DNA of 64,000 nt from Pseudomonadota bacterium (lineage in GTDB: Bacteria > Pseudomonadota > Gammaproteobacteria > Burkholderiales > Chitinibacteraceae). Shown in pieces: positions 1 to 64,000 of the stretch. The number at the start of each line of letters is the position of its first letter. The first letter of the stretch is position 1. The stretch covers positions 1-64,000 of the forward strand of contig JAGTRM010000011.1 of NCBI GenBank assembly GCA_018261735.1, given 5' to 3'. The translations under genes and the position numbers were made by a program. The notes beneath the pieces were generated by a model. That model saw only the letters and a program-made list of their open reading frames with translations. It was not told the origin of the DNA and did no database searches.

Positions 1-11
1 TTTTGGAATTC

Positions 12-88
12 TGGCGGAGCGGACGGGACTCGAACCCGCGACCCCCGGCGTGACAGGCCGGTATTCTAACCAACTGAACTACCGCTCC
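12..88 (-). tRNA. tRNA-Asp (GTC)
   Basis: Read on the minus strand this is a complete cloverleaf: a GGAGCGG acceptor arm pairing with CCGCTCC, a TTCGAGTC T-loop region, an anticodon loop CTGTCAC with anticodon GTC, and an encoded CCA end. It lies downstream of tRNA-Val and hupB in the same direction, so the three may be co-transcribed. Confidence 0.96.
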
Positions 89-146
89 AGAATCATTAAG
101 TGCATTGTAACCAAACAAACAGCTTAATGCAAGCATTTATGTAATT

Positions 147-223
147 TGGTGGGTAGTAGTGGATTCGAACCACCGACCTCCTGCGTGTGAAGCAGGCGCT
201 CTAACCAACTGAGCTAACCACCC
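147..223 (-). tRNA. tRNA-Val (CAC)
   Basis: Minus-strand cloverleaf with acceptor GGGTGGT pairing with ACTACCC, T-loop GTTCGAATC and an encoded CCA. The anticodon stem CCTGC/GCAGG closes the loop TTCACAC, which gives anticodon CAC (valine, GUG codons). It sits 58 bp upstream of tRNA-Asp and 44 bp downstream of hupB. Confidence 0.94.
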
Positions 224-267
224 TTTGCACTCAATAAAATTGCCGCTCCGTGGAGCAGCAAAGTCGA

Positions 268-540
268 TTATTGTACGGCATCTTTCAAGGATTTACCAGC
301 CCTGAACTTCGGCTGCTTGGCGGCGGCGATCTTGATGGTTTCACCAGTACGCGGATTACGGCCAGTGCGCTCTTCACGATCAGCCACGTAGAAAGAACCA
401 AAGCCAACAAGAGTCACCTCATCGCCTGATTTCAAGGCATTGGCAATAGCTTCAACAGCCGCATCCAGCGCCTTGCCAGATTGAGCCTTGGTCAGGCCAG
501 CCGATTCAGCGATAGCATCAATCAGTTCCGATTTGTTCAC
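268..540 (-). CDS. hupB: DNA-binding protein HU
   Basis: Nucleoid-associated histone-like protein that binds and bends DNA as a dimer. The 90 residues cover the whole family: N-terminal helices ([11 protein letters not shown]), the GFGSF turn near residues 46-50, and the [10 protein letters not shown] beta-arm with its conserved Arg-Asn-Pro tip near residues 58-67. Translation appears to start at GTG, preceded by an AAAAGGGG ribosome-binding site. An ATG-TAA pair sits directly in front of the GTG in the same frame. The gene follows lon on the same strand and has its own strong sigma-70-type promoter just after the lon stop. The HU/IHF family is unambiguous; HU rather than IHF is supported by the sequence and the lon neighbourhood. 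Confidence 0.97.
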
Positions 541-600
541 TTACATCCCCTTTTTTCAGATTTATGATTGGATTGGTCCGATAATCCGAATTACTCACAC

Positions 601-630
601 TTTATAACAAGCTGCAAATTACCGTGTCAA
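601..630 (-). promoter_or_regulatory. sigma-70-type promoter for hupB
   Basis: On the minus strand a perfect TTGACA (625-630) is followed after 18 bp by TATAAA (601-606). An alternative reading is TTATAA with a 17-bp spacer. The -35 box abuts the lon stop codon, so hupB can be expressed independently of lon. Confidence 0.75.
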
Positions 631-3048
631 CTAGTGTTTCAACGACTGTTGGGTAGGCTCAACATCCGTTTTCCCGATAACCGCCTCGGTTATTTCTTCC
701 CGCACAGGCAAAGGTTCTGGTTGGCGCTCCAGAGCATATCCCAGCACCTGATCAAACCACTTGACCGGGTGAATTACAAGCCCGCGCTTCACATTATCTG
801 GCATTTCAGTCAGATCTTTTGCATTACCTTCCGGTATCAACACATATTTGATGCCGCCACGATGTGCGGCAAGCAATTTTTCCTTGAGACCGCCAATGGG
901 CAATACCTCGCCCCGCAGGGTAATCTCGCCGGTCATTGCAACGTCGCAGCGTACCGGAATTCCAGCCAAAATGGAAACCATTGCCGTAGCAATCGCAATC
1001 CCGGCAGAAGGACCATCCTTGGGCGTGGCACCTTCAGGCAAATGGATGTGGATATCGTGCTTTTGGTAAAACTCCGGATCGATGCCCAGCAAGGCCGCAC
1101 GACTCCTGACCACGGACATGGCGGTCTGGATGGATTCCTGCATGACATCGCCCAGCTTGCCCGTCTGGATGATCTTGCCCTTGCCCGGCAGCTTCACCGC
1201 CTCGATGGTCAACAACTCGCCGCCCACCTCGGTCCACGCCAAACCGGTCACCTGGCCAATCTGGTTTTTCTGCTCGGCCATGCCAAAGTCATAACGGCGA
1301 ACACCGAGATATTTGTCGATATTCTTCGGGGTGACCGTTACCTTCTTGTCGGACGGCTTGGTGAGCAGGCTCTTGACCACCTTGCGGCAAATGCGGGCAA
1401 TTTCGCGATCCAGGCTGCGCACACCGGCTTCGCGGGTGTAGTAACGAACCACGTCGCGCAGCGCGCCATCGTTGATCTGCAACTCACCTTCCTTCACGCC
1501 ATTGGCCTTCATCTGCTTGGGCACAAGGTACTTGAGCGCAATATTGACCTTTTCGTCTTCCGTATAGCCGGCGAGACGAATCACTTCCATCCGGTCGAGT
1601 AGCGCCGGCGGAATATTGAGCGTGTTGGCCGTGGCAACGAACATCACATCGGAGAGATCGTAATCGACTTCGAGGTAATGATCGCTGAATGCGTGGTTTT
1701 GCTCAGGATCCAGCACTTCCAGCAAGGCGGACGACGGGTCGCCGCGGAAATCCGCACCGATCTTGTCGACTTCATCGAGCAGGAACAGCGGGTTTTTCAC
1801 CCCTACCTTGGTCATCGATTGCAGGATCTTGCCGGGCATCGAACCGATGTAAGTGCGGCGATGTCCCCGGATTTCGGCTTCGTCGCGCATGCCGCCCAGC
1901 GCCATGCGCACAAACTTGCGATTGGTGGCCTTGGCAATCGATTCACCCAGCGAGGTCTTGCCCACGCCAGGCGGGCCGACGAGGCACAGGATCGGCGCCT
2001 TGAGCTTCTCGACCCGGCTTTGCACCGCGAGATATTCAACGATGCGTTCCTTGACCTTTTCCAGGCCATAGTGATCCTCGTCCAGCGTGGCTTCGGCCAC
2101 GGCAATATCCTTGCCGATCTTGGTGCGCTTTTTCCATGGCAGCGCCAGCAGGGTATCGATATAGTTGCGCACCACCGTGGCTTCGGCCGACATCGGCGAC
2201 ATCATGCGCAGCTTTTTGAGTTCGGCCTCGGCTTTTTCGCGCGCCTCCTTGCTCAGGCCTGCGGCCTTGATCTTCTTGTCCAGCTCATCCAGATCGGCAT
2301 TTTCGTCGATCTCACCAAGTTCTTTCTGGATCGCCTTGACCTGTTCGTTCAGGTAGTACTCGCGCTGGCTCTTTTCCATCTGGCGCTTGACGCGGCCGCG
2401 AATGCGCTTTTCCACCTGCAGGATATCTAGCTCGGTTTCCAGTTGCTTGAGCAGGTGCTCCAGACGTTTCTTCACATCGGTCATTTCCAGAATGACCTGC
2501 TTTTGTTCAAGTTTCAGCGGCAGATGCGCAGCCACCGTATCGGCGAGGCGGCTGGCCGATTCGATACCCGAGAGCGAAGCCAGAATTTCCGGCGGAATCT
2601 TCTTGTTGAGTTTCACGTACTGATCGAACTGCGTCACCAGTGTGCGGCGCATCGCTTCGACTTCGTGCCCCTCTTCGTCATCCTGTGACAAGGGCATCAC
2701 CTCGGCACGGTAGTAGCCCTCGTCATCGGAAAGCGAGCGGATATCTGCTCTTTGAACGCCTTCGACCAGCACCTTGACTGTGCCGTCCGGCAGTTTCAGC
2801 AGCTGCAACACGCTGGCAATGGTGCCAACCGGGTAAACATCGGCGAGTTCCGGCTCATCCTTGGCCGCATTCTTCTGCGCTGCCAGCAAGATGTGACGCC
2901 CGGAATCCACCGCAGCTTCCAGCGCGCGGATCGACTTGGGGCGGCCGACAAACAACGGGATCACCATATGCGGAAATACGACAACATCCCGCAGCGGCAA
3001 CAAGGGGAAGGCGGTGAGTTCAGTAGGCAATACTTGTTGTTCGGACAT
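631..3048 (-). CDS. lon: ATP-dependent protease Lon
   Basis: Cytosolic AAA+ serine protease that degrades misfolded and regulatory proteins. The predicted 805 residues match the usual length. In order they show the N-terminal substrate-recognition LON domain (about residues 10-205), a coiled-coil region, an AAA+ module with Walker [10 protein letters not shown] (about 358) and Walker [10 protein letters not shown], and a C-terminal protease domain. The catalytic Ser is in PKDGPSAG (residue 681 from the chosen start) and the catalytic Lys lies about 43 residues later in [12 protein letters not shown] chose the internal ATG at 3048 (MSEQQVLP) because family homology begins there; an in-frame start 13 codons upstream adds unconserved residues. 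The gene lies downstream of clpX with a terminator between, and has a possible heat-shock promoter. Confidence 0.98.
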
Positions 3049-3085
3049 GATGCTCAGAGCCTGAAGGAGTTTATTACATTGGAAC

Positions 3086-3113
3086 AATGCGGCTGAATGG
3101 TCGTTTATTCAAG
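3086..3113 (-). promoter_or_regulatory. possible sigma-32-like promoter for lon
   Basis: On the minus strand CTTGAA (3108-3113) and CCGCATT (3086-3092) are separated by 15 bp, resembling the heat-shock consensus CTTGAA-N13-15-CCCCATNT. It ends 38 bp before the lon start. lon is heat-shock controlled in many proteobacteria. The -10 match is imperfect, so this is a candidate only. Confidence 0.4.
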
Positions 3114-3120
3114 CACTGTC

Positions 3121-3154
3121 AACAGAAGAAGCCGCCCGACAAGCAGCGGGCGGC
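3121..3154 (-). terminator. intrinsic terminator after clpX
   Basis: Minus-strand GCCGCCCG and CGGGCGGC form an 8-bp GC stem with an 8-base loop, followed by a pyrimidine-rich tail TTCTTCTGTT. It lies 22 bp after the clpX stop and separates it from lon. The tail is not a pure U-run, so termination may be partial. Confidence 0.6.
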
Positions 3155-3176
3155 CAAACATTCATACTTCGATCAA

Positions 3177-4442
3177 TCAGGCAGCGTCGGATTCATCCGC
3201 TTCAACCGGAACCAATTGCGGCTGTGCCTGTGCCGTAATGACGGCAGGATTGACCACGACACGTGCGATGCCTTCGAGAGCCGGCAACTCGTACATGGTA
3301 TCGAGTAGTGCACCCTCAAGGATCGAACGCAGGCCGCGCGCACCTGTCTTGCGTTCCATGGCCTTGCGCGCCATGGCCGCCAGTGCTGCAGGCTCAATAT
3401 CCAGCTCAACCCCTTCCATGTCGAAGAGCTTCTTGAACTGCTTGACCAGCGCATTTTTTGGCTCGGTCAGAATCGATACCAGCGCGGCCTCATCCAGCTC
3501 TTCCAAGGTGGCGATCACCGGCAAACGGCCGACGAATTCAGGAATCAGCCCGAAACGCACCAGGTCGTCGGGTTCGACATCATGCAAGCGCCGCGCGTTT
3601 TTCTCGCGCGCAGCTTCGCTGATCACTTCTGCGCCGAATCCCATGCCGCCCTTGACCGAGCGGTTACGGATGATCTTGTCGAGACCTTCGAATGCGCCAC
3701 CGCAGATGAACAGGATATTGGTGGTATCGACCTGCGGCATATCCTGATTGGGATGCTTGCGCCCGCCATGTGGAGGCACCGAGGCCACGGTTCCTTCGAC
3801 AATTTTCAGCAATGCCTGTTGCACGCCTTCACCGGAAACATCGCGGGTGATGGACGGGTTTTCCGATTTGCGGGCAATCTTGTCGATTTCATCGATGAAG
3901 ACGATGCCACGCTGGGCCTTCTCGACATCGTAATCGCACTGCGCCAAAAGCTTGGCGATGATGTGCTCGACATCCTCGCCCACGTAACCGGCTTCAGTCA
4001 GCGTCGTAGCATCGGCGATCACAAACGGTACATCGAGCATTCGGGCCAGCGTTTGCGCCAGGTAGGTCTTGCCCGACCCGGTCGGCCCGATCAGCAGAAT
4101 ATTGGACTTAGCCAATTCCACGTCCTGATCGCCCACCTTGCTCGACAAGCGCTTGTAATGGTTATAAACCGCTACCGCCAAAATTTTCTTGGCGCGATCC
4201 TGGCCAATCACATACTGGTCGAGGTTTTCGCGGATCTCGGTCGGCAGCGGCAGGCGTTTGCCGCCCGGCGTCTGGACCTCGGTCACGTTGGACTGACCAG
4301 CCTCTTCGCGGATGATGTCCGTGCAGAGCGCGATGCACTCGTTGCAAATAAATACCTGCGGGCCGGCGATCAGTTTGGTGACTTCATGCTGGCTTTTGCC
4401 ACAGAAAGAACAGTAAAGCAGCTTGTCGCTCGATTTGGGCAT
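3177..4442 (-). CDS. clpX: ClpXP unfoldase subunit ClpX
   Basis: AAA+ unfoldase that recognises substrates and feeds them to ClpP. The 421-residue length is typical. The N-terminal zinc-binding domain has two CxxC pairs (CSFC near residues 11-14, CNEC near 33-36). Next come Walker A GPTGSGKT (about 119), Walker [10 protein letters not shown], the RSVKGG/GFGAEV pore-loop region and the sensor-2 segment GARGLRS near the C-terminus. It lies downstream of clpP on the same strand, the usual order tig-clpP-clpX-lon, with an attenuator-like terminator in the 80-bp gap from clpP. Confidence 0.98.
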
Positions 4443-4474
4443 ATTGGCTAATCTCTGCCGTCAGGGCGAAGAAG

Positions 4475-4506
4475 GAAAAAAGGCCATCGCCGACAAGGCG
4501 ACGGCC
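4475..4506 (-). terminator. attenuator-like terminator between clpP and clpX
   Basis: Minus-strand GGCCGTCGCC and GGCGATGGCC pair over 10 bp with one G-U, closed by a short loop and followed by TTTTTT. It lies between the clpP stop and the clpX start, so some transcripts may end here and set the ClpP:ClpX ratio. The structure is seen directly; its effect is inferred. Confidence 0.65.
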
Positions 4507-4522
4507 GGAATGAAACGAAAAA

Positions 4523-5149
4523 TCAGCGTGCAGAGCCGCGGTTCAGCAGCACTTCATCGACCAGGCCATAAGACTTGGCTTCATCGGCGCTCATGAAGTT
4601 GTCACGATCGGTATCGCGCTCGAGTGTTTGCAGGCTTTGCCCGGTATGCTTGGCCAACAGCTCGTTCAGGGTACGCTTGGTCTTGATCAGTTCGCGGGCA
4701 TGGATTTCGATGTCCGATGCCTGGCCTGCCAGACCGCCGATCAGCGGCTGGTGGATCATGATGCGCGAGTGCGGCAGGGCAAAACGCTTGCCCTTGGCAC
4801 CGCCGGCAAGCAGGAAGGCACCCATGCTGGCGGCCATGCCGACGCACAGGGTCGACACATCCGGCTTGATGAACTGCATCGTATCGTAAATCGCCAGCCC
4901 CGCCGTGACCGAACCGCCCGGCGAATTGATGTACAGGGAGATGTCCTTGTCGGGATTTTCCGACTCCAGGAACAACAGCTGGGCAACGACCAGATTGGCC
5001 GTCTGATCGTTGACCGGTCCCACCAGGAAAATAACCCGCTCCTTGAGCAGGCGCGAATAGATATCGTAAGAACGCTCGCCGCGTCCGCTCTGCTCCACCA
5101 CCATCGGGATATAACCGAGGTTTTGCGGATCAAATTCCTGTCTGGACAT
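4523..5149 (-). CDS. clpP: ATP-dependent Clp protease proteolytic subunit
   Basis: Serine protease forming the double heptameric chamber used by ClpX or ClpA. The 208 residues include the nucleophile Ser in GMAASMGA (S108), the His in RIMIHQP (H133) and the Asp in the ERDTDRD segment near residue 182, giving the full triad. The YINSPGGS oxyanion segment is at residues 73-80. The N-terminus should be processed, as is usual in the family. The gene is 32 bp downstream of tig and 80 bp upstream of clpX. Confidence 0.98.
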
Positions 5150-5181
5150 GTTTATCTCCCTGCAAGGCCCGTTTAGACCGA

Positions 5182-6489
5182 TCAGGCCTGTTGGCCCATC
5201 AGTTCGTCAAAGGCAGCGGCCTTTTCAACCACCTTGACTTTGTTCAGCACAAATTCCACCACGCCGTCTTCCAGCGCCATCGATTCCGCACTGGCCAGAC
5301 GCTTCTTGTCGGCGTAGTACCAAGCCACGACTTCGGCCGGGTTTTCATAATTCTGCGCCAGATCTTCGACGATCGCTTTCACTTGTTCCGGCTTGGCTTT
5401 CAGGTCATTGGCTTCGACCAGCTCGGCCAGCACCAGGCCCAGATGCACGCGGCGCTTGGCTTGCGCTTCGAACATTTCAGGCGGGAACGGCATTTGTTTC
5501 AGGTCCATGCCGCGCGCCTTCATGTCGGATTGCGCGTTTTCCAGCAAGCGACCGATTTCCAGGGAAACCAGCGACTTGGGCAATTCCAGCGGAGCGGCCG
5601 CAACCAGCGCATTCAGAACATTTTCCTTCACGCGGGCCTTGAGGCGGTTACGCACTTCGCGCGACAGGTTGGCTTTCACTTCCTCGCGCATCTTGGCAAC
5701 GTCGCCGCCTTCGATACCGAGGCTGGTCGCGAATGCAGTATCCACTTCCGGCAGGATTGCTGCAGCGACATTTTTCACAGTGATTTCGAACTGTGCAGTC
5801 TTACCTGCCACGTCCTTGCCGTGGTATTCGGCCGGGAAGTTCACGGTCACGGTGCGGGTTTCGCCTTCCTTCATGCCACGGATACCGGTTTCGAATTCCG
5901 GCAGCATCTGGCCCTTGCCCAACACAAAAGCGTAGTTTTCCGAGCTGCCGCCAGCGAATTCAACGCCGTCGATCGTGCCCTTGAAATCAATGATCACGCG
6001 ATCTTCGTCGGCGGCTTCGCGCTCGACACGGTCAAAACGGGTACGCTGACGACGCAGGATATCGATGGTCTTGTCGACTTCGGCATCGGAGACTTCCAGC
6101 TGCGGCTTTTCCACTTCCACCGCAGCCAGATCACCGATCTTCACTTCCGGGTAGATTTCGAAAGTAGCCGCGAACTGGAATGCATCATCCGCGCCCTCGC
6201 CTTCCTTCGGTTCGAAGCGCGGGTAACCGGCCACGTTCAGTTTTTGTTCGGTCACGGCTTCGCCAAAGGCGCGCTCGACGGTTTCACCCAGGACTTCTTC
6301 CTGAACGCGGAAACCGTAGCTTTGTGCCACGACATTGATCGGAGCCTTGCCCGGACGGAAGCCATCGATCTTGGCAGTCTTGGCGACTCGCTTCAGGCGG
6401 GCATCCACCTGCTTGGCGATTTCTTCGCGCGGCACCGAAATGACCAGGCGGCGCTGGAGGTTTTCCAGGATTTCCAGTTGTGCTTGCAT
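5182..6489 (-). CDS. tig: trigger factor
   Basis: Ribosome-associated chaperone and peptidyl-prolyl isomerase that shelters nascent chains at the exit tunnel. The 435 residues show the N-terminal ribosome-binding domain with its GFRPGKAP signature (near residues 44-51), a central FKBP-like PPIase domain (about 150-245, with DRVIIDFKG and GFEF-type segments) and the helical C-terminal chaperone domain. It is the first protein gene of the tig-clpP-clpX-lon block and lies 90 bp downstream of tRNA-Leu on the same strand. Confidence 0.97.
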
Positions 6490-6579
6490 TACCCGTATTC
6501 CTTCAATTTTCAGAAATTAACTCAGCGCAAATCCTTGCGCTGTCAATAAAACGTTCGGTGCAGGCCACGCCTTGCTGTC

Positions 6580-6664
6580 TGGTGCGAGCGGGGAGAGTCG
6601 AACTCCCACACCTTGCGGCGCTGGAACCTAAATCCAGTGCGTCTACCAATTTCGCCACGCTCGC
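6580..6664 (-). tRNA. tRNA-Leu (TAG)
   Basis: Class II tRNA on the minus strand with a long variable arm. The acceptor GCGAGCG pairs with CGCTCGC. The anticodon stem CTGGA/TCCAG closes the loop TTTAGGT, which gives anticodon TAG. The CCA end is encoded. A matching promoter lies just upstream. Confidence 0.95.
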
Positions 6665-6706
6665 AACGCACAACAACCAAGTGCCCGTCGTTGGACCAAG
6701 CGGGCG

Positions 6707-6735
6707 ATTATAGGGCAAAGCGTGTGCACTCACAA
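6707..6735 (-). promoter_or_regulatory. promoter for tRNA-Leu
   Basis: On the minus strand TTGTGA (6730-6735) and a perfect TATAAT (6707-6712) are separated by exactly 17 bp, 42 bp upstream of the tRNA-Leu 5' end. Confidence 0.75.
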
Positions 6736-6753
6736 ACCACTCTGGCTTACAGC

Positions 6754-6782
6754 TTGGCGCGCTCGATTACGGCGGCTATACT
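6754..6782 (+). promoter_or_regulatory. promoter for glnB
   Basis: TTGGCG (6754-6759) and TATACT (6777-6782) with a 17-bp spacer, 49 bp upstream of the glnB start. This fits a sigma-70-type, largely constitutive promoter. No sigma-54 GG/GC signature was noticed next to it. Confidence 0.6.
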
Positions 6783-6807
6783 CGATACATCATCGGCGCC
6801 AGCTTAG

Positions 6808-7170
<363 letters not shown>

Positions 7171-7210
7171 TTTTTTGATAAAAACAAACAAGCCGTAGCT
7201 GTATTCCCCC

Positions 7211-7241
7211 AAAAGCGCCCTTGCACAAGGCGCTTTTTTTT
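7211..7241 (+). terminator. terminator after glnB (convergent with priA)
   Basis: An AAGCGCC...GGCGCTT stem extended by CTTG/CAAG pairing and followed by TTTTTTT. It lies between the glnB stop and the convergent priA stop. Confidence 0.85.
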
Positions 7242-7245
7242 CGCC

Positions 7246-9420
7246 CTACCCCACCTCGATCGGATCCACATCCAGCGACCAGCGCACATTTCGGGCCTTG
7301 ATTGCCTCGATTCCCGGCATCGCCAGCGCCAGCGCCTGGATCAACTGCCCGCGCAATTCGGCGGCGATCAGCAATTGCGCGCGTTCCATGCCGGCTTTTT
7401 TCACCATGCTGGAAGCGACCGGATCGTACAGCGTCACCCCCGGCAAGGCGGGAAAACAGCTGCGGATGCCTTGCAAGAATGAGACTGCCTGGTCAAGCTG
7501 CTTCGCTTCCGCCCGGAACAGCACCCATGAAGCCCACGGCGGCAATCGTAATGCACGGCGCTCCTGCAGCGACTGGTTGGCAAATGCGCGGTAATCGCGT
7601 TCCAGCAGGCGGGCATAAAACGGATGCTCGGGGAACTGCGTCTGGATCAGCACTTCACCCGGTTGTTCGCGCCGGCCGGCACGGCCGGCCACTTGCGTCA
7701 GCAGCGCAAACAGGCGTTCTTCGGCACGGAAATCGACACTGAACAGCCCGGTATCCGCTTCCAATGCCACCACGCAGTTGAGCCGCGGAAAATCGTGGCC
7801 CTTGGCCAGCATCTGCGTGCCAATCAGGATATCGGCATCCCCGGCATGCACGGCATTCAATGCTGCATCCAGGCTACCTTTGCGCCGGGTTGAATCGCGG
7901 TCGATACGCAGCACGCGCTGATCAGGGAAGAGTTCCTGCAGCGAGGCTTCCAGCCTTTGCGTGCCGCGACCGAGCGGCTTGAGATCCTGATTGCCGCAAT
8001 CGGGACAGCGATGCACGACCGGTGCATCGTGCCCGCAATGATGGCAACGCAAGCGTCGCTCCGATAGATGCAGTACCAGTCGCGCAGAACAATGGCGGCA
8101 GACCGCCATCCAGCCGCACTCATTGCAAGCCAGCGCCGGCGAATAACCGCGCCGGTTAATAAATACGAGAGCCTGCTCCTTGCGCGCCATCGCTGCGGCA
8201 ATCGCGGCAATGGCCGCCTCGTGCAGCCCTTCGCGCTGCGGCGCGCGGCGCATGGAAAGCAGGCGCAAGGTAGGCAGCACCGCTCCGGAAACGGCACGGG
8301 ACTTGAGTTCCAGCAGGCGGTAGCGTCCCGCTTCGGCATTGCGCCAGCTCTCAAGGCTTGGCGTGGCGGAGCCCAGAACGATCGGAATTTGCGCCTGATT
8401 GGCACGGTACACGGCAACATCGCGCGCGGAGTAACGCAAACCGTCCTGTTGCTTGTACGAGGCATCGTGCTCTTCATCGACCACGATCAAGCCAAGCGCC
8501 GGCATCGGGGTAAATACGGACAACCGAGTCCCAAGCACGATATCGGCTTCGCCCGCCTGCGCGGCGAGCCAGCCGACCGCGCGTTCGGTCTCGTTCAGGC
8601 CGCTGTGCAGGCTGACAATGCGCGCAGCAGGAAAACGTGCGCAAAAACGCTCGACCAGTTGTGGCGTGAGATTGATTTCCGGCACCAATACCAGCACCTG
8701 CTTTTTCTGCCGCAGCTTGTCGGCGATCGCATGCAGGTAGACCTCAGTCTTGCCGCTGCCAGTGATACCAAACAACAGGAAACTGGCAAACCCCTGCGCG
8801 CCGGCAATGCTCTCCACGGCGGACTGCTGTTCGGCATGCAATGCGGGGGCGGGTTGCGCCGGGGGCGCGGGAAGGTCAGCTTCCGGCAGGGCTTCGACCC
8901 ATCCGGCAGCCAGCCAGTCGCGCACCCAGCGCATGGCCGGAGCGGCCAGTTCGCGCAAGGCCGCTGGGGTCTGCGCTTCGGCCAACACCTGTGCCACCCG
9001 GTGCTGCGCTTTGGCGCGGGCCGGCAAGCTTGCCAGCAAGCTCGCGCAGTCCCGTGCGCGGTAGAGCAGGCGCGGCGCTGGCGGTGTAAACACTTCGGGA
9101 GCACGAAAAACCGCCGGCAGCGTGGCGGCGATGACCTGGCCCAGCGGATGCTGGTAGTAATCCGCCACGAAGCGGCACAGATCCAGGCTGGTCGCCGGCA
9201 GGCAAGGCATGTCTCCCGGACTGGCCATGATCGGCTTGATCTTTCCGGCGAATCCATCGTCGCCCGGTTCCGCCATTTCATACACGAGGCCCGAAAGCAA
9301 GCGCGAGCCGAAAGGCACGAACACGCGCTCACCGACACCCACCACAAAATCACCGGCGGCGTAATCAAAACAACACCGCAAAGGGACGTCGAGAGCAACT
9401 TTCAGCAGCTTGCCGGTCAC
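7246..9420 (-). CDS. priA: primosomal protein N' (replication restart helicase PriA)
   Basis: 3'-5' DNA helicase that restarts stalled replication forks by assembling the primosome. The 724 residues comprise an N-terminal DNA-binding region, helicase Walker A GITGSGKTE, a DEEHDASYKQ box (DExH-type), the paired-zinc region with eight cysteines (CNEC, CRHC, CHHC, CPDC), and the C-terminal helicase motif GTQMLAKGHDF. It lies downstream of hemE on the same strand, separated by an unusual 338-bp A+T-rich gap. The start at 9420 gives the expected N-terminus. Confidence 0.97.
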   Translation of the reverse strand: MTGKLLKVALDVPLRCCFDYAAGDFVVGVGERVFVPFGSRLLSGLVYEMAEPGDDGFAGKIKPIMASPGDMPCLPATSLDLCRFVADYYQHPLGQVIAATLPAVFRAPEVFTPPAPRLLYRARDCASLLASLPARAKAQHRVAQVLAEAQTPAALRELAAPAMRWVRDWLAAGWVEALPEADLPAPPAQPAPALHAEQQSAVESIAGAQGFASFLLFGITGSGKTEVYLHAIADKLRQKKQVLVLVPEINLTPQLVERFCARFPAARIVSLHSGLNETERAVGWLAAQAGEADIVLGTRLSVFTPMPALGLIVVDEEHDASYKQQDGLRYSARDVAVYRANQAQIPIVLGSATPSLESWRNAEAGRYRLLELKSRAVSGAVLPTLRLLSMRRAPQREGLHEAAIAAIAAAMARKEQALVFINRRGYSPALACNECGWMAVCRHCSARLVLHLSERRLRCHHCGHDAPVVHRCPDCGNQDLKPLGRGTQRLEASLQELFPDQRVLRIDRDSTRRKGSLDAALNAVHAGDADILIGTQMLAKGHDFPRLNCVVALEADTGLFSVDFRAEERLFALLTQVAGRAGRREQPGEVLIQTQFPEHPFYARLLERDYRAFANQSLQERRALRLPPWASWVLFRAEAKQLDQAVSFLQGIRSCFPALPGVTLYDPVASSMVKKAGMERAQLLIAAELRGQLIQALALAMPGIEAIKARNVRWSLDVDPIEVG

Positions 9421-9758
9421 ATTTCATCCATGGTGAAAGCACAAAAATCCACAAAATTTCCTTTCATCTGCATATCCACAACTTCTGTGGATAACTTTGT
9501 GGATCAAGCGAAGATAAGCGGAAAAACCTCAGGATTGAAGCCATTTCAAACAGATTGCACAAAAATTAATCTCAAATATTTTTATATTTAAAATCAATAA
9601 GTTAATTATCTTACAGATTCACGATAAAGATATGAAACTTCCTATTGACAAGGCAGATTCAAGTGCCCCGCAATTGTGCATAAGTTGCTTTCAATTCTGT
9701 CTGCCCTGCATGAGCTATTGCATGCAACTCACTGATTCACGCGAAAAAATGGCAACTT
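9421..9758. promoter_or_regulatory. A+T-rich gap with a cluster of DnaA-box-like sequences
   Basis: This 338-bp gap has no credible gene. It contains two exact matches to TTATNCACA on the minus strand (9486-9494 TTATCCACA; 9675-9683 TTATGCACA). One-mismatch boxes are at 9472-9480 (ATATCCACA, plus) and 9498-9506 (TGATCCACA, minus), and there is a weaker AAATCCACA at 9445-9453. Four of the five lie within 62 bp, next to a very A+T-rich stretch (about 9555-9640). This could be a DnaA-binding regulatory or titration site, or an origin-like element. Boxes and composition are seen directly; function is inferred. Confidence 0.5.
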
Positions 9759-10820
9759 TCACGCTGCAGTGCAATAGGTTTTCTGGCCATGCACCGCATC
9801 CACCAGCACAGCCACATGTTCGGGATCGGTGAACTGCGAAATGCCGTGCCCCAGGTTGAAAATATGTCCGGTGCCCGAGGTTTGCGCCAGCAAGTTCGCG
9901 ACTTCCCGCTGGATCGCCGCAGGGCTGGCAAACAAGGCGTTGGGATCCAGATTGCCTTGCAGGGCAACCTTTGCGCCAACACGGCGGCGGGCATCGGCCA
10001 GATCGACCGTCCAGTCCAATCCGACCACATCGCAGCCGCAATCGGCGATCTCTTCCAGCCACACGCCGCCGCCCTTGGTGAACACGATCACCGGCACGCG
10101 CCGGCCTTCAGCTTCGCGCCGCAAGAGCGAAATTACTCGGCGCATGTACGCGAGCGAGAACTCTTGATACTTGCCCGCGGCCAGCGCGCCGCCCCAGGTA
10201 TCGAAGATTTGCACCGCCTGCGCACCGGCGGCGATCTGTTCATTGAGATACGCCGCCACCGCCTGGGCATTGATGTCGAGGATGTGGTGCAGCAGGTCGG
10301 GGCGATCATAGAGCATGGTCTTGACCCGGCTGAAGGTATCCGAGCCACCGCCTTCGATCATGTAGCACGCCAGCGTGAACGGGCTGCCGGAAAAGCCGAT
10401 CAGCGGCACGCGGCCGTCGAGCGCCGTGCGGATGCTGCTGACCGCATCGAACACATAGCGCAATTTGGCCATGTCCGGCACGGCCAGCGCCTGGATGGCA
10501 GCTTCGTCGCGCAACGGCCGCTCGAACTTGGGGCCTTCGCCATCGGCGAAATAAAGCCCCAGCCCCATTGCATCGGGCACGGTCAGGATGTCGGAAAACA
10601 GGATCGCCGCATCGAGCGGGAAGCGCTCCAGCGGCTGCAGCGTGACTTCAGTCGCTAGTTCCGGCGACTTGCACAACGCCAGGAACGAGCCGGCGCGCGC
10701 GCGGCTGGCGCGGTATTCCGGCAGATAGCGCCCCGCCTGGCGCATCAGCCAGACCGGCGTGTAGTCGGTCGGTTGGCGCAGGCAGGCGCGCAAGAAGGTA
10801 TCGTTTTCCAGTGGTTTCAT
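9759..10820 (-). CDS. hemE: uroporphyrinogen decarboxylase
   Basis: Decarboxylates the four acetate side chains of uroporphyrinogen III to give coproporphyrinogen III in haem synthesis; cytosolic homodimer. The 353 residues include the N-terminal signature [16 protein letters not shown] (near residues 22-37), the [12 protein letters not shown] segment, the [20 protein letters not shown] loop and the C-terminal HGISQFT-type segment. It starts 16 bp after the stop of the ABC protein gene and probably belongs to the same transcript. Confidence 0.97.
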
Positions 10821-10836
10821 TTTTTTCTCTTTTTAA

Positions 10837-12540
10837 TCAGGCAAATTGCCAGTTATTGGGGGCAATACAGCTCAACGTCCGCCCATGATAAGCATTCAGG
10901 CTTTCGCGATGGCCGACACTGACCAGAATACTCTGCGGCAGACGCTCGATCAGCGCACCGTACAACGCTGCTTCGGCCTTGGCATCCAGTGCGGAACTCG
11001 CCTCGTCCAGGAACAACAGCCTGGGCTTGACCAGCAAGGCGCGGATAAACGCCACACGCTGCTGCTCGCCCAGGCTCAGGATGTGGCTCCACAGATCGGT
11101 CTCATCCAGACGCGGCGCCAGATGGGCGAGGCCGGCAAGCTGCAGCAAGGGCAACAAGTCGGCATCGTTCTCGCGCGGAGAGTGCGGATAATACAGCGCC
11201 ATGCGCAGCGTCCCGAGCGGCAGATAGGGCTTTTGCGACAGGAACAGCACTTCCCCTTGCGCCGGGTAATTCACCCCCCCCTCGGCATACGGCCAGATGC
11301 CGGACAGCGCGCGCAGCAGGGTGGACTTGCCGCAACCGGACGGGCCGCGAATCAGCATACGCTCGCCGGGACTCAGGCTTAACGCCGGCTCATTCACCAA
11401 CCGTGTTCCATCGGGCTTGCTGACCGTCAGCCTGGACAACGTCAGTGCCTCGCCCGCGCGTTGCGGCACCAGCACCGGCAATTTCTCGACCGCTTCCAGC
11501 CCTTCGCGGAAAGTCGAAAGCCGGTCGATCACCGCTTTCCAGTTGGCGAGAGAGCCAAAGCTGCCAATGATGAAATCGAGCGCGCCATAAACCTGCCCGA
11601 AAGCCGAGTTGATCTGCATCAGCCCACCCAGCGTGATCTCCTTGGCAAAAAAGCGCGGCGCGGCAACCAGGATCGGAAAGATGATTGCGAGCTGGCTCCA
11701 GAACGAAGTAAACCAGCCCAGCCGTTTCTGCATGCGCATCAGCGCCCAGAAATTCGCCACTACGTTGCCCAGACGCGCCGAGAGCCGCTCGCCTTCGACG
11801 CCCTCGCCGCGATAGAGCGCAACCGATTCGGCGTTTTCGCGGATACGCACCAGGCCAAAGCGGAAATCGGCCTCGAAGCGTTGCTGCTGGAAGTTGAGCC
11901 CGACCAGCTTGCGCCCGATCAGGATCGTGAACAGCGTGCCGATCAAGGCATAGACAATCGCCACCCAGACCATGTAGCCGGGAATCGTCACCCCGGCCAA
12001 CATGATCGGGCCGGACAGCGTCCACAGGATGCCGATGAACGACGCCAGGGTAACGACGGAACGCAGCAGACCAAGCGAGATCGACAGCGTATTCGATACG
12101 AACTGGACCACGTCTTCTGCAATCCGCTGGTCGGGGTTGTCGGTGCCCTGATCGGTAAGTTGCAGGCGGTAATAGCCCTGCCCGGCCAGCCAGCGTTCGA
12201 TGTAATGCTCGGTCAGCCAGCGCCGCCATTTCACCTCGAGCATCTGCTGGAAATACTGCGCGTACACCGCGATAGCGATATAGATCAACGCCAGCCAGGT
12301 GAATTTGATGATCGCCGCCTTGAAGCCCTCCTGATCAAGCTTTTGCAGCGTGTCGTAAAACACGTTGTACCAGCTGTTGAACTGCACGTTCATGAATACG
12401 AGACCGAGCGACAGGCCGATCACCAGCGCCAGCAGGCCCAGTGCGCGCCACTTTTCATCCGAGGTCCAGTAGGGCTTGGTCAGCAGCCAGAAGTGGCGCC
12501 ACAGATGGCGCACGCGCGGGGGCAACAGCATCTGCATCAT
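10837..12540 (-). CDS. SbmA/YddA-like ABC transporter (membrane and ATPase fused)
   Basis: Inner-membrane ABC half-transporter of the ABCD/YddA group, whose membrane domain is related to the peptide transporter SbmA/BacA. The 567-residue protein has a six-helix membrane domain (about residues 20-330) with the characteristic NVQFNSWYNVFYDTLQ segment, then an ATPase with Walker A GPSGCGKST, a variant signature LSLGEQQRV and Walker B LLFLDEASSALD. I chose the ATG at 12540 because it makes a 4-bp ATGA overlap with the flavin reductase stop and removes an unconserved Arg-rich extension. The substrate is unknown; vitamin B12, peptide or lipid-type cargo has been linked to relatives. Its place between a flavin reductase and hemE is noteworthy. 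Confidence 0.85.
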   Translation of the reverse strand: MMQMLLPPRVRHLWRHFWLLTKPYWTSDEKWRALGLLALVIGLSLGLVFMNVQFNSWYNVFYDTLQKLDQEGFKAAIIKFTWLALIYIAIAVYAQYFQQMLEVKWRRWLTEHYIERWLAGQGYYRLQLTDQGTDNPDQRIAEDVVQFVSNTLSISLGLLRSVVTLASFIGILWTLSGPIMLAGVTIPGYMVWVAIVYALIGTLFTILIGRKLVGLNFQQQRFEADFRFGLVRIRENAESVALYRGEGVEGERLSARLGNVVANFWALMRMQKRLGWFTSFWSQLAIIFPILVAAPRFFAKEITLGGLMQINSAFGQVYGALDFIIGSFGSLANWKAVIDRLSTFREGLEAVEKLPVLVPQRAGEALTLSRLTVSKPDGTRLVNEPALSLSPGERMLIRGPSGCGKSTLLRALSGIWPYAEGGVNYPAQGEVLFLSQKPYLPLGTLRMALYYPHSPRENDADLLPLLQLAGLAHLAPRLDETDLWSHILSLGEQQRVAFIRALLVKPRLLFLDEASSALDAKAEAALYGALIERLPQSILVSVGHRESLNAYHGRTLSCIAPNNWQFA

Positions 12541-13097
12541 GCTGCGCCCTCGACGCTGAACTCGGCCCCGGTCTGGAAGAACGCGCCGCCGGCCACGTAA
12601 TGCAGCGTGCGCAGCGCATCGTCGGCAAAATGCCAATGGCCGTCGAACACGCGTGGATCGGCGTGCGCGGCGACAACTTCGGCAAGGAACAAGTCATACG
12701 CCTGCTGATTGTGCGGTTGATCGATCACCCGGCATTCCAGCCACGCCACACAACCTGCAACCAGCGGCGCGGCAATCCGGTCGGCGGCGAAGGTCTGCAG
12801 GCCGGATGCGGCGAACTTGTCGCCGTCACGCCCGGAGCGACTGCCAACCGCCAGCACCGCCGGGGCGATCCGGCGCGCCGGGATGTTCAGCGCGAACTCG
12901 CCCGAGCCCTCGATCAGCCCGCGCGTCAGCGTGTTCTTGTCGATCACCACGGCGATCTTGGGCGGATCGAAATCGAGCGGCATCGCCCAGGACGCCGCCA
13001 TCACATTGCGCACGCCGCCGTGCGCGCTGCTCACCAGTGTGACCGGGCCGTGATTGAGCAGGCGATAGGCTTTTTTCAGATCGACAGGCTGGTGCAT
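12537..13097 (-). CDS. flavin reductase-like, FMN-binding protein
   Basis: 186 residues of the flavin reductase-like/FMN-binding split-barrel family. It opens with the VTLVSSAHGGVRNVMAAS segment in which relatives contact the flavin phosphate, followed by a GEFALNIP strand and a WLECRV strand. Members either supply reduced flavin or act as small NAD(P)H-flavin oxidoreductases; the partner here is not evident. The gene overlaps the ABC transporter start by 4 bp and is 1 bp from the upstream methyltransferase stop, so the three are very probably co-translated. Confidence 0.82.
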   Translation of the reverse strand: MHQPVDLKKAYRLLNHGPVTLVSSAHGGVRNVMAASWAMPLDFDPPKIAVVIDKNTLTRGLIEGSGEFALNIPARRIAPAVLAVGSRSGRDGDKFAASGLQTFAADRIAAPLVAGCVAWLECRVIDQPHNQQAYDLFLAEVVAAHADPRVFDGHWHFADDALRTLHYVAGGAFFQTGAEFSVEGAA

Positions 13098-13098
13098 C

Positions 13099-13734
13099 TC
13101 ATACCTCTGCTGCGGGCTTGTACGCCAGCATCATGAACAGGGGGAAATCGCGTTCGGTGCCGGAGCGGCTCTTTTTGCGGATGTGGTAAACCGTCTGGAA
13201 GCGGATCGCGCAAAAACCGGCATCGGCAAAGACCTGCTCGAGCGCAACACGCGAAAAACCGTGATGGTGCACGCCGGCATGGTCCTCGTGGAATTCGCCA
13301 CCCTCTTCTTCCAGATCGATCACCAAGGCGCAGCCTCCAGACTTGAGTGCCCCCAACGCGGTAGACGCATAGTGATCAATCGAGCGCAGATGATGCAGCG
13401 TCAGGCAAGAAATGAACACGTCGCACATGGCCGGCTGCAACGTATCGGTTTCAATATCAAAATGCTGGTAACGCACATTTTCAAGCCCGCCAGCCTGGCA
13501 TTTCTGTTGCAGAACCGCCAGCATGCCTGCGGAACTATCCAGCGCAATCACTTCGCCCACATGCGGCGCAACAGCCTGCGACAGCAAGCCCGTGCCGGTG
13601 CCAAAATCCGCGACCACGGCATCCGGTCCGGGCGCCACTTCGCGCAGAAACGCTTGCGCCCAGACCCGGGCACGTTCGATTCGGTCTTGCGTATCCCAGG
13701 CTGCCGCCTTGGTATCAAAAGAATTGGTACTCAT
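13099..13734 (-). CDS. class I SAM-dependent methyltransferase (UbiE-like fold)
   Basis: 211 residues with the Rossmann-type SAM site: motif I VADFGTGTGLLS (about residues 40-51), an acidic ribose-binding residue in VIALDSSAGML, and the post-I segment ISCLTLHHL. The family methylates small molecules or quinones, but nothing identifies the acceptor. It is 39 bp downstream of the RluA gene and abuts the flavin reductase gene, in a co-directional run leading to hemE. Confidence 0.8.
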   Translation of the reverse strand: MSTNSFDTKAAAWDTQDRIERARVWAQAFLREVAPGPDAVVADFGTGTGLLSQAVAPHVGEVIALDSSAGMLAVLQQKCQAGGLENVRYQHFDIETDTLQPAMCDVFISCLTLHHLRSIDHYASTALGALKSGGCALVIDLEEEGGEFHEDHAGVHHHGFSRVALEQVFADAGFCAIRFQTVYHIRKKSRSGTERDFPLFMMLAYKPAAEV

Positions 13735-13773
13735 GAAACACCCCGTTGAGGAATGCGAAACCTGCCGATCATC

Positions 13774-14430
13774 TCAGAACGGAGCCGCGCAGGTAAAGGC
13801 AAGTTGTTGTTGTGTCAGCGGATGCGGGATCGACAGAAAACAGGCATGCAGCAGCAGGCGCTCGGCCTTGGCCAGCGCGTGCGGCGTGGCATAGAGGTCG
13901 TCGCCCAGGATCGGATGCCCCAGCGCCAGCATGTGCAGACGTAACTGGTGTGTGCGTCCAGTGACCGGCGTCAGCTCGACGCGCGTGGCGTCCAGCGCGG
14001 CATCGTAATCCAGCGCCTTCCAGCGGGTAAGCGAGGGTTTGCCGATGTCGTGATCGACCTTCTGGCGCGGCCGATTGGGCCAGTCGGTGATCAGCGGCAG
14101 ATTCACTTCACCCTCGCCTTCAAGCCGGCCATCGACGACCGCGATATAGCGTTTTTCCGTACTGCGCAGCTCGAATGATCGACTCAGCGCCCGCTGGGCA
14201 TCGAGACCCCGCGCCATCACCATGATGCCGGACGTGGACATATCGAGCCGATGCACGATCAGCGAATCGGAAAACTGCGTTTGTGCACGACTCGCCGCGC
14301 AGTCGGCCTTGTCGTCGCCCCGGCCGGGAACGGACAACAGGCCGGATGGCTTGTTCAGCACCAGCAGTGCCGGATCCTGGTACAGGAACAGCGCATCGGT
14401 ATGCGCGGGCGGGATATAACTCGTGGTCAC
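13774..14430 (-). CDS. rluA: pseudouridine synthase, RluA family
   Basis: Converts uridine to pseudouridine in RNA. The 218 residues include the catalytic motif HRLDMSTSGIMV (Asp in HRLD, near residue 63), KRYIAVVDG, and the RTHQLRLHM and GHPILGDDLY motifs. The short length without an S4 domain and the sequence fit RluA itself (23S rRNA U746 and tRNA U32 in E. coli) better than RluC or RluD. It is 44 bp downstream of the channel gene on the same strand. Confidence 0.85.
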   Translation of the reverse strand: MTTSYIPPAHTDALFLYQDPALLVLNKPSGLLSVPGRGDDKADCAASRAQTQFSDSLIVHRLDMSTSGIMVMARGLDAQRALSRSFELRSTEKRYIAVVDGRLEGEGEVNLPLITDWPNRPRQKVDHDIGKPSLTRWKALDYDAALDATRVELTPVTGRTHQLRLHMLALGHPILGDDLYATPHALAKAERLLLHACFLSIPHPLTQQQLAFTCAAPF

Positions 14431-14474
14431 AATAGGTTTTATCGTAAATCTAAAGAGTCCGGCAGTTTACCGGT

Positions 14475-16184
14475 TTATGCCTCGGAATCCTTGCTGTCTT
14501 GCCGCAGCAAACGGCGGAACAGCCAGCTGCGCGGCGGCTCGATCCCGGTTCGGACATATTCCAATGGGCTGGGTTCCAGCAGGAACCGCTCTTGCGTGGC
14601 TTCCACGCCGCGCAGGCCGGCAAACAACACTCGATCGCCGGAGAGCAGGCGGGTATTTTCGGCAGGAAGAGGGATTTCGGTTTTCTTGCGCAACAGCAGC
14701 AAAGCCACCGCATCAAGACGTTGCGGCGGATTTTCCGGATCGATCAACAGATCGCCGATGGTCAACGGCGGGTCGACTTCCGGCGCCAGCGCTTCGCGCA
14801 GGCCGCGGTAAGACGCATAGCAATCGAATACCCACATGAAGGGGACATTTTCACCGACATGCGTTTCCAGCGATGCTCCTGTCCGTTGCGCCAGATCGCC
14901 CTGATCTTCGTCCAGATGCCCGAGGAAGCGGATCAACAAAGGCGAAGTCAGCAATTGCCGGACCTTGTGCGACACCACCTCCGCCCGGATAAAGCGCAGA
15001 TTGGCCATCGAAGCGTCGATCAGGCTGGCATTGGCCACGTTGATTTGGCGAATCACCACGTAGAGATTCGGGTTGAGCGCCCGAGCACGCGTCACTGTCG
15101 CCAGATTCACCGCATCGCGATCGGTACAGGCAATCAGGCCCACTGCGCGCTCTATTCCTGCTTCGCGCAAATTCTCCTGCGCATCGCCATGGTGCAGGAT
15201 GGCCGGGTTATTGCAGTGCACGGAGGGATCGTTGTCGATCGCTGTCCAGGTCACGCCAGCCTTGTCGAAAGCGTCCGCCACATAACGGCCAAAACTGCCG
15301 AACCCGCAGATCACCCAGTGCCCCATCGGCATATTCAAAGGGCTGGGCCGAGCGCCACCCGGCAATCCGGACAGCCACTCGACCACGCGCAGCTTGTCAG
15401 GCGCTCCCATATCCAGGCGCATATTGTTGGCAAATGCCTCGAACGGATTGATCAGCTCGATTTTCCTGAACGATTCCATATTGGCGCGCGCAATTTGCGA
15501 ATGCACGCGCGCGATGATGCGCAGCGAAGGGTTGAGCACCGTGCCGCCAATCGCCACCGATTGGTTGGAATCGTCATCGCCGGCCAATGCCACCATTGCC
15601 AGGCATTTGCGGTGCGTCACGCCGGCATCGACCAGAACATCGGGCAAACGTCCATCGGCTGCCAGAAACAACGGCGGGTGCTCGAACTCGTCGATCTCAA
15701 TACTCGAAGCGCGCTGCGTGCGCAACTCGACAATCACCATGCGCTGCCCGGTACGGTCGAGCATGCGCGCCAGCATGATGCCGCTCTGGCCGTAGCCGAC
15801 GATCAGCACAAACGGTTCCTCCATGCTCCAGACTTGCGTAGCGAAGCGGCGCCGGGTGATGGCATCGAGAAAGGTTTGATCGCGCGCCAGATGAAAAATA
15901 CTGCCCAGCGCATAGGCCCATGAAATCACCGAGAGGTAGATCGAGAAGATCGTCCAGACGCGCTGCGCATCGGTAAAAGCATGCGGAATCTCGCCAAAAC
16001 CGATGGTGGTCGCGGTGTAGCTGACAATATAAAAGGCGTGGAAAAACCCCAGATGAACGACATTGCCGGCCGCATCGCGACCGGGAATCAGCACGAGTCC
16101 CCAGACCGAAATCGCGTAGGCGATGATCAGCACGATCAGCGGTCGGCGCAGCCGGCGCAGGATCACGAACAGGATATCGTTCAC
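14475..16184 (-). CDS. two-helix potassium channel-like protein with tandem RCK (TrkA-N) domains
   Basis: 569 residues. The N-terminal pore module has a first helix (about residues 15-34), a pore loop with filter-like TTIGFGE (59-65) and a second helix (about 76-96). Two nucleotide-binding RCK domains follow, with VGYGQSG near 128 and CGFGSFG near 303, plus a C-terminal TrkA-C-like region. The filter is GFGE rather than the classical GYGD, so K+ selectivity is uncertain. A small membrane protein gene lies 16 bp upstream and is probably co-transcribed. I read it as a ligand-gated cation channel; the ligand is not known. Confidence 0.8.
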   Translation of the reverse strand: MNDILFVILRRLRRPLIVLIIAYAISVWGLVLIPGRDAAGNVVHLGFFHAFYIVSYTATTIGFGEIPHAFTDAQRVWTIFSIYLSVISWAYALGSIFHLARDQTFLDAITRRRFATQVWSMEEPFVLIVGYGQSGIMLARMLDRTGQRMVIVELRTQRASSIEIDEFEHPPLFLAADGRLPDVLVDAGVTHRKCLAMVALAGDDDSNQSVAIGGTVLNPSLRIIARVHSQIARANMESFRKIELINPFEAFANNMRLDMGAPDKLRVVEWLSGLPGGARPSPLNMPMGHWVICGFGSFGRYVADAFDKAGVTWTAIDNDPSVHCNNPAILHHGDAQENLREAGIERAVGLIACTDRDAVNLATVTRARALNPNLYVVIRQINVANASLIDASMANLRFIRAEVVSHKVRQLLTSPLLIRFLGHLDEDQGDLAQRTGASLETHVGENVPFMWVFDCYASYRGLREALAPEVDPPLTIGDLLIDPENPPQRLDAVALLLLRKKTEIPLPAENTRLLSGDRVLFAGLRGVEATQERFLLEPSPLEYVRTGIEPPRSWLFRRLLRQDSKDSEA

Positions 16185-16200
16185 AACACGATCTTTCCGT

Positions 16201-16584
16201 TCAGCGCGTCTGGCGCAGAGTTTCGCTGATCAGCAGGACCACCGAGATGATATTGGCCGCCAGCGCACCACCACTGAGCGAAACCACTACCGACATCGTC
16301 GGACCATCCATCGGCAGAGCGCTGATATATAGATGCCACATCCAGACCAGCGCAGCGGCAAACAATTGCAACATGGCCACCAGGCTGGTTGCCAGATGCG
16401 TGGCGCCGATATGGGTGCGATCACCGAACTTCATCACCAGCGCCACGAGGTTGATCACCACCGCGGCGAACAGGTGTCCCGGATGGTGAACCTGCGGGTT
16501 ATCGATACCACCAATGAAAAACCCGAAGTTGAGGGTGAAAGCCAGAATCACAAAGAAACCGAAAATCACTTTTTCCAAATTCAT
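16201..16584 (-). CDS. small four-helix membrane protein next to the channel gene
   Basis: 127 residues with about four hydrophobic segments (about 6-24, 36-52, 66-90 and 97-121) and no catalytic motif I recognise. It resembles conserved, uncharacterised betaproteobacterial membrane proteins (possibly the DUF6394 type, from memory). The 16-bp gap to the channel/RCK gene suggests they are translated together and might form a complex. Confidence 0.6.
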   Translation of the reverse strand: MNLEKVIFGFFVILAFTLNFGFFIGGIDNPQVHHPGHLFAAVVINLVALVMKFGDRTHIGATHLATSLVAMLQLFAAALVWMWHLYISALPMDGPTMSVVVSLSGGALAANIISVVLLISETLRQTR

Positions 16585-16616
16585 GACTCCCCCATTTCCG
16601 AGAGTTAAACGACTGA

Positions 16617-18131
16617 TCAGCGCCGCCCGCCGAAAATCGAGCCGAGCACCCCTCGCACGATCTCGCGCCCCACCGCCGAGCCCATCGTGCGAACGACGCT
16701 CTTCGCAGCGGTCTGCACCAGCCCATCCTGCACGCCGCCGCGCGGGCCGGTACGGCCAAACAGGATTTCGCCCAGCGCACCGCCCAGCAGCCCGCCGCCC
16801 GCGGATGGTGCCGACCCGGGGGTGGCAGGTGCCGGCGTACCCTGGTAGGCACCGGGCACACTCTGGCTGAGTTTTTCATAAGCGGATTCGCGGTCCAGCG
16901 CCTCTTCATACACACCGTAGACCAGTGAATGATTGATGGCTGCGTTGCGCTCGTCCGCACTCAAGGGGCCGATGCGCGAAACCGGCGGCAGCACGAAGGC
17001 GCGCTCGACCATGCAAGGCGTGCCCTTGGCATCCAGGAACGAGATCAGCGCTTCGCCCACCGCGAGTTGCGTGATCGCGCTTTCGGTATCGAGCTGCGGA
17101 TTCTGGCGCATGGTTTCCGCTGCAACCTTGACCGCCTTCTGGTCGCGTGGCGTAAAGGCGCGCAACGCGTGCTGCACCCGGTTGCCTAGTTGTCCAAGCA
17201 CGGTTTCCGGGATATCGAGCGGGTTTTGCGTCACGAAATAGATGCCCACGCCCTTGGAGCGGATCAGGCGGATCACCTGCTCGATCTTTTCCAGCAGAGC
17301 CGGCGACGCATCGGTGAACAGCAGGTGCGCCTCATCGAAGAAGAACACGAATTTGGGTTTATCCAGATCGCCCACTTCCGGCAATTGCTCGAACAATTCG
17401 GCCAGCAACCAGAGCAGAAAGGTGGCATACAGCTTGGGCGACTGATAGAGCTTGTCCGCGGCCAGGATATTGATGACGCCATGTCCAGCGCTGTCGGTCT
17501 GCATCATGTCGGCGATATTGAGCATCGGCTCGCCAAAGAACTGGTCAGCGCCCTGCTCGTCCAGCACCAGCAAACCGCGCTGAATCGCGCCGATGCTGGC
17601 GGCCGAGATATTGCCGTACTGCGTGGTGAATTCCTTGGCATGGTCCCCGACGAACTGCACCATCGCGCGCAGGTCTTTCAGGTCGAGCAGCAGCAGGCCG
17701 CTATCATCGGCAATCTTAAAAACAAGCTGCAGCACGCCGGCCTGGACTTCGTTCAGGTTCAGTAGACGCGCCAAGAGCAACGGCCCCATGTCGGAAACCG
17801 TGGCGCGAACCGGGTGGCCGCTGGTACCGAACACATCCCAGAACACCGCCGTGCAGGCGGCCGGCTCCCAGTCGGCAACACCCAGCTGATCGAGCCGTTC
17901 CTTGATCTTGGGCTTCAACTCCCCCGCCGCACCGATACCGGATAAATCGCCCTTCACATCCGCCATGAACACCGGCACGCCAATGTGCGCGAAAGATTCG
18001 GCCAGCTTCTGCAGTGTGACGGTCTTGCCGGTCCCGGTCGCGCCGGCAATCAGACCGTGGCGGTTGGCCAACGCAGACTGCAGATTCAATTCGGCCTGGG
18101 CATTTTTGGCAATCAGCAAGGGGGTGGACAT
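16617..18131 (-). CDS. yjgR: HerA/YjgR-type ATPase (DUF853)
   Basis: 504-residue P-loop ATPase of the HerA-like superfamily. It shows Walker [12 protein letters not shown] (near residues 31-41), the family segment [14 protein letters not shown], Walker [14 protein letters not shown] and an Arg-containing [10 protein letters not shown] sensor region. The C-terminus is Gly/Ala-rich (GGGLLGG...), as in YjgR. The biological role of YjgR is not established. I used the ATG at 18131 because homology ([10 protein letters not shown]) starts there and a GGAG-like site precedes it. Confidence 0.85.
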
Positions 18132-18179
18132 GGAGGCTCCTGCAGTGAATGGCACGTATCTGTTAAATCTAGACTGCGA

Positions 18180-19187
18180 TTAGGCGAAACGCTGGCGATA
18201 AGCCGCCAGAATCGAATCAGCCGCGGCACTGACCTGCGCCGCAATCAACGTATCGCCGGGACAGGCGCGCACGCCGTTGAGCTCGTCGACAATGCTCTGG
18301 ATAAACGGCTGCTGCACATGCGTGGGATTGCAGATTGTCATTTCCTGCACACCGGCCGCCGTGATCAGGCGCAGCGGGGTATCGGCAAAGAATTCAAACT
18401 CGATCCGACCATGCGTGCCGGTGATCTCCACCCGGTCGGCTTCGTCGTGGCCGACATAGCACCAGTTGCCGACGCCCGACACGCCGCCGGCATGGCGCCA
18501 GTTCGCCGTGACCGTGTCTTCGACCGCGTACAGGCCGGCGCGATTGCTGGCCTCACCGTGCACGTCGCTGATCGGGCCGAACCAGAACGCGAGGATATCG
18601 AGTACATGCACGCCCATATCGAGGAACTTGCCGCCACCGGCCACTTCGGGCTTCAGGCGCCAGGGCATGGTGTCGGGCGACAGTTCCGCCGGTGCCGGCT
18701 TCTGGCGTTGCAGAACGCTCACGGTACAGACCGTGCCGATCGCGCCTTGCTCGATCCAGTCCTTGATCTGCAGGAAACGCGGCATCGCGCGGCGGTAGAA
18801 CGCCACATAGAGCCGCACCCCGGCCGCCTGGCAGGCGGCGATCATTTCCTCGCACTCGGCGTGGTTCAGCGCCATCGGCTTTTCCACATACACATGCTTG
18901 CCGGCTGCGGCGGCCAGCAGGGTCAATGCCTTGTGCTCGGCAGGCGGCGTGGCGATGTAAACGGCACAGATCTCGGGATCGGCCAGCAAGGCGGCTGCAT
19001 CGGGATATACCTTGGGAACGCCGTGACGCTGTGCATATGACTCGGCCTTGGCCAGCGTGCGGTTGGTCACGCCGAGCAAGGTGGAATGCGCGGCCTTGTA
19101 GAAACCCGGCCCGCTTTTCACCTCGGTGACATCACCGCAACCGATCATGCCCCAGCGTATGGTTCGCATTGTCTTGTCCACGCTCAT
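18180..19187 (-). CDS. Gfo/Idh/MocA family oxidoreductase
   Basis: 335 residues with an N-terminal Rossmann NAD(P) site (WGMIGCGDVTE near residues 11-21), the family signature EKPMALN (near 94-100; the Lys is the usual catalytic lysine) and a C-terminal alpha/beta substrate domain. Members oxidise or reduce sugars, inositols and related polyols; the substrate cannot be told here. The start at 19187 gives an ATGA overlap with the upstream methyltransferase stop. A longer in-frame extension would overlap that gene by more than 300 bp and is rejected. Confidence 0.85.
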   Translation of the reverse strand: MSVDKTMRTIRWGMIGCGDVTEVKSGPGFYKAAHSTLLGVTNRTLAKAESYAQRHGVPKVYPDAAALLADPEICAVYIATPPAEHKALTLLAAAAGKHVYVEKPMALNHAECEEMIAACQAAGVRLYVAFYRRAMPRFLQIKDWIEQGAIGTVCTVSVLQRQKPAPAELSPDTMPWRLKPEVAGGGKFLDMGVHVLDILAFWFGPISDVHGEASNRAGLYAVEDTVTANWRHAGGVSGVGNWCYVGHDEADRVEITGTHGRIEFEFFADTPLRLITAAGVQEMTICNPTHVQQPFIQSIVDELNGVRACPGDTLIAAQVSAAADSILAAYRQRFA

Positions 19188-20014
19188 GCCGTTTCGGTGA
19201 AAAACCGCTCGGACAACTCTTCCAGGCCCGTCGTCGCCAGGATTTCCTGCAGGCGCTCGGCGGCGCGTTGATTGGGCGCATTCTTGCGGGTGGCGATGAT
19301 CAACTCGTTCTTCATCGAATGCTCCCAGCCAACGAGTTCGGTCACGTTGACCTGGTAGCCGTGCGCTTCGAGTTGCAGGCAGCGCAACACGTTGGTCAGG
19401 TGGCTGCCGAATTCGCGCGTATGGATCGGGTGGCGCCACAGCTCGGTCAGCGGCGATTTCAGCGCGCGTCCCTTGTTCTTGCGCAGCGTCGCGGCGACCT
19501 CGGCCTGACAGCACGGCACCAGCACGATAAAGCAGGCCTCTTTTTGCAGCGCGAAGCGGATCGCATCGTCGGTCGCGGTATTGCAGGCGTGCAGCGCGGT
19601 GACAATATCGATCTGCGCCGGCAACTCGGTCGACGTCATCGAATCGGCCACCGACAGATTCAGAAAATGCATCCCCGCAAAACCCAGCCGGGAAGCGAGT
19701 TCGCGCGTATGCGCGACCAGCTCGTCGCGGGTTTCGATGCCCCAGATCCGGCCCGCCGGCGCATGTTCCTTGAAGAACAGGTCGTACAGGATGAAGCCCA
19801 GATAGGACTTGCCCGCGCCGTGATCGACGACGTTGATATCGGCATGCTCCTGCTGCGCCTCCTTGAGCAGTGGCTCGATAAACTGGAACAGGTGATACAC
19901 CTGCTTGAGCTTGCGCCGGCTGTCCTGATTCATCTTGCCGTCGCGGGTCAGGATATGCAGCTCTTTCAGGAGTTCGACCGACTGGCCGGGGCGGATTTCG
20001 TAGGTTTTGGTCAT
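19184..20014 (-). CDS. class I SAM-dependent methyltransferase, RRNAD1/METTL25-like
   Basis: 276 residues with a SAM-binding motif I of the form VVDHGAGKSYLGF (near residues 62-74), an acidic GIETRDEL and a HACNTATDDAI segment followed by LVPCCQAE. That His-Ala-Cys and Pro-Cys-Cys pair recalls the uncharacterised RRNAD1/METTL25 group, whose acceptor is not established. It overlaps the downstream oxidoreductase by 4 bp and lies 56 bp after the YgjP gene. An RNA substrate is a guess from those relatives. Confidence 0.7.
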   Translation of the reverse strand: MTKTYEIRPGQSVELLKELHILTRDGKMNQDSRRKLKQVYHLFQFIEPLLKEAQQEHADINVVDHGAGKSYLGFILYDLFFKEHAPAGRIWGIETRDELVAHTRELASRLGFAGMHFLNLSVADSMTSTELPAQIDIVTALHACNTATDDAIRFALQKEACFIVLVPCCQAEVAATLRKNKGRALKSPLTELWRHPIHTREFGSHLTNVLRCLQLEAHGYQVNVTELVGWEHSMKNELIIATRKNAPNQRAAERLQEILATTGLEELSERFFTETA

Positions 20015-20070
20015 GAGGAACTCGGTAAATTGTGGCGCGTAGATAACCCGACTTGGATAGATCGAGTGGA

Positions 20071-20571
20071 TCAGTCCAGTACGTTTTGTGCTTGCAGGGT
20101 CAGATAGAGGCGCAAGTCAAACTCCAGCTGCATGTAATCCGGCACCATATGGCAGCAGAGCTGGTAGAACGCCTTGTCGTGATTCCTCTCTTTCAGGTGC
20201 GCGAGCTCATGCGCGACGATCATGGCGAGGAACGCCGCCGGCGCGGACTTGAACAGCGAGGCCACGCGGATCTCGTTCTTGGCGGTCAGCTTGCCGCCCT
20301 GCACGCGCGAAATCGCGCTGTTGAGGCCGAGCGCGTTCTGCACCACGTTGATCCGGCTGTCGTACTGAACCTTGTTGAGCGGCGGCGCGTTGCGCAGGAA
20401 GCGGTTTTTCATCTCCTGCGCATACGCATACAGCGCCTTGTCGCTCTGCACGGCGTGGCCATCCGGGTATTTCCTGGCCAAATGGCCGGCGAGCTCGCCG
20501 CTCGCCAGCAACCGGCGCACCTGCTGCAGCACGGACTCGGGATAGCCGCGCAGATACGCCAGTTCCGACAT
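20071..20571 (-). CDS. ygjP: YgjP-like zinc metallopeptidase (DUF45, M48-related)
   Basis: 166 residues with the zinc motif HELAHLKERNH (HExxH with a downstream His) and the FRNAP-type and QLCCHM segments of E. coli YgjP. The physiological substrate of the family is not established. I chose the ATG at 20571, which overlaps the glnS stop as TAATG, because the family begins MS-x-L-x-YL-x-GYPE; an in-frame start four codons upstream is possible. Confidence 0.85.
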   Translation of the reverse strand: MSELAYLRGYPESVLQQVRRLLASGELAGHLARKYPDGHAVQSDKALYAYAQEMKNRFLRNAPPLNKVQYDSRINVVQNALGLNSAISRVQGGKLTAKNEIRVASLFKSAPAAFLAMIVAHELAHLKERNHDKAFYQLCCHMVPDYMQLEFDLRLYLTLQAQNVLD

Positions 20572-22340
20572 TACTTGCCCCACGAATCCTTCAGCGTCAC
20601 CGTTCTGTTGAACACGATCTTGCCCGCGCCGTGATCCTTGCGGTCGGCAACGAAATAGCCGTGGCGCTCGAACTGGAAGCTCACTCCGGCCTTGGCTTGT
20701 GCAAGACCCGGTTCGACAAACGCGGTGACAACCTGCTTGCTATTTGGATTCAGGGCATCGAGGAAGTTGCGGCCACCGGCATCGGGCTGCGCCTCCACGA
20801 ACAGGCGGTCGTACAGGCGCACTTCGGCGGCCAGTCCTTCGCTCGCGGATACCCAGGTGATCACGCCCTTGACCTTGACGCTGTCCGCGCCCGGCGTGCC
20901 GCTCTTGGTATCGGGAACGATCTCGGCCAGCACGGCGGTCACGTTGCCGTCGGCATCCTTCTCGCAGCCAGTGCACTTGATCACGTAACCGTACTTGAGT
21001 CGCGCCATGTTTTCCGGGAACAGGCGGCGGAAACCCTTTTCCGGCACTTCCTGGAAATCCTCGCGCTCGATCCATATTTCGCGGGTCAGATTGAATTCGC
21101 GGCGGCCCATCTCCTCGTGGTGCGGGTGCACCGGAGCGGAACATGGCTCGGCATGATTCGCGCCAAACAGCGCATCCCAGTTGGTCAGCTTCAGCTTCAG
21201 CGGATCGAGCACGACCATCGCGCGCGCGGCTTTTTCTTCCAGATCATCGCGCTGCGCGCCTTCCAGGATCGAATAGTCGATCCAGGTATCGGCCTTGGTC
21301 ACGCCGATGCGGTCGCAGAACAGGCGGATCGCTTCCGGTGTGTAGCCGCGACGGCGCAGGCCAACAATGGTCGGCATGCGCGGATCGTCCCAGCCTTCGA
21401 CGTGATTTTCGGTGACGAGCTGCATCAGCTTGCGCTTGCTGGTGATCACGTAAGTCAGGTTCAGGCGGGCGAATTCGTACTGGTGCGGCAGCGGATCGGC
21501 GAGCAGGCCGCCTTCGGCCAAACGCGCGAGCAGCCAGTCGTAGAACGGGCGCTGGTCTTCGAATTCCAGCGTGCAGATCGAATGGGTGATCTGCTCCAGC
21601 GCATCCTCGATTGGATGGGCGAAGGTGTACATCGGGTACACGCACCATGCGTTGCCAGTACGGTGATGCTCGGCATGGCGGATGCGGTAGATCGCCGGAT
21701 CGCGCATATTGATGTTCGGAGAAGCCATGTCGATCTTGGCGCGCAGCACCATGCTGCCATCGGCATGCTTGCCGTCGCGCATTTCATGGAACAGCGCCAG
21801 CGATTCGGCTGCCGGGCGGTTGCGGAATGGGCTATCGGTGCCGGGCGTGGTGAAATCGCCACGATTGGCGCGCATCTCTTCGGCTGTTTGCTGGTCGATA
21901 TAGGCGTGACCGGCTTCGATCAGGTATTCGGCGGCGCGGAACATGAAGCCGAAGTAATCGCTGGCGTGGAACAGGTGGCTCTGGCCGAACTTGTCCCAAC
22001 CGAAACCCAGCCACTGGATCGCATCCAGGATCGAATCGACGTATTCCTGGTCTTCCTTTTCCGGGTTGGTATCGTCAAAGCGCATGTGGCAGACGCCATC
22101 GTAATCGCGCGCCAGACCGAAGTTCAGGCAGATCGACTTGGCATGGCCCACATGCAGGTAGCCGTTGGGCTCCGGCGGAAAACGGGTGCGGATCTTGGCC
22201 GGATCGGCCACGCCGGCAGCATGACTGGCGGCATCGCCGGGACCACCGCCCCAGCGGCGGCTGGCGAACTTGTTGGCGGCGAGGTCCGCATCGATGATAT
22301 TGCGGAGGAAATTGCTGACGACGGGTGTTTCTGCGTTCAT
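20571..22340 (-). CDS. glnS: glutaminyl-tRNA synthetase
   Basis: Class I aminoacyl-tRNA synthetase that charges tRNA-Gln. The predicted 589 residues contain the HIGH motif as HVGHA within PPEPNGYLHVGHAKS, the KMSKS-equivalent region as VITSKRKL, and C-terminal anticodon-binding beta-barrels ending in FNRTVTLKDSW. I used the ATG at 22340 (MNAETPVV) rather than one nine codons upstream. It is the last host-like gene before the A+T-rich cluster. Confidence 0.97.
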   Translation of the reverse strand: MNAETPVVSNFLRNIIDADLAANKFASRRWGGGPGDAASHAAGVADPAKIRTRFPPEPNGYLHVGHAKSICLNFGLARDYDGVCHMRFDDTNPEKEDQEYVDSILDAIQWLGFGWDKFGQSHLFHASDYFGFMFRAAEYLIEAGHAYIDQQTAEEMRANRGDFTTPGTDSPFRNRPAAESLALFHEMRDGKHADGSMVLRAKIDMASPNINMRDPAIYRIRHAEHHRTGNAWCVYPMYTFAHPIEDALEQITHSICTLEFEDQRPFYDWLLARLAEGGLLADPLPHQYEFARLNLTYVITSKRKLMQLVTENHVEGWDDPRMPTIVGLRRRGYTPEAIRLFCDRIGVTKADTWIDYSILEGAQRDDLEEKAARAMVVLDPLKLKLTNWDALFGANHAEPCSAPVHPHHEEMGRREFNLTREIWIEREDFQEVPEKGFRRLFPENMARLKYGYVIKCTGCEKDADGNVTAVLAEIVPDTKSGTPGADSVKVKGVITWVSASEGLAAEVRLYDRLFVEAQPDAGGRNFLDALNPNSKQVVTAFVEPGLAQAKAGVSFQFERHGYFVADRKDHGAGKIVFNRTVTLKDSWGK

Positions 22341-22483
22341 GGCGGGAATCTTGTTATATGAAACCAAAACGCGATTCTACCGGAAGCGCGGAGCAGAGTG
22401 CGCAAGGCGCACCAAGCGAAACGGTGTGGCACCACAGCCAGACAGCAAAATCTGAACAGCAGGCGGAAACGAACACACAAAAT

Positions 22484-22513
22484 GGGGCGGCCATGGCACA
22501 CCAACGCCGCCCC
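22484..22513 (-). terminator. terminator-like hairpin at the end of the sugar-acid operon
   Basis: GGGGCGG and CCGCCCC arms around a 16-base loop, followed on the minus strand by ATTTTGTGTG. It lies 67-96 bp after the stop of the last gene of the cluster. The U-run is short, so confidence is moderate. The rest of the 239-bp gap between glnS and the cluster shows no gene. Confidence 0.4.
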
Positions 22514-22579
22514 GAGATTCACTGAAAAACCTGCTTATCACTAAAAACGATCAATTCTAACCAACAACCCAATTTCATT

Positions 22580-23848
22580 TCAGCGATATTCTCGCCCAAT
22601 AAAATTCCAAAAGGTTTTTCCCAACCAGTTTTCCAAATCGCGGGAGATCTCTTCCTTGGTCAGTTTCCATCCTGTATCCAGCAAATCTTTGTATTTATCA
22701 AACAACACCTTCTGCATGATGGTTTTTGAGTGACTCCATTTGTAGATCAGCTGATCGATCACCCGCGCATCCGAGTGTTGTGGAACAAAAGAAAAACCCA
22801 ATGTTTCCATTCGCATTCTGGTCATGTCTTCGATAATGACCGGATTGTTTAAAAACCACCAGCAGCCAAACAGCAACAGGTTCCTGAATTTTCTTGCCAG
22901 GATACAAAGCTCGTGCTGATTTTCCCGGGAAAGCATCGTAACGAGGAATTTATTGTCGGGCCACGCTCGGCACAAGTTCTCGATAGCGGTCACATTGGAT
23001 TTTCCAACACTACTGCCAGCAACCCTTATTTTCGGGTTTACCGCCGGTTTGGCGCCTACCATCAAGGCAAAAGACAATCCCAGTTCTTTACAAATCGGCA
23101 GGATACATTCGTTTATGCACCTCCCTCGGGATGTATCTTCTGGATAGAAAAAATCCGGTGGCAGTGAAACCGCCACATACAAGGCATCAATCTTTTGGAC
23201 CCAATCGGTTAAGAACCGCTTGATTTCGCTGATTGATTTATCGTTCAGAGTTTCTTCTACGGCATACCCCCACTCAACCAGGCGCCGAGATGTATTTTTA
23301 TAATCATTTAGCAAGGGATCAAGCCTTAATACCGCCTTGAATCTTGCATCCTTATTCCCGACGGACTCCCAAAAACCACGTTCAACATCATCAAACGGAT
23401 CATTGGTCATGACCACATCCTTGATTCCGGCCAGTTCAAATACCTTGCCAATATAATCATGATGATTCAAGGAAGAGAAATATTTCCGGTAGGCGGATAA
23501 ATCACGCGCAGCGACATCCAAATCCAGCTTATTCAGTATCGTCAGCAATCCGCGTGCAGCTTCGCTAACCGGTGAGTTCTCGACAAAAAGCTTATCCCAA
23601 ATAAGCTCTGCCTGCCTGGACTTTGGCAAATCAAAGAAAGCGTCGTAATCCATATCAGAAAAACGAAAATACTCAGCCACAAGGTAATGGTAAGTCAACA
23701 ACTCATCAATACCCCATAATGACAATTCCTTGAAGGCTTCCGGGTAAATGTGAGTATGAATATCCGTTATTTCCACGGCATCCATTATCTCACCCAGAAC
23801 CGTCTGCAAATCTTCAGTGCTTACATGCTCGACATTCATCTTCATCAT
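22580..23848 (-). CDS. uronate isomerase-like amidohydrolase (UxaC family, BH0493-like size)
   Basis: 422 residues of the amidohydrolase-superfamily uronate isomerase branch. The metal/active-site features are DIHTHIYPEAF near the N-terminus (H31, H33), a WGIDELLTYHYL segment typical of UxaC, WWFLNNP, and QHSDAR (D360) near the C-terminus. UxaC enzymes isomerise D-glucuronate or D-galacturonate to the keto-uronates. The length resembles the B. halodurans BH0493 type more than the longer E. coli type (comparison from memory). It is the last gene of the minus-strand cluster, 44 bp after the enolase-superfamily gene. The family is well supported; the substrate is inferred. Confidence 0.75.
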   Translation of the reverse strand: MMKMNVEHVSTEDLQTVLGEIMDAVEITDIHTHIYPEAFKELSLWGIDELLTYHYLVAEYFRFSDMDYDAFFDLPKSRQAELIWDKLFVENSPVSEAARGLLTILNKLDLDVAARDLSAYRKYFSSLNHHDYIGKVFELAGIKDVVMTNDPFDDVERGFWESVGNKDARFKAVLRLDPLLNDYKNTSRRLVEWGYAVEETLNDKSISEIKRFLTDWVQKIDALYVAVSLPPDFFYPEDTSRGRCINECILPICKELGLSFALMVGAKPAVNPKIRVAGSSVGKSNVTAIENLCRAWPDNKFLVTMLSRENQHELCILARKFRNLLLFGCWWFLNNPVIIEDMTRMRMETLGFSFVPQHSDARVIDQLIYKWSHSKTIMQKVLFDKYKDLLDTGWKLTKEEISRDLENWLGKTFWNFIGREYR

Positions 23849-23892
23849 GATTATCCATTTAGCTGTCTACAACCGTTTAACTCACACGACAA

Positions 23893-25011
23893 TTACAATT
23901 CGATAACCTTATGAGATACACATTGGCGTTCGATCAGCTCCCAATCAAGCTCAACTCCCACGCCGGGCCCTTCCGGAACGGTTATGATGCCTTGTTCGTT
24001 AATAGGCAACTTCCCTTTCATCGGCAATTGGAAATTATCTTCAGGTACGAAATACTCAAAATATTCGCAGTTGCGGATCGCGCAGGATACATGGAGATTG
24101 ACAATATCCATGTAATTCATTGTTGTTGTATGGATTTCGCATCTCAAACCAAAAGCTTCTGCCAAGTGTGCGATTTTCAAAGTTCCTGTAATTCCGTTCT
24201 TCCACGAAACATCAGCCCTGACAATATCAGCCGAATGCTGCGCGATGGATTGAGCAACACCCCAGTGACAGCCACGCGTGGTTTCCGTCGCAGCAATTGG
24301 AATATCCAAGGTCTTGCATAGTTCGGTGTATTTATACAATTCAAAATCCCTGAACGGCTCTTCAAACCACAGATAATTCAACTTTTCCAATTGCCTGCCA
24401 ACCTTGATTGCCTCATCCAAACTGTATTCAGCAACGGGATCCGTGAGCAATATAAAGTCATCACCCACAGCTTCGCGTAGCGCTTGGTGAATCCGCATAT
24501 CCTTTTCAACGGGTCCAGGCGGGTGCGCCTTGTAGGCACGGATGCCGGCAGCCTTGTAACGCAGGGCTTCTTCAACGTATTCATCAACGGTGTCATGAAA
24601 AAGTCCACTGGCATAAACAGGTAACGTTTTCCGGTATGCGCCAAGATATTTATACAGCGGCAACCCGGCTGCTTTGGCCGCAATATCCCACAACGCCACA
24701 TCAACCGGACCGGTCAAATACACAGGAAAGAAGGCTAAATGTCTGTCGATATTCCACAACTCTTGCCAAATAGCTTCTCTATCGTGAGGGTCTCGCCCCA
24801 GCAATATAGGCCCCACATTTTCTTGAAGATAGGCTTCCGTTACCGTGCCAGACCGAGCAGCCAAGGCGGTTGCCAATCCCTCGATGCCATTGTCAGTTGT
24901 TATTTTCAAGACAACAACATCCCATGGCATGCTGCTTTTGCCTTGCCTTTTTTTATCAAAAAGACATTGATCTCGTTTAACCCACCACGTTTCGAATTTG
25001 ACAATCTTCAC
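23893..25011 (-). CDS. enolase-superfamily acid-sugar dehydratase (mandelate racemase subgroup)
   Basis: 372 residues with a complete mandelate-racemase-type site: a KxH pair (K161, H163) on the second barrel strand, metal ligands D191, E217/E218 (FEEP) and E243, an Asp-His dyad D267 and H294, and a Glu-rich eighth strand. These enzymes abstract the proton alpha to a carboxylate and usually dehydrate aldonates or aldarates to 2-keto-3-deoxy acids. KxH in place of the more familiar KxK points to a particular substrate class I cannot name. It lies between the UxaC-like and UxaA-like genes, which suggests two parallel dehydration routes or two substrates. Confidence 0.8.
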   Translation of the reverse strand: MKIVKFETWWVKRDQCLFDKKRQGKSSMPWDVVVLKITTDNGIEGLATALAARSGTVTEAYLQENVGPILLGRDPHDREAIWQELWNIDRHLAFFPVYLTGPVDVALWDIAAKAAGLPLYKYLGAYRKTLPVYASGLFHDTVDEYVEEALRYKAAGIRAYKAHPPGPVEKDMRIHQALREAVGDDFILLTDPVAEYSLDEAIKVGRQLEKLNYLWFEEPFRDFELYKYTELCKTLDIPIAATETTRGCHWGVAQSIAQHSADIVRADVSWKNGITGTLKIAHLAEAFGLRCEIHTTTMNYMDIVNLHVSCAIRNCEYFEYFVPEDNFQLPMKGKLPINEQGIITVPEGPGVGVELDWELIERQCVSHKVIEL

Positions 25012-25067
25012 AATGCATCCCCTAAATCATTCAGCCAGAATTGGTGGAAGTGAAATTCAGATATTTA

Positions 25068-26252
25068 TCAGGCAAATTGGCAACTGGTCTTGTCGAAATC
25101 AAAGTCTTTGTAGGTCAAAACAAACTCGGCATGCCCGACTTTTTCTGCCTTTGTTTTCTCCCCAGAAACAACATCAACAACCAGATTCACTATTTCGTCC
25201 GCAATTACATCAAGGCTCAAACCATCGCTGATTATTTTTCCCGCATTAATATCCATATCCCCGTGCAAATTCTTATAGGTTACCGGGTTGTTGCATACTT
25301 TTATGACGGGAGATATAACAGAGCCAATTACAGAACCGCGCCCCGTGGTAAACAACACCATATGGCAGCCTGTTGCAATCAACTCGATAATTTCCGAGGT
25401 ATCACATATGTTCGGATACCCAAAGCGAGGTTCACCATCCGGAACGACATCCATCAAATAAAGCCCGGGACCTGTTGGGCGCTGGGTGGGTCTAATTACT
25501 CCAGTTATCTTGCCATTACCGGATTTTGCATAAGCACCGAGCGATTTTTCTTCAAGTGTCGTCAACCCGCCTTCTGCATTACCATTTGAAAAACTCCCCA
25601 GCCCCATCGTTGAGTAGTAATTTCTGGCTTTGAGCATGGCTTGATCAATATCTTCCTTAACCTGATCGTTAGCCGCTCTACTCATCATGTGCGGCTCGCA
25701 CCCGATAAGTTCGCCACTTTCTTCAAATATGCAAATGGCATTACTGGCAAGCAATTTATCGAAGGCTCGCCCCACTGCAGGATTCCCTGTAATACCACTG
25801 GTACCATCAGAACCGCCACAGACCGTGCCGATAATCAGATCACTGAAGGCCATATTTCGCCGCTCGGTCTTTGATATTTCTCTTACCATGTCCTCAACGA
25901 TCAATCGGCCTTTGGATATTGTCGCGCTAGTGCCCCCTTCTTCTTGAATAACCAGAGTATGGCAAATTCGGCCAGACTCATTTATGTCTTTTTCAAGACG
26001 TTTCCGATCAAAACACTCGCAACCAAGCGAGACAAGCAATACAGCGCCGACATTTGAATGCGTGCAAAGCCTCTCAACCAGGCGATAACCGTAATCCGAG
26101 GGATAACATCCCGGGAATCCAAAATATTGCACATCATCGGAAAACGACTCGGAAATTTTCTTCGCCACATGGTGTGCACACTCGACAAGGAATACTACCT
26201 GTACGGTATTTCGTATTCCAAGTTGTCCATCTTTCCGTAAGTAACCTAACAT
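25068..26252 (-). CDS. UxaA-family dehydratase, large (C-terminal) subunit
   Basis: 394 residues matching the large domain of altronate/galactarate dehydratases. It starts GYLRKDGQLGIRN, has PGCYPSD, SLGCECF and TVCGGSDGTSGITGNPA segments with conserved Cys and Gly, and a late TTGRGSVIGS loop. In E. coli UxaA this follows a small SAF domain in one polypeptide; here the SAF domain is a separate gene 23 bp upstream. The likely reaction is dehydration of a hexonate such as altronate to 2-keto-3-deoxygluconate. The same two-gene form also occurs in sulfolactate sulfo-lyase (SuyAB), which is the main alternative. The uronate-type neighbours favour a sugar acid. Confidence 0.8.
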   Translation of the reverse strand: MLGYLRKDGQLGIRNTVQVVFLVECAHHVAKKISESFSDDVQYFGFPGCYPSDYGYRLVERLCTHSNVGAVLLVSLGCECFDRKRLEKDINESGRICHTLVIQEEGGTSATISKGRLIVEDMVREISKTERRNMAFSDLIIGTVCGGSDGTSGITGNPAVGRAFDKLLASNAICIFEESGELIGCEPHMMSRAANDQVKEDIDQAMLKARNYYSTMGLGSFSNGNAEGGLTTLEEKSLGAYAKSGNGKITGVIRPTQRPTGPGLYLMDVVPDGEPRFGYPNICDTSEIIELIATGCHMVLFTTGRGSVIGSVISPVIKVCNNPVTYKNLHGDMDINAGKIISDGLSLDVIADEIVNLVVDVVSGEKTKAEKVGHAEFVLTYKDFDFDKTSCQFA

Positions 26253-26275
26253 GTTGTTACCTTCTGCAAATTAAT

Positions 26276-26554
26276 TTAACGATGGAAACCGATAATGTAA
26301 TCACTGACCAGATTCTGTGTGTGAATATGCTCGCCTCTAAGTATTGGCTTTGTCGCAGAACCAATTGCAGCGCCGTATTTATAAACTTTCGAACCCGTAC
26401 TGATATTACTGACAGCCATTTTGTGACCGATGGATATATCATCCAGCGCCGTGAGAATATTCCCTTCAAACGCCACCAAATCTCCCTTGCATATATCCAT
26501 CAGAGCAACGGCGCAATTATCATCACCGTGCAGTAACAAAGCCTTTTTACTCAT
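26276..26554 (-). CDS. UxaA-family dehydratase, small SAF-domain subunit
   Basis: 92 residues forming a SAF domain: MSKKALLLHGDDNCAVAL, a GHKMAVSNI segment, VYKYGAAIG and a final HIHTQNL-type motif, all typical of the N-terminus of altronate/galactarate dehydratases and of SuyA. I chose the ATG at 26554 because GAGGTG lies 7 bases upstream; a start 13 codons earlier has no such site. It is 28 bp after the SDR gene and 23 bp before the large subunit, so the two should be made together. Confidence 0.82.
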   Translation of the reverse strand: MSKKALLLHGDDNCAVALMDICKGDLVAFEGNILTALDDISIGHKMAVSNISTGSKVYKYGAAIGSATKPILRGEHIHTQNLVSDYIIGFHR

Positions 26555-26582
26555 AGAACACCTCACATTTTTACCGGATTTA

Positions 26583-27347
26583 TCAAAATCCAATCAATGC
26601 GCCACCATCAACAACCAGGACATGGCCATTGACAAATTTTGCAGCATCGCTTGCAAGGTAGCATGCTGCCCAGCCAATATCTTCAGGCGAACCGAAGCAC
26701 TTCATCGGAGTACGACCAAGAATTTTGTTCTTTCGCTCATCATCCCCGGAAATTGCCTTTCTCAGCATTGGCGTATCGATCCAGCCGGGCGCAATGCCAT
26801 TTACACGTACGCCATTCGGAGCCAGCTCGGTTGCAAGCCCACGAATCAATCCCAGGTAGGCCGATTTTGCTGCGGAATAACCGGCAACATTTGGCATTCC
26901 CATGAAGGAAGTCATCGATGCCGTGAAAAGAACGCATGCCTTTCCTTGCTTCTTCAAATGGGGAACCAAAGCTTTAGTGACGGAAAACGCCCCAACCACA
27001 TGAACATCAAGTACCGATTCAAAATCAGCAACAGTCATGTCTTCGATGGTTTTCTTGCAATGATTGCCGGCATTGTTAACCAGGATATCAATCGTCTTGT
27101 GCTCGTGAATAAGATCGGAAACCCACTGCTCGGTTTTATCCGTATTCACTACATTAAATTGGGACCAGTACGCTTTAGGTCCAAGACTCTGCGCCGCGCT
27201 TTTTGCTTTCTCTGCATCCAGATCGGCAATGATGACTTTGGCCCCGCTTGATATCATGCACTGAGCCATCGCGTACCCCAACCCGCTGGCCGCACCAGTG
27301 ATCAGGGCTGTTTTTCCTTCCAAAGAAAATGCATTTGCGTTCGACAT
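26583..27347 (-). CDS. SDR family NAD(P)-dependent oxidoreductase
   Basis: 254-residue classical short-chain dehydrogenase. The cofactor motif is TGAASGLG (17-24), followed by NNAG (91-94), the catalytic Ser144, Y157-xxx-K161, and the PGWIDTPM segment. An Asp after the second strand (ADLD near residue 42) suggests NAD preference. By context it may reduce the keto-uronate made by the UxaC-like enzyme, replacing UxaB/UxuB, or oxidise an entering sugar acid (gluconate 5-dehydrogenase and KduD are similar SDRs). It is 28 bp upstream of the SAF-domain gene. Confidence 0.8.
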   Translation of the reverse strand: MSNANAFSLEGKTALITGAASGLGYAMAQCMISSGAKVIIADLDAEKAKSAAQSLGPKAYWSQFNVVNTDKTEQWVSDLIHEHKTIDILVNNAGNHCKKTIEDMTVADFESVLDVHVVGAFSVTKALVPHLKKQGKACVLFTASMTSFMGMPNVAGYSAAKSAYLGLIRGLATELAPNGVRVNGIAPGWIDTPMLRKAISGDDERKNKILGRTPMKCFGSPEDIGWAACYLASDAAKFVNGHVLVVDGGALIGF

Positions 27348-27436
27348 GGTAAATCCTTTAATTAGTGTAATACCGAGCCAATATTTTTAAAAAAAGGTCA
27401 CATCAACACTAAAACAGAAAATTTATTGTTGATGCA

Positions 27437-28129
27437 CTACATGATGCCAAATGTTTCAAAAGCTTCTACTGTCGGCATCCCTTTTTGAAGGGCTTTTAGC
27501 ACCTTGTTCTCGCCTTTTGCTTTTTCAAGCGCACCAGAAAAAGCTTCTTCAGCCTTATCAGACGGAATAACCAGAATGCCATCACGATCGCCGAATATAA
27601 TGTCGCCGTTATTGATGCGGACACCATCAATTTCAATCGGAACACGCCAATCAACAACCTTGCCGCGTGGCCCTTGGTCTTGGGCGTAACTACCAACAGA
27701 GGCAACAGGAAATCCAAGGCGCTCAATCTCGTTGGAGTCTCGGTGATATCCATAGACCACTGCACCCGCCGCCCCACATTTCATTGCACGGGTAGACATC
27801 AGGCCACCCCACAGGGCATAACAGTGCGAAGAGCCGGTACAGATATAGACTTCGTTTTTTTTCAAATCGTCCAGCGCTTCAAACATCAATCCGAATGGGC
27901 GATTTGAAACTGGTGAATTACCCTCGACTTTTTCGGCAAAATAATCAGCTTCAAGAACCGGCATTGCACGCCCGATGATTACCATATTGTTTTGAATAGG
28001 TTTCAATTTTGCAGGCAGAAACTGATGCTGGCATCCCATTTTGTCTAGAACATCGCCAACAAGTGCAACAAAAAGTTTCTCTTTTACCAATGCAAAGAGT
28101 TCATCGTCATTTTTCCAAAGGTTACTCAT
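27437..28129 (-). CDS. RraA-like aldolase/decarboxylase family protein
   Basis: 230 residues of the RraA/HMG-aldolase fold. It shows the FVALVGDVLDKMG start, an ALWGGLMSTRAMKCGAAGAVV segment (residues 105-125, with R114), the acidic RD pair (R130-D131) and GDIIFGDRDGILVIP. Relatives with this metal-binding pattern cleave 4-hydroxy-4-methyl-2-oxoglutarate-type oxo-acids or decarboxylate oxaloacetate. By context it may split the 2-keto-3-deoxy acid produced by the dehydratases. It precedes the SDR gene by 89 bp and has a candidate operator upstream. It is not expected to be an RNase E regulator. Confidence 0.75.
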   Translation of the reverse strand: MSNLWKNDDELFALVKEKLFVALVGDVLDKMGCQHQFLPAKLKPIQNNMVIIGRAMPVLEADYFAEKVEGNSPVSNRPFGLMFEALDDLKKNEVYICTGSSHCYALWGGLMSTRAMKCGAAGAVVYGYHRDSNEIERLGFPVASVGSYAQDQGPRGKVVDWRVPIEIDGVRINNGDIIFGDRDGILVIPSDKAEEAFSGALEKAKGENKVLKALQKGMPTVEAFETFGIM

Positions 28130-28171
28130 TTTTTGTCCTTAATATAAAAAGGCTGCCATTGATCGACCCTA

Positions 28172-28206
28172 GAAGGAAGAATGCGCCATACATTCTTTCC
28201 TTTTTA
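28172..28206. repeat. inverted repeat in the leader of the rraA-like gene
   Basis: AAGGAAGAATG and CATTCTTTCCTT form a stem with one bulged base around CGCCATA, followed by TTTTT on the plus strand. It sits 43 bp upstream of the rraA-like start (minus strand), in the 238-bp gap after dctM. It could be a 5'-leader structure or part of a transcript boundary; it is not a clean minus-strand terminator. Confidence 0.35.
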
Positions 28207-28263
28207 CCAAGTGCCATGAATCGCAATCGCCAAACAAATCAATGGGTGTCCCGCACTTGAAAT

Positions 28264-28277
28264 TCGAACATGTTTGA
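28264..28277. promoter_or_regulatory. candidate operator upstream of the rraA-like gene
   Basis: TCGAACATGTTTGA, a 14-bp near-palindrome (12 of 14 positions symmetric) sharing the AACAYGTT core with sites in front of dctP and gntR. It is 135 bp upstream of the rraA-like start. No strong promoter hexamers were found beside it, so it is weaker than the other two. Confidence 0.45.
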
Positions 28278-28367
28278 TACTGCTCTCATTCAGTTTGCGC
28301 AGGATGTGCTCCGCCCGGGCTAGGAAACTAGCCAATTTTCACGACAATTATTGAATGATTTTTTAAA

Positions 28368-29723
28368 TCAGAAAACCTGTGATCCCGTTATCAGGGTGGG
28401 TATCCAGGTTGAAAACCATGGCACATAAGTGACCACAGCCATCACAGCAAATAAAGCACCGTAAAATGGCGTAATGCTCTTCATGACTTGTTCAATGGAT
28501 ACACCGCCGATAGCGCAACCGACAAATTGCGTACCACCGACTGGAGGTGTATTCAAACCCAGTGCGCAATTAAGCAGCATGACGATGCCAAACTGGACTG
28601 GGCCCATGCCCATTTTCAAAGCCAGCGGCAGAAAGAGCGGGGTGCAGATCAGGATAGTTGCAGCCATATCCATGAACGTTCCCAAGAGGAAAAGAATCAA
28701 ATTGATCAGGAAAAACATGACATACGGATTGCTTGTCGTACCAAGCAGCATTTGCGCCGTTCTATCGGGCACTTCAAGAACTGCCATGATGTACTGAAGC
28801 ATCGTACTCACACCGATCAGTAACAATATGATGCCTGTCGTTTTCGCAGCCTTGGCCGTAGCCATCATCAGCTTGTTCCAGTTCATCGTGCGATAACCGA
28901 TGAAAGTCAACAGCAGCGAATAGGTGACCGCAATACCCGCAGCTTCTGTCGCAGTAGTGATCCCCATAATGATGCAGCTAAGAATAATGATGACAACGAA
29001 CATTCCAGGAAGGGCGGCAACGAGAGAGATCAGCACCGCTTTCCATCCCGGAAACTTGTCCAAGATGGTTGAGCCATCACGGAGCGGATACCCTTCTTTC
29101 AGGGCAACCCAGTAGGCGGCACACAGCATGCAAACCATCAGCACAAGCACCGGCAAAACTCCCGCAAACATCAGTTCCCCGATGGAAACACCCTTGCTCA
29201 TGATGTTGGTACCAGCCAACATGCCACTGGTACTCGAGGCGGCAAAGGCATAGATAATCATGTTGTGCGAAGTGGGCATGAGTGCTCCAGCCAAGGCTGC
29301 GTGCGTCGTTACATTGACGGCATAATCTGCACTGTAACCTTCCCTCTTCATCATCGGGATCATGACCCCACCCATCGCGGATACATCCGCCGTAGGGGAG
29401 CCAGAAATTCCACCAAAAATCGTGCATGCCACAACGTTGGCCATACCCAACCCGCCACGCCAGTGGCCAACCATGTTGCGTGCAAAATTGACGATCTTGT
29501 CCGCGATTCCACCATGCAGCATCAATTCCCCGGAAAATATGAAAAAGGGAATGGCCAGGAATGAAAACACATTCATTCCTGAAATCATGTTCTGCAACGC
29601 AAGTTCCAGGGGGAAGCCCTCGACCCAGAATGTGGAAAGGCAACTTAGCGCGATCGCTACCGAAACGGGCAAGCCAAGCAGCAGAAAGAGAAGAAATGTC
29701 AGACAGAGGACGGTTAGTGCCAT
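28368..29723 (-). CDS. dctM: TRAP transporter large permease (DctM type)
   Basis: 451-residue, roughly 12-helix membrane protein carrying the DctM signatures GGISGSPTADVSAMGG (Gly-rich substrate/Na+ loop near residues 104-119) and the late LNTPPVGG motif. It forms the ion-coupled permease of a tripartite ATP-independent periplasmic transporter with DctQ and DctP. Its start overlaps the dctQ end by 10 bp. It lies in the A+T-rich cluster and probably imports the sugar acid that the cluster degrades. Confidence 0.93.
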   Translation of the reverse strand: MALTVLCLTFLLFLLLGLPVSVAIALSCLSTFWVEGFPLELALQNMISGMNVFSFLAIPFFIFSGELMLHGGIADKIVNFARNMVGHWRGGLGMANVVACTIFGGISGSPTADVSAMGGVMIPMMKREGYSADYAVNVTTHAALAGALMPTSHNMIIYAFAASSTSGMLAGTNIMSKGVSIGELMFAGVLPVLVLMVCMLCAAYWVALKEGYPLRDGSTILDKFPGWKAVLISLVAALPGMFVVIIILSCIIMGITTATEAAGIAVTYSLLLTFIGYRTMNWNKLMMATAKAAKTTGIILLLIGVSTMLQYIMAVLEVPDRTAQMLLGTTSNPYVMFFLINLILFLLGTFMDMAATILICTPLFLPLALKMGMGPVQFGIVMLLNCALGLNTPPVGGTQFVGCAIGGVSIEQVMKSITPFYGALFAVMAVVTYVPWFSTWIPTLITGSQVF

Positions 29724-30208
29724 GATGGAATGACCTTCTTATCAGTAAACATCGCAATCAGATGTTCAATTGAAAACAGTATCATCAGAACGCCGGAAAT
29801 GATGACCGGCACATATCGCCATGATTCCCTAATACCCAGAGATGGAATTCTGGTCGGAAAAACAGCGACGGCCATCAGGAGGCCGAGCCAGACAAGTGCG
29901 ATTCCAAAAATAATCGTGAGGTAGCCATTCACATTGCCAATCCAGAATTGCATTTTATCCGGCAGTAAGCCAACCATGGACTCCATGCCGATGTGGCCTT
30001 CATCCCTTATCGCTGCAGCAGCCGCAAACATGGCGACATTGATGACCAACAACAGAGCAACCTGTTCCGACCACGAAGGCGCATTATTCAACCCATAACG
30101 CCAGATCACCGACCCCAAAACTGTGCCAACAATACCCAGAAGGCAAGATACGGCTATATACATGGCCCAACGCGATAGTCGGGCATTAACGCGGGTTAAC
30201 CAATTCAT
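29714..30208 (-). CDS. dctQ: TRAP transporter small permease (DctQ type)
   Basis: 164 residues with four predicted transmembrane helices and the family pattern VIWRYGLNNAPSWSEQVALLL near the second helix. It partners DctM in the membrane. I chose the ATG at 30208, which is preceded by GGGGGAT at a suitable distance; a TTG four codons upstream is less likely. It is 92 bp downstream of dctP and overlaps dctM by 10 bp. Confidence 0.9.
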   Translation of the reverse strand: MNWLTRVNARLSRWAMYIAVSCLLGIVGTVLGSVIWRYGLNNAPSWSEQVALLLVINVAMFAAAAAIRDEGHIGMESMVGLLPDKMQFWIGNVNGYLTIIFGIALVWLGLLMAVAVFPTRIPSLGIRESWRYVPVIISGVLMILFSIEHLIAMFTDKKVIPSWH

Positions 30209-30300
30209 TTTATCCCCCAAGAAGGCAACACAAAGGCACGAAAACTGTGCCCTTGTGTATATGGAAATTACGGTTTGTTTCCACTTCCTGAAACATGCAT

Positions 30301-31281
30301 TTACTTCGTATTAACAATTCTCTGAAGCAGGGATTTTAGTTCCGGAGTGTTTGCATACTTGTCCCAAACCGGCTTTTGTGCATCCGCGAACGATTTGTGG
30401 TTAATTTCGTTTTTCTCAACAAACTTCACACCCTTTTTAATCAGGGTATTCTTCGAATCATCCATCTTTGCAGTCCACAGCTTGACGTAATAAGGCATGG
30501 AGCTTCTGGCTGTTTTACGAATGGCTGCCTGATCTTCCTTGGAGAGGGTATCCCAGACTTTTTTCGAAAAAACCAGCATTTCAGGCGCCATGACATGCTG
30601 AGTTTCGCTATATACAGGCGCCGATTCGTAATGCTTGGCGGTTTCGTAGGAGGGATAATTGTTTTCAGCTGCGTCCACCAGGCCAGTTTTCAGCCCGGTA
30701 TAGAGTTCTGCGTAAGGAATCGGCGTCGCATTTGCACCCAATGCATCCATAACACTCAGCCACATGTCTGATGGAATGACGCGAACCTTCAAGCCCTTCA
30801 TATCCGTAATGGAACGAATTGGTTTCTTGGCATAGAACGAGCGTGACCCCGCTTCATACGTGGACAACGCGACAAATCCAACCTTCTCGAACGAGGCCAG
30901 GATTTCATCACCAATGGGGCCGTACATTACCTTGCGGAAATGCTCAATATCACGGAACAAAAACGGCAGTGTGGGGATAACCGTTTCAGGCAGCATTTGA
31001 TTGAAATCCGTTGCGCTGATCCATGTCATGTCGATGGCACCAATTCTCACCTGCTCAACCGCATCTTTGGCCGAGCCAAGCGTACTGCTTCCATAGACTT
31101 TTACACCGTACTTCCCTTTGGTTTCTGCTGAAAGTTCCTCTCCCATATGCTTCAACGCTACCGACGCCGGATAGTCGAGTGGATGAACGATCGCGGTTCG
31201 AAAATCACGCGCATGCACAGCTGTCATCGCGAATGCGCTCGCCAAAACCAAACCAGATAACGCCTTAATTTTTTGCTTCAC
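30301..31281 (-). CDS. dctP: TRAP transporter solute-binding protein (DctP type)
   Basis: 326 residues with a cleavable signal peptide (MKQKIKALSG..., cut likely after AVHA at about residue 24). The DctP fold includes the conserved ligand-carboxylate Arg in LKVRVIP (R167), a second Arg (R147), and the hinge/helix segment ELYTGLKTGLVDAAENN. Proteins of this kind bind organic or sugar acids in the periplasm, and relatives next to uxaC genes bind uronates. Translation starts at GTG, preceded by GAGGAGAG. It is the first gene of the minus-strand cluster and has a promoter with an overlapping candidate operator. Confidence 0.92.
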   Translation of the reverse strand: MKQKIKALSGLVLASAFAMTAVHARDFRTAIVHPLDYPASVALKHMGEELSAETKGKYGVKVYGSSTLGSAKDAVEQVRIGAIDMTWISATDFNQMLPETVIPTLPFLFRDIEHFRKVMYGPIGDEILASFEKVGFVALSTYEAGSRSFYAKKPIRSITDMKGLKVRVIPSDMWLSVMDALGANATPIPYAELYTGLKTGLVDAAENNYPSYETAKHYESAPVYSETQHVMAPEMLVFSKKVWDTLSKEDQAAIRKTARSSMPYYVKLWTAKMDDSKNTLIKKGVKFVEKNEINHKSFADAQKPVWDKYANTPELKSLLQRIVNTK

Positions 31282-31370
31282 GGTGCTCTCCTCAGAAGGA
31301 ATGAATAGTCAAAACCCCAAAACAGTTGCCCGAAAGATCTAAACAGCGATCATCACTACCAGTAAACCTG

Positions 31371-31384
31371 TTCAACACGTTGAT
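31371..31384. promoter_or_regulatory. candidate operator at the dctP promoter
   Basis: TTCAACACGTTGAT contains the inverted repeat TCAAC-AC-GTTGA (12 of 14 positions symmetric). It lies immediately downstream of the predicted -10 box of the dctP promoter and so covers the likely transcription start, a classic repressor position. The core AACACGTT matches the AACATGTT sites near gntR and rraA. Confidence 0.55.
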
Positions 31385-31412
31385 AGCCTAGCACAAATTC
31401 CGCATAAATCAA
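31385..31412 (-). promoter_or_regulatory. promoter for the dctP operon
   Basis: On the minus strand TTGATT (31407-31412) and TAGGCT (31385-31390) with a 16-bp spacer, 103 bp upstream of the dctP GTG. It directly adjoins the candidate operator. The -10 box is imperfect, so it is probably a moderate promoter. Confidence 0.5.
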
Positions 31413-32003
31413 TCCACTTTTGTTAAAACTTGAGCATCTCTTCATGGGACATAACTAAAACTGATGACCCATCACACCCACAAACGCATGCAACAGGCGA
31501 CTTGCAACCCCATCAAGATGAAGGAGTATCAATATTTGTACCGTTTCGCATCCCAACGCACGGGAATAAAACGATAAAAATCAATGGAATGCGGACAATG
31601 ATCGGCAGATGGATCAATACAACCACGCATCGATCGAGACTGGCGATCAATGTTTTGCCTGTGGCAGTCAGGGATTGAAAAACCTGATAGGAAGTGACGG
31701 GATTTTCGGGTCTTGAATGTAAATACCAGCGCGGTGTCTGCGGAATTTCCTGAAAACGCATTGTCAACACACGATAAGGTTGAAACCAACTTCTTGTCAG
31801 GGGCTCAAGCGAAGGCAGATTCGCGCAAAATCAGCTGCGGCAGGGAGAAAGACTACAGAGATGAATCGGGTCTCTTGAGCGGTTTAACAGCCTGGAATGG
31901 TGGTTGGGTAGCAGAGCAACAGCCAACCAGGGCGGCACCTATTGAGTAGCATTTTCAGCATCTGATGCAGACGAGGGCGCCGGGGTAACTCAAAACAGGC
32001 CGA
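31413..32003. other. non-coding divergent region between dctP and gntR
   Basis: About 590 bp with no gene I can support. Short open frames on both strands (for example minus 31513-31770) lack recognisable homology, convincing ribosome-binding sites and a regular codon pattern. The region may hold further regulatory sites or the remains of a lost gene. Nothing else stands out. Confidence 0.5.
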
Positions 32004-32041
32004 TGAAACATGTTTGACAGGTGGCCATGTTTATATATACT
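32004..32041 (+). promoter_or_regulatory. gntR promoter with overlapping candidate operator
   Basis: A near-consensus promoter: TTGACA (32014-32019), 16 bp, TATACT (32036-32041). The 14-bp near-palindrome TGAAACATGTTTGA (32004-32017) overlaps the -35 box. This geometry suggests the GntR protein represses its own gene. It ends 30 bp before the gntR start. Confidence 0.65.
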
Positions 32042-32071
32042 CGTCTTATGGTTAATTAGAGATCAAAGCTA

Positions 32072-32797
32072 ATGGAAGACTTTGTTGTGCCTGTTATGCA
32101 GCAAAATACCTTGTCATCACAGGTAATCCGCTTTTTATTGGGATTAATATCCGAGAAACGTCTCAAGGTTGGAGATGTTGTCCCGAGCGAAGTAAAAGTA
32201 TCTGAAATGTTGCAAGTCAGTCGTGGCATAGTTCGTGAATCATATCGCGCGCTCGCCACTGTAGGAGTTCTTTCCGTACAAAGCGGAAAACGTCCCCGTA
32301 TTCGGGAAATGGACCCCACGGTACTGGCCCAATTCTTTGCATATGCCGCAGCAACCAGCCAGATAAATGCACAGCAAATTTTTGAGTTACGCCGCGTGAT
32401 TGAAATGCAGGCCGCTGTTCTTGCAACCAAGAATGGAACCGACGAAGATTTAATGCGTATCAGAGAGGCGGGTAAACGTCTTCATGATTACCCGATTTCG
32501 CACCCGGAATGGATCGCTTGCGATTATGCATTGCATATTGCCATCGCCGATGCTGTTCACAACCCCCTGTTCCAAATAATTATACGGGCATTACGCGCGC
32601 CGCTTGAAGAGTCGATGCGCGAAGGAATTGAGAGTCAAGTCAGCATCCATACAGAGATTCATATCGTTGCCCTTCACGATCAAATTGTTGAGGCCATATG
32701 CAATCGTGATGCGGTTGCTGCGAGCAAAGCGATAGAAGAGCACTTTAACGCACCAGTTTCTGCGTTGTTGAAAAAAGGCATCATCAACATCAATTAA
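32072..32797 (+). CDS. GntR-family (FadR subfamily) transcriptional regulator
   Basis: 241 residues: an N-terminal winged helix-turn-helix (about residues 10-75, with VGDVVPSEVKVSEMLQVSRGIVRESYRAL and the wing VQSGKRPRI) and an all-helical FCD ligand domain with Asp/His metal-ligand positions (for example DYALHIAIADAVHN and HDQIVEAI). FadR-type regulators such as UxuR, ExuR and DgoR sense sugar acids and usually repress. It is divergent from the dctP operon and is very probably its regulator, acting at the AACAYGTT palindromes. The gene is A+T-rich like the cluster. Confidence 0.9.
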   Translation: MEDFVVPVMQQNTLSSQVIRFLLGLISEKRLKVGDVVPSEVKVSEMLQVSRGIVRESYRALATVGVLSVQSGKRPRIREMDPTVLAQFFAYAAATSQINAQQIFELRRVIEMQAAVLATKNGTDEDLMRIREAGKRLHDYPISHPEWIACDYALHIAIADAVHNPLFQIIIRALRAPLEESMREGIESQVSIHTEIHIVALHDQIVEAICNRDAVAASKAIEEHFNAPVSALLKKGIININ

Positions 32798-32832
32798 CAG
32801 GCAGCCAGTCAAAACAGCCAAAATCTGCGTTC

Positions 32833-32884
32833 GAGAAGCCCTGCGCATCCCGAGTATCACAATCCCGGTTACGCTGGGCTTCTC
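32833..32884. terminator. terminator-like hairpin between convergent gntR and dehydrogenase genes
   Basis: GAGAAGCCC and GGGCTTCTC form a perfect 9-bp stem enclosing a 34-base loop with further GC pairing, followed by ATTTATT on the plus strand. It lies 36 bp after the gntR stop and 33 bp before the convergent gene's stop. The tail is weak. It also marks the change from A+T-rich to host-like composition. Confidence 0.5.
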
Positions 32885-32916
32885 ATTTATTCACCGCCCA
32901 GCACCCATTCATCCCA

Positions 32917-33951
32917 TCAACCGATCTCAACCCCCGCCGCCTTGAGCTGCGCCACGATATCCATGTGCACAGGCACACCCTCAGTCCTGTTCTTCGCCGC
33001 TTCGCGCCAGCCACGCTCACCCGGCCACTGGAAATGTTCGGCCTCAGAGCTGGCGTGCTCTTTCAACCAGCCCAGCAACGATTCAGTACGCTCGCGGAAC
33101 ACTTCCGGTTCGATAAAGGCTGCCACATCCAGCGCAATGAAGAGCTTGCTCGATTCGGCATCCAGACCGCTGGCATCGTACTCACGCAGCTCGTGATCCA
33201 GCATTCCGCCGGCCAGCGCCGCGGTCATCAACTGCATCATCAGCGCCAAGCCCGCGCCTTTGTGTTCGCCCATCGACGAGACCGCGCCTTTCAGGATGGC
33301 GGCAGCATCGCTGCTGGGCTTGCCTTCGGCATCGAAACCCCAGTTGGCCGGAATTGCCCGGCCTTCGCGCAACCAAGTGGCCACCTTGCCCACCGCAGCC
33401 TGGCTCATCGCCATGTCCAGCACCACCGGCTGGTCGGTCTCGATACCTGGCAGGCCGATTGCCAGCGGGTTGTTTCCGATCACCGGCTTGCCTGCACCCC
33501 AGCCGGCCATGGAAGTGATCGCATTGGTGAGACAAATACCGATCATGCCGGCCTGCGCAGCACGCGCCGCATAGGCATGGGCTCGGCCCCAGTGGCTGGT
33601 ATGCGTGGCCAGACATGCGCCGATCCCGAAAGTCTTGGCACGGGCAATGGCCTGCTCCATCGCCTTCAGGCAGATGAACCGGCCGGGGCCACGGTCGCCA
33701 TCGATCACGCAGATCGCCGCATGGTCGCGCGCGATGCGCCATTGCGGCGCGGCCTTGACCCGTCCTTCGCGCAGCCCCTTGAGCAAATGCGGAACGCGGG
33801 TCACCCCATGCGACGGCACGCCCAAGAGATCCGCCTCGACAGCCAACTCGGCTTCGGCCGCCGCAATCTCCGGCGGCAGCCCCGCAGTTTCCAGCGTGGA
33901 ACGCAGCAAGTTTACGAAGGCGTCAAAGGGAATACGCAGGGGCGTTGTCAT
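32917..33951 (-). CDS. type-2 malate/L-lactate dehydrogenase (Ldh2/YbiC family)
   Basis: 344 residues of the NAD(P)-dependent family that includes YlbC, YiaK and B. subtilis YjmC, which does not use a classical Rossmann motif. Signatures are HTSHWGRA (catalytic His), a GWGAGKPVIGNNPLAIG segment, VLDMAMSQAAVGK and GEHKGAGLALM. They oxidise or reduce 2-hydroxy/2-keto acids. YjmC lies in a hexuronate operon, so a link to the neighbouring cluster is plausible, but this gene is GC-rich and convergent with gntR. I chose the ATG at 33951 (MTTPLRIPF), preceded by AAGGA. Confidence 0.85.
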   Translation of the reverse strand: MTTPLRIPFDAFVNLLRSTLETAGLPPEIAAAEAELAVEADLLGVPSHGVTRVPHLLKGLREGRVKAAPQWRIARDHAAICVIDGDRGPGRFICLKAMEQAIARAKTFGIGACLATHTSHWGRAHAYAARAAQAGMIGICLTNAITSMAGWGAGKPVIGNNPLAIGLPGIETDQPVVLDMAMSQAAVGKVATWLREGRAIPANWGFDAEGKPSSDAAAILKGAVSSMGEHKGAGLALMMQLMTAALAGGMLDHELREYDASGLDAESSKLFIALDVAAFIEPEVFRERTESLLGWLKEHASSEAEHFQWPGERGWREAAKNRTEGVPVHMDIVAQLKAAGVEIG

Positions 33952-34266
33952 GGCAAAAATCCTTGGAAGGGTAAGGCTCAGGAATATATACCTGGCATCG
34001 CTGGAAGCAAATGCCAAAAAACCCGCAGGAGCGGAGTTTCAGGCTGCGAACGAAGCCGCAAGTTTTCAGGAAAGGCACGCTCGAGCAAGCTCGACCGATT
34101 TAACCCTGCGCTGCCATCTGCAGCCTGCTTTAATCGATTCCCACCTTCCCCGCTTCCTCCTGCCGGAGGCGGCCTCGCTAACGCTCAATTTACTGCAAAG
34201 TTTTTTCCACACTATAAAAAACCCCGCCGAAGCGGGGTTTTTGCTGTTGGATACTGACAAGCCGGA
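33952..34266. other. gap between dehydrogenase and uraA genes
   Basis: 315 bp with no gene I can support. Apart from the leader of the dehydrogenase gene it contains only the GC-rich terminator at 34215-34242. Confidence 0.5.
34215..34242 (-). terminator. intrinsic terminator after uraA
   Basis: AAAAACCCCGC-CGAA-GCGGGGTTTTT: a GC-rich stem with a tetraloop and A/T tracts on both sides, so it can act in either direction. It lies 24 bp after the uraA stop (minus strand). Confidence 0.88.
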
Positions 34267-35511
34267 TCAGATGTCCTGGCCTTCAACGATCCCTTCATGG
34301 CTGGCCGATTTCTGCGGCAGGATCATGTTGAGGATAATGGCAAACAAGCTCACCAGACCGACGCCGGTCAGCGCGAAGGCGCCGAACTTGAGCGTCAGGC
34401 CGCCGATGCCGCAGGTCAGCACCACGGCAACGATCACCAGATTGCGCGGCTCCATCAGGTCAACCTTGGCATCGACCAGCGTCTTGAGGCCAATGCCGGC
34501 AATCGTGCCGAACAGCAGCACCATGATGCCGCCCATCACCGGCATCGGGATAGATTGCAGCAGGCCGTTGAACTTGCCGAAGAAGGCCATGCAGATCGCA
34601 AAAATCGCCGCCCAGGTCATGGTCACCGGGTTGAAGTTGCGGGTGATCATCACCGCGCCAGTGACTTCGGCATAGGTGGTTACGGGCGGGCCGCCGATCA
34701 GACCGGCAACGCAGACACCCAGGCCGTCGCCGGCCAGCGTGCGATGCAGGCCCGGAGACTTGGTGTAGTCATCACCCGTTACGCCGCCAATCGCCATCAC
34801 ACCACCGACATGCTCGATAGCCGGCGCAATCGCCACCGGCAACATGAAGAGCGCGGCGTACCAGTTCACTTCAGGTGCGACAAAATGCGGCATGGCAAAC
34901 CATGACGCATTGAGCACCTTGGCAAAATCCACGAAGCCAACGAAGCTCGCGAAGATATAACCCACGACCACGCCGGCCAGAATCGGGATCAAGCGGAAAA
35001 TGCCCTTGGCGTAGATCGCCACCACGATAGTCGTAGCCAGGGCCACGCCAGCAAGGAACAGCGAGGTGTGGTAATCCATGATCTGCTTGCCACCCGCTTG
35101 CCCCATCGCCATGCCAGCGGCAACCGTTGCCACGGTCAGGCCGATGATCATGATGATCGGGCCGATCACGACTGGCGGCAGCAGCTTGTGCACGAATTCG
35201 ATACCGCGCCAGCGGATCAGCGCAGCAAAAACAAAGTACATGAAACCAGCGGCGAACAGGCCAAACTGCGTTGCGCCTTGCCCCCAGGTTTGCATGGAGT
35301 AGATGATCGGCGCGATAAACGCGAACGAGGAACCGAGGAAAATCGGTACTTTACGGCCGGTACAGGCCTGGAACAGCAAGGTGCCGACCCCGGCGCCGAG
35401 CAAGGCCATGGCCGGGTTAAGGCCGGTAAGCAGAGGCACCAGCACCAGTGCGCCAAAGGCGACAAACAGGATCTGCGCGCCGGAGACGGCTTGTTTCAAG
35501 GTCGCAAACAT
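34267..35511 (-). CDS. uraA: uracil/xanthine permease (NCS2 family, UraA)
   Basis: 414-residue inner-membrane nucleobase:proton symporter with about 14 hydrophobic segments. Family features include the SSFAFIAP stretch near residues 62-69, a GGVMAIGGVTGDDYTKSPGLHRTLAGDGLG segment starting near residue 236, and TTYAEVTGAVMITRN. It lies downstream of upp on the same strand with a terminator in the 55-bp gap, the usual uracil salvage arrangement. Confidence 0.93.
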   Translation of the reverse strand: MFATLKQAVSGAQILFVAFGALVLVPLLTGLNPAMALLGAGVGTLLFQACTGRKVPIFLGSSFAFIAPIIYSMQTWGQGATQFGLFAAGFMYFVFAALIRWRGIEFVHKLLPPVVIGPIIMIIGLTVATVAAGMAMGQAGGKQIMDYHTSLFLAGVALATTIVVAIYAKGIFRLIPILAGVVVGYIFASFVGFVDFAKVLNASWFAMPHFVAPEVNWYAALFMLPVAIAPAIEHVGGVMAIGGVTGDDYTKSPGLHRTLAGDGLGVCVAGLIGGPPVTTYAEVTGAVMITRNFNPVTMTWAAIFAICMAFFGKFNGLLQSIPMPVMGGIMVLLFGTIAGIGLKTLVDAKVDLMEPRNLVIVAVVLTCGIGGLTLKFGAFALTGVGLVSLFAIILNMILPQKSASHEGIVEGQDI

Positions 35512-35531
35512 TATTACTCCCTGTAGGAATC

Positions 35532-35560
35532 AAAAAAGAGCCGCTCGATTGGGAGCGGCC
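35532..35560 (-). terminator. terminator/attenuator between upp and uraA
   Basis: On the minus strand GCCGCTC and GAGCGGC pair and are followed by TTTTTTG, directly before the uraA start. Read-through could be controlled here; an antiterminator was not worked out. Confidence 0.7.
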
Positions 35561-35566
35561 CGGGTT

Positions 35567-36193
35567 TTATTTCGTACCAAATATCTTGTCGCCGGCATCG
35601 CCCAGCCCCGGAATGATGTAACCCAACTCATTCAGGTGGCTATCCAGCGCAGCAGTCACGATTTCAACATCCGGGTGCAACTCGTTCACCAGCTTCACGC
35701 CTTCAGGTGCAGCCACCATCACGATGGCTTTGATCTGCTTGCAGCCATTGCGCTTGAGCATGTCGATCGTCGCCGCCAGCGAGCCGCCGGTGGCCAGCAT
35801 CGGATCGATGATCAACGCGATACGTTCGTCCAGACGGCCGACGAATTTTTCGAAGTACGGTTCGGGCTGCAGGGTTTCATGGTTGCGCGCAAGGCCCACC
35901 ACGCTGATCTTGGCCGAGGGCACCAGATCGAGCACGCCGTTGAGCATGCCCAGACCCGCGCGCAGGATCGGCACCACGGTCAGCTTCTTGCCCTTGATCT
36001 GGCGCACCTTGACCGGGCCGCACCAGCCCTGGATCTCGACCTCTTCGGTTTCCAGGGTGCGCGTGGCCTCATAAGCCAGCAGGCGCGCCAGCTCTTCAGT
36101 CACAATCCGGAATTTGTTGGTACTGACATCCGATTCGCGCAGCAAAGACAGCTTGTGCTGCACCAACGGGTGATCGACGACGGTAACTTGCAT
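35567..36193 (-). CDS. upp: uracil phosphoribosyltransferase
   Basis: Converts uracil and PRPP to UMP. The 208 residues carry the PRPP-binding loop as [13 protein letters not shown] (near residues 127-139) and the uracil-binding C-terminal segment with [17 protein letters not shown]. It is the first gene of the upp-uraA unit. Confidence 0.97.
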
Positions 36194-36282
36194 GGCGGCA
36201 CCTATTAATAAGCAAACCGCTCGATTCTAGACGATTACGGTTTCCGCGCCATTGCGGCTTCCGCCAATCCGGCCGGCCGAAC

Positions 36283-36627
36283 TCAGCGAAACATGAAATA
36301 GACCGCACCCACCATGCAGCAACCGGCCCACAAAAAATCCCACTTGAACGGCTGCCCCATATAGAACATGGCGAACGGAATGAACACCGACAAGGTGATC
36401 ACTTCCTGGATGATTTTGAGCTGGGCCAGCGTAAAGGTGCCAAAGCCGATGCGGTTGGCCGGCACCTGCAACAGGTATTCGAACAGCGCCACACCCCAGC
36501 TGACGAGCGCGGCCAGCAACCAAGGCTTGCTCTGTGCATGTTTGAGATGGCCGTACCAGGCGAAGGTCATGAATACGTTGGACGCTATCAGCAGGGGGAC
36601 GGTAAACCAGGCGGGCGAGAATTGCAT
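36283..36627 (-). CDS. DUF486 family small membrane protein (DMT-like)
   Basis: 114 residues with four hydrophobic helices and the DUF486 pattern (SNVFMTFAWYGHLKH, PANRIGF, QLKIIQEVITL). The family resembles small multidrug transporters of the DMT superfamily, but no transport activity is established to my knowledge. I chose the ATG at 36627; a much longer in-frame reading upstream would run into the divergent gene. It is transcribed divergently from the TPR gene. Confidence 0.82.
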   Translation of the reverse strand: MQFSPAWFTVPLLIASNVFMTFAWYGHLKHAQSKPWLLAALVSWGVALFEYLLQVPANRIGFGTFTLAQLKIIQEVITLSVFIPFAMFYMGQPFKWDFLWAGCCMVGAVYFMFR

Positions 36628-36703
36628 GGGACACGGCTCGGGTGCTTTGTTAGAATCGCGGCATTCTAGCCGTTGAAACACATCGAATACACGGAAATAC
36701 TCC

Positions 36704-37753
36704 ATGTTCATCCGCCGCATCCTGTTCACCTTTTCCCTGCTGGGATGTCTGTCCGCTTTTGCAGGCGAGGTAGAGGATATCCAGCAACTGCTCAAGACTC
36801 GGCAGCTGCCGCAAGCACTGGAACGCGCCGATAAATTCATCGCGGCCAATCCCAAGGATGCCCAGGCCCGCTTCCTGAAAGGCATTATCCAGACCGAGAT
36901 GGGCCAGCCAGCCGAAGCGATCAAGACTTTTTCCGCCCTGGCCTCGGATTACCCACAACTGCCGGAACCCTACAACAACCTCGCAGTGCTCTTCGCTCAG
37001 CAAAACCAGCTCGACAAGGCACGCGCGGCGCTGACGATGGCGATCCAGACCAACCCGTCCTACGCCATCGCCCATGAGAATCTCGGCGATCTGTACGCCC
37101 GGATGGCTTCCCAGTCCTACGACAAGGCCCTGCAACTGGAAAGCGGCAACCCCAAGGTTCAAACCAAGCTGACGCTGGTGCGCGAACTCTTCAGCAAAAC
37201 ACCGCAAATCGCCAGCGCCAAGCAGGTTGCACCGGCGGCCAAGCCGGTCGCCGCACCAGCACCGCAAGCAGCGCCATCCGCCAAACCTGCGGTTACAGCC
37301 ACGCCGCCACAAGCAGCCCCTGTCGTGCCGCAACCCGCCAAGCAGGTAGCCTCCGCACCACCCGCGTCGCAGAGCAAACCGGCTCCCGCCCAGGCAGATG
37401 GCCGCGACGCGGAGAAACAAAAGATTGCAGCGGCCGTGACCGCTTGGGCGGAAGCCTGGTCGCGCAAGAACGCGAATGGCTATCTCGCCGCCTATGAACG
37501 CGATTTCCGCGCGCCCGGCGGCCAGAAGTATGCCGATTGGGCCAAGGAGCGGCGCGAACGCATTGCCGCGCCCAAGTCGATCGAGGTCAAACTGTCCGAC
37601 ATCAAGGTGGACATGACCGGCGACAGCGCCGCCAAGGTACGTTTCCGCCAGAGCTATCGCTCGGATCGTCTTTCCAGCACCACCAGCAAGACCCTGCTGA
37701 TGCAAAAATCGGGCGGCCGCTGGCTGATCCATGAAGAACGCACCGGCGGTTAA
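36704..37753 (+). CDS. secreted TPR protein with C-terminal NTF2-like (Cds6-type) domain
   Basis: 349 residues: a signal peptide (about 1-20, ending SAFA), tetratricopeptide repeats (about 22-150), a low-complexity Pro/Ala/Gln/Lys linker (about 165-225) and a C-terminal domain (about 232-345) with the AWAEAWSRKNANGYLAAYERDF segment. That segment is typical of the NTF2-like Cds6 dimerisation domain found in some L,D-transpeptidase proteins. The next gene, 14 bp downstream, is an L,D-transpeptidase with the same kind of C-terminal domain. A periplasmic cell-wall role is inferred from this pairing. Confidence 0.78.
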   Translation: MFIRRILFTFSLLGCLSAFAGEVEDIQQLLKTRQLPQALERADKFIAANPKDAQARFLKGIIQTEMGQPAEAIKTFSALASDYPQLPEPYNNLAVLFAQQNQLDKARAALTMAIQTNPSYAIAHENLGDLYARMASQSYDKALQLESGNPKVQTKLTLVRELFSKTPQIASAKQVAPAAKPVAAPAPQAAPSAKPAVTATPPQAAPVVPQPAKQVASAPPASQSKPAPAQADGRDAEKQKIAAAVTAWAEAWSRKNANGYLAAYERDFRAPGGQKYADWAKERRERIAAPKSIEVKLSDIKVDMTGDSAAKVRFRQSYRSDRLSSTTSKTLLMQKSGGRWLIHEERTGG

Positions 37754-37767
37754 GGATTGATTGCTTG

Positions 37768-39042
37768 ATGTTCCATCACCCTGTCTGGCTCAAACGCGCC
37801 CTCGTCTTTACACTGCTGCTGGCCATCGCGCCTGCCGCCCAGCCCATTATCGACTCGGCCCCGCACAAGCCGCGACCGCGCAGCGAAACGGCCGGCATTG
37901 CTGCACAAGGCACGCCGGAAGAAATGATTGTGGCCGCCATCGATGCGATCCGCGCCGGGCGCAGCAAGGACGCCCTGGCAACGGTCGATCGCCTGCTGGA
38001 AGTGGAGCCCAATTACCGCCTTGCCCACCTGCTGCGCGCCGATCTTTACGCCATGCGCGCCATGCCGCTCTCGACCATCGGCGGTGGCGCCCTTGCGCCG
38101 GCAGATCGCCTGGAGGATTTGCGCCGGGAAGCACTGGTGCGCATCAAGCGCCACCTTGCCCCTCCGCCTGCCCAGACCTTGCCGGCCAACCTGCTGACGT
38201 TCGGTCCGCAACAGAAATACGCCATCCTGGTCGACGTTTCGGCCGCACGGCTGTTCCTGTTCGAGAACCATCAGGGTGTGCCCAGGCTGGTCACCGACAA
38301 TTACATCACCATCGGCAAGCTCGGCGCGCAAAAGCAACGCGAAGGCGACCAACGCACACCGATCGGCGTGTACTTCGTTACGGGCAATATGCCGCGCAGC
38401 CAGCTCGACAAGACCTATGGTGCGCAGGCCGATCTCTACGGCGTGGGCGCCTGGCCAATTTCATATCCGAACGAATTGGACCGGCGCGAAGGACGCACCG
38501 GGCATGGCATCTGGCTGCACGGCAGCCCGGCCCAGACTTATGCCCGTCCGCCGCAGGCCTCCAACGGCTGCGTGGTACTGACCAATCCGGAAATGCAAAA
38601 GATCGCCGCCTATCTGCAGATCGGCGTCACGCCTGTCGTCATCACCGAGCGCATCGACTGGGTATCGCAGGCCGAATGGAAAACCAGGCAAGGGCAAGTC
38701 TTGGCGCAGATCAACAACTGGCGCAGCGCCTGGGAAAGCCTGGACACTCAGCGTTACCTCGGCTTCTACGGCCAGCAGTTCAAAAGCGAAGAAGGCCAGG
38801 ACATCCAGAACTGGAAACGCCAGAAAATGTCGGTCAACAGCAGCAAGCAATGGAGCCAGGTCAAGCTGGATGACCTGAGCATTTTCTCGACCGGCGGGGC
38901 GAATCCCATGCTTGTCAGCAGTTTCTCGCAGGAATACAAGAGCAACAACCTCAGCAACCGCATGAAAAAACGCCTGTACTGGAAACAGGAAAACGGCAAC
39001 TGGCGGATTGTCTGGGAAGGCACAGCCAACGCAGGAGCCTAA
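37768..39042 (+). CDS. L,D-transpeptidase (YkuD) with C-terminal NTF2-like domain
   Basis: About 424 residues. An N-terminal signal/anchor (about 8-25) and short helical repeats are followed by a YkuD domain (about 150-290) with the catalytic HGSP...SNGC motif (His251, Cys268 from this start). A C-terminal NTF2-like domain (about 300-420, NNWRSAWESLDTQRYLGFYGQQF) completes it. It should cross-link peptidoglycan or attach proteins to it in the periplasm. AAGGA precedes the start; a TTG one codon upstream is also possible. It is co-transcribed with the TPR gene. Confidence 0.87.
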   Translation: MFHHPVWLKRALVFTLLLAIAPAAQPIIDSAPHKPRPRSETAGIAAQGTPEEMIVAAIDAIRAGRSKDALATVDRLLEVEPNYRLAHLLRADLYAMRAMPLSTIGGGALAPADRLEDLRREALVRIKRHLAPPPAQTLPANLLTFGPQQKYAILVDVSAARLFLFENHQGVPRLVTDNYITIGKLGAQKQREGDQRTPIGVYFVTGNMPRSQLDKTYGAQADLYGVGAWPISYPNELDRREGRTGHGIWLHGSPAQTYARPPQASNGCVVLTNPEMQKIAAYLQIGVTPVVITERIDWVSQAEWKTRQGQVLAQINNWRSAWESLDTQRYLGFYGQQFKSEEGQDIQNWKRQKMSVNSSKQWSQVKLDDLSIFSTGGANPMLVSSFSQEYKSNNLSNRMKKRLYWKQENGNWRIVWEGTANAGA

Positions 39043-39074
39043 AGCATTCAGGTTCTGCAGCGCCCCCAATAACA

Positions 39075-39109
39075 AACGGCCCGGACGATTTAATCGTCCG
39101 GGCCGTTTT
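39075..39109 (+). terminator. strong terminator after the L,D-transpeptidase gene
   Basis: AACGGCCCGGACGATT and its exact complement form a 16-bp stem with almost no loop, followed by TTTT. It lies 32 bp after the stop and is usable in both directions, towards the convergent EF-hand gene. Confidence 0.9.
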
Positions 39110-39169
39110 GCTTATGCCGGGAGAGTCCCGAAACACATCACATATTACAAACTGCAGATCCACCCGGCC

Positions 39170-39736
39170 TTACTTGCCGGCAGGCACAGAAGCCGGTGTG
39201 CGCCAACCACCTCGTGGACCATGGCCATCGCGCATCATGCCGCCCTTCTGACCGCGCATGGTTTGACGCTCTTCCGCGCTGATCTTGCCGTCCTTGTTGG
39301 CATCCAGCAGGTTGAAATGGTCTTCCGCCCACTTCATATGCTCTGCCTTGGTCACTTCCGCCGGCATCGAGGCACCCGGCCCCATGCCGCGCCCTCCGCG
39401 CCGGGCGGTGCGCTCACTCGCAGTGATCTTGCCATCCTTGTTGGCATCAAGCTGATTGAAGCGCTCTTCCGCCCATTTCATATGCTCTGCCTTGGTCACT
39501 TCCGCCGGCATCGAAGCGCCCGGCCCCATGCCGCGACCAGGGCGCCGGGCGGCACGTTCTTCGGCGGTGATCTTGCCGTCCTTGTTGGTATCCATGGTGT
39601 TGAACTGCTCTTCCGCAAATTTCATGTGCTGCTCTTTGGTCATGTCGCCCTGCGGGGCGCGTGGACCTACGGCAATGGCGGGATAGGCAAGCGCCAAACC
39701 GGCAGTCAACAGCAGGCTTTTCATCAGGGTATTCAT
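39170..39736 (-). CDS. secreted EF-hand protein with three tandem repeats
   Basis: 188 residues: a signal peptide (about 1-22) followed by three near-identical units of about 46 residues. Each unit has a HMKxAExxFNxxDxNKDGKIxxxE calcium-binding EF-hand and the first two end in a GRGMGPGASMP spacer. The loops begin DTNKDGKIT, DANKDGKIT and DANKDGKIS, which keep the usual Ca2+ ligands. The C-terminus is Gly/Arg/Met-rich. It is probably a periplasmic Ca2+-binding protein; the partner is unknown. AAGGAG precedes the ATG. DNA identity between repeats indicates recent duplication. Confidence 0.85.
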   Translation of the reverse strand: MNTLMKSLLLTAGLALAYPAIAVGPRAPQGDMTKEQHMKFAEEQFNTMDTNKDGKITAEERAARRPGRGMGPGASMPAEVTKAEHMKWAEERFNQLDANKDGKITASERTARRGGRGMGPGASMPAEVTKAEHMKWAEDHFNLLDANKDGKISAEERQTMRGQKGGMMRDGHGPRGGWRTPASVPAGK

Positions 39737-39858
39737 CGTGGTACTCCTTTACAATCCAGGGTTTTGAATCTTTAACGTTTATCGCGCGATTGAGCCATTA
39801 ACGGCCAATGGCTTTGCGCGGTTGACATGCCCTTTGGATTTTCTTGAAAGGAACGACC

Positions 39859-40170
39859 ATGGCTTTTGCCGAAACCCTTGCCACCCTGCCCGCCATCGAC
39901 CACCTTGCAGCCATCGAATTGCTGGCCGGGGCACACATTGCCGGCCGCATCGAAAACAAACCGGGCCAGGCGGGCAGTGTGCGGGTCTACCACGCGCTAT
40001 ATCAGGAATTCGGCGCAATTGATGCGCGTGCGGCAGACAAAGGGCTGCGCCTGTATGGCGAGCATACCGCCGATGCCGTGGCCAACCCCGGCAAGCATCC
40101 CAACATCGACCGCCTGCTTGCCCTGGCTGCCGGCGGCGAACCGCTGGCGGTGCGTCTGATCAACGCCTGA
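39859..40170 (+). CDS. DUF2322 family protein
   Basis: 103 residues of a conserved uncharacterised family. The LATLPAIDHLAAIELL start, NKPGQAGSVRVYHAL, and NPGKHPNIDRLL near the C-terminus match what I recall of DUF2322. It looks soluble, with no signal peptide or known catalytic motif. I chose the ATG at 39859, six bases after AAAGGA. It is a single gene followed by a terminator. The function is unknown. Confidence 0.8.
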   Translation: MAFAETLATLPAIDHLAAIELLAGAHIAGRIENKPGQAGSVRVYHALYQEFGAIDARAADKGLRLYGEHTADAVANPGKHPNIDRLLALAAGGEPLAVRLINA

Positions 40171-40181
40171 TCGTTGCGCGC

Positions 40182-40217
40182 ATAAAAAAACCGTCTGCCA
40201 GGCAGACGGTTTTTTTC
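40182..40217. terminator. bidirectional terminator between DUF2322 and OmpA-like genes
   Basis: AAAAAAACCGTCTGCC and GGCAGACGGTTTTTTT form a perfect stem with A and T tracts at both ends, between two convergent genes. Confidence 0.92.
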
Positions 40218-40236
40218 GGGCGGTTGAAACCAGGCA

Positions 40237-40905
40237 TTACTTCCCGACAACGGGTTCCAGCAGCAACTCGACCCGGCGATTGCGGGCACGTCCGGCTTCG
40301 CTGCCGTTGTCAGCCACCGGCATCTTTTCGCCGCGACCCAATGCCGTCAAACGCTGGGGAGCCACCTTGTTGGCTTGAAGGTATTCATCCACGGCCACAG
40401 CGCGTCTTTCCGACAAGGTCTGGTTCACCTGATCCGAACCCTGGCTATCGGTATGCCCTTCGATGGTGATCGTGGTCTTGCCGTATTTGTTCACCACATC
40501 GGCAATCTTGTTGAGCGTCGGGTGAAACCCCGTTTTCACCACGGCGGAATTGCTGTCAAACGCCGTTGCCGCCGTCATCACCACCTTGATCGAATTATCG
40601 GCGCGCTTGTCGATGGAAATCGCACCGCGCGCCACTTCGGGCGCCAGCTGTTTTTGCAGATCTTTGGCCTGGCTGTCCATATAGGCGCCGACCGCGCCGC
40701 CGGCAAGGCCGCCACCGATCGCGCCGATCAGGGCACCGCGTCCGCGCTTATTGTGATCGATCGCAGCACCTGCAGCCGCACCACCCAGTACGCCGATAAT
40801 CGCGCCCTTCTCGGTATTGGTCATGGATCGGGAATTGCCGAACTCGTCTGTCGCGCAGCCCGCTAGGAAGCTGGCCATCAGGGAAACAATCAGGATTTTT
40901 TTCAT
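40237..40905 (-). CDS. OmpA-family lipoprotein (YiaD-like)
   Basis: 222 residues. A lipoprotein signal peptide ends in the lipobox LAGC (Cys17), followed by a glycine-zipper segment (about 34-78, GVLGGAAAGAAI and GAIGGGLAGGAVGA). A C-terminal OmpA domain binds peptidoglycan, with TITIEGHTDSQGSDQVNQTLSERRA and GRARNRRVELLL. It probably tethers the outer membrane to the cell wall. It is a single gene and its neighbours also deal with the envelope. Confidence 0.9.
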   Translation of the reverse strand: MKKILIVSLMASFLAGCATDEFGNSRSMTNTEKGAIIGVLGGAAAGAAIDHNKRGRGALIGAIGGGLAGGAVGAYMDSQAKDLQKQLAPEVARGAISIDKRADNSIKVVMTAATAFDSNSAVVKTGFHPTLNKIADVVNKYGKTTITIEGHTDSQGSDQVNQTLSERRAVAVDEYLQANKVAPQRLTALGRGEKMPVADNGSEAGRARNRRVELLLEPVVGK

Positions 40906-41114
40906 GGTTTAGGTATCTCCAAAAATGCGGGGCGGATTGTTGCCTGAATCACTTCCTGCCACAAGTGAATTGTTTCACACCGGGTTCGCACAATAGCGCC
41001 ACGGCCAGTTTTCGCATGACAACACAGGAAACCAGGAAAAGAACCAACGGGACCGGGTACCACCAAGCCCGGCGCAAGCTGGCTTGGTGTAGAATCCGAG
41101 CATCAATTTCATAA

Positions 41115-42416
<1,302 letters not shown>

Positions 42417-42432
42417 TCCGGCGAAGACCGAC

Positions 42433-42463
42433 AAAAAAGCGCATCCTGGGGATGCGCTTTTTT
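42433..42463 (+). terminator. terminator after serS
   Basis: AAAAAAGCGCATCC...GGATGCGCTTTTTT: a GC stem with a small loop and a long U-run, 17 bp after the stop. Confidence 0.92.
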
Positions 42464-42546
42464 GTTGCATTTGAATTTGGCCCGGATGCCGAAAAAACGA
42501 CACCCTCAACTATACCTTACAAGACATAAATCGTAAAAACTCCACG

Positions 42547-42575
42547 TTGACCCTGTAGTGGCACGTCTCCATACT
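42547..42575 (+). promoter_or_regulatory. promoter for the CBS-pyrophosphatase gene
   Basis: TTGACC (42547-42552), 17 bp, CATACT (42570-42575). It lies about 150 bp upstream of the start codon, leaving a long untranslated leader. Confidence 0.55.
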
Positions 42576-42727
42576 ACCGAACCGAAAAATTGCACCCACA
42601 GCAGCCCGACGGCATGGATCAAACAGCCCCGTCCGGAGTACGCTGATTCACAAAATCGACCCCACAGAGGGGCAATGGCCAGGAATTCCTTTCACGCTAT
42701 CACCGCGCTGGCCACTGAGGAGAGAGA

Positions 42728-44374
42728 ATGTCAGAGATCATCGTCATCGGTCACAGGAACCCCGACACCGATTCGGCCTGCGCCGCCTGGAGTTATGCGC
42801 GCTTCAAGAACACCATCGATCCCGAACACCGTTACCGGGCAGCCGTATGCGGCCCCTTGGGCAACCAGGCCAAGTTCGTGTTTTCCAATGCCGGCGTCGA
42901 ACCGCCTGCCTACGTGAAGGATGTGCAGCCGCGCGTGCTCGACATTGCCGAGATGGACGGCCTGCAGCTCGACAGCAACGATCCGCTGCTGATGGCCTTC
43001 GAGGATCTGGAAGAACACACCATCTCGGTCGTGCCGGTCTTCAATGGGGAAGACAACTTCGCCGGCATCATCGGCATCCATGAAATGACCCACCACTTCG
43101 TGGAAGGCAGCCTGACATCCCGTCCGCTGTTGACCTTTCGCGCAGAAAATATCCAGAAAGTGCTGCCGGGCCGTTTCCTGAAGCGGGGGGCCCAGGAGGA
43201 ATTCAGCGCTCCGATCATGATCGGGGCCATGAGCTTTGAAACCTCGGTGAAGCGACTCAAGGCGCTTGAATCCAGCAAGCCGATCCTCGTGGTCGGCCAC
43301 CGGCCGGAACTGATCTACCACGCGGTGAACCATCAGGTACCTGCCATCATCCTGACCGGATTCGAGAGCGGCGATGAAGTACCGTATATGGATTTCTCGG
43401 GGTTTGAAGGCACGGTCTATATCTCGGAATGCGATACCGCGGAAACCATCCGGCTATTGCGCCTGTCCGTGCCGGTCAAGCAGATCATGGATACCAGCCC
43501 GTTGTGCCTGGATCATGACGAGCTCTTTGATACGGCCAAGAAAACGCTGTTCAACTCCGAATACCGGGGGCTGCCGGTGCTGCGCGACGGCCGCTACGCC
43601 GGCATGGTCAACCGGGCCAGCTTCATTGAAAAACCGCGTCGCAAACTGATTTTGGTCGATCACAACGAACTGTCCCAAGCGATTCTGGGCGCCGACGATG
43701 CCGAAATCTGCGAGATCATCGACCATCACCGCATGGGCGCGGAAAAGACCAGCGCGCCGATCTACATCTATTCCAAGCCGATTGGATCGACCTGCTCGAT
43801 TGTCTACGCCCATTACCGCATGGCCGGGGTGGAACCCGACCGGCTCACCGCGCTGCTGATGCTCTCCGGCTTGCTGTCGGACACCATGCTGCTGCGCTCG
43901 CCGACCACCACGCCCGAAGACCGCATGTACGCCACCGAGCTATCCCGGCTCGCAGAGGTCGATCTGCAGGAATACGGCACCTTGATGCTGTCGCGCATGG
44001 CCAGCCTGAAAAATGCCGACCCGCAGCAGATGGTGTCCGCCGATTTCAAGGAATATACCGAGAACGGTCTGTCAGTGGGCGTGGGCCAGGTCGAAGTCAA
44101 TACGCTGGCCGATATCGACGAAGTCAAAGCCAAGATCCTTGCCAGCCTCAACAGCATCCGCAAGGATCGCCATCTGTCCTGGGCCATGCTGCTGGTCACC
44201 GACATCATCAAGGAACACAGCATCCTGCTTTGCACGCCCTGGCCCGCCGCCGAAAAGGAATTGCCCTACAAGCGGCTGGAAGACAACATGTTCGACTTGC
44301 CCACGGTGCTTTCGCGCAAGAAACAGCTCTTGCCGCAAATCCTCCAGATTCTGGAAGTGCTTCGCAAAGGCTGA
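42728..44374 (+). CDS. manganese-dependent family II inorganic pyrophosphatase with CBS and DRTGG domains
   Basis: 548 residues against about 310 for the simple family II enzyme. The DHH catalytic domain is split: GHRNPDTDS (H9, D13, D15) at the N-terminus, then a regulatory insertion of about 230 residues with two CBS halves (about 65-120 and 245-300) flanking a DRTGG domain, then DHNELSQ and DHHRMG. The C-terminal DHHA2 domain ends with the RKKQLLPQI motif. It should hydrolyse PPi with Mn/Co, inhibited or activated by adenine nucleotides at the CBS sites as in Clostridium CBS-PPases. Such enzymes are uncommon in betaproteobacteria. Confidence 0.9.
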   Translation: MSEIIVIGHRNPDTDSACAAWSYARFKNTIDPEHRYRAAVCGPLGNQAKFVFSNAGVEPPAYVKDVQPRVLDIAEMDGLQLDSNDPLLMAFEDLEEHTISVVPVFNGEDNFAGIIGIHEMTHHFVEGSLTSRPLLTFRAENIQKVLPGRFLKRGAQEEFSAPIMIGAMSFETSVKRLKALESSKPILVVGHRPELIYHAVNHQVPAIILTGFESGDEVPYMDFSGFEGTVYISECDTAETIRLLRLSVPVKQIMDTSPLCLDHDELFDTAKKTLFNSEYRGLPVLRDGRYAGMVNRASFIEKPRRKLILVDHNELSQAILGADDAEICEIIDHHRMGAEKTSAPIYIYSKPIGSTCSIVYAHYRMAGVEPDRLTALLMLSGLLSDTMLLRSPTTTPEDRMYATELSRLAEVDLQEYGTLMLSRMASLKNADPQQMVSADFKEYTENGLSVGVGQVEVNTLADIDEVKAKILASLNSIRKDRHLSWAMLLVTDIIKEHSILLCTPWPAAEKELPYKRLEDNMFDLPTVLSRKKQLLPQILQILEVLRKG

Positions 44375-44402
44375 GAAGATTCTGCATGCATGGAATGCTG
44401 AT

Positions 44403-44430
44403 AAAAAGCGCATCGTTCGATGCGCTTTTT
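44403..44430 (+). terminator. terminator after the pyrophosphatase gene
   Basis: AAAAAGCGCATCG-TT-CGATGCGCTTTTT: a long stem with a minimal loop and U-run, 28 bp after the stop. Confidence 0.9.
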
Positions 44431-44553
44431 ATTGCACGCTCGTCGCATCGGCTTGAATAGGCGATTTTCCAGTCACGCCAAACTGCGCATTCTTTGCGCT
44501 CCCTGCCCTGCTCACCTATAAAAAAAGAGCCCACGAACCCCCATGGATTCCTG

Positions 44554-44985
44554 ATGCCCCTTTCCGCCGCCACCCTCTGGTTGATCCTCGCCCTTGTTCT
44601 GGCCGGGCTTGAAATGCTCTCCGGCACGTTCTATTTACTGGCACTGGCCATGGGTCTTCTCTGTGGCGCACTGGCCGCATGGATCGGTTTTTCCTTTGCG
44701 CTGCAAATCAGCGTAGCGGCTATCGTCAGCATCATTGCTGCCATCCTGCTGCGGCGCTGGAAAGCCCAACACCTTCCCCCGGCCAGTAATGCCTCGCTCG
44801 ATATCGGCCAGCGGGTTCATGTGCTCGATTGGCAAGCCACGCGCCTGGCACGCGTGCAATACCGCGGCAGCCAATGGGATGCCGAACTCGCCGAGGGCGC
44901 CGAAGGCGGGCACGCCGAATATTTCATCGTCGCCATACGTGGCAGTACGCTCATCCTCCATCAAACCCAACCGGAGCAAAACTGA
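44554..44985 (+). CDS. NfeD-like short membrane protein
   Basis: 143 residues: two to three N-terminal transmembrane helices (about 5-70) and a C-terminal OB-fold (about 85-140, DIGQRVHVLDWQATRLARVQYRGSQWDAEL), the layout of short NfeD proteins (YbbK partners). They usually pair with SPFH/stomatin proteins in membrane microdomains. The stop overlaps the start of the stomatin gene (TGATG). I chose the ATG at 44554 because the earlier in-frame start has no ribosome-binding site and adds an unconserved 20 residues. Confidence 0.85.
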   Translation: MPLSAATLWLILALVLAGLEMLSGTFYLLALAMGLLCGALAAWIGFSFALQISVAAIVSIIAAILLRRWKAQHLPPASNASLDIGQRVHVLDWQATRLARVQYRGSQWDAELAEGAEGGHAEYFIVAIRGSTLILHQTQPEQN

Positions 44986-45935
44986 TGTCAATCGAATTTG
45001 CAATTGCCTTTCTTGTCATCGCGATTATCTTCGTCGCCAAAACGGTCAAGATCGTTCCGCAGCAACATGCCTGGGTTGTCGAACGCCTGGGGCGTTTTTA
45101 TGCGGTGCTGCAACCGGGGCTCAACTTTGTCATCCCGTTTATCGACCGTGTGGCTTACACGCATATCCTCAAGGAAATCCCGCTCGATGTGCCGAGCCAG
45201 ATCTGCATCACCCGCGACAATACGCAATTGCAGGTCGATGGCATTCTCTACTTCCAGGTCACCGATCCGAAGCTGGCTTCCTACGGCACTAGCAACTTCG
45301 TCATGGCTATTACCCAGCTGGCGCAAACCACCTTGCGCTCGGTGATCGGCAAGCTGGAAATGGATAAAACCTTCGAAGAACGCGACGATATCAACCGCGC
45401 CGTGGTCGCGGCACTGGACGATGCCGCCCAGAGCTGGGGGGTGAAGGTCTTGCGCTACGAGATCAAGGATCTGACCCCGCCGAAGGAAATCCTGCATGCC
45501 ATGCAACAGCAGATCACGGCCGAACGGGAAAAACGTGCGCGCATCGCGCAATCCGAAGGCGTACGCCAAGAACAGATCAATCTGGCCGAAGGCCAGCGCA
45601 ACGCCGCGATCCAGAAGTCGGAAGGCGAAATGCAGGCGGCCATCAACCTGTCGCAAGGGCAGCGCCAAGCCGCGATCAACCGCGCAGCCGGTGAATCGGA
45701 AGCGATCAAGCTGGTGGCAGGCGCCACGGCAGCAGCCATTGAAATGGTGGCGAAAACCGTGCACCAGCCCGGCGGCATCGAGGCCGTCAACCTCAAGGTG
45801 GCCGAACAATATATCCATGCCTTCGCCAACATCGCCAAGGAAGGCAACACCATGCTGCTGCCAGCCAATGCCGCCGATGTGGCCGGCATGGTGGCCACTG
45901 CGCTGAAAGTGGTCAAACAGGTCGATGTGAAGTAA
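44985..45935 (+). CDS. qmcA: SPFH/stomatin-like protein (QmcA/HflC-like)
   Basis: 316 residues: an N-terminal membrane helix (about 4-22), an SPFH domain with QQHAWVVERLGRFYAVLQPGLNFVIPFID, and a long charged coiled coil rich in Glu/Gln/Arg (about 175-245). It closely follows E. coli QmcA. These proteins form oligomeric membrane scaffolds. Translational coupling with the NfeD-like gene (1-bp overlap) supports the usual NfeD-stomatin pair. Confidence 0.88.
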   Translation: MSIEFAIAFLVIAIIFVAKTVKIVPQQHAWVVERLGRFYAVLQPGLNFVIPFIDRVAYTHILKEIPLDVPSQICITRDNTQLQVDGILYFQVTDPKLASYGTSNFVMAITQLAQTTLRSVIGKLEMDKTFEERDDINRAVVAALDDAAQSWGVKVLRYEIKDLTPPKEILHAMQQQITAEREKRARIAQSEGVRQEQINLAEGQRNAAIQKSEGEMQAAINLSQGQRQAAINRAAGESEAIKLVAGATAAAIEMVAKTVHQPGGIEAVNLKVAEQYIHAFANIAKEGNTMLLPANAADVAGMVATALKVVKQVDVK

Positions 45936-45946
45936 CCGGAGGCATC

Positions 45947-46354
45947 ATGTTTCTTGCCCTGCTGCTCGTTACCCTGCTGATTGCGCTGGCGGTATCCCTC
46001 TTGGTAGCGGGGACCTTTTCCGGGCCGATAGACCGCATCCTGAAACGCATCATTGCCGATGAAATCAGCGAGGCCTGGCTCAAATACCTGAAATTCGCGA
46101 TCCTGGTGGTGGGCGTTTCCGCCGGGGTGCGCATTTACGAGCTGGAAAAATACATCAGCCCGATGCGCTGGGACAAGGAGGCCAAGATCCTGTCGTTGAC
46201 CAGCGAGCGCTGGGTGCTGGAAATCTACCGCACCATCATCGAAACCCTGCAGGGCATTGCCTGGATGTTGCTGGTGTTTTTTGTATTTGCACTGATAGCG
46301 TATGTGCTGGTCCGGCTGGGCGAGATGCGGCGTGAACAGAACAAGGCCGGCTGA
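45947..46354 (+). CDS. small membrane protein in the NfeD-stomatin operon
   Basis: 135 residues with an N-terminal helix (about 2-22), a second hydrophobic stretch (about 48-64) and a C-terminal helix (about 100-122), separated by charged segments. No family is recognised with confidence. It starts 11 bp after the stomatin stop behind a GGAGG site, so it is the third gene of the operon and may belong to the same membrane assembly. Confidence 0.65.
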   Translation: MFLALLLVTLLIALAVSLLVAGTFSGPIDRILKRIIADEISEAWLKYLKFAILVVGVSAGVRIYELEKYISPMRWDKEAKILSLTSERWVLEIYRTIIETLQGIAWMLLVFFVFALIAYVLVRLGEMRREQNKAG

Positions 46355-46390
46355 CGCTCAATCCGGATTCAACAGGTAAGAGGAATATCG

Positions 46391-47326
46391 ATGCCTGGCA
46401 CACCCAAATACCGGCTGGTTACCCGTAGCGATTTCGATGGCCTGGTCTGCGCCATGTTGCTGCGCGAACTGAACATGGTTGACGACATTCTGTTCGTGCA
46501 TCCCAAGGACATGCAGGATGGCCGGATCGCGATCACCACCCGAGACATCACCACCAACCTGCCCTATGTCGCGACCGCGCGCATGGTGTTCGACCATCAC
46601 TATTCCGAAACGCTGCGCAACGCGGGTGAACGGGTCAATCACATCATCAATCCGAATGCCCCTTCGGCCGCGCGCGTGGTCTACGAATACTACGGCGGCA
46701 AGGAGGCCTTTCCCGCCATCAGCGAAACCATGCTGGAAGCGGTAGACCGGGCAGATTCCGGCGCTTACTCCGTTGACGACATTCTGGCGCCGCAAGGCTG
46801 GACCTTGCTCAACTACCTGATGGACCCGCGTACCGGGCTCGGCCGCTTCAAGGCTTTCCGCATTTCCAACTGCCAGCTGATGATGAATTTGATCAGTTAC
46901 TGCCGCGATCACGCCATCGAGGAAATTCTGCAACTGCCGGATATACAGGAACGCATCGACCTCTATCAGGAACATGCACCGCTGGCACGCGAACAGATTC
47001 TGCGTTGCAGCCGGGTCCACGATAAGCTGGTCGTGCTGGATTTGCGCCAGGAGGAAACCATTTACGCCACCAACCGTTTCCTGATCTATGCGCTGTTTCC
47101 GGATTGCACTATCTCGATCCACATCATGTGGGGCCTGCATCAGCTCAATACGGTTTTTGCCACGGGTAAATCCATTCTCAACCACGGATCAAAGACCAAT
47201 ATCGGCGAGCTGATGCTGCAGTATGGCGGCGGTGGGCATGAGAATGCCGGCACCTGCCAGATAGCCAACGAGGAAGCGGAAAAGACGCTGGGCGAGCTGA
47301 TCGCCAAGCTCACCAGCCATGGTTGA
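46391..47326 (+). CDS. DHH-family phosphoesterase
   Basis: 311 residues with DHH-superfamily motifs: SDFDG (near residues 13-17; the Asp residues are metal ligands), the DHH motif in MVFDHHYSE, VDRADSG (motif IV-like) and the DHHA1-type GGGGHENAG at the C-terminus. Relatives include NrnA oligoribonucleases, exopolyphosphatases and cyclic-dinucleotide phosphodiesterases; which activity applies here cannot be told. It starts 36 bp after the small membrane protein gene, and AAGAGGAA precedes the ATG. Confidence 0.8.
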   Translation: MPGTPKYRLVTRSDFDGLVCAMLLRELNMVDDILFVHPKDMQDGRIAITTRDITTNLPYVATARMVFDHHYSETLRNAGERVNHIINPNAPSAARVVYEYYGGKEAFPAISETMLEAVDRADSGAYSVDDILAPQGWTLLNYLMDPRTGLGRFKAFRISNCQLMMNLISYCRDHAIEEILQLPDIQERIDLYQEHAPLAREQILRCSRVHDKLVVLDLRQEETIYATNRFLIYALFPDCTISIHIMWGLHQLNTVFATGKSILNHGSKTNIGELMLQYGGGGHENAGTCQIANEEAEKTLGELIAKLTSHG

Positions 47327-47341
47327 ACGCGCTCGAACTTT

Positions 47342-47381
47342 AAAAACACAACGGCAGGTGATGACCTGCCGTTGTGTTTTT
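47342..47381. terminator. bidirectional terminator between the DHH and potC genes
   Basis: AAAACACAACGGCAGGT-GATG-ACCTGCCGTTGTGTTTT: a 17-bp perfect stem with a tetraloop and A/T tails between two convergent genes. Confidence 0.93.
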
Positions 47382-47401
47382 CTGGGGATCGATCATGTGA
47401 T

Positions 47402-48226
47402 TCAGGCAGCTGCCGCCGTACGCAGCTTTTCGCTGCGGCCACGCAGGTATTCCAGCGTCAGCAGCATGATCACCGAAGTCACGATCAGGATGGTGGCAAC
47501 CGCCGCGATGGTCGGGCTGATGTTCTCGCGGATGCCGCTGAACATCTGCCGAGGCAGCGTGGTCTGCTTCGGGCCGGCGAGGAACAGCGTGACCACCACT
47601 TCGTCGAACGAAGTGGCGAACGCGAACAGCGCACCGGAGGTTACACCGGACGCAATCAAGGGCAGCGTAACCGTCTTGAACGTGGTGAACGGGCTGGCGC
47701 CGAGGCTGGCCGCCGCTTTGGCCAGGTTCTGATTGAAGCCTTGCAGCGTGGCGGTGACCGTGATGATCACGAACGGCACGCCCAGCGCGGCATGCACGGC
47801 GATCAGCGTCAGGTAGCTGTTGGTCCAGCCCAGCGGGGCAAAGAACAGGTAGCTCGATACGCTGACGATCACGATCGGCACCACCATCGGCGAAATCAGG
47901 ATGCTCATCAGCAGCGACTTGAACGGGAAATCGGCGCGAGTCAGGCCAATCGAAGCCAGGGTGCCCAGCGTGACCGCAATCAGCGTCGCGCCCGGCGCCA
48001 CGATGATGCTGTTCTTCAGCGCCAGCATCCATTCCGGCGAGTTGAGGAAATCCTGGTACCAGTGCAGCGAAAAGCCCGTCATCGGGTAAACCAGGAATGA
48101 TCCTTCGTTGAACGACAACGGGATGATCACCAGGATCGGCAAGATCAGGAACAGCAGTACCATGCCGCACAGGATGCGGAAGGCGTAATACCAGAGGCGC
48201 TCGATCGGAGTGGCGTAGCTTGGCAT
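47402..48226 (-). CDS. potC: polyamine-type ABC transporter permease (PotC-like)
   Basis: 274 residues with six transmembrane helices and the inner-membrane EAA loop as NLAKAAASLGASPFTTFKTVTLPLI (about 175-200), which docks the ATPase. It is the last gene of a potA-D-B-C order operon, 10 bp after potB. I chose the ATG at 48226, preceded by GGAGACT. Substrate class (spermidine/putrescine or similar) is inferred from the family. Confidence 0.88.
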   Translation of the reverse strand: MPSYATPIERLWYYAFRILCGMVLLFLILPILVIIPLSFNEGSFLVYPMTGFSLHWYQDFLNSPEWMLALKNSIIVAPGATLIAVTLGTLASIGLTRADFPFKSLLMSILISPMVVPIVIVSVSSYLFFAPLGWTNSYLTLIAVHAALGVPFVIITVTATLQGFNQNLAKAAASLGASPFTTFKTVTLPLIASGVTSGALFAFATSFDEVVVTLFLAGPKQTTLPRQMFSGIRENISPTIAAVATILIVTSVIMLLTLEYLRGRSEKLRTAAAA

Positions 48227-48236
48227 GATCAGTCTC

Positions 48237-49499
48237 CTAACCCAGTTTGAGGTTGCTGGCGCCGACGAGGCGGTTATACACGGCATAGAGGACCACGGTC
48301 GCCAGCAGCAACAGGCTGCCCAGCGCCGTGGCCATGCCCCAGTTGATGGTGGTGTTGGTGTAGAACGCCACGAAGTAGCTCACCATCTGATCCTTCGGCC
48401 CGCCGAGCAAGGCCGGCGTGATGTAGTAGCCGATGCACAGGATGAACACCAGCAGACCGCCCGCCCCCACCCCGGCCAGCGACAGCGGAAAATAAACCTT
48501 CCAGAAGCTGCGGATCGGGTGGCAACCGAGCGAGACCGCCGCGCGCACGTAGCTCGGCGAGATGCCCTTCATCACGCTGTAGATCGGCAGGATCATGTAC
48601 GGCAACAGGATGTGTACCATCGAGATGTAGACGCCGGTACGGTTGAATACCAGCTGCAACGGTGCCTCGATGATACTGAGCGAGAGCAGCGCGCCATTGA
48701 TCAACCCGCCCGACTGCAGCAGCACGATCCACGCCGCCACGCGCACCAAGATCGAAGTCCAGAATGGCAGCAGCACCAGGATCATCAGCAGGTTGCTCTG
48801 CCGCGTCGGCAAAGTAGCCAGCAGGTAAGCCAGCGGAAAACCCAGCAACAGGCAGATCACCGTAACCACCGCGCTGATCCAGAAGGTGCGGGCAAACACT
48901 TCGAGATAGATGGCCTTCTCGGGTTCGGCCTTGGCCACATCGCCCTGATCGTTGATGTTCAAATCGACCGAAGCCAGCAGATAGTACGGCGTATTGGTGC
49001 TGGCATTGCGCTCGATGGCATGCCAGTAAGCCGGATCGCCCCAGCGCTCGTCGATGTCGCGCAGCGCCGACTTGTACGATGCCGGAGCCGTTTCGAACGG
49101 CAGAGCACGCGCGGTTTTCTGCATCAGGCTGCGGAAACCCGCGATTTCCATATTCAGGCGCTTGGCCGCATCCGACAAGCGTTGCTGATCCGATTTCATC
49201 TCGGTGAGATCGCTGACCAGCGCCGCATAAACGTCATCGCCCGGCAACGCCTTCTTGTTCCACTGCGCCATGGCGGCAATGGTATGCGGCATGGCGGAGG
49301 CCACTTCCGGGTTATCCACGCTGCGCCCGAGCATGGAAATAATCGGCGCGAGAAAAGTCAGCGCCAGGAACAGGATCAGCGGCAGGATCAACGCAACCGA
49401 TTTCAGCTGATGCAGCCGCTCGATCCGCTTCAGCCGGGTTTTCAGCGGGGTGCCGTCCGCGGTGAGCAGCGGCGTTGCAGGAAGGGCAATATCGGTCAT
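48237..49499 (-). CDS. potB: polyamine-type ABC transporter permease (PotB-like) with a long periplasmic loop
   Basis: 420 residues, much longer than the roughly 280-300 of typical PotB. The first helix (about 35-56) is followed by about 145 mostly polar residues (57-200) with coiled-coil character before the remaining helices, which start near 204. The EAA loop (SYVRAAVSLGCHPIRSFWKVYFPL, about 305-330) is present. The loop should face the periplasm and might contact the binding protein. It lies downstream of potD, across a gap that contains a palindromic repeat. Confidence 0.87.
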   Translation of the reverse strand: MTDIALPATPLLTADGTPLKTRLKRIERLHQLKSVALILPLILFLALTFLAPIISMLGRSVDNPEVASAMPHTIAAMAQWNKKALPGDDVYAALVSDLTEMKSDQQRLSDAAKRLNMEIAGFRSLMQKTARALPFETAPASYKSALRDIDERWGDPAYWHAIERNASTNTPYYLLASVDLNINDQGDVAKAEPEKAIYLEVFARTFWISAVVTVICLLLGFPLAYLLATLPTRQSNLLMILVLLPFWTSILVRVAAWIVLLQSGGLINGALLSLSIIEAPLQLVFNRTGVYISMVHILLPYMILPIYSVMKGISPSYVRAAVSLGCHPIRSFWKVYFPLSLAGVGAGGLLVFILCIGYYITPALLGGPKDQMVSYFVAFYTNTTINWGMATALGSLLLLATVVLYAVYNRLVGASNLKLG

Positions 49500-49537
49500 G
49501 GGGGGTACTCCGCCGAAATAGAATCTTTAGTGAAAAT

Positions 49538-49634
49538 CGTCATTCCGGCAAAAGCCGGAATCCAGGCTCTATGTGTGGAGCTGGATCCCGGCGTGTGCCC
49601 CAAGGAAATACCCTTGGGGTACGCCGGGATGACG
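49538..49634. repeat. REP-like palindromic repeat, copy 1
   Basis: Arms reading GTCATTCCGGC...GCCGGAATCCAG and CTGGATCCCGGC...GCCGGGATGAC, the widespread intergenic palindrome also present at 63045-63112. Here the right half contains an extra internal hairpin, CCCCAAGG-AAATA-CCCTTGGGG. It lies between potD and potB and might modulate the operon mRNA. Confidence 0.75.
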
Positions 49635-49653
49635 ATATTCGAAACGAATGCGT

Positions 49654-50691
49654 TTACTTCGCAGCCCAGGCGTTAAAGCGCTGCTCCAGCTCCTCGCCGT
49701 TATCCACCCAGAACTGCACATTGATCGGCAGCGCATCCTTCAGGTTGGCCGGGGCGGTCGGCAACTCGGCGGCCACGGCCTTGTCCAGCAGCGGGATGGT
49801 CTTGGTGTTGGTCGGACCGTAGGCGATGTTCTGCGAGTAAACCTTCTGGTTTTCCGGCTTCAGCGTATAGGCAATGAACTTCTCGGCAGCAGCCTTGTTG
49901 GGCGAGCCCTTCACAATCGCCCACGAGTCGACGTCGTAGATGCCGCCGGACCAGACGATCTTCAGGTTCTTGTTGCCTTCCTTCTGCGCGTTGGCAATGC
50001 GGCCGTTGTAGACCGAGCTCATCACCACGTCGCCCGAGGCGAGGAACTGCGGCGGTTGCGCGCCGGCTTCCCACCACTGGATGCTGGGCTTCAGGGCATC
50101 GAGCTTCTTGAACGCGCGATCGACGCCAGCCTTGGTTCCTAGCACCTTGTAAACCTCGGCCGGCTTCACGCCGTCGGCCAGCAGCGCGAATTCAAGCGTG
50201 TACTTGGCGCCCTTGCGCAGACCACGCTTGCCCGGGAATTTCTTCACGTCCCAGAAATCGGCCCAGCTCTTCGGTGCGGTTTTCAGCTTGTCGGCGTTGT
50301 AGGCGAACACGGTCGACCAGACGAAGAAACCGATGCCGCAATCGCTGACCGCTGCCGGCAGGAAATCGGCCTTGTTGCCGAGCTTGCTCCAGTCGAGCTT
50401 CTCGTACAGCCCTTCTTCGCAACCACGAATCAGCTCCGGTGTTTCCACTTCGACCACATCCCAATCCACGCTCTTGGATTGCACCATGGCCTTGATCTTG
50501 GCCTGTTCGCCGTTGTAATCGCTGGTCACCAGATTGGTGCCGGTGGCTTTCTTGTACGGCTCGTAATACGCCTTGACCTGGGCATCCTTGTTGGCGCCGC
50601 CGAAGGAAATCACCGTGAGATCCTTGGCATACGACAGCGAGGACAGGCAGACCATTGCAGCAACAAGCGGTTTGATGTCGAAACGTTTCAT
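49654..50691 (-). CDS. potD: polyamine-type ABC transporter substrate-binding protein (PotD/PotF-like)
   Basis: 345 residues with a signal peptide (about 1-22, ending SYA) and the spermidine/putrescine-binding fold. Typical segments are the early LTVISFGGANKDAQ, the acidic WDVVEVETPEL, WADFWDVKKFPGKRGLRKG and the late SWAIVKGSPNKAAAEKFIAYTLKPENQ. It should capture the ligand in the periplasm. It is second in the operon, 48 bp after potA. Confidence 0.88.
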   Translation of the reverse strand: MKRFDIKPLVAAMVCLSSLSYAKDLTVISFGGANKDAQVKAYYEPYKKATGTNLVTSDYNGEQAKIKAMVQSKSVDWDVVEVETPELIRGCEEGLYEKLDWSKLGNKADFLPAAVSDCGIGFFVWSTVFAYNADKLKTAPKSWADFWDVKKFPGKRGLRKGAKYTLEFALLADGVKPAEVYKVLGTKAGVDRAFKKLDALKPSIQWWEAGAQPPQFLASGDVVMSSVYNGRIANAQKEGNKNLKIVWSGGIYDVDSWAIVKGSPNKAAAEKFIAYTLKPENQKVYSQNIAYGPTNTKTIPLLDKAVAAELPTAPANLKDALPINVQFWVDNGEELEQRFNAWAAK

Positions 50692-50739
50692 GGCAGGTTT
50701 CCTTGAGCAAAAGTGGGACGAAGGGTGGAACGGGTTGGG

Positions 50740-51945
50740 TTAAACGGGATCGAGCGCATGGGTGTGTTCGGCGGCCCAGCCCAGCGGCACGACATCGCCC
50801 TCGCGCAAATTGCTGTCGAACTGGCTGGTCGGCATCTTGATGATGAAATCCTGCGCGCCGCAGACTTCCATGCGGATGCGCACATGGTCGCCGAGGTAAA
50901 TGAATTCGCGAATCTGGCCGTTGAAGCGGTTCTCGACCGCCTGCGCGGCATCATTGAGCACCACGCGTTCGGGGCGGATCGACAGCGAGACTTCGTCGCC
51001 GATCTGGCCGACGTTCACCGCACGGGCCACGACGCGCTCGCCCATCGGCAGCGCGACGAGGCAAATATCGCCGTCCTGGCTGACCAGCTTGCCGGAGAGG
51101 CGGTTGTTCTCGCCGATGAAGTTGGCCACGAACGAGTTTCCCGGGCGCTCGTACAGGATTTCCGGCTTGTCGATCTGCTGGATGATGCCGTTGTTGAACA
51201 CCGCCACGCGATCCGACATCGTCAGCGCCTCGCCCTGATCGTGCGTCACGTAGACCACGGTCACGCCCAGTTGCTGGTGGATATGCTTGATTTCCATCTG
51301 CATGTGTTCGCGCAGTTGCTTGTCGAGCGCGCCGAGCGGCTCGTCCATCAGCACCAGCTTCGGTTTGAACACCAAGGCGCGAGCCAGCGCCACGCGCTGT
51401 TGCTGCCCGCCGGACAACTGGCCCGGATAGCGCTGGGCGAATTTTTCCAGCTGCACCATCTCCAGCACCTTGTCGACCTGGTAGCGGATCTCGCGAAAGC
51501 CTTCGTTGCGCACCTTCAGCGGAAAAGCCAGGTTCTCGAAAATGGTCAGGTGCGGGAACAGCGCGTAGTTCTGGAACACCATGCCGATATCACGCTTGTG
51601 CGGCGGCACGTTGTTGAGCAGTTTGCCGTCGAGGCGAATCTCGCCCGAGGTCGGCACTTCAAAACCGGCCAGCATCATCAGGCTGGTGGTCTTGCCCGAG
51701 CCGGACGGCCCTAGCAGGGTCAGGAACTCGCCGCGGCGGATTTCCAGATTCAGGTTCTTGACGATCAGCGTTTCGCCGTCGTAGCTCTTCTGCACCTGGC
51801 GAAAGCTGACCAGCGTATCCGGACTTTCCATGCCCACACCAACAAGCGCCGCGCCCGTCGCCCCGGTACCAGCCGCACCAGATTCACGCACGAACATGTT
51901 GCGAAAACTGAACGACGACGCTTTGGCCAAGATCTGGCTAGTCAT
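50740..51945 (-). CDS. potA: polyamine-type ABC transporter ATPase (PotA-like)
   Basis: 401 residues: Walker [11 protein letters not shown]-loop, signature [15 protein letters not shown], Walker [14 protein letters not shown] and H-loop THDQGEA, followed by a C-terminal TOBE/OB regulatory domain (about 310-400). An extra N-terminus of about 38 residues precedes the usual start. The upstream ATG (51945) has a strong GGGGGAT site, whereas the internal ATG (51831) at which homology begins has only a weak one, so I keep the longer form. It is the first gene of the operon. Confidence 0.88.
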
Positions 51946-52361
51946 GACATATCCCCCGGTAACCGTATTCCAACAAGCGGATGAAGCTCCGCAGCACAGA
52001 ACCGATCATCGGCTCCTCGCCCAGGGCGCGGTATCAGCGGCGGCGGATTTTGCTGTAGGGGATCGGGTCGGGGTGGGTAGGTGGATTCCTACACCGGGGG
52101 AAATTCAAGGGGAACAAGGCCTAGATCGGCGCGTTTACGAAAGAAGAGAGCGCGGCAAGAATCGATACAAAGTGAGTACCGCGTACGGTGCACTTGTAGG
52201 GCGCCAATAAGCGAAGCGCATTGCGCCGTATGAAACCGTGTCACCACTCCTTCGCCGGTATGACGCCCGAAGGAAGTACCCTTGGGGTACGACGATAGGA
52301 AATCCCTTACCTGGGCGACAACTGTGGGGAGGCCTGTACGGCGCTCTGTCCTCGCGCCGCA
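51946..52361. other. gap upstream of potA with a repeat fragment
   Basis: 416 bp without a supportable gene. It must contain the potA promoter, which I could not pinpoint. Positions 52270-52291 (AAGGAAGTACCCTTGGGG followed by TACG) match part of the repeat at 49538-49634, so this is a partial copy. A small inverted repeat GTAGG...CCTAC lies near 52078-52096. Confidence 0.45.
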
Positions 52362-52808
52362 TCATTCGTCAAACTGGATCACGCCATAAATTTTCCAACT
52401 ATCTTCAGTCCGGATCAGGTGATAGCCGGTATTGAATACCCAGGCAGTCTGGTCTTGGCGCCGGGCAGTCCATGTCATAACGGCTGAGGCCATATGACGC
52501 CCCATGGGCAAAACGGATTCCAGTTTTCCTGAAATATCCACCACGTTTTGTGATCGAAAATAGTTCAGCAGCGAATCGGTTACGGCATAAAGCAACTCGG
52601 CTTCTTGCTGGTTCCAGCTGCTGGGTTCCCCGTGATGGAAGGCTGTAAATGGCAAAGTAAACCGTGCGGTTACACCATCGACATCCAAACAGGAGTACAC
52701 CTTACGATAACCATCAAAAAATTGCCAAATACTTTCATAAATGAAAGGAAACTCATCATTTTCAGGTGGCTTGATACACGAAACAAGAGTGGATGTATGC
52801 CCAGACAT
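52362..52808 (-). CDS. hypothetical protein, NTF2/SnoaL-like
   Basis: 148 residues, soluble, with no signal peptide. The alternating helix/strand pattern and the ending TGYHLIRTEDSWKIYGVIQF resemble the last strands of NTF2-like (SnoaL/DUF4440) domains. No catalytic residues can be named. It is isolated between two non-coding gaps and less GC-rich than its neighbours. Confidence 0.55.
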   Translation of the reverse strand: MSGHTSTLVSCIKPPENDEFPFIYESIWQFFDGYRKVYSCLDVDGVTARFTLPFTAFHHGEPSSWNQQEAELLYAVTDSLLNYFRSQNVVDISGKLESVLPMGRHMASAVMTWTARRQDQTAWVFNTGYHLIRTEDSWKIYGVIQFDE

Positions 52809-52969
52809 AGAAGTACGCCCAAAGTGTCAGATTGCACGTATGAATATTAATTTAATTAAAACAGCGCTTTATTTTAATATTTCAATTTTAACATGGTCTG
52901 ACATATGTAATGTGCATTGTTGCGATCATTTCATTTGATGGAAGTTTTTTGTACGAAATTATGGTCAAT

Positions 52970-53097
52970 TGTTATGACCTTTATGCGTTAAAAACCGCGT
53001 ACAGGGCTCTGGCCTGTAACGCCTTCGGCATGTGCTCAGCGGGTTAATAACCCGTCCTACCATTGGGCAATGTTCGTTTGAGGGCAAACGTTTTTTT
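52970..53097 (+). ncRNA. candidate small RNA or kdgK leader RNA
   Basis: A possible weak promoter (TTGATG 52935-52940, about 16 bp, AATTAT 52957-52962) is followed by about 110 bases with hairpins and a terminator ending at 53097, with no open frame. This could be a small RNA or an attenuated leader for kdgK. The boundaries are guesses. Confidence 0.25.
53075..53097 (+). terminator. intrinsic terminator upstream of kdgK
   Basis: CGTTTG-AGGG-CAAACG followed by seven T residues. No protein gene ends just before it on the plus strand. Confidence 0.7.
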
Positions 53098-53110
53098 GAT
53101 CCCCTGCACG

Positions 53111-53121
53111 CCCCCCCCCCC
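53111..53121. repeat. homopolymeric tract of 11 C
   Basis: Eleven consecutive C residues between G53110 and G53122, 190 bp upstream of kdgK. Such tracts can slip during replication; it could also vary through sequencing error. Confidence 0.8.
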
Positions 53122-53311
53122 GCAGCGCAGAACCACGGCTTGTCGGTATAAATCACGCCCTCCGTTCAGCCTGAATTGATGCAGCCCAACACATGGCCCG
53201 GATCGGGCGCCTACCATAGACCTTGCGTATTCAACACCCGCGCCAAGGCTGGTTCAGCCCGGCATTCATCGGTTTTCCCTTCTCATTTTCAAGCATCTAT
53301 CGGATCAAAAA

Positions 53312-54358
53312 ATGGAACACAGAATCGTATCTTTTGGCGAAGTTCTGCTACGGCTGACGCCGCCCGGCTATCTCAAGCTCTCGCAAACCAACACCTTCGC
53401 AGCGACGTTTGGCGGCAGTGAAACCAATTGCGCGGTATCGCTGGCGCACTTTGGCCTGAAGAGTGAATTTGTTACGCGCTTTCCGAAGAACGATATCGCC
53501 GAAGCCTGCCTGATGGAGCTGCGCTCGCACGGCATCAAGACCGACAACATCGTGTTTGGCGGGGAACGACTGGGCCTGTACTACTTTGAAAACACCGCTG
53601 CCCAGCGTGTTTCCAAGGTAGTGTACGACCGCGCGAATTCATCGTTTTCCACGCTCAAGCCCGAGATGATTGATTGGAAGCAGGTGTTCCAGGGCGCGAC
53701 ATGGTTCCACTGGTCCGGCATCGGTCCGGGTCTATCACAAGACGTGGCCGATACCTGTGCCTGTGCGATTGATGCGGCCAAAAAACTGGGGCTCACCGTT
53801 TCCTGCGATCTGAATTACCGCAAAACGCTGTGGCAATACGGCAAATCCGCGCCGGAAATCTTGCGCCCGCTGCTGGACAAGTGCGATGTGCTGTTTGGTA
53901 CCGGCAGCGAATACCAGGTGGTGTATGGCGTGAAACCGGTGCCGTTCAAGGCCAAAACCGCCGAAGAACCGATCGATCTGGCCAGCTACGAAGCATTCAT
54001 GCAGCAAGTCCAGGCAGAGGCCGGCGGTAACAAGAAGTTGTTTATCGCGCTGCGCAATACGCTGGATGCCACCCACCATATCCTGACCGGTCTGTTGTAT
54101 GCCGATGGCAAGCTGATCCAAGGACGTACCTACGCCATTGAACACGTGGTCGATAGCGTGGGCGTGGGCGATGCCTTTGCCGCCGGCATCATCTACGGCC
54201 TGATCAATTACCCGGAAAGCGATGCCACCGCATTGGAATACTCGATCGCCGCCGCCACGCTGAAAAACACCATCTATGGCGATTTCAACCTGGTGACCGC
54301 CGATGAAGTGAAAGCCCTGATGAAACAGGGCGACGGCGCGGAGAGCATTTCGCGCTAG
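53312..54358 (+). CDS. kdgK: 2-dehydro-3-deoxygluconokinase (PfkB family)
   Basis: 348 residues of the ribokinase/PfkB family. It has the N-terminal GGSETNCAVSLAHFG segment, the substrate-contact YYFENTAAQR typical of KDG kinases, CDLNYRKTLW, and the C-terminal signature DSVGVGDAFAAG with catalytic Asp287. It phosphorylates 2-keto-3-deoxygluconate to KDPG in the cytosol. This could serve the sugar-acid cluster 20 kb away, if that cluster makes KDG. No KDPG aldolase is visible in the window. It is a single gene with its own terminator. Confidence 0.87.
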   Translation: MEHRIVSFGEVLLRLTPPGYLKLSQTNTFAATFGGSETNCAVSLAHFGLKSEFVTRFPKNDIAEACLMELRSHGIKTDNIVFGGERLGLYYFENTAAQRVSKVVYDRANSSFSTLKPEMIDWKQVFQGATWFHWSGIGPGLSQDVADTCACAIDAAKKLGLTVSCDLNYRKTLWQYGKSAPEILRPLLDKCDVLFGTGSEYQVVYGVKPVPFKAKTAEEPIDLASYEAFMQQVQAEAGGNKKLFIALRNTLDATHHILTGLLYADGKLIQGRTYAIEHVVDSVGVGDAFAAGIIYGLINYPESDATALEYSIAAATLKNTIYGDFNLVTADEVKALMKQGDGAESISR

Positions 54359-54393
54359 GCATGCAGCAAGCGCAGCCAGCGTCTTCACATAAC

Positions 54394-54435
54394 AAAGCGG
54401 CCATTCACCCCAAAGACAAGGCGAATGGCCGCTTT
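54394..54435 (+). terminator. terminator after kdgK
   Basis: AAAGCGGCCATTC and GAATGGCCGCTTT form a 13-bp perfect stem around a 16-base loop, 35 bp after the kdgK stop. The following tail is CACAAAATTTT. Confidence 0.75.
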
Positions 54436-54530
54436 CACAAAATTTTGCCCCTCGCAAAATCTTCTTTCCACCGTGAAGACGCTCCCGGCGCATCTTTCCA
54501 TCACCATGCCAATCGGCGCTCCGGCATCGA

Positions 54531-55502
54531 TTAGCCCTTGCGCAAAGCCTTTCGCCCACTCGCTTCCGCAGCTTTGAGCTCCTGATCACTCAGAACGTAT
54601 TCGGTAGTATCGAGCAGGCGTTCGAGCGCCAGATCGATAAACGCGCGCACGCGTGCGGGTTGCGCGTTGCGGCTGCCGTAATAGACGAAAACACTCGAAG
54701 AATCCGCCACATGCGGGGTCAGCAAGGGCACCAGGCGTCCCGACCGGATGTGGGCTGCCGCCGAAATGCCTGCCAACTGCCCGATCACCTGGCCGGACAT
54801 GACGAGCTCGACTTCAAACTCTGCATCGTTGGTCGATATCACCGGTGGGACATCACGCTGAACGTTCTCGCCATCCACCTTCACCTTCCAGGGCAAAAGC
54901 CGTCCGGTTCCCGGATGACGAAACACGCTGCAACGGTGCGCCGACAGATCTTCAAGCGAATTCGGCGCGCCGTGGCGCGCAAGGTAGTCCGGTGAAGCGC
55001 AGATGATCAGTTGCAGCGGGAACAACCTGCGTGCAATAACCCCCTCCTCTGGCTGGGTCCCGATACGAAAACCCACATCGACGCGATCCTGTACCCAGTT
55101 GCCGATCCGGTCCTCCAGTTGCACATCGGGCTGAACGCCAGGGTATTGGCGGCAAAATTCGTCGACCAGCGGCCACAGCACTGGCAGGAAAGTGGAACGC
55201 GGACCGACGATGTGTATGGGGCCGCCGCTTTCGTCCTTGGCGGAACGGGCGCGTTGCAGTGCGCGTTCCAGCGCAGCCAGTGCGGGCTGCGCCGTCTCCA
55301 GGAATTGCCGCCCCTCATCCGTGAGCGCGATGTTGCGCGTCGTTCGGTGCAGCAGGCGCACGCCCAGATGCTGCTCCAGTTGCGCCAGGGCCTGGCTCGC
55401 AGCCTGCGGGCTCATGCCTTGCACGGAGGCTGCCTTTCTCAGGCTGCCCAGTTCCACCGCCTTGGCAAAGGTGGCAATCGCACGCAATTCATTCATCGAC
55501 AT
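54531..55502 (-). CDS. LysR-family transcriptional regulator
   Basis: 323 residues: an N-terminal helix-turn-helix (about 5-62, LGSLRKAASVQGMSPQAASQALAQLEQHLGVRLLHRTTR) and a type-2 periplasmic-binding-like effector domain. I chose the ATG at 55502 (MSMNELRAI), which fits the family. The neighbours on this strand are a DUF3750 gene and an MFS gene further upstream, but there is no clear divergent partner, so the target is unknown. Confidence 0.87.
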   Translation of the reverse strand: MSMNELRAIATFAKAVELGSLRKAASVQGMSPQAASQALAQLEQHLGVRLLHRTTRNIALTDEGRQFLETAQPALAALERALQRARSAKDESGGPIHIVGPRSTFLPVLWPLVDEFCRQYPGVQPDVQLEDRIGNWVQDRVDVGFRIGTQPEEGVIARRLFPLQLIICASPDYLARHGAPNSLEDLSAHRCSVFRHPGTGRLLPWKVKVDGENVQRDVPPVISTNDAEFEVELVMSGQVIGQLAGISAAAHIRSGRLVPLLTPHVADSSSVFVYYGSRNAQPARVRAFIDLALERLLDTTEYVLSDQELKAAEASGRKALRKG

Positions 55503-55717
55503 GATGGCTCTCCAGCAAGGCTTGATTATCAATCCTTGCTTGTCATTCATTCAAGAATTTACCCATCGATTGAATGACAACTGGCCACCTAGAGTTCAAC
55601 TCGAAGCAATAACCTGTTCACAACCTGTCGATCAAGAGGGAGTCAGCGGAGTGAAGAGCTACGCATAAGCCTTGGTCACGGCCTCGCAGTAAAATCTTGA
55701 ACTGGTTTTTACGGGAA

Positions 55718-56491
55718 TCACTTGCTTACTCGGGTCGTGTCGTCCAGACCCACCCGTCCGATGAAGGGCAGCCGCAGGCCCGGGCTGTTCAGGTCGAGAC
55801 CAAAGTTCAGCCCGAGCACATTGAACTCAATGCCTTCTTCAAGGCCGATGTTCAGGCCCAGCAAGCCGAATAGGGATGCCTGCAAGCCGCTCCCGGAAGA
55901 CGACAAACCCAGCGGTTGGGTGAGCGGGCGATAGTCCTTGCCGATTGCGTTGGCCGGCAGATCGAGCTTCAACGCGGGAACCTCCCTGCCGATATGCGCC
56001 AGGAAGGTATTGCTGTTCGGCCCCGGATAAGCTTGATAGCTATCCGGATACGGGTAGCTCGCGATGGCAGCCTCGATCTCGCCGATCAGGGCATCGACGC
56101 CCTCACCCCGATGTTCCACCAGTAGGCTGGGTTGCTCCCCGTACCAGAGTCCGTCGGGAATCGCATAGTTACGCTGGACAACATTCGGAGCGCGCCAGCC
56201 GATCACGTCATAGCGCGTATAGTGCGTTTCACCCGCCCGCTTGAAGATGATCCAGGGATGCATCGCCACCAAGCCGCGCCAGCCATAGGTTTGCGCCATG
56301 TAAACCTGAACGATGGCGGTCTTGCTCTGCAGGGCAGGATCGGGCGCGATGCCGGCCGAATGGCGCGGGGCCGTCAACCAGCTTTGGCCCACCACCCCGT
56401 TGTCGGCCAGAGAAGCCTTGGTAAGGCTCAACCCGAAGGACAGGATCAGCATCACGGCAAAAAGAAACGTAAAACGATTCATGGACTTCAT
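55718..56491 (-). CDS. DUF3750 family exported protein
   Basis: About 257 residues with an N-terminal signal or anchor helix (about 5-28) and the DUF3750 pattern: TYGWRGLVAMHPWIIFKRAGETHYTRYDVIGWR, YGEQPSLLVEHRG, and YPGPNSNTFLAHI with a conserved Asn. The family is exported or membrane-attached and of unknown function; the PGPNSNTF loop gives it a protease- or transferase-like look. The C-terminus is rich in Gly/Leu. Two alternative upstream starts exist within six codons. Confidence 0.75.
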   Translation of the reverse strand: MKSMNRFTFLFAVMLILSFGLSLTKASLADNGVVGQSWLTAPRHSAGIAPDPALQSKTAIVQVYMAQTYGWRGLVAMHPWIIFKRAGETHYTRYDVIGWRAPNVVQRNYAIPDGLWYGEQPSLLVEHRGEGVDALIGEIEAAIASYPYPDSYQAYPGPNSNTFLAHIGREVPALKLDLPANAIGKDYRPLTQPLGLSSSGSGLQASLFGLLGLNIGLEEGIEFNVLGLNFGLDLNSPGLRLPFIGRVGLDDTTRVSK

Positions 56492-56579
56492 GTTTGGCAT
56501 CCACAACAAACAATATTAACGATGTTTATACTCGGCCCTCGTCACAATGCGCAACGACACAGCCCCAATACCGGCGAGT

Positions 56580-57827
56580 TCAGCCCTGTAGCAAAGCAGG
56601 CCGGAGAACCATTCTCGGAGTCTGAAGCAAGGCGGTGACCAGACAGCCAACCCCAGCAGCAGCGACGATCCAGCCCATCGGCCAAGGCGTGCCATCGGCG
56701 AACCAGCCCAGCATCGCTGCGCTCAGCACCCCACTGCCATAGTGCATGGCCCCGACCAGGGACGAAGCCGCCCCCGCCTGCTTCGGGAAGGCTGCCAGCG
56801 CGCTGGCTACCGAATTGGCGACGATGAAACCGCTCACCGACATGAAGCAGAAAATCGGCACCGCCAGCCCCGCCAAGCCACCCCAGCCAAAGCGGGCATC
56901 GATGGCTAGCACGATCCCGGACAGCGCGGCGATCCAGACTCCGAAACGGTAGATCCGCTCGCTGCCCACTCGTGTCACCAGACGGGTGTTCAGGAAGTTG
57001 ACCACCATCAGGCCGATGATGTTCACGCCGAACAGCAGCCCGAAGAGCTTGGGCGATACGTGGTAGTAATCGACATAAGCAAAAGGCGCCCCGGCAATGA
57101 AGGCATAGCAGCCGCCGTAGTAAAAGCCGCCCGATACGGCATAGACGATCAGCCGCGGATCGCGAAGCAGCGACAGGTAGCTCGCCAGCGTGTTGCGCAG
57201 CGGCTCCGTGCGGCGCAGCGATACAGGCAAGGTCTCCGGCAAAAATCGCAGCGCGAACAAGGCCCCCAGCCCGAACAGGTTCAGGATCCAGAAAATGGCC
57301 CGCCATGAGCCGACGGCCAGCACCTGCCCGCCCAGCAAGGGGCCCAACAGCGGCGCAACCGCCATCATCATGATCAGGATGGAGAGCATCTGGGCCGAAC
57401 GCTCCCGCGCATACAGATCACGCACCATTGCGCGCGCCAGCACCGGGCCGGCACAGGCACCCAGGGCCTGAACCACGCGCCATCCCAGCATCTGGGTGAT
57501 GGTCGTGGACATGGCACAGCCGGCCGATCCCAGGATAAACAGGAGCAACCCGGCCGCAATCGGCATGCGCCGGCCAAGACGGTCGCTCACCGGCCCCCAC
57601 AGCAATTGCCCCAGGCTGAAACCGATCAGGAAAGTTGAAATTGTCAGCTCGATACGGCCGATGTCCGTGTGCAACTCATGCACAAGCGTCGGCAGGGCCG
57701 GCAGATACATGTCCGTCGAGATCGACGCGAAGGACATCAACGCACTGAGGATGATCAGGATGCGCAGATCGTGCACATGCTTCGATTCTGCGACCAGGAC
57801 GCCGGATGAGCTTTGAGTCTTGGACAT
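56580..57827 (-). CDS. Bcr/CflA-type multidrug efflux MFS transporter
   Basis: 415 residues with 12 transmembrane helices of the DHA1 Bcr/CflA group. It shows FASISTDMYLPALP in helix 1, GQLLWGPVSDRLGRR in the loop 2-3 motif A, and RVVQALGACAGPVLARAMVRDL in motif C. It should export drugs or metabolites using the proton gradient. I chose the ATG at 57827. It lies 91 bp downstream of the aldo/keto reductase gene on the same strand. Confidence 0.88.
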   Translation of the reverse strand: MSKTQSSSGVLVAESKHVHDLRILIILSALMSFASISTDMYLPALPTLVHELHTDIGRIELTISTFLIGFSLGQLLWGPVSDRLGRRMPIAAGLLLFILGSAGCAMSTTITQMLGWRVVQALGACAGPVLARAMVRDLYARERSAQMLSILIMMMAVAPLLGPLLGGQVLAVGSWRAIFWILNLFGLGALFALRFLPETLPVSLRRTEPLRNTLASYLSLLRDPRLIVYAVSGGFYYGGCYAFIAGAPFAYVDYYHVSPKLFGLLFGVNIIGLMVVNFLNTRLVTRVGSERIYRFGVWIAALSGIVLAIDARFGWGGLAGLAVPIFCFMSVSGFIVANSVASALAAFPKQAGAASSLVGAMHYGSGVLSAAMLGWFADGTPWPMGWIVAAAGVGCLVTALLQTPRMVLRPALLQG

Positions 57828-57918
57828 GAAAACAGCAATTCCTTTCTGCAAGCACTGGCTTTGCCAGTGCGCTTCTATCGACCAGATGCGAAGGTGCAGT
57901 CGCCTAATGGGATAGCGC

Positions 57919-59292
<1,374 letters not shown>

Positions 59293-59982
59293 GTGTCGCG
59301 TGCCGAGCGTTTACTTGAATTGATGCAGGTGCTGCGCCGCCATCGTTACCCGGTCAGCGGTGCGGCACTGGCGCAGGAATTGGGCATCAGCCTGCGCACC
59401 CTGTATCGGGATATCGCTTCATTGCAGGCACAAGGAGCGCGTATCGACGGCGAAGCCGGCGTGGGCTACTTGCTGCGACCTGGTTTTATGCTGCCGCCGC
59501 TGATGTTTTCCGAAGAAGAGATCGAAGCCCTGGTGCTCGGCTCGCGCTGGGTGGCCAACCGCACCGACACGCCACTGGCGGCCGCAGCGCGTAATGCGCT
59601 GGCCAAAATTGCCGCCGTCCTGCCCGCCGATCTACGCCCGGAACTGGAAACCTCGGCATTGCTGGTCGGCCCAAGTGAATCACCGGAGGAAAATGCAGCC
59701 TTTCTGCCGCAGATTCGTGCAGCCATTCGAGGCGAGAAAAAACTGCTGATCCGCTACCGCGATCTAAAAGAAAGCGAATCCACTCGCACGCTCTGGCCGT
59801 TTGCACTTGGTTTCTTTGACCGTGTTCGCATGATGGTGGCCTGGTGTGAATTGCGACAAGGATTCCGCCACTTCCGTACCGATCGCATCGTGCAACTCGA
59901 AACCTTGCCGGAGACATATCCACGCCGCCGCCATGCCTTGCTCAAGGAATGGCGCGAGCAGGAAGGCATTGCACCGCAGTAG
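59293..59982 (+). CDS. YafY-family transcriptional regulator (HTH plus WYL domain)
   Basis: 229 residues: an N-terminal HTH_11 domain (about 1-55, MSRAERLLELMQVLRRHRYPVSGAALAQELGISLRTLYRDI) and a WYL domain (about 135-220) with KLLIRYRDLKESES and LWPFALGFFDRVRMMVAW. I placed the start at the GTG (59293) because homology begins there. It precedes a VOC and an EVE gene in the same direction, a layout common for YafY-type regulators, and diverges from the AKR gene. Confidence 0.83.
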   Translation: MSRAERLLELMQVLRRHRYPVSGAALAQELGISLRTLYRDIASLQAQGARIDGEAGVGYLLRPGFMLPPLMFSEEEIEALVLGSRWVANRTDTPLAAAARNALAKIAAVLPADLRPELETSALLVGPSESPEENAAFLPQIRAAIRGEKKLLIRYRDLKESESTRTLWPFALGFFDRVRMMVAWCELRQGFRHFRTDRIVQLETLPETYPRRRHALLKEWREQEGIAPQ

Positions 59983-60095
59983 AAACACTGCTGCCATAAA
60001 CTGACAGCATGGGCAGATATGCTGGAGGAATCTTGGATGTACCGCGCCACCCTCGGCGCAGCCTGAGATTCCTTCCTTACTTGCCGGAGATACCC

Positions 60096-60467
60096 ATGTC
60101 CCATCCTGATTTCATCTTGTTGTATGTCGATCACGTTCAGACCAGCGCACGTTTTTATAGCCGCCTGTTCGATTGCCTGCCCGTGGAATCCTCAGACGAT
60201 TTTGCTTTGTTCATCCTGAAAAGCGGTCTGAAACTTGGGCTTTGGACGCGGCAAGCGGTCGAACCCACAGCACAACTTACCGGCGGGGGTAGTGAATTGG
60301 TGATCCAGGAAGCAGGCAATGCCGCCGTCGATGCCTGTCATAGCCGCTGGCAAGCCTTGGGACTCGCCATATTGCAAGCCCCGGTGCAGATGGATTTCGG
60401 TTATACCTTCGTGGCCCTCGATCCTGACAATCACCGTCTGCGCGTGTACTGCCCGGGTGCCGTATGA
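60096..60467 (+). CDS. VOC-superfamily (glyoxalase-like) protein
   Basis: 123 residues with the paired beta-alpha-beta-beta-beta VOC fold: [21 protein letters not shown] at the start and [19 protein letters not shown] at the end. It resembles PhnB/bleomycin-resistance-type members. The exact substrate and metal ligands cannot be assigned. I chose the ATG at 60096, preceded by GGAGA. It overlaps the EVE gene by 4 bp. Confidence 0.82.
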
Positions 60468-60877
60468 AAAACTGGCTGGCCGTGGCCTCGGCTGAACACG
60501 TGCGCTTAGGCCGGACCAACGGTTTTATGCAGGTATGCCACGGCAAGAGCGTCCCGCTCCGGCGAATTCTTCCTGGCGATCGGGTGGTGTATTACTCCCC
60601 TACGGAGAAAATGGGAGAAGGCCCGCCGCTACGCAGCTTCACGGCGCTGGGCTGGGTGCAGGAAGGCTTGCCGTATCAAGCCGATATGGGGGGAGGATTC
60701 TTGCCGTGGCGGCGCGATGTGCAATGGCAAGACGCTCGCGAAGTACCGATCACCCCGCTGCTGGATACGCTTGAATTCACCCGTGGCAAAAAGAACTGGG
60801 GCTATCAATTGCGCTTCGGGCTGATTGAAATCTCCGAGCATGATATGCAATGCATTGCCACAGCCATGGCAGGCTGA
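60464..60877 (+). CDS. EVE domain protein (UPF0310 type)
   Basis: 137 residues matching a PUA-like EVE domain: [37 protein letters not shown] near residue 42, and the late [19 protein letters not shown] domains bind modified bases in DNA or RNA in some proteins. It overlaps the VOC gene by ATGA, so they are co-translated. The pairing with a YafY regulator recurs in other genomes as far as I recall; the role is unknown. Confidence 0.82.
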
Positions 60878-60891
60878 GCAGCATTGGGCCT

Positions 60892-61374
60892 CTACACGCC
60901 CAGTGCCGCACGAATAGCCGTTTCCATTTTTTCAGGCTTGGTGATCGGCGCAAAACGGCGCAAAGGCTTGCCGTCGCGGCCGATCAGGAATTTGGTGAAA
61001 TTCCAGCGGATCTTGCGGCCCAGCAAACCGGGCAGCGCGCGGGTCAGCCACTGGAACACCGGATGCGCGCCGGGGCCGTTCACCTCCACCTTGGCAAGCA
61101 TCGGGAAACTCACGCCGTAATTGATCTGGCAGGTCGCGGCAATCTCGTCCGCATCGCCCGGTTCCTGCTGGCCGAACTGGTTGCACGGAAAACCCAGGAT
61201 CACCAGCCCCTGGTCCTTGTACTTCTGATATAGCGCCTCCAGCCCGGCATATTGCGGGGTGAAGCCGCACAGGCTGGCGGTATTGACGACAAGCACCACG
61301 CGGCCGGCATAGTCGGCCATGTCGATGCGCTGGCCGCGCAGGCTGGTTGCGGTGAGTTGATGAAAATCCGACAT
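60892..61374 (-). CDS. glutathione peroxidase (BsaA/BtuE type)
   Basis: 160-residue thioredoxin-fold peroxidase. The catalytic Cys is in VVNTASLCGFTPQY (Cys36), and the Gln/Trp partners are in GFPCNQFGQQEPG and the late WNFTKFLIGRDG. It reduces hydrogen peroxide or lipid peroxides with thioredoxin or glutathione. It is a Cys rather than a selenocysteine enzyme. A single gene, convergent with the YafY operon. Confidence 0.93.
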   Translation of the reverse strand: MSDFHQLTATSLRGQRIDMADYAGRVVLVVNTASLCGFTPQYAGLEALYQKYKDQGLVILGFPCNQFGQQEPGDADEIAATCQINYGVSFPMLAKVEVNGPGAHPVFQWLTRALPGLLGRKIRWNFTKFLIGRDGKPLRRFAPITKPEKMETAIRAALGV

Positions 61375-61471
61375 GACGTGCTCCCGGTCTATACATGATC
61401 TCTTACGATCACATCGTAGACGATACAGTTCCTCAGAAGCATCAAACAGTGCCGGTTAGACCAAGCGCCTA

Positions 61472-61550
61472 GGTCGGAAAAACGCAGCGCCTTCCGACTT
61501 TGGAGTGTTGGAATACCGCAGCGTCGGATGGCGCCTTCGGCTTATCCGAC
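61472..61550. repeat. two adjacent REP-like palindromes
   Basis: GTCGGAA...TTCCGAC (61473-61498) and GTCGGAT...ATCCGAC (61523-61550) form a tandem of two imperfect palindromes in the gap between the peroxidase and the ThrE genes, similar to REP/BIME elements of proteobacteria. Confidence 0.65.
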
Positions 61551-61580
61551 GGCTGTATGCGTTTTGCAAATACGAAATCG

Positions 61581-62054
61581 TTATCTATTCCTGCCGGGCC
61601 TGAACAAGATCGGCGCGGCGATGCCAAACGCCAGCGCCATCACCGCCATGCTCGCCTTTACGCTGTTCACGCCGGCCTCGACCAGCAGTTGCTGGGCAAT
61701 GGCGTGATTGCCACTGGTCAGCGGGCTGGCCAGATTGGCCACGCCGAGCAGCGCCTGCACCGCCTTGTACATCAGCGTGCCTGGCACCATCGGGATTGCC
61801 GCGCCAATCGAATACACGGTCGGGATCATGTGATGCCGGGCGCCCCACCATTCGGCCAGCAGGCCGATCACGAGGCCCCCCAGCAAACTGCCCAGCACAA
61901 TATCTCCACCGAGCAGCATCACGCCCTTGCGCACCGCATGCCCAATCACCGCCAATGTGCAGCACACGGCAAGCGAGCGCGGCGGCACGTTGAACAGCAG
62001 CACGAAGCCCAATGCGGCCGGAGCCGCCCACAGTTCAAGCAACCAGGTATTCAT
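61581..62054 (-). CDS. threonine/serine exporter, small subunit (ThrE C-terminal part)
   Basis: 157 residues with five hydrophobic helices matching the second (DUF3815) domain of the threonine/serine exporter ThrE: GVMLLGGDIVLGSLLGGLVIGLLAEWWG and PTVYSIGAAIPMVPGTLMYKAV. It is the second gene of a split exporter, 10 bp after the large subunit. It should act with the upstream protein in exporting Thr/Ser. Confidence 0.82.
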   Translation of the reverse strand: MNTWLLELWAAPAALGFVLLFNVPPRSLAVCCTLAVIGHAVRKGVMLLGGDIVLGSLLGGLVIGLLAEWWGARHHMIPTVYSIGAAIPMVPGTLMYKAVQALLGVANLASPLTSGNHAIAQQLLVEAGVNSVKASMAVMALAFGIAAPILFRPGRNR

Positions 62055-62064
62055 GCCGCACAGC

Positions 62065-62835
62065 TCACAGAATGCGCAATGCCAGGCTCACGCCCGCGGC
62101 AATGCCGATCACAAAGATGATGCCCATCATGATGCGCACCATGCCGTTCAGATAATTCGTGCCAAAGAGATCGGCCGCGCCGTTGATGAACGGCACGCCG
62201 GGAATCAGGAACAGCACCGATGCCGCCATCGCTGCATCCGGCGTCTGGCTGTGCGCCAATTTCAGCAGCAGTCCGGTCACCATCATCGCAGTGAAACTGG
62301 AGGCCAGCGCAAACATGAATGGCACGTAATGGCGTTTGTGCAGGAACAGGCGCAAGGCCATGCCGACCCCGCTGCCGAGCGTGGTACAGGCAATCGCCGC
62401 GACATCGCCGCCGAACAGCGCGGCGAATCCGCCGCAGGAGAGCCCCACCGTTGCCGCGATCAGCCAGCGCGGGTAGAAATGCGGATGCTGCGCGATCTCT
62501 TCAAGCTGCCGGCGCACCTCGGCCGCGCCGATGCGCCCTGCCTCGACCGCTTCAACCACCTGCGCCACGGCGGTGAGCATGGTGAAATTGGCGCCCATGT
62601 GCGGCGCCTTGCGAAAGCCGGTTTCGCGCTGGCCGTTTCTCTCGACGGTGACGCCGATATTGATCGACGAAATCACCGTGTCGGCACGCGCCGCACCCAG
62701 CGCCAGCGCCATGCGGCGGATGATGCCGCTGGTGCGATTGGTATCGCCGCCTGACTGGTGCGAATACAAGCCGGCCATCAAGGCCAGGTCCATGATTTCC
62801 TGTACCGGCAGCACCTGCGTTTGATCGTTTTCCAT
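62065..62835 (-). CDS. threonine/serine exporter, large subunit (ThrE N-terminal part)
   Basis: 256 residues of the ThrE DUF1212 domain. A soluble N-terminal half (about 1-115) with a short GGDTNRTSGIIRRMALALGA segment is followed by five transmembrane helices, with FLIPGVPFINGAADL near the end. I chose the ATG at 62835; an in-frame start 17 codons upstream adds no homology. It pairs with the small subunit downstream. Confidence 0.83.
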   Translation of the reverse strand: MENDQTQVLPVQEIMDLALMAGLYSHQSGGDTNRTSGIIRRMALALGAARADTVISSINIGVTVERNGQRETGFRKAPHMGANFTMLTAVAQVVEAVEAGRIGAAEVRRQLEEIAQHPHFYPRWLIAATVGLSCGGFAALFGGDVAAIACTTLGSGVGMALRLFLHKRHYVPFMFALASSFTAMMVTGLLLKLAHSQTPDAAMAASVLFLIPGVPFINGAADLFGTNYLNGMVRIMMGIIFVIGIAAGVSLALRIL

Positions 62836-63151
62836 CGGGTCCTTTCTGAAAATCGGGGATGCGCCCGATGACTGCGTGAAGGTCATTGAATAAGCAAAGG
62901 AGACTAGGGGCGCATCCTGCCGCGGATGATCCCGTTTTCTTCAGTGGGAAAGAATCAGCAAGCGCGGATTTTCTTGTAGGCGTTTGGGCCAACGCGGGTC
63001 AGAAAGCCCCTACACGCCCCAATGCCGTCACTTAACAATTTACCGTCATTCCGGCGAAGGCCGGAATCCAGTATTCACTAAAGCTCTGGATCCCGGCCTT
63101 CGCCGGGATGACGTCGATTTGTTGGATTTTTTGCTTAAGGAACGGCATTAC
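62836..63151. other. gap between thrE and the response regulator gene
   Basis: 316 bp without a gene. It contains the REP-like repeat at 63045-63112 and the upstream region of the exporter genes. No strong promoter was singled out. Confidence 0.45.
63045..63112. repeat. REP-like palindromic repeat, copy 2
   Basis: GTCATTCCGGCGAAGGCCGG extended by AATCCAG, then CTGGATCCCGGCC...CGCCGGGATGAC: two hairpins whose outer arms are complementary. The arms match copy 1 at 49538-49634, but there is no inserted internal hairpin. It lies downstream of the response regulator gene. Confidence 0.85.
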
Positions 63152-63793
63152 CTACACGCCCGGATTGAACAGCTGGCGCTCCAGTGCGTAGCGCACCAGA
63201 TCGGCAACCGAATTGGCAGCGAGTTTCTGCATCAGCCTGATCTTGTGCGTGCTGACCGTCTTGGCGCTGATATTGAGCCGGTCGGCGATATCGGTCACGC
63301 CCTGCCCGCTCACCAGCATCTCGAAAATCTGGAACTCGCGCTCCGACAGCGTTTCGTGCGGGGCGCGATCACCGCCGAGGCCGATTTCGAACACCATGCG
63401 GTCGGCGATGGCCGGATCGATATAGCGCCCGCCGCTCGCCACCTTGCGGATCGCGGCCAGCAGCATGGCCGGGTCGCTATCCTTGGTGGCGAAACCGGAG
63501 GCGCCGGCTTTCAGCGCCCGGCTGGCGATCTGCGTTTCGTTGTGCATGGTCAGCACCAGGATGCGCGGCGCCGGGCTCATCGCGGCGATGCGCTTGATCA
63601 TCTCGATGCCATGCGGGCCGGGCATGGTCATGTCGAGCAGCACCAGATCGCAGGGCTGGCTGCGCAGCAGATCGAGCAGCAGATCGCCGTTGCTGGCCTC
63701 GCCCGCCACGGCAATATCCGGCGCCAGCGCCAGCAACTGCTTGATGCCCTCGCGCACCAGCGTGTGGTCTTCAGCGATCAGTACGCGAATCAT
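63152..63793 (-). CDS. NarL/FixJ-family response regulator
   Basis: 213 residues: a receiver domain (about 1-120) with the acidic pocket EDH (residues 8-10), the phosphoacceptor Asp in VLLDMTMPG (about 54) and Lys in FATKD (about 105), then a LuxR-type helix-turn-helix (about 148-208, TLSEREFQIFEMLVSGQGVTDIADRLNISAKTVSTHKIRLMQKL). I chose the ATG at 63793, which overlaps the upstream histidine kinase gene by 23 bp. Its targets are unknown. Confidence 0.92.
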   Translation of the reverse strand: MIRVLIAEDHTLVREGIKQLLALAPDIAVAGEASNGDLLLDLLRSQPCDLVLLDMTMPGPHGIEMIKRIAAMSPAPRILVLTMHNETQIASRALKAGASGFATKDSDPAMLLAAIRKVASGGRYIDPAIADRMVFEIGLGGDRAPHETLSEREFQIFEMLVSGQGVTDIADRLNISAKTVSTHKIRLMQKLAANSVADLVRYALERQLFNPGV

Positions 63794-64000
63794 GCGTTTC
63801 TCCGAGATTGGGAATGGTGACAATGATACGGGTGCCCGCGCCCGGCGCGCTGTCGATTTCCAGCTCGCCACGCAGCATCCACACCCGCTCGCGGATGCCG
63901 ACGAGGCCAAAAGTCCTGGAAATGGATTCCGGATCGAAGCCGCAGCCGTTGTCCTCGACCAGCAAGGTCAACTCGCCCGTGCCTTGCGTGATCTTGATCC
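63771..64000 (-). CDS. sensor histidine kinase, C-terminal fragment (cut by window edge)
   Basis: Only the last 75 or so residues are in the window. They carry the HATPase_c motifs: the N/G1 boxes DNGCGFDPE, the lid FGLVGIRERV and the G2-type GAGTRIIVTIP. This matches NarX/DegS-type (HisKA_3) kinases, which pair with NarL-family regulators like the one just downstream. The sensing domain lies beyond position 64000. Confidence 0.88.
   Translation of the reverse strand, partial: IKITQGTGELTLLVEDNGCGFDPESISRTFGLVGIRERVWMLRGELEIDSAPGAGTRIIVTIPNLGETHDSRTDR

Follow-up and report, generated by a model that had tools for sequence, protein, structure and literature searches.

In the 64,000-nucleotide stretch of DNA analysed here (the window), a gene for a GntR-family regulator lies beside a cluster for TRAP-type uptake and catabolism of sugar acids, which raises the question of which sequence this regulator recognizes and which genes it controls. 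The regulator (32072-32797, plus strand, 241 aa) has the winged helix and the FCD domain of FadR-subfamily GntR proteins, with both matches above the cut-off (PF00392, 5.6e-10; PF07729, 2.4e-20), and its identification is supported by orthologs. It shares these domains and the contact residues with the FadR subfamily (ExuR, DgoR, FadR, GlcC, LldR and PdhR; PMC4494728). Its residues Ser50, Arg51, Arg55, Glu56 and Gly72 correspond to HTH positions 37, 38, 42, 43 and 59, and none of them varies among seven homologs; Arg at 38 and 42 and Gly at 59 agree with the FadR-subfamily contacts. In the window, gntR is divergent from dctP, the first gene of the cluster, across a 790-bp spacer (31282-32071).

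All cluster genes lie on the minus strand. They encode the solute-binding protein DctP of hexuronate type (30301-31281; PF03480; closest solved structures 4n15, 4n17 and 4mhf), the small TRAP membrane subunit DctQ (29714-30220; PF04290), the large membrane subunit DctM (28368-29723; PF06808), an RraA-like aldolase (27437-28129; PF03737) and a short-chain dehydrogenase (SDR; 26583-27347; PF13561). These are followed by the small, SAF-type subunit (26276-26554) and the large subunit (25068-26252; PF20629, PF04295) of an altronate/galactarate dehydratase-like enzyme, an enolase-superfamily sugar-acid dehydratase-like protein (23893-25011; PF13378, PF02746) and, as the last gene of the operon, a BH0493-type uronate isomerase (22580-23848). 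The SAF-type subunit was called from its open reading frame; it weakly matches the N-terminal part of TIGR03248 and has orthologs at the same place in the two related clusters described below. The isomerase had no Pfam or NCBIfam match and was named after its 4e-160 match to BH0493, itself named uronate isomerase.

DctP matched 4n15 at 3.7e-115 and 4mhf at 1.4e-94, and 4n17 and 4mij were also among its closest TRAP proteins. 4MHF (Bpro_3107) is reported to bind glucuronate and galacturonate, and 4N15 (Bamb_6123) served as the template for the hexuronate-binding STM3169 of Salmonella (PMC7660916); the window's DctP is predicted to be of this hexuronate type. Since the cluster also contains the BH0493-type isomerase and its counterpart in Propionivibrio dicarboxylicus contains a glucuronate isomerase above the equivalog cut-off, the inducer is likely to be a hexuronate or an early catabolite, and an uncharacterized regulator can thus be assigned a likely substrate class. 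It probably does the same job as the gammaproteobacterial hexuronate repressors UxuR and ExuR, which repress the breakdown of hexuronates in response to a compound of the pathway. Unlike these, it would control a TRAP transporter, and it is a different member of the family, as its scores with the NCBIfam equivalogs PRK10225 (48.7, cut-off 442) and PRK11523 (41.9, cut-off 396) show. A literature search for the motif described below, or for a regulator already named in a TRAP hexuronate cluster of this kind, returned nothing specific.

The earlier note had proposed that the regulator binds three 14-bp near-palindromes with the core AACAYGTT, namely TTCAACACGTTGAT (31371-31384), TGAAACATGTTTGA (32004-32017) and TCGAACATGTTTGA (28264-28277), upstream of dctP, gntR and rraA. 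All three are present at these positions. The dctP promoter (31385-31412, minus strand), read from the sequence, consists of TTGATT (31412-31407), a 16-bp spacer and TAGGCT (31390-31385), and the first 14-mer directly follows this -10 box, as had been noted. This promoter falls below the detection of our consensus scan; the relatives carry TTGACA-16/17-TAATCT/TAGTCT in the same register. The gntR promoter (32014-32041, plus strand) matched the consensus at 11 of 12 positions in that scan (TTGACA 32014-32019, 16 bp, TATACT 32036-32041), and the second 14-mer does overlap its -35 box.

To find out what is conserved here, we compared orthologous clusters. Regulator orthologs occur in P. dicarboxylicus (86% identical) and in a betaproteobacterial MAG (84% identical), and both clusters carry them together with the same TRAP genes, rraA, the SDR and the dehydratase pair. 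In both relatives gntR stands in tandem upstream of dctP (L006 10001-11901 in P. dicarboxylicus; L007 625-3678 in the MAG), and in the MAG a transposase-like frame lies between the two genes. The conserved element was a 15-bp palindrome of FadR type, ACCTGT-N3-ACAGGT, about 5 bp off the AACAYGTT 14-mers, with which it shares 10 bp at both dctP and gntR. In the form ACSTGT-N3-ACAGGT, it is kept at both promoters in all three species and contains the GT-N2/3-AC arrangement of the FadR subfamily. The register was thus set by the comparison of relatives and not by the most visible palindrome, which turns a mis-registered motif into a predicted operator with a defined half-site.

The predicted dctP operator ACGTGTTGAACAGGT (31366-31380, minus strand) has the half-sites ACGTGT and ACAGGT around a 3-bp centre and begins 4 bp past the -10 box; it is conserved in the three species, with ACGTGTTGTACAGGT in P. 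dicarboxylicus and ACGTGTTATACAGGT in the MAG. The predicted gntR operator ACATGTTTGACAGGT (32008-32022, plus strand) includes the -35 box TTGACA, and its position and half-sites are likewise conserved (ACCTGTTGGACAGGT in P. dicarboxylicus, TCCTGTTTGACAGGT in the MAG). In the window's gntR site, and at dctP in each of the three species, one half deviates (ACATGT or ACGTGT). At dctP, 13 of the 15 operator columns are invariant among the three species; upstream of the operator this holds for 11 of 40 columns, and farther downstream for 3 of 48. An extra half-site-like box is found 2 bp past the dctP operator in each species (ACTGGT in the window, 31358-31363, minus strand; ATAGGT in both relatives); additional boxes resembling these have been described at GntR-family sites in PMC4494728.

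When all 14-mers shared by the six promoters were ranked, the 14-mers of the earlier note took places 88 and 890. The palindrome was the best-shared 15-mer, with 11 summed mismatches compared with 20 at best in 60 dinucleotide-shuffled sets, a test that ignores the relatedness of three close species with common promoter ancestry. There is no homology between the dctP promoter and the gntR promoter. We also scanned the 3.78-Mb assembly of the window's own genome with patterns allowing mismatches. Only two places matched ACSTGTTNNACAGGT within one mismatch, 642 bp apart: the dctP site, which is the sole exact match, and the gntR site with one mismatch; this pattern was written after all six sites had been seen, and the four sites of the relatives alone yield the same one. 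The P. dicarboxylicus genome contains both cluster sites and one other place within one mismatch, and the MAG genome five other places. Of the other places in the own genome, with two mismatches, two (G000:C69:68687/68966 and G000:C63:112796) were inspected more closely as candidate operators and rejected; both lie inside long open frames, and therefore we claim no further regulon member. The frame on G000:C69 (L071 1494-4001), with two weak operator-like matches within its coding sequence, resembles a fused pectin methylesterase and pectate lyase and is a possible source of galacturonate; that on G000:C63 resembles an outer-membrane receptor.

FadR-subfamily sites are GT-N3-AC palindromes (PMC4494728). 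Divergent operons that each have an independent site of their own are known in this subfamily, and the window shows the same arrangement. The half-site here is ACAGGT, which has C/G outside its TGT/ACA box, whereas the common FadR-subfamily consensus is the A/T-rich TKGT/ACMA. Leaving aside the supplementary site lists of this paper, the half-site ACAGGT is without description in the literature that we searched. HTH position 28 of the regulator is Val and not Arg, which fits T rather than G at position 6 of the site, and HTH position 39 has been linked to A/T beside the GT/AC boxes, both on the basis of the same paper.

A comparison beyond the close orthologs was possible with a distant homolog in the same order (G213). 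The regulator is rare: a search of 300 genomes surrounding that of the window gave a match in only one other genome, with 32-33% identity. The G213 protein is 33% identical, has the same recognition helix VSRGIVRE and is encoded in an ABC-transporter operon containing an rraA-like gene. This operon carries ACCTGTTGGACAGGT 5 bp past its promoter TTGACA-17-TAGTCT; the site is identical to the gntR operator of P. dicarboxylicus, and no other exact ACCTGT-N3-ACAGGT occurs in the 5.6-Mb genome. No orthologs of the G213 regulator were detected in 249 other genomes. The palindrome is a usable pattern for finding related regulons.

Taken together, these data suggest, with a probability of roughly 0.86, that the FadR-subfamily regulator is a repressor that controls the cluster and its own gene through ACCTGT-N3-ACAGGT operators at dctP and gntR. 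The motif, its position, conservation and rarity and the matching regulator were read from sequence, and from them we infer binding, repression, the direction of effector action and operon read-through. A regulator dimer would bind the palindrome; the dctP copy covers the expected start site and the gntR copy includes the -35 box, so that RNA polymerase would be blocked at both. Both operators occupy blocking positions, which points most naturally to repression and autoregulation, and this part of the earlier proposal, which saw in the sites at dctP and gntR repressor-like positions, is well supported for the hexuronate TRAP-uptake operon. The regulator would keep the TRAP uptake and catabolism operon and gntR repressed; binding of a hexuronate or early catabolite to its FCD domain would then release it from the DNA. 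With its predicted operators, the system would be an ordinary one, a repressor-operator pair of a kind already known.

It is very unlikely that the AACAYGTT core itself is recognized, with its centre between A and Y and three operators at dctP, gntR and rraA. The window contains more copies of the core than expected from shuffles (15 strand-matches compared with 2.86), and the impression behind this proposal was reasonable, since the longer form TNRAACAYGTTYNA is rare and two of its three genome sites (28264 and 32004) are in the cluster, the third being inside secY. The dctP copy does not fit this form; its flanks, TTC/GAT, cannot be aligned with the flanks of the other two copies. The core is not specific: its 15 matches fall in nine places, of which five lie outside the cluster, and the whole assembly has 170 strand-matches compared with 131 for the reversed control. 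It is intact in only one of four orthologous promoters and lacks the GT-N3-AC symmetry of other FadR-subfamily sites. Being frequent elsewhere and not conserved, AACAYGTT fails two tests that the earlier note itself had named, genome rarity and conservation in related clusters, both of which the corrected palindrome passes. Thus FadR-type operators at the dctP start site and the gntR -35 box were correctly located, with a recognition sequence in the wrong register; the third site, at rraA, was not upheld.

Other readings start from the palindrome itself. Binding by the linked regulator is a prediction, and the palindrome could belong to another regulator encoded elsewhere, with gntR merely neighbouring. 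This appears highly improbable, as the palindrome has FadR-subfamily symmetry, is found in three species at the promoter of the regulator gene itself, and recurs at a different operon together with the distant homolog, which shares the recognition helix. Both copies also touch core promoter sequences in three related clusters, and the conserved block could then reflect the promoter or shared ancestry, with no operator at all. We regard this as scarcely credible: conservation peaks on the palindrome and not on the hexamers, and the same palindrome occupies two promoter positions (start site and -35) and also occurs at the distant operon.

The 14-mer upstream of rraA (28264-28277) is most likely a chance match. 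A second half-site of the operator is absent, the best match within 28130-28367 having four mismatches, and the consensus scan gave no promoter-like match in this neighbourhood. Nor does the 14-mer have a counterpart in the relatives, where no comparable dctM-rraA spacer exists: it is about 40 bp in P. dicarboxylicus, and other genes lie in between in the MAG. Transcription of the operon probably starts at the dctP promoter and continues through rraA into the genes beyond it; a separate rraA promoter in the window's 238-bp dctM-rraA gap is possible.

In more divergent orthologs (67-70% identical; G317, G327 and G323), a half-site (ACCTGT or ACAGGT) is retained at gntR or rraA and the centre is changed (ACCTGTAGGTAAGGT, ACCTATCCTACAGGA); at HTH position 39 these proteins have Asn in place of Gly. 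A tie between the changed centre and this Asn is suggestive only. In G323 (67-68%), no clear site was found at its own gntR promoter and only one at rraA. A 30% identical regulator in G436 (L064) has ACTTGTATGATAGGT just upstream of its own gene, likely an operator of the same class. Tentatively, and with somewhat less than even odds, these proteins may form an uncharacterized FadR-subfamily specificity group with the half-site ACAGGT, whose members would control unrelated transporters (TRAP here, ABC in G213) beside RraA-like and enolase-superfamily enzymes, where HTH position 39 would set the operator centre (Gly: TGTT; Asn: TGTA or TAT).

The cluster region (22001-32000) has 46-48% GC and its flanks about 60%. 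Given this low GC content and a regulator missing from nearly all relatives searched, the cluster is probably a horizontally acquired island. At the end of the operon (22580-25011), the window has the enolase-superfamily dehydratase and the BH0493-type isomerase, where the relatives have a classic glucuronate isomerase or an added mannonate dehydratase; it is the same pathway with exchanged enzymes.
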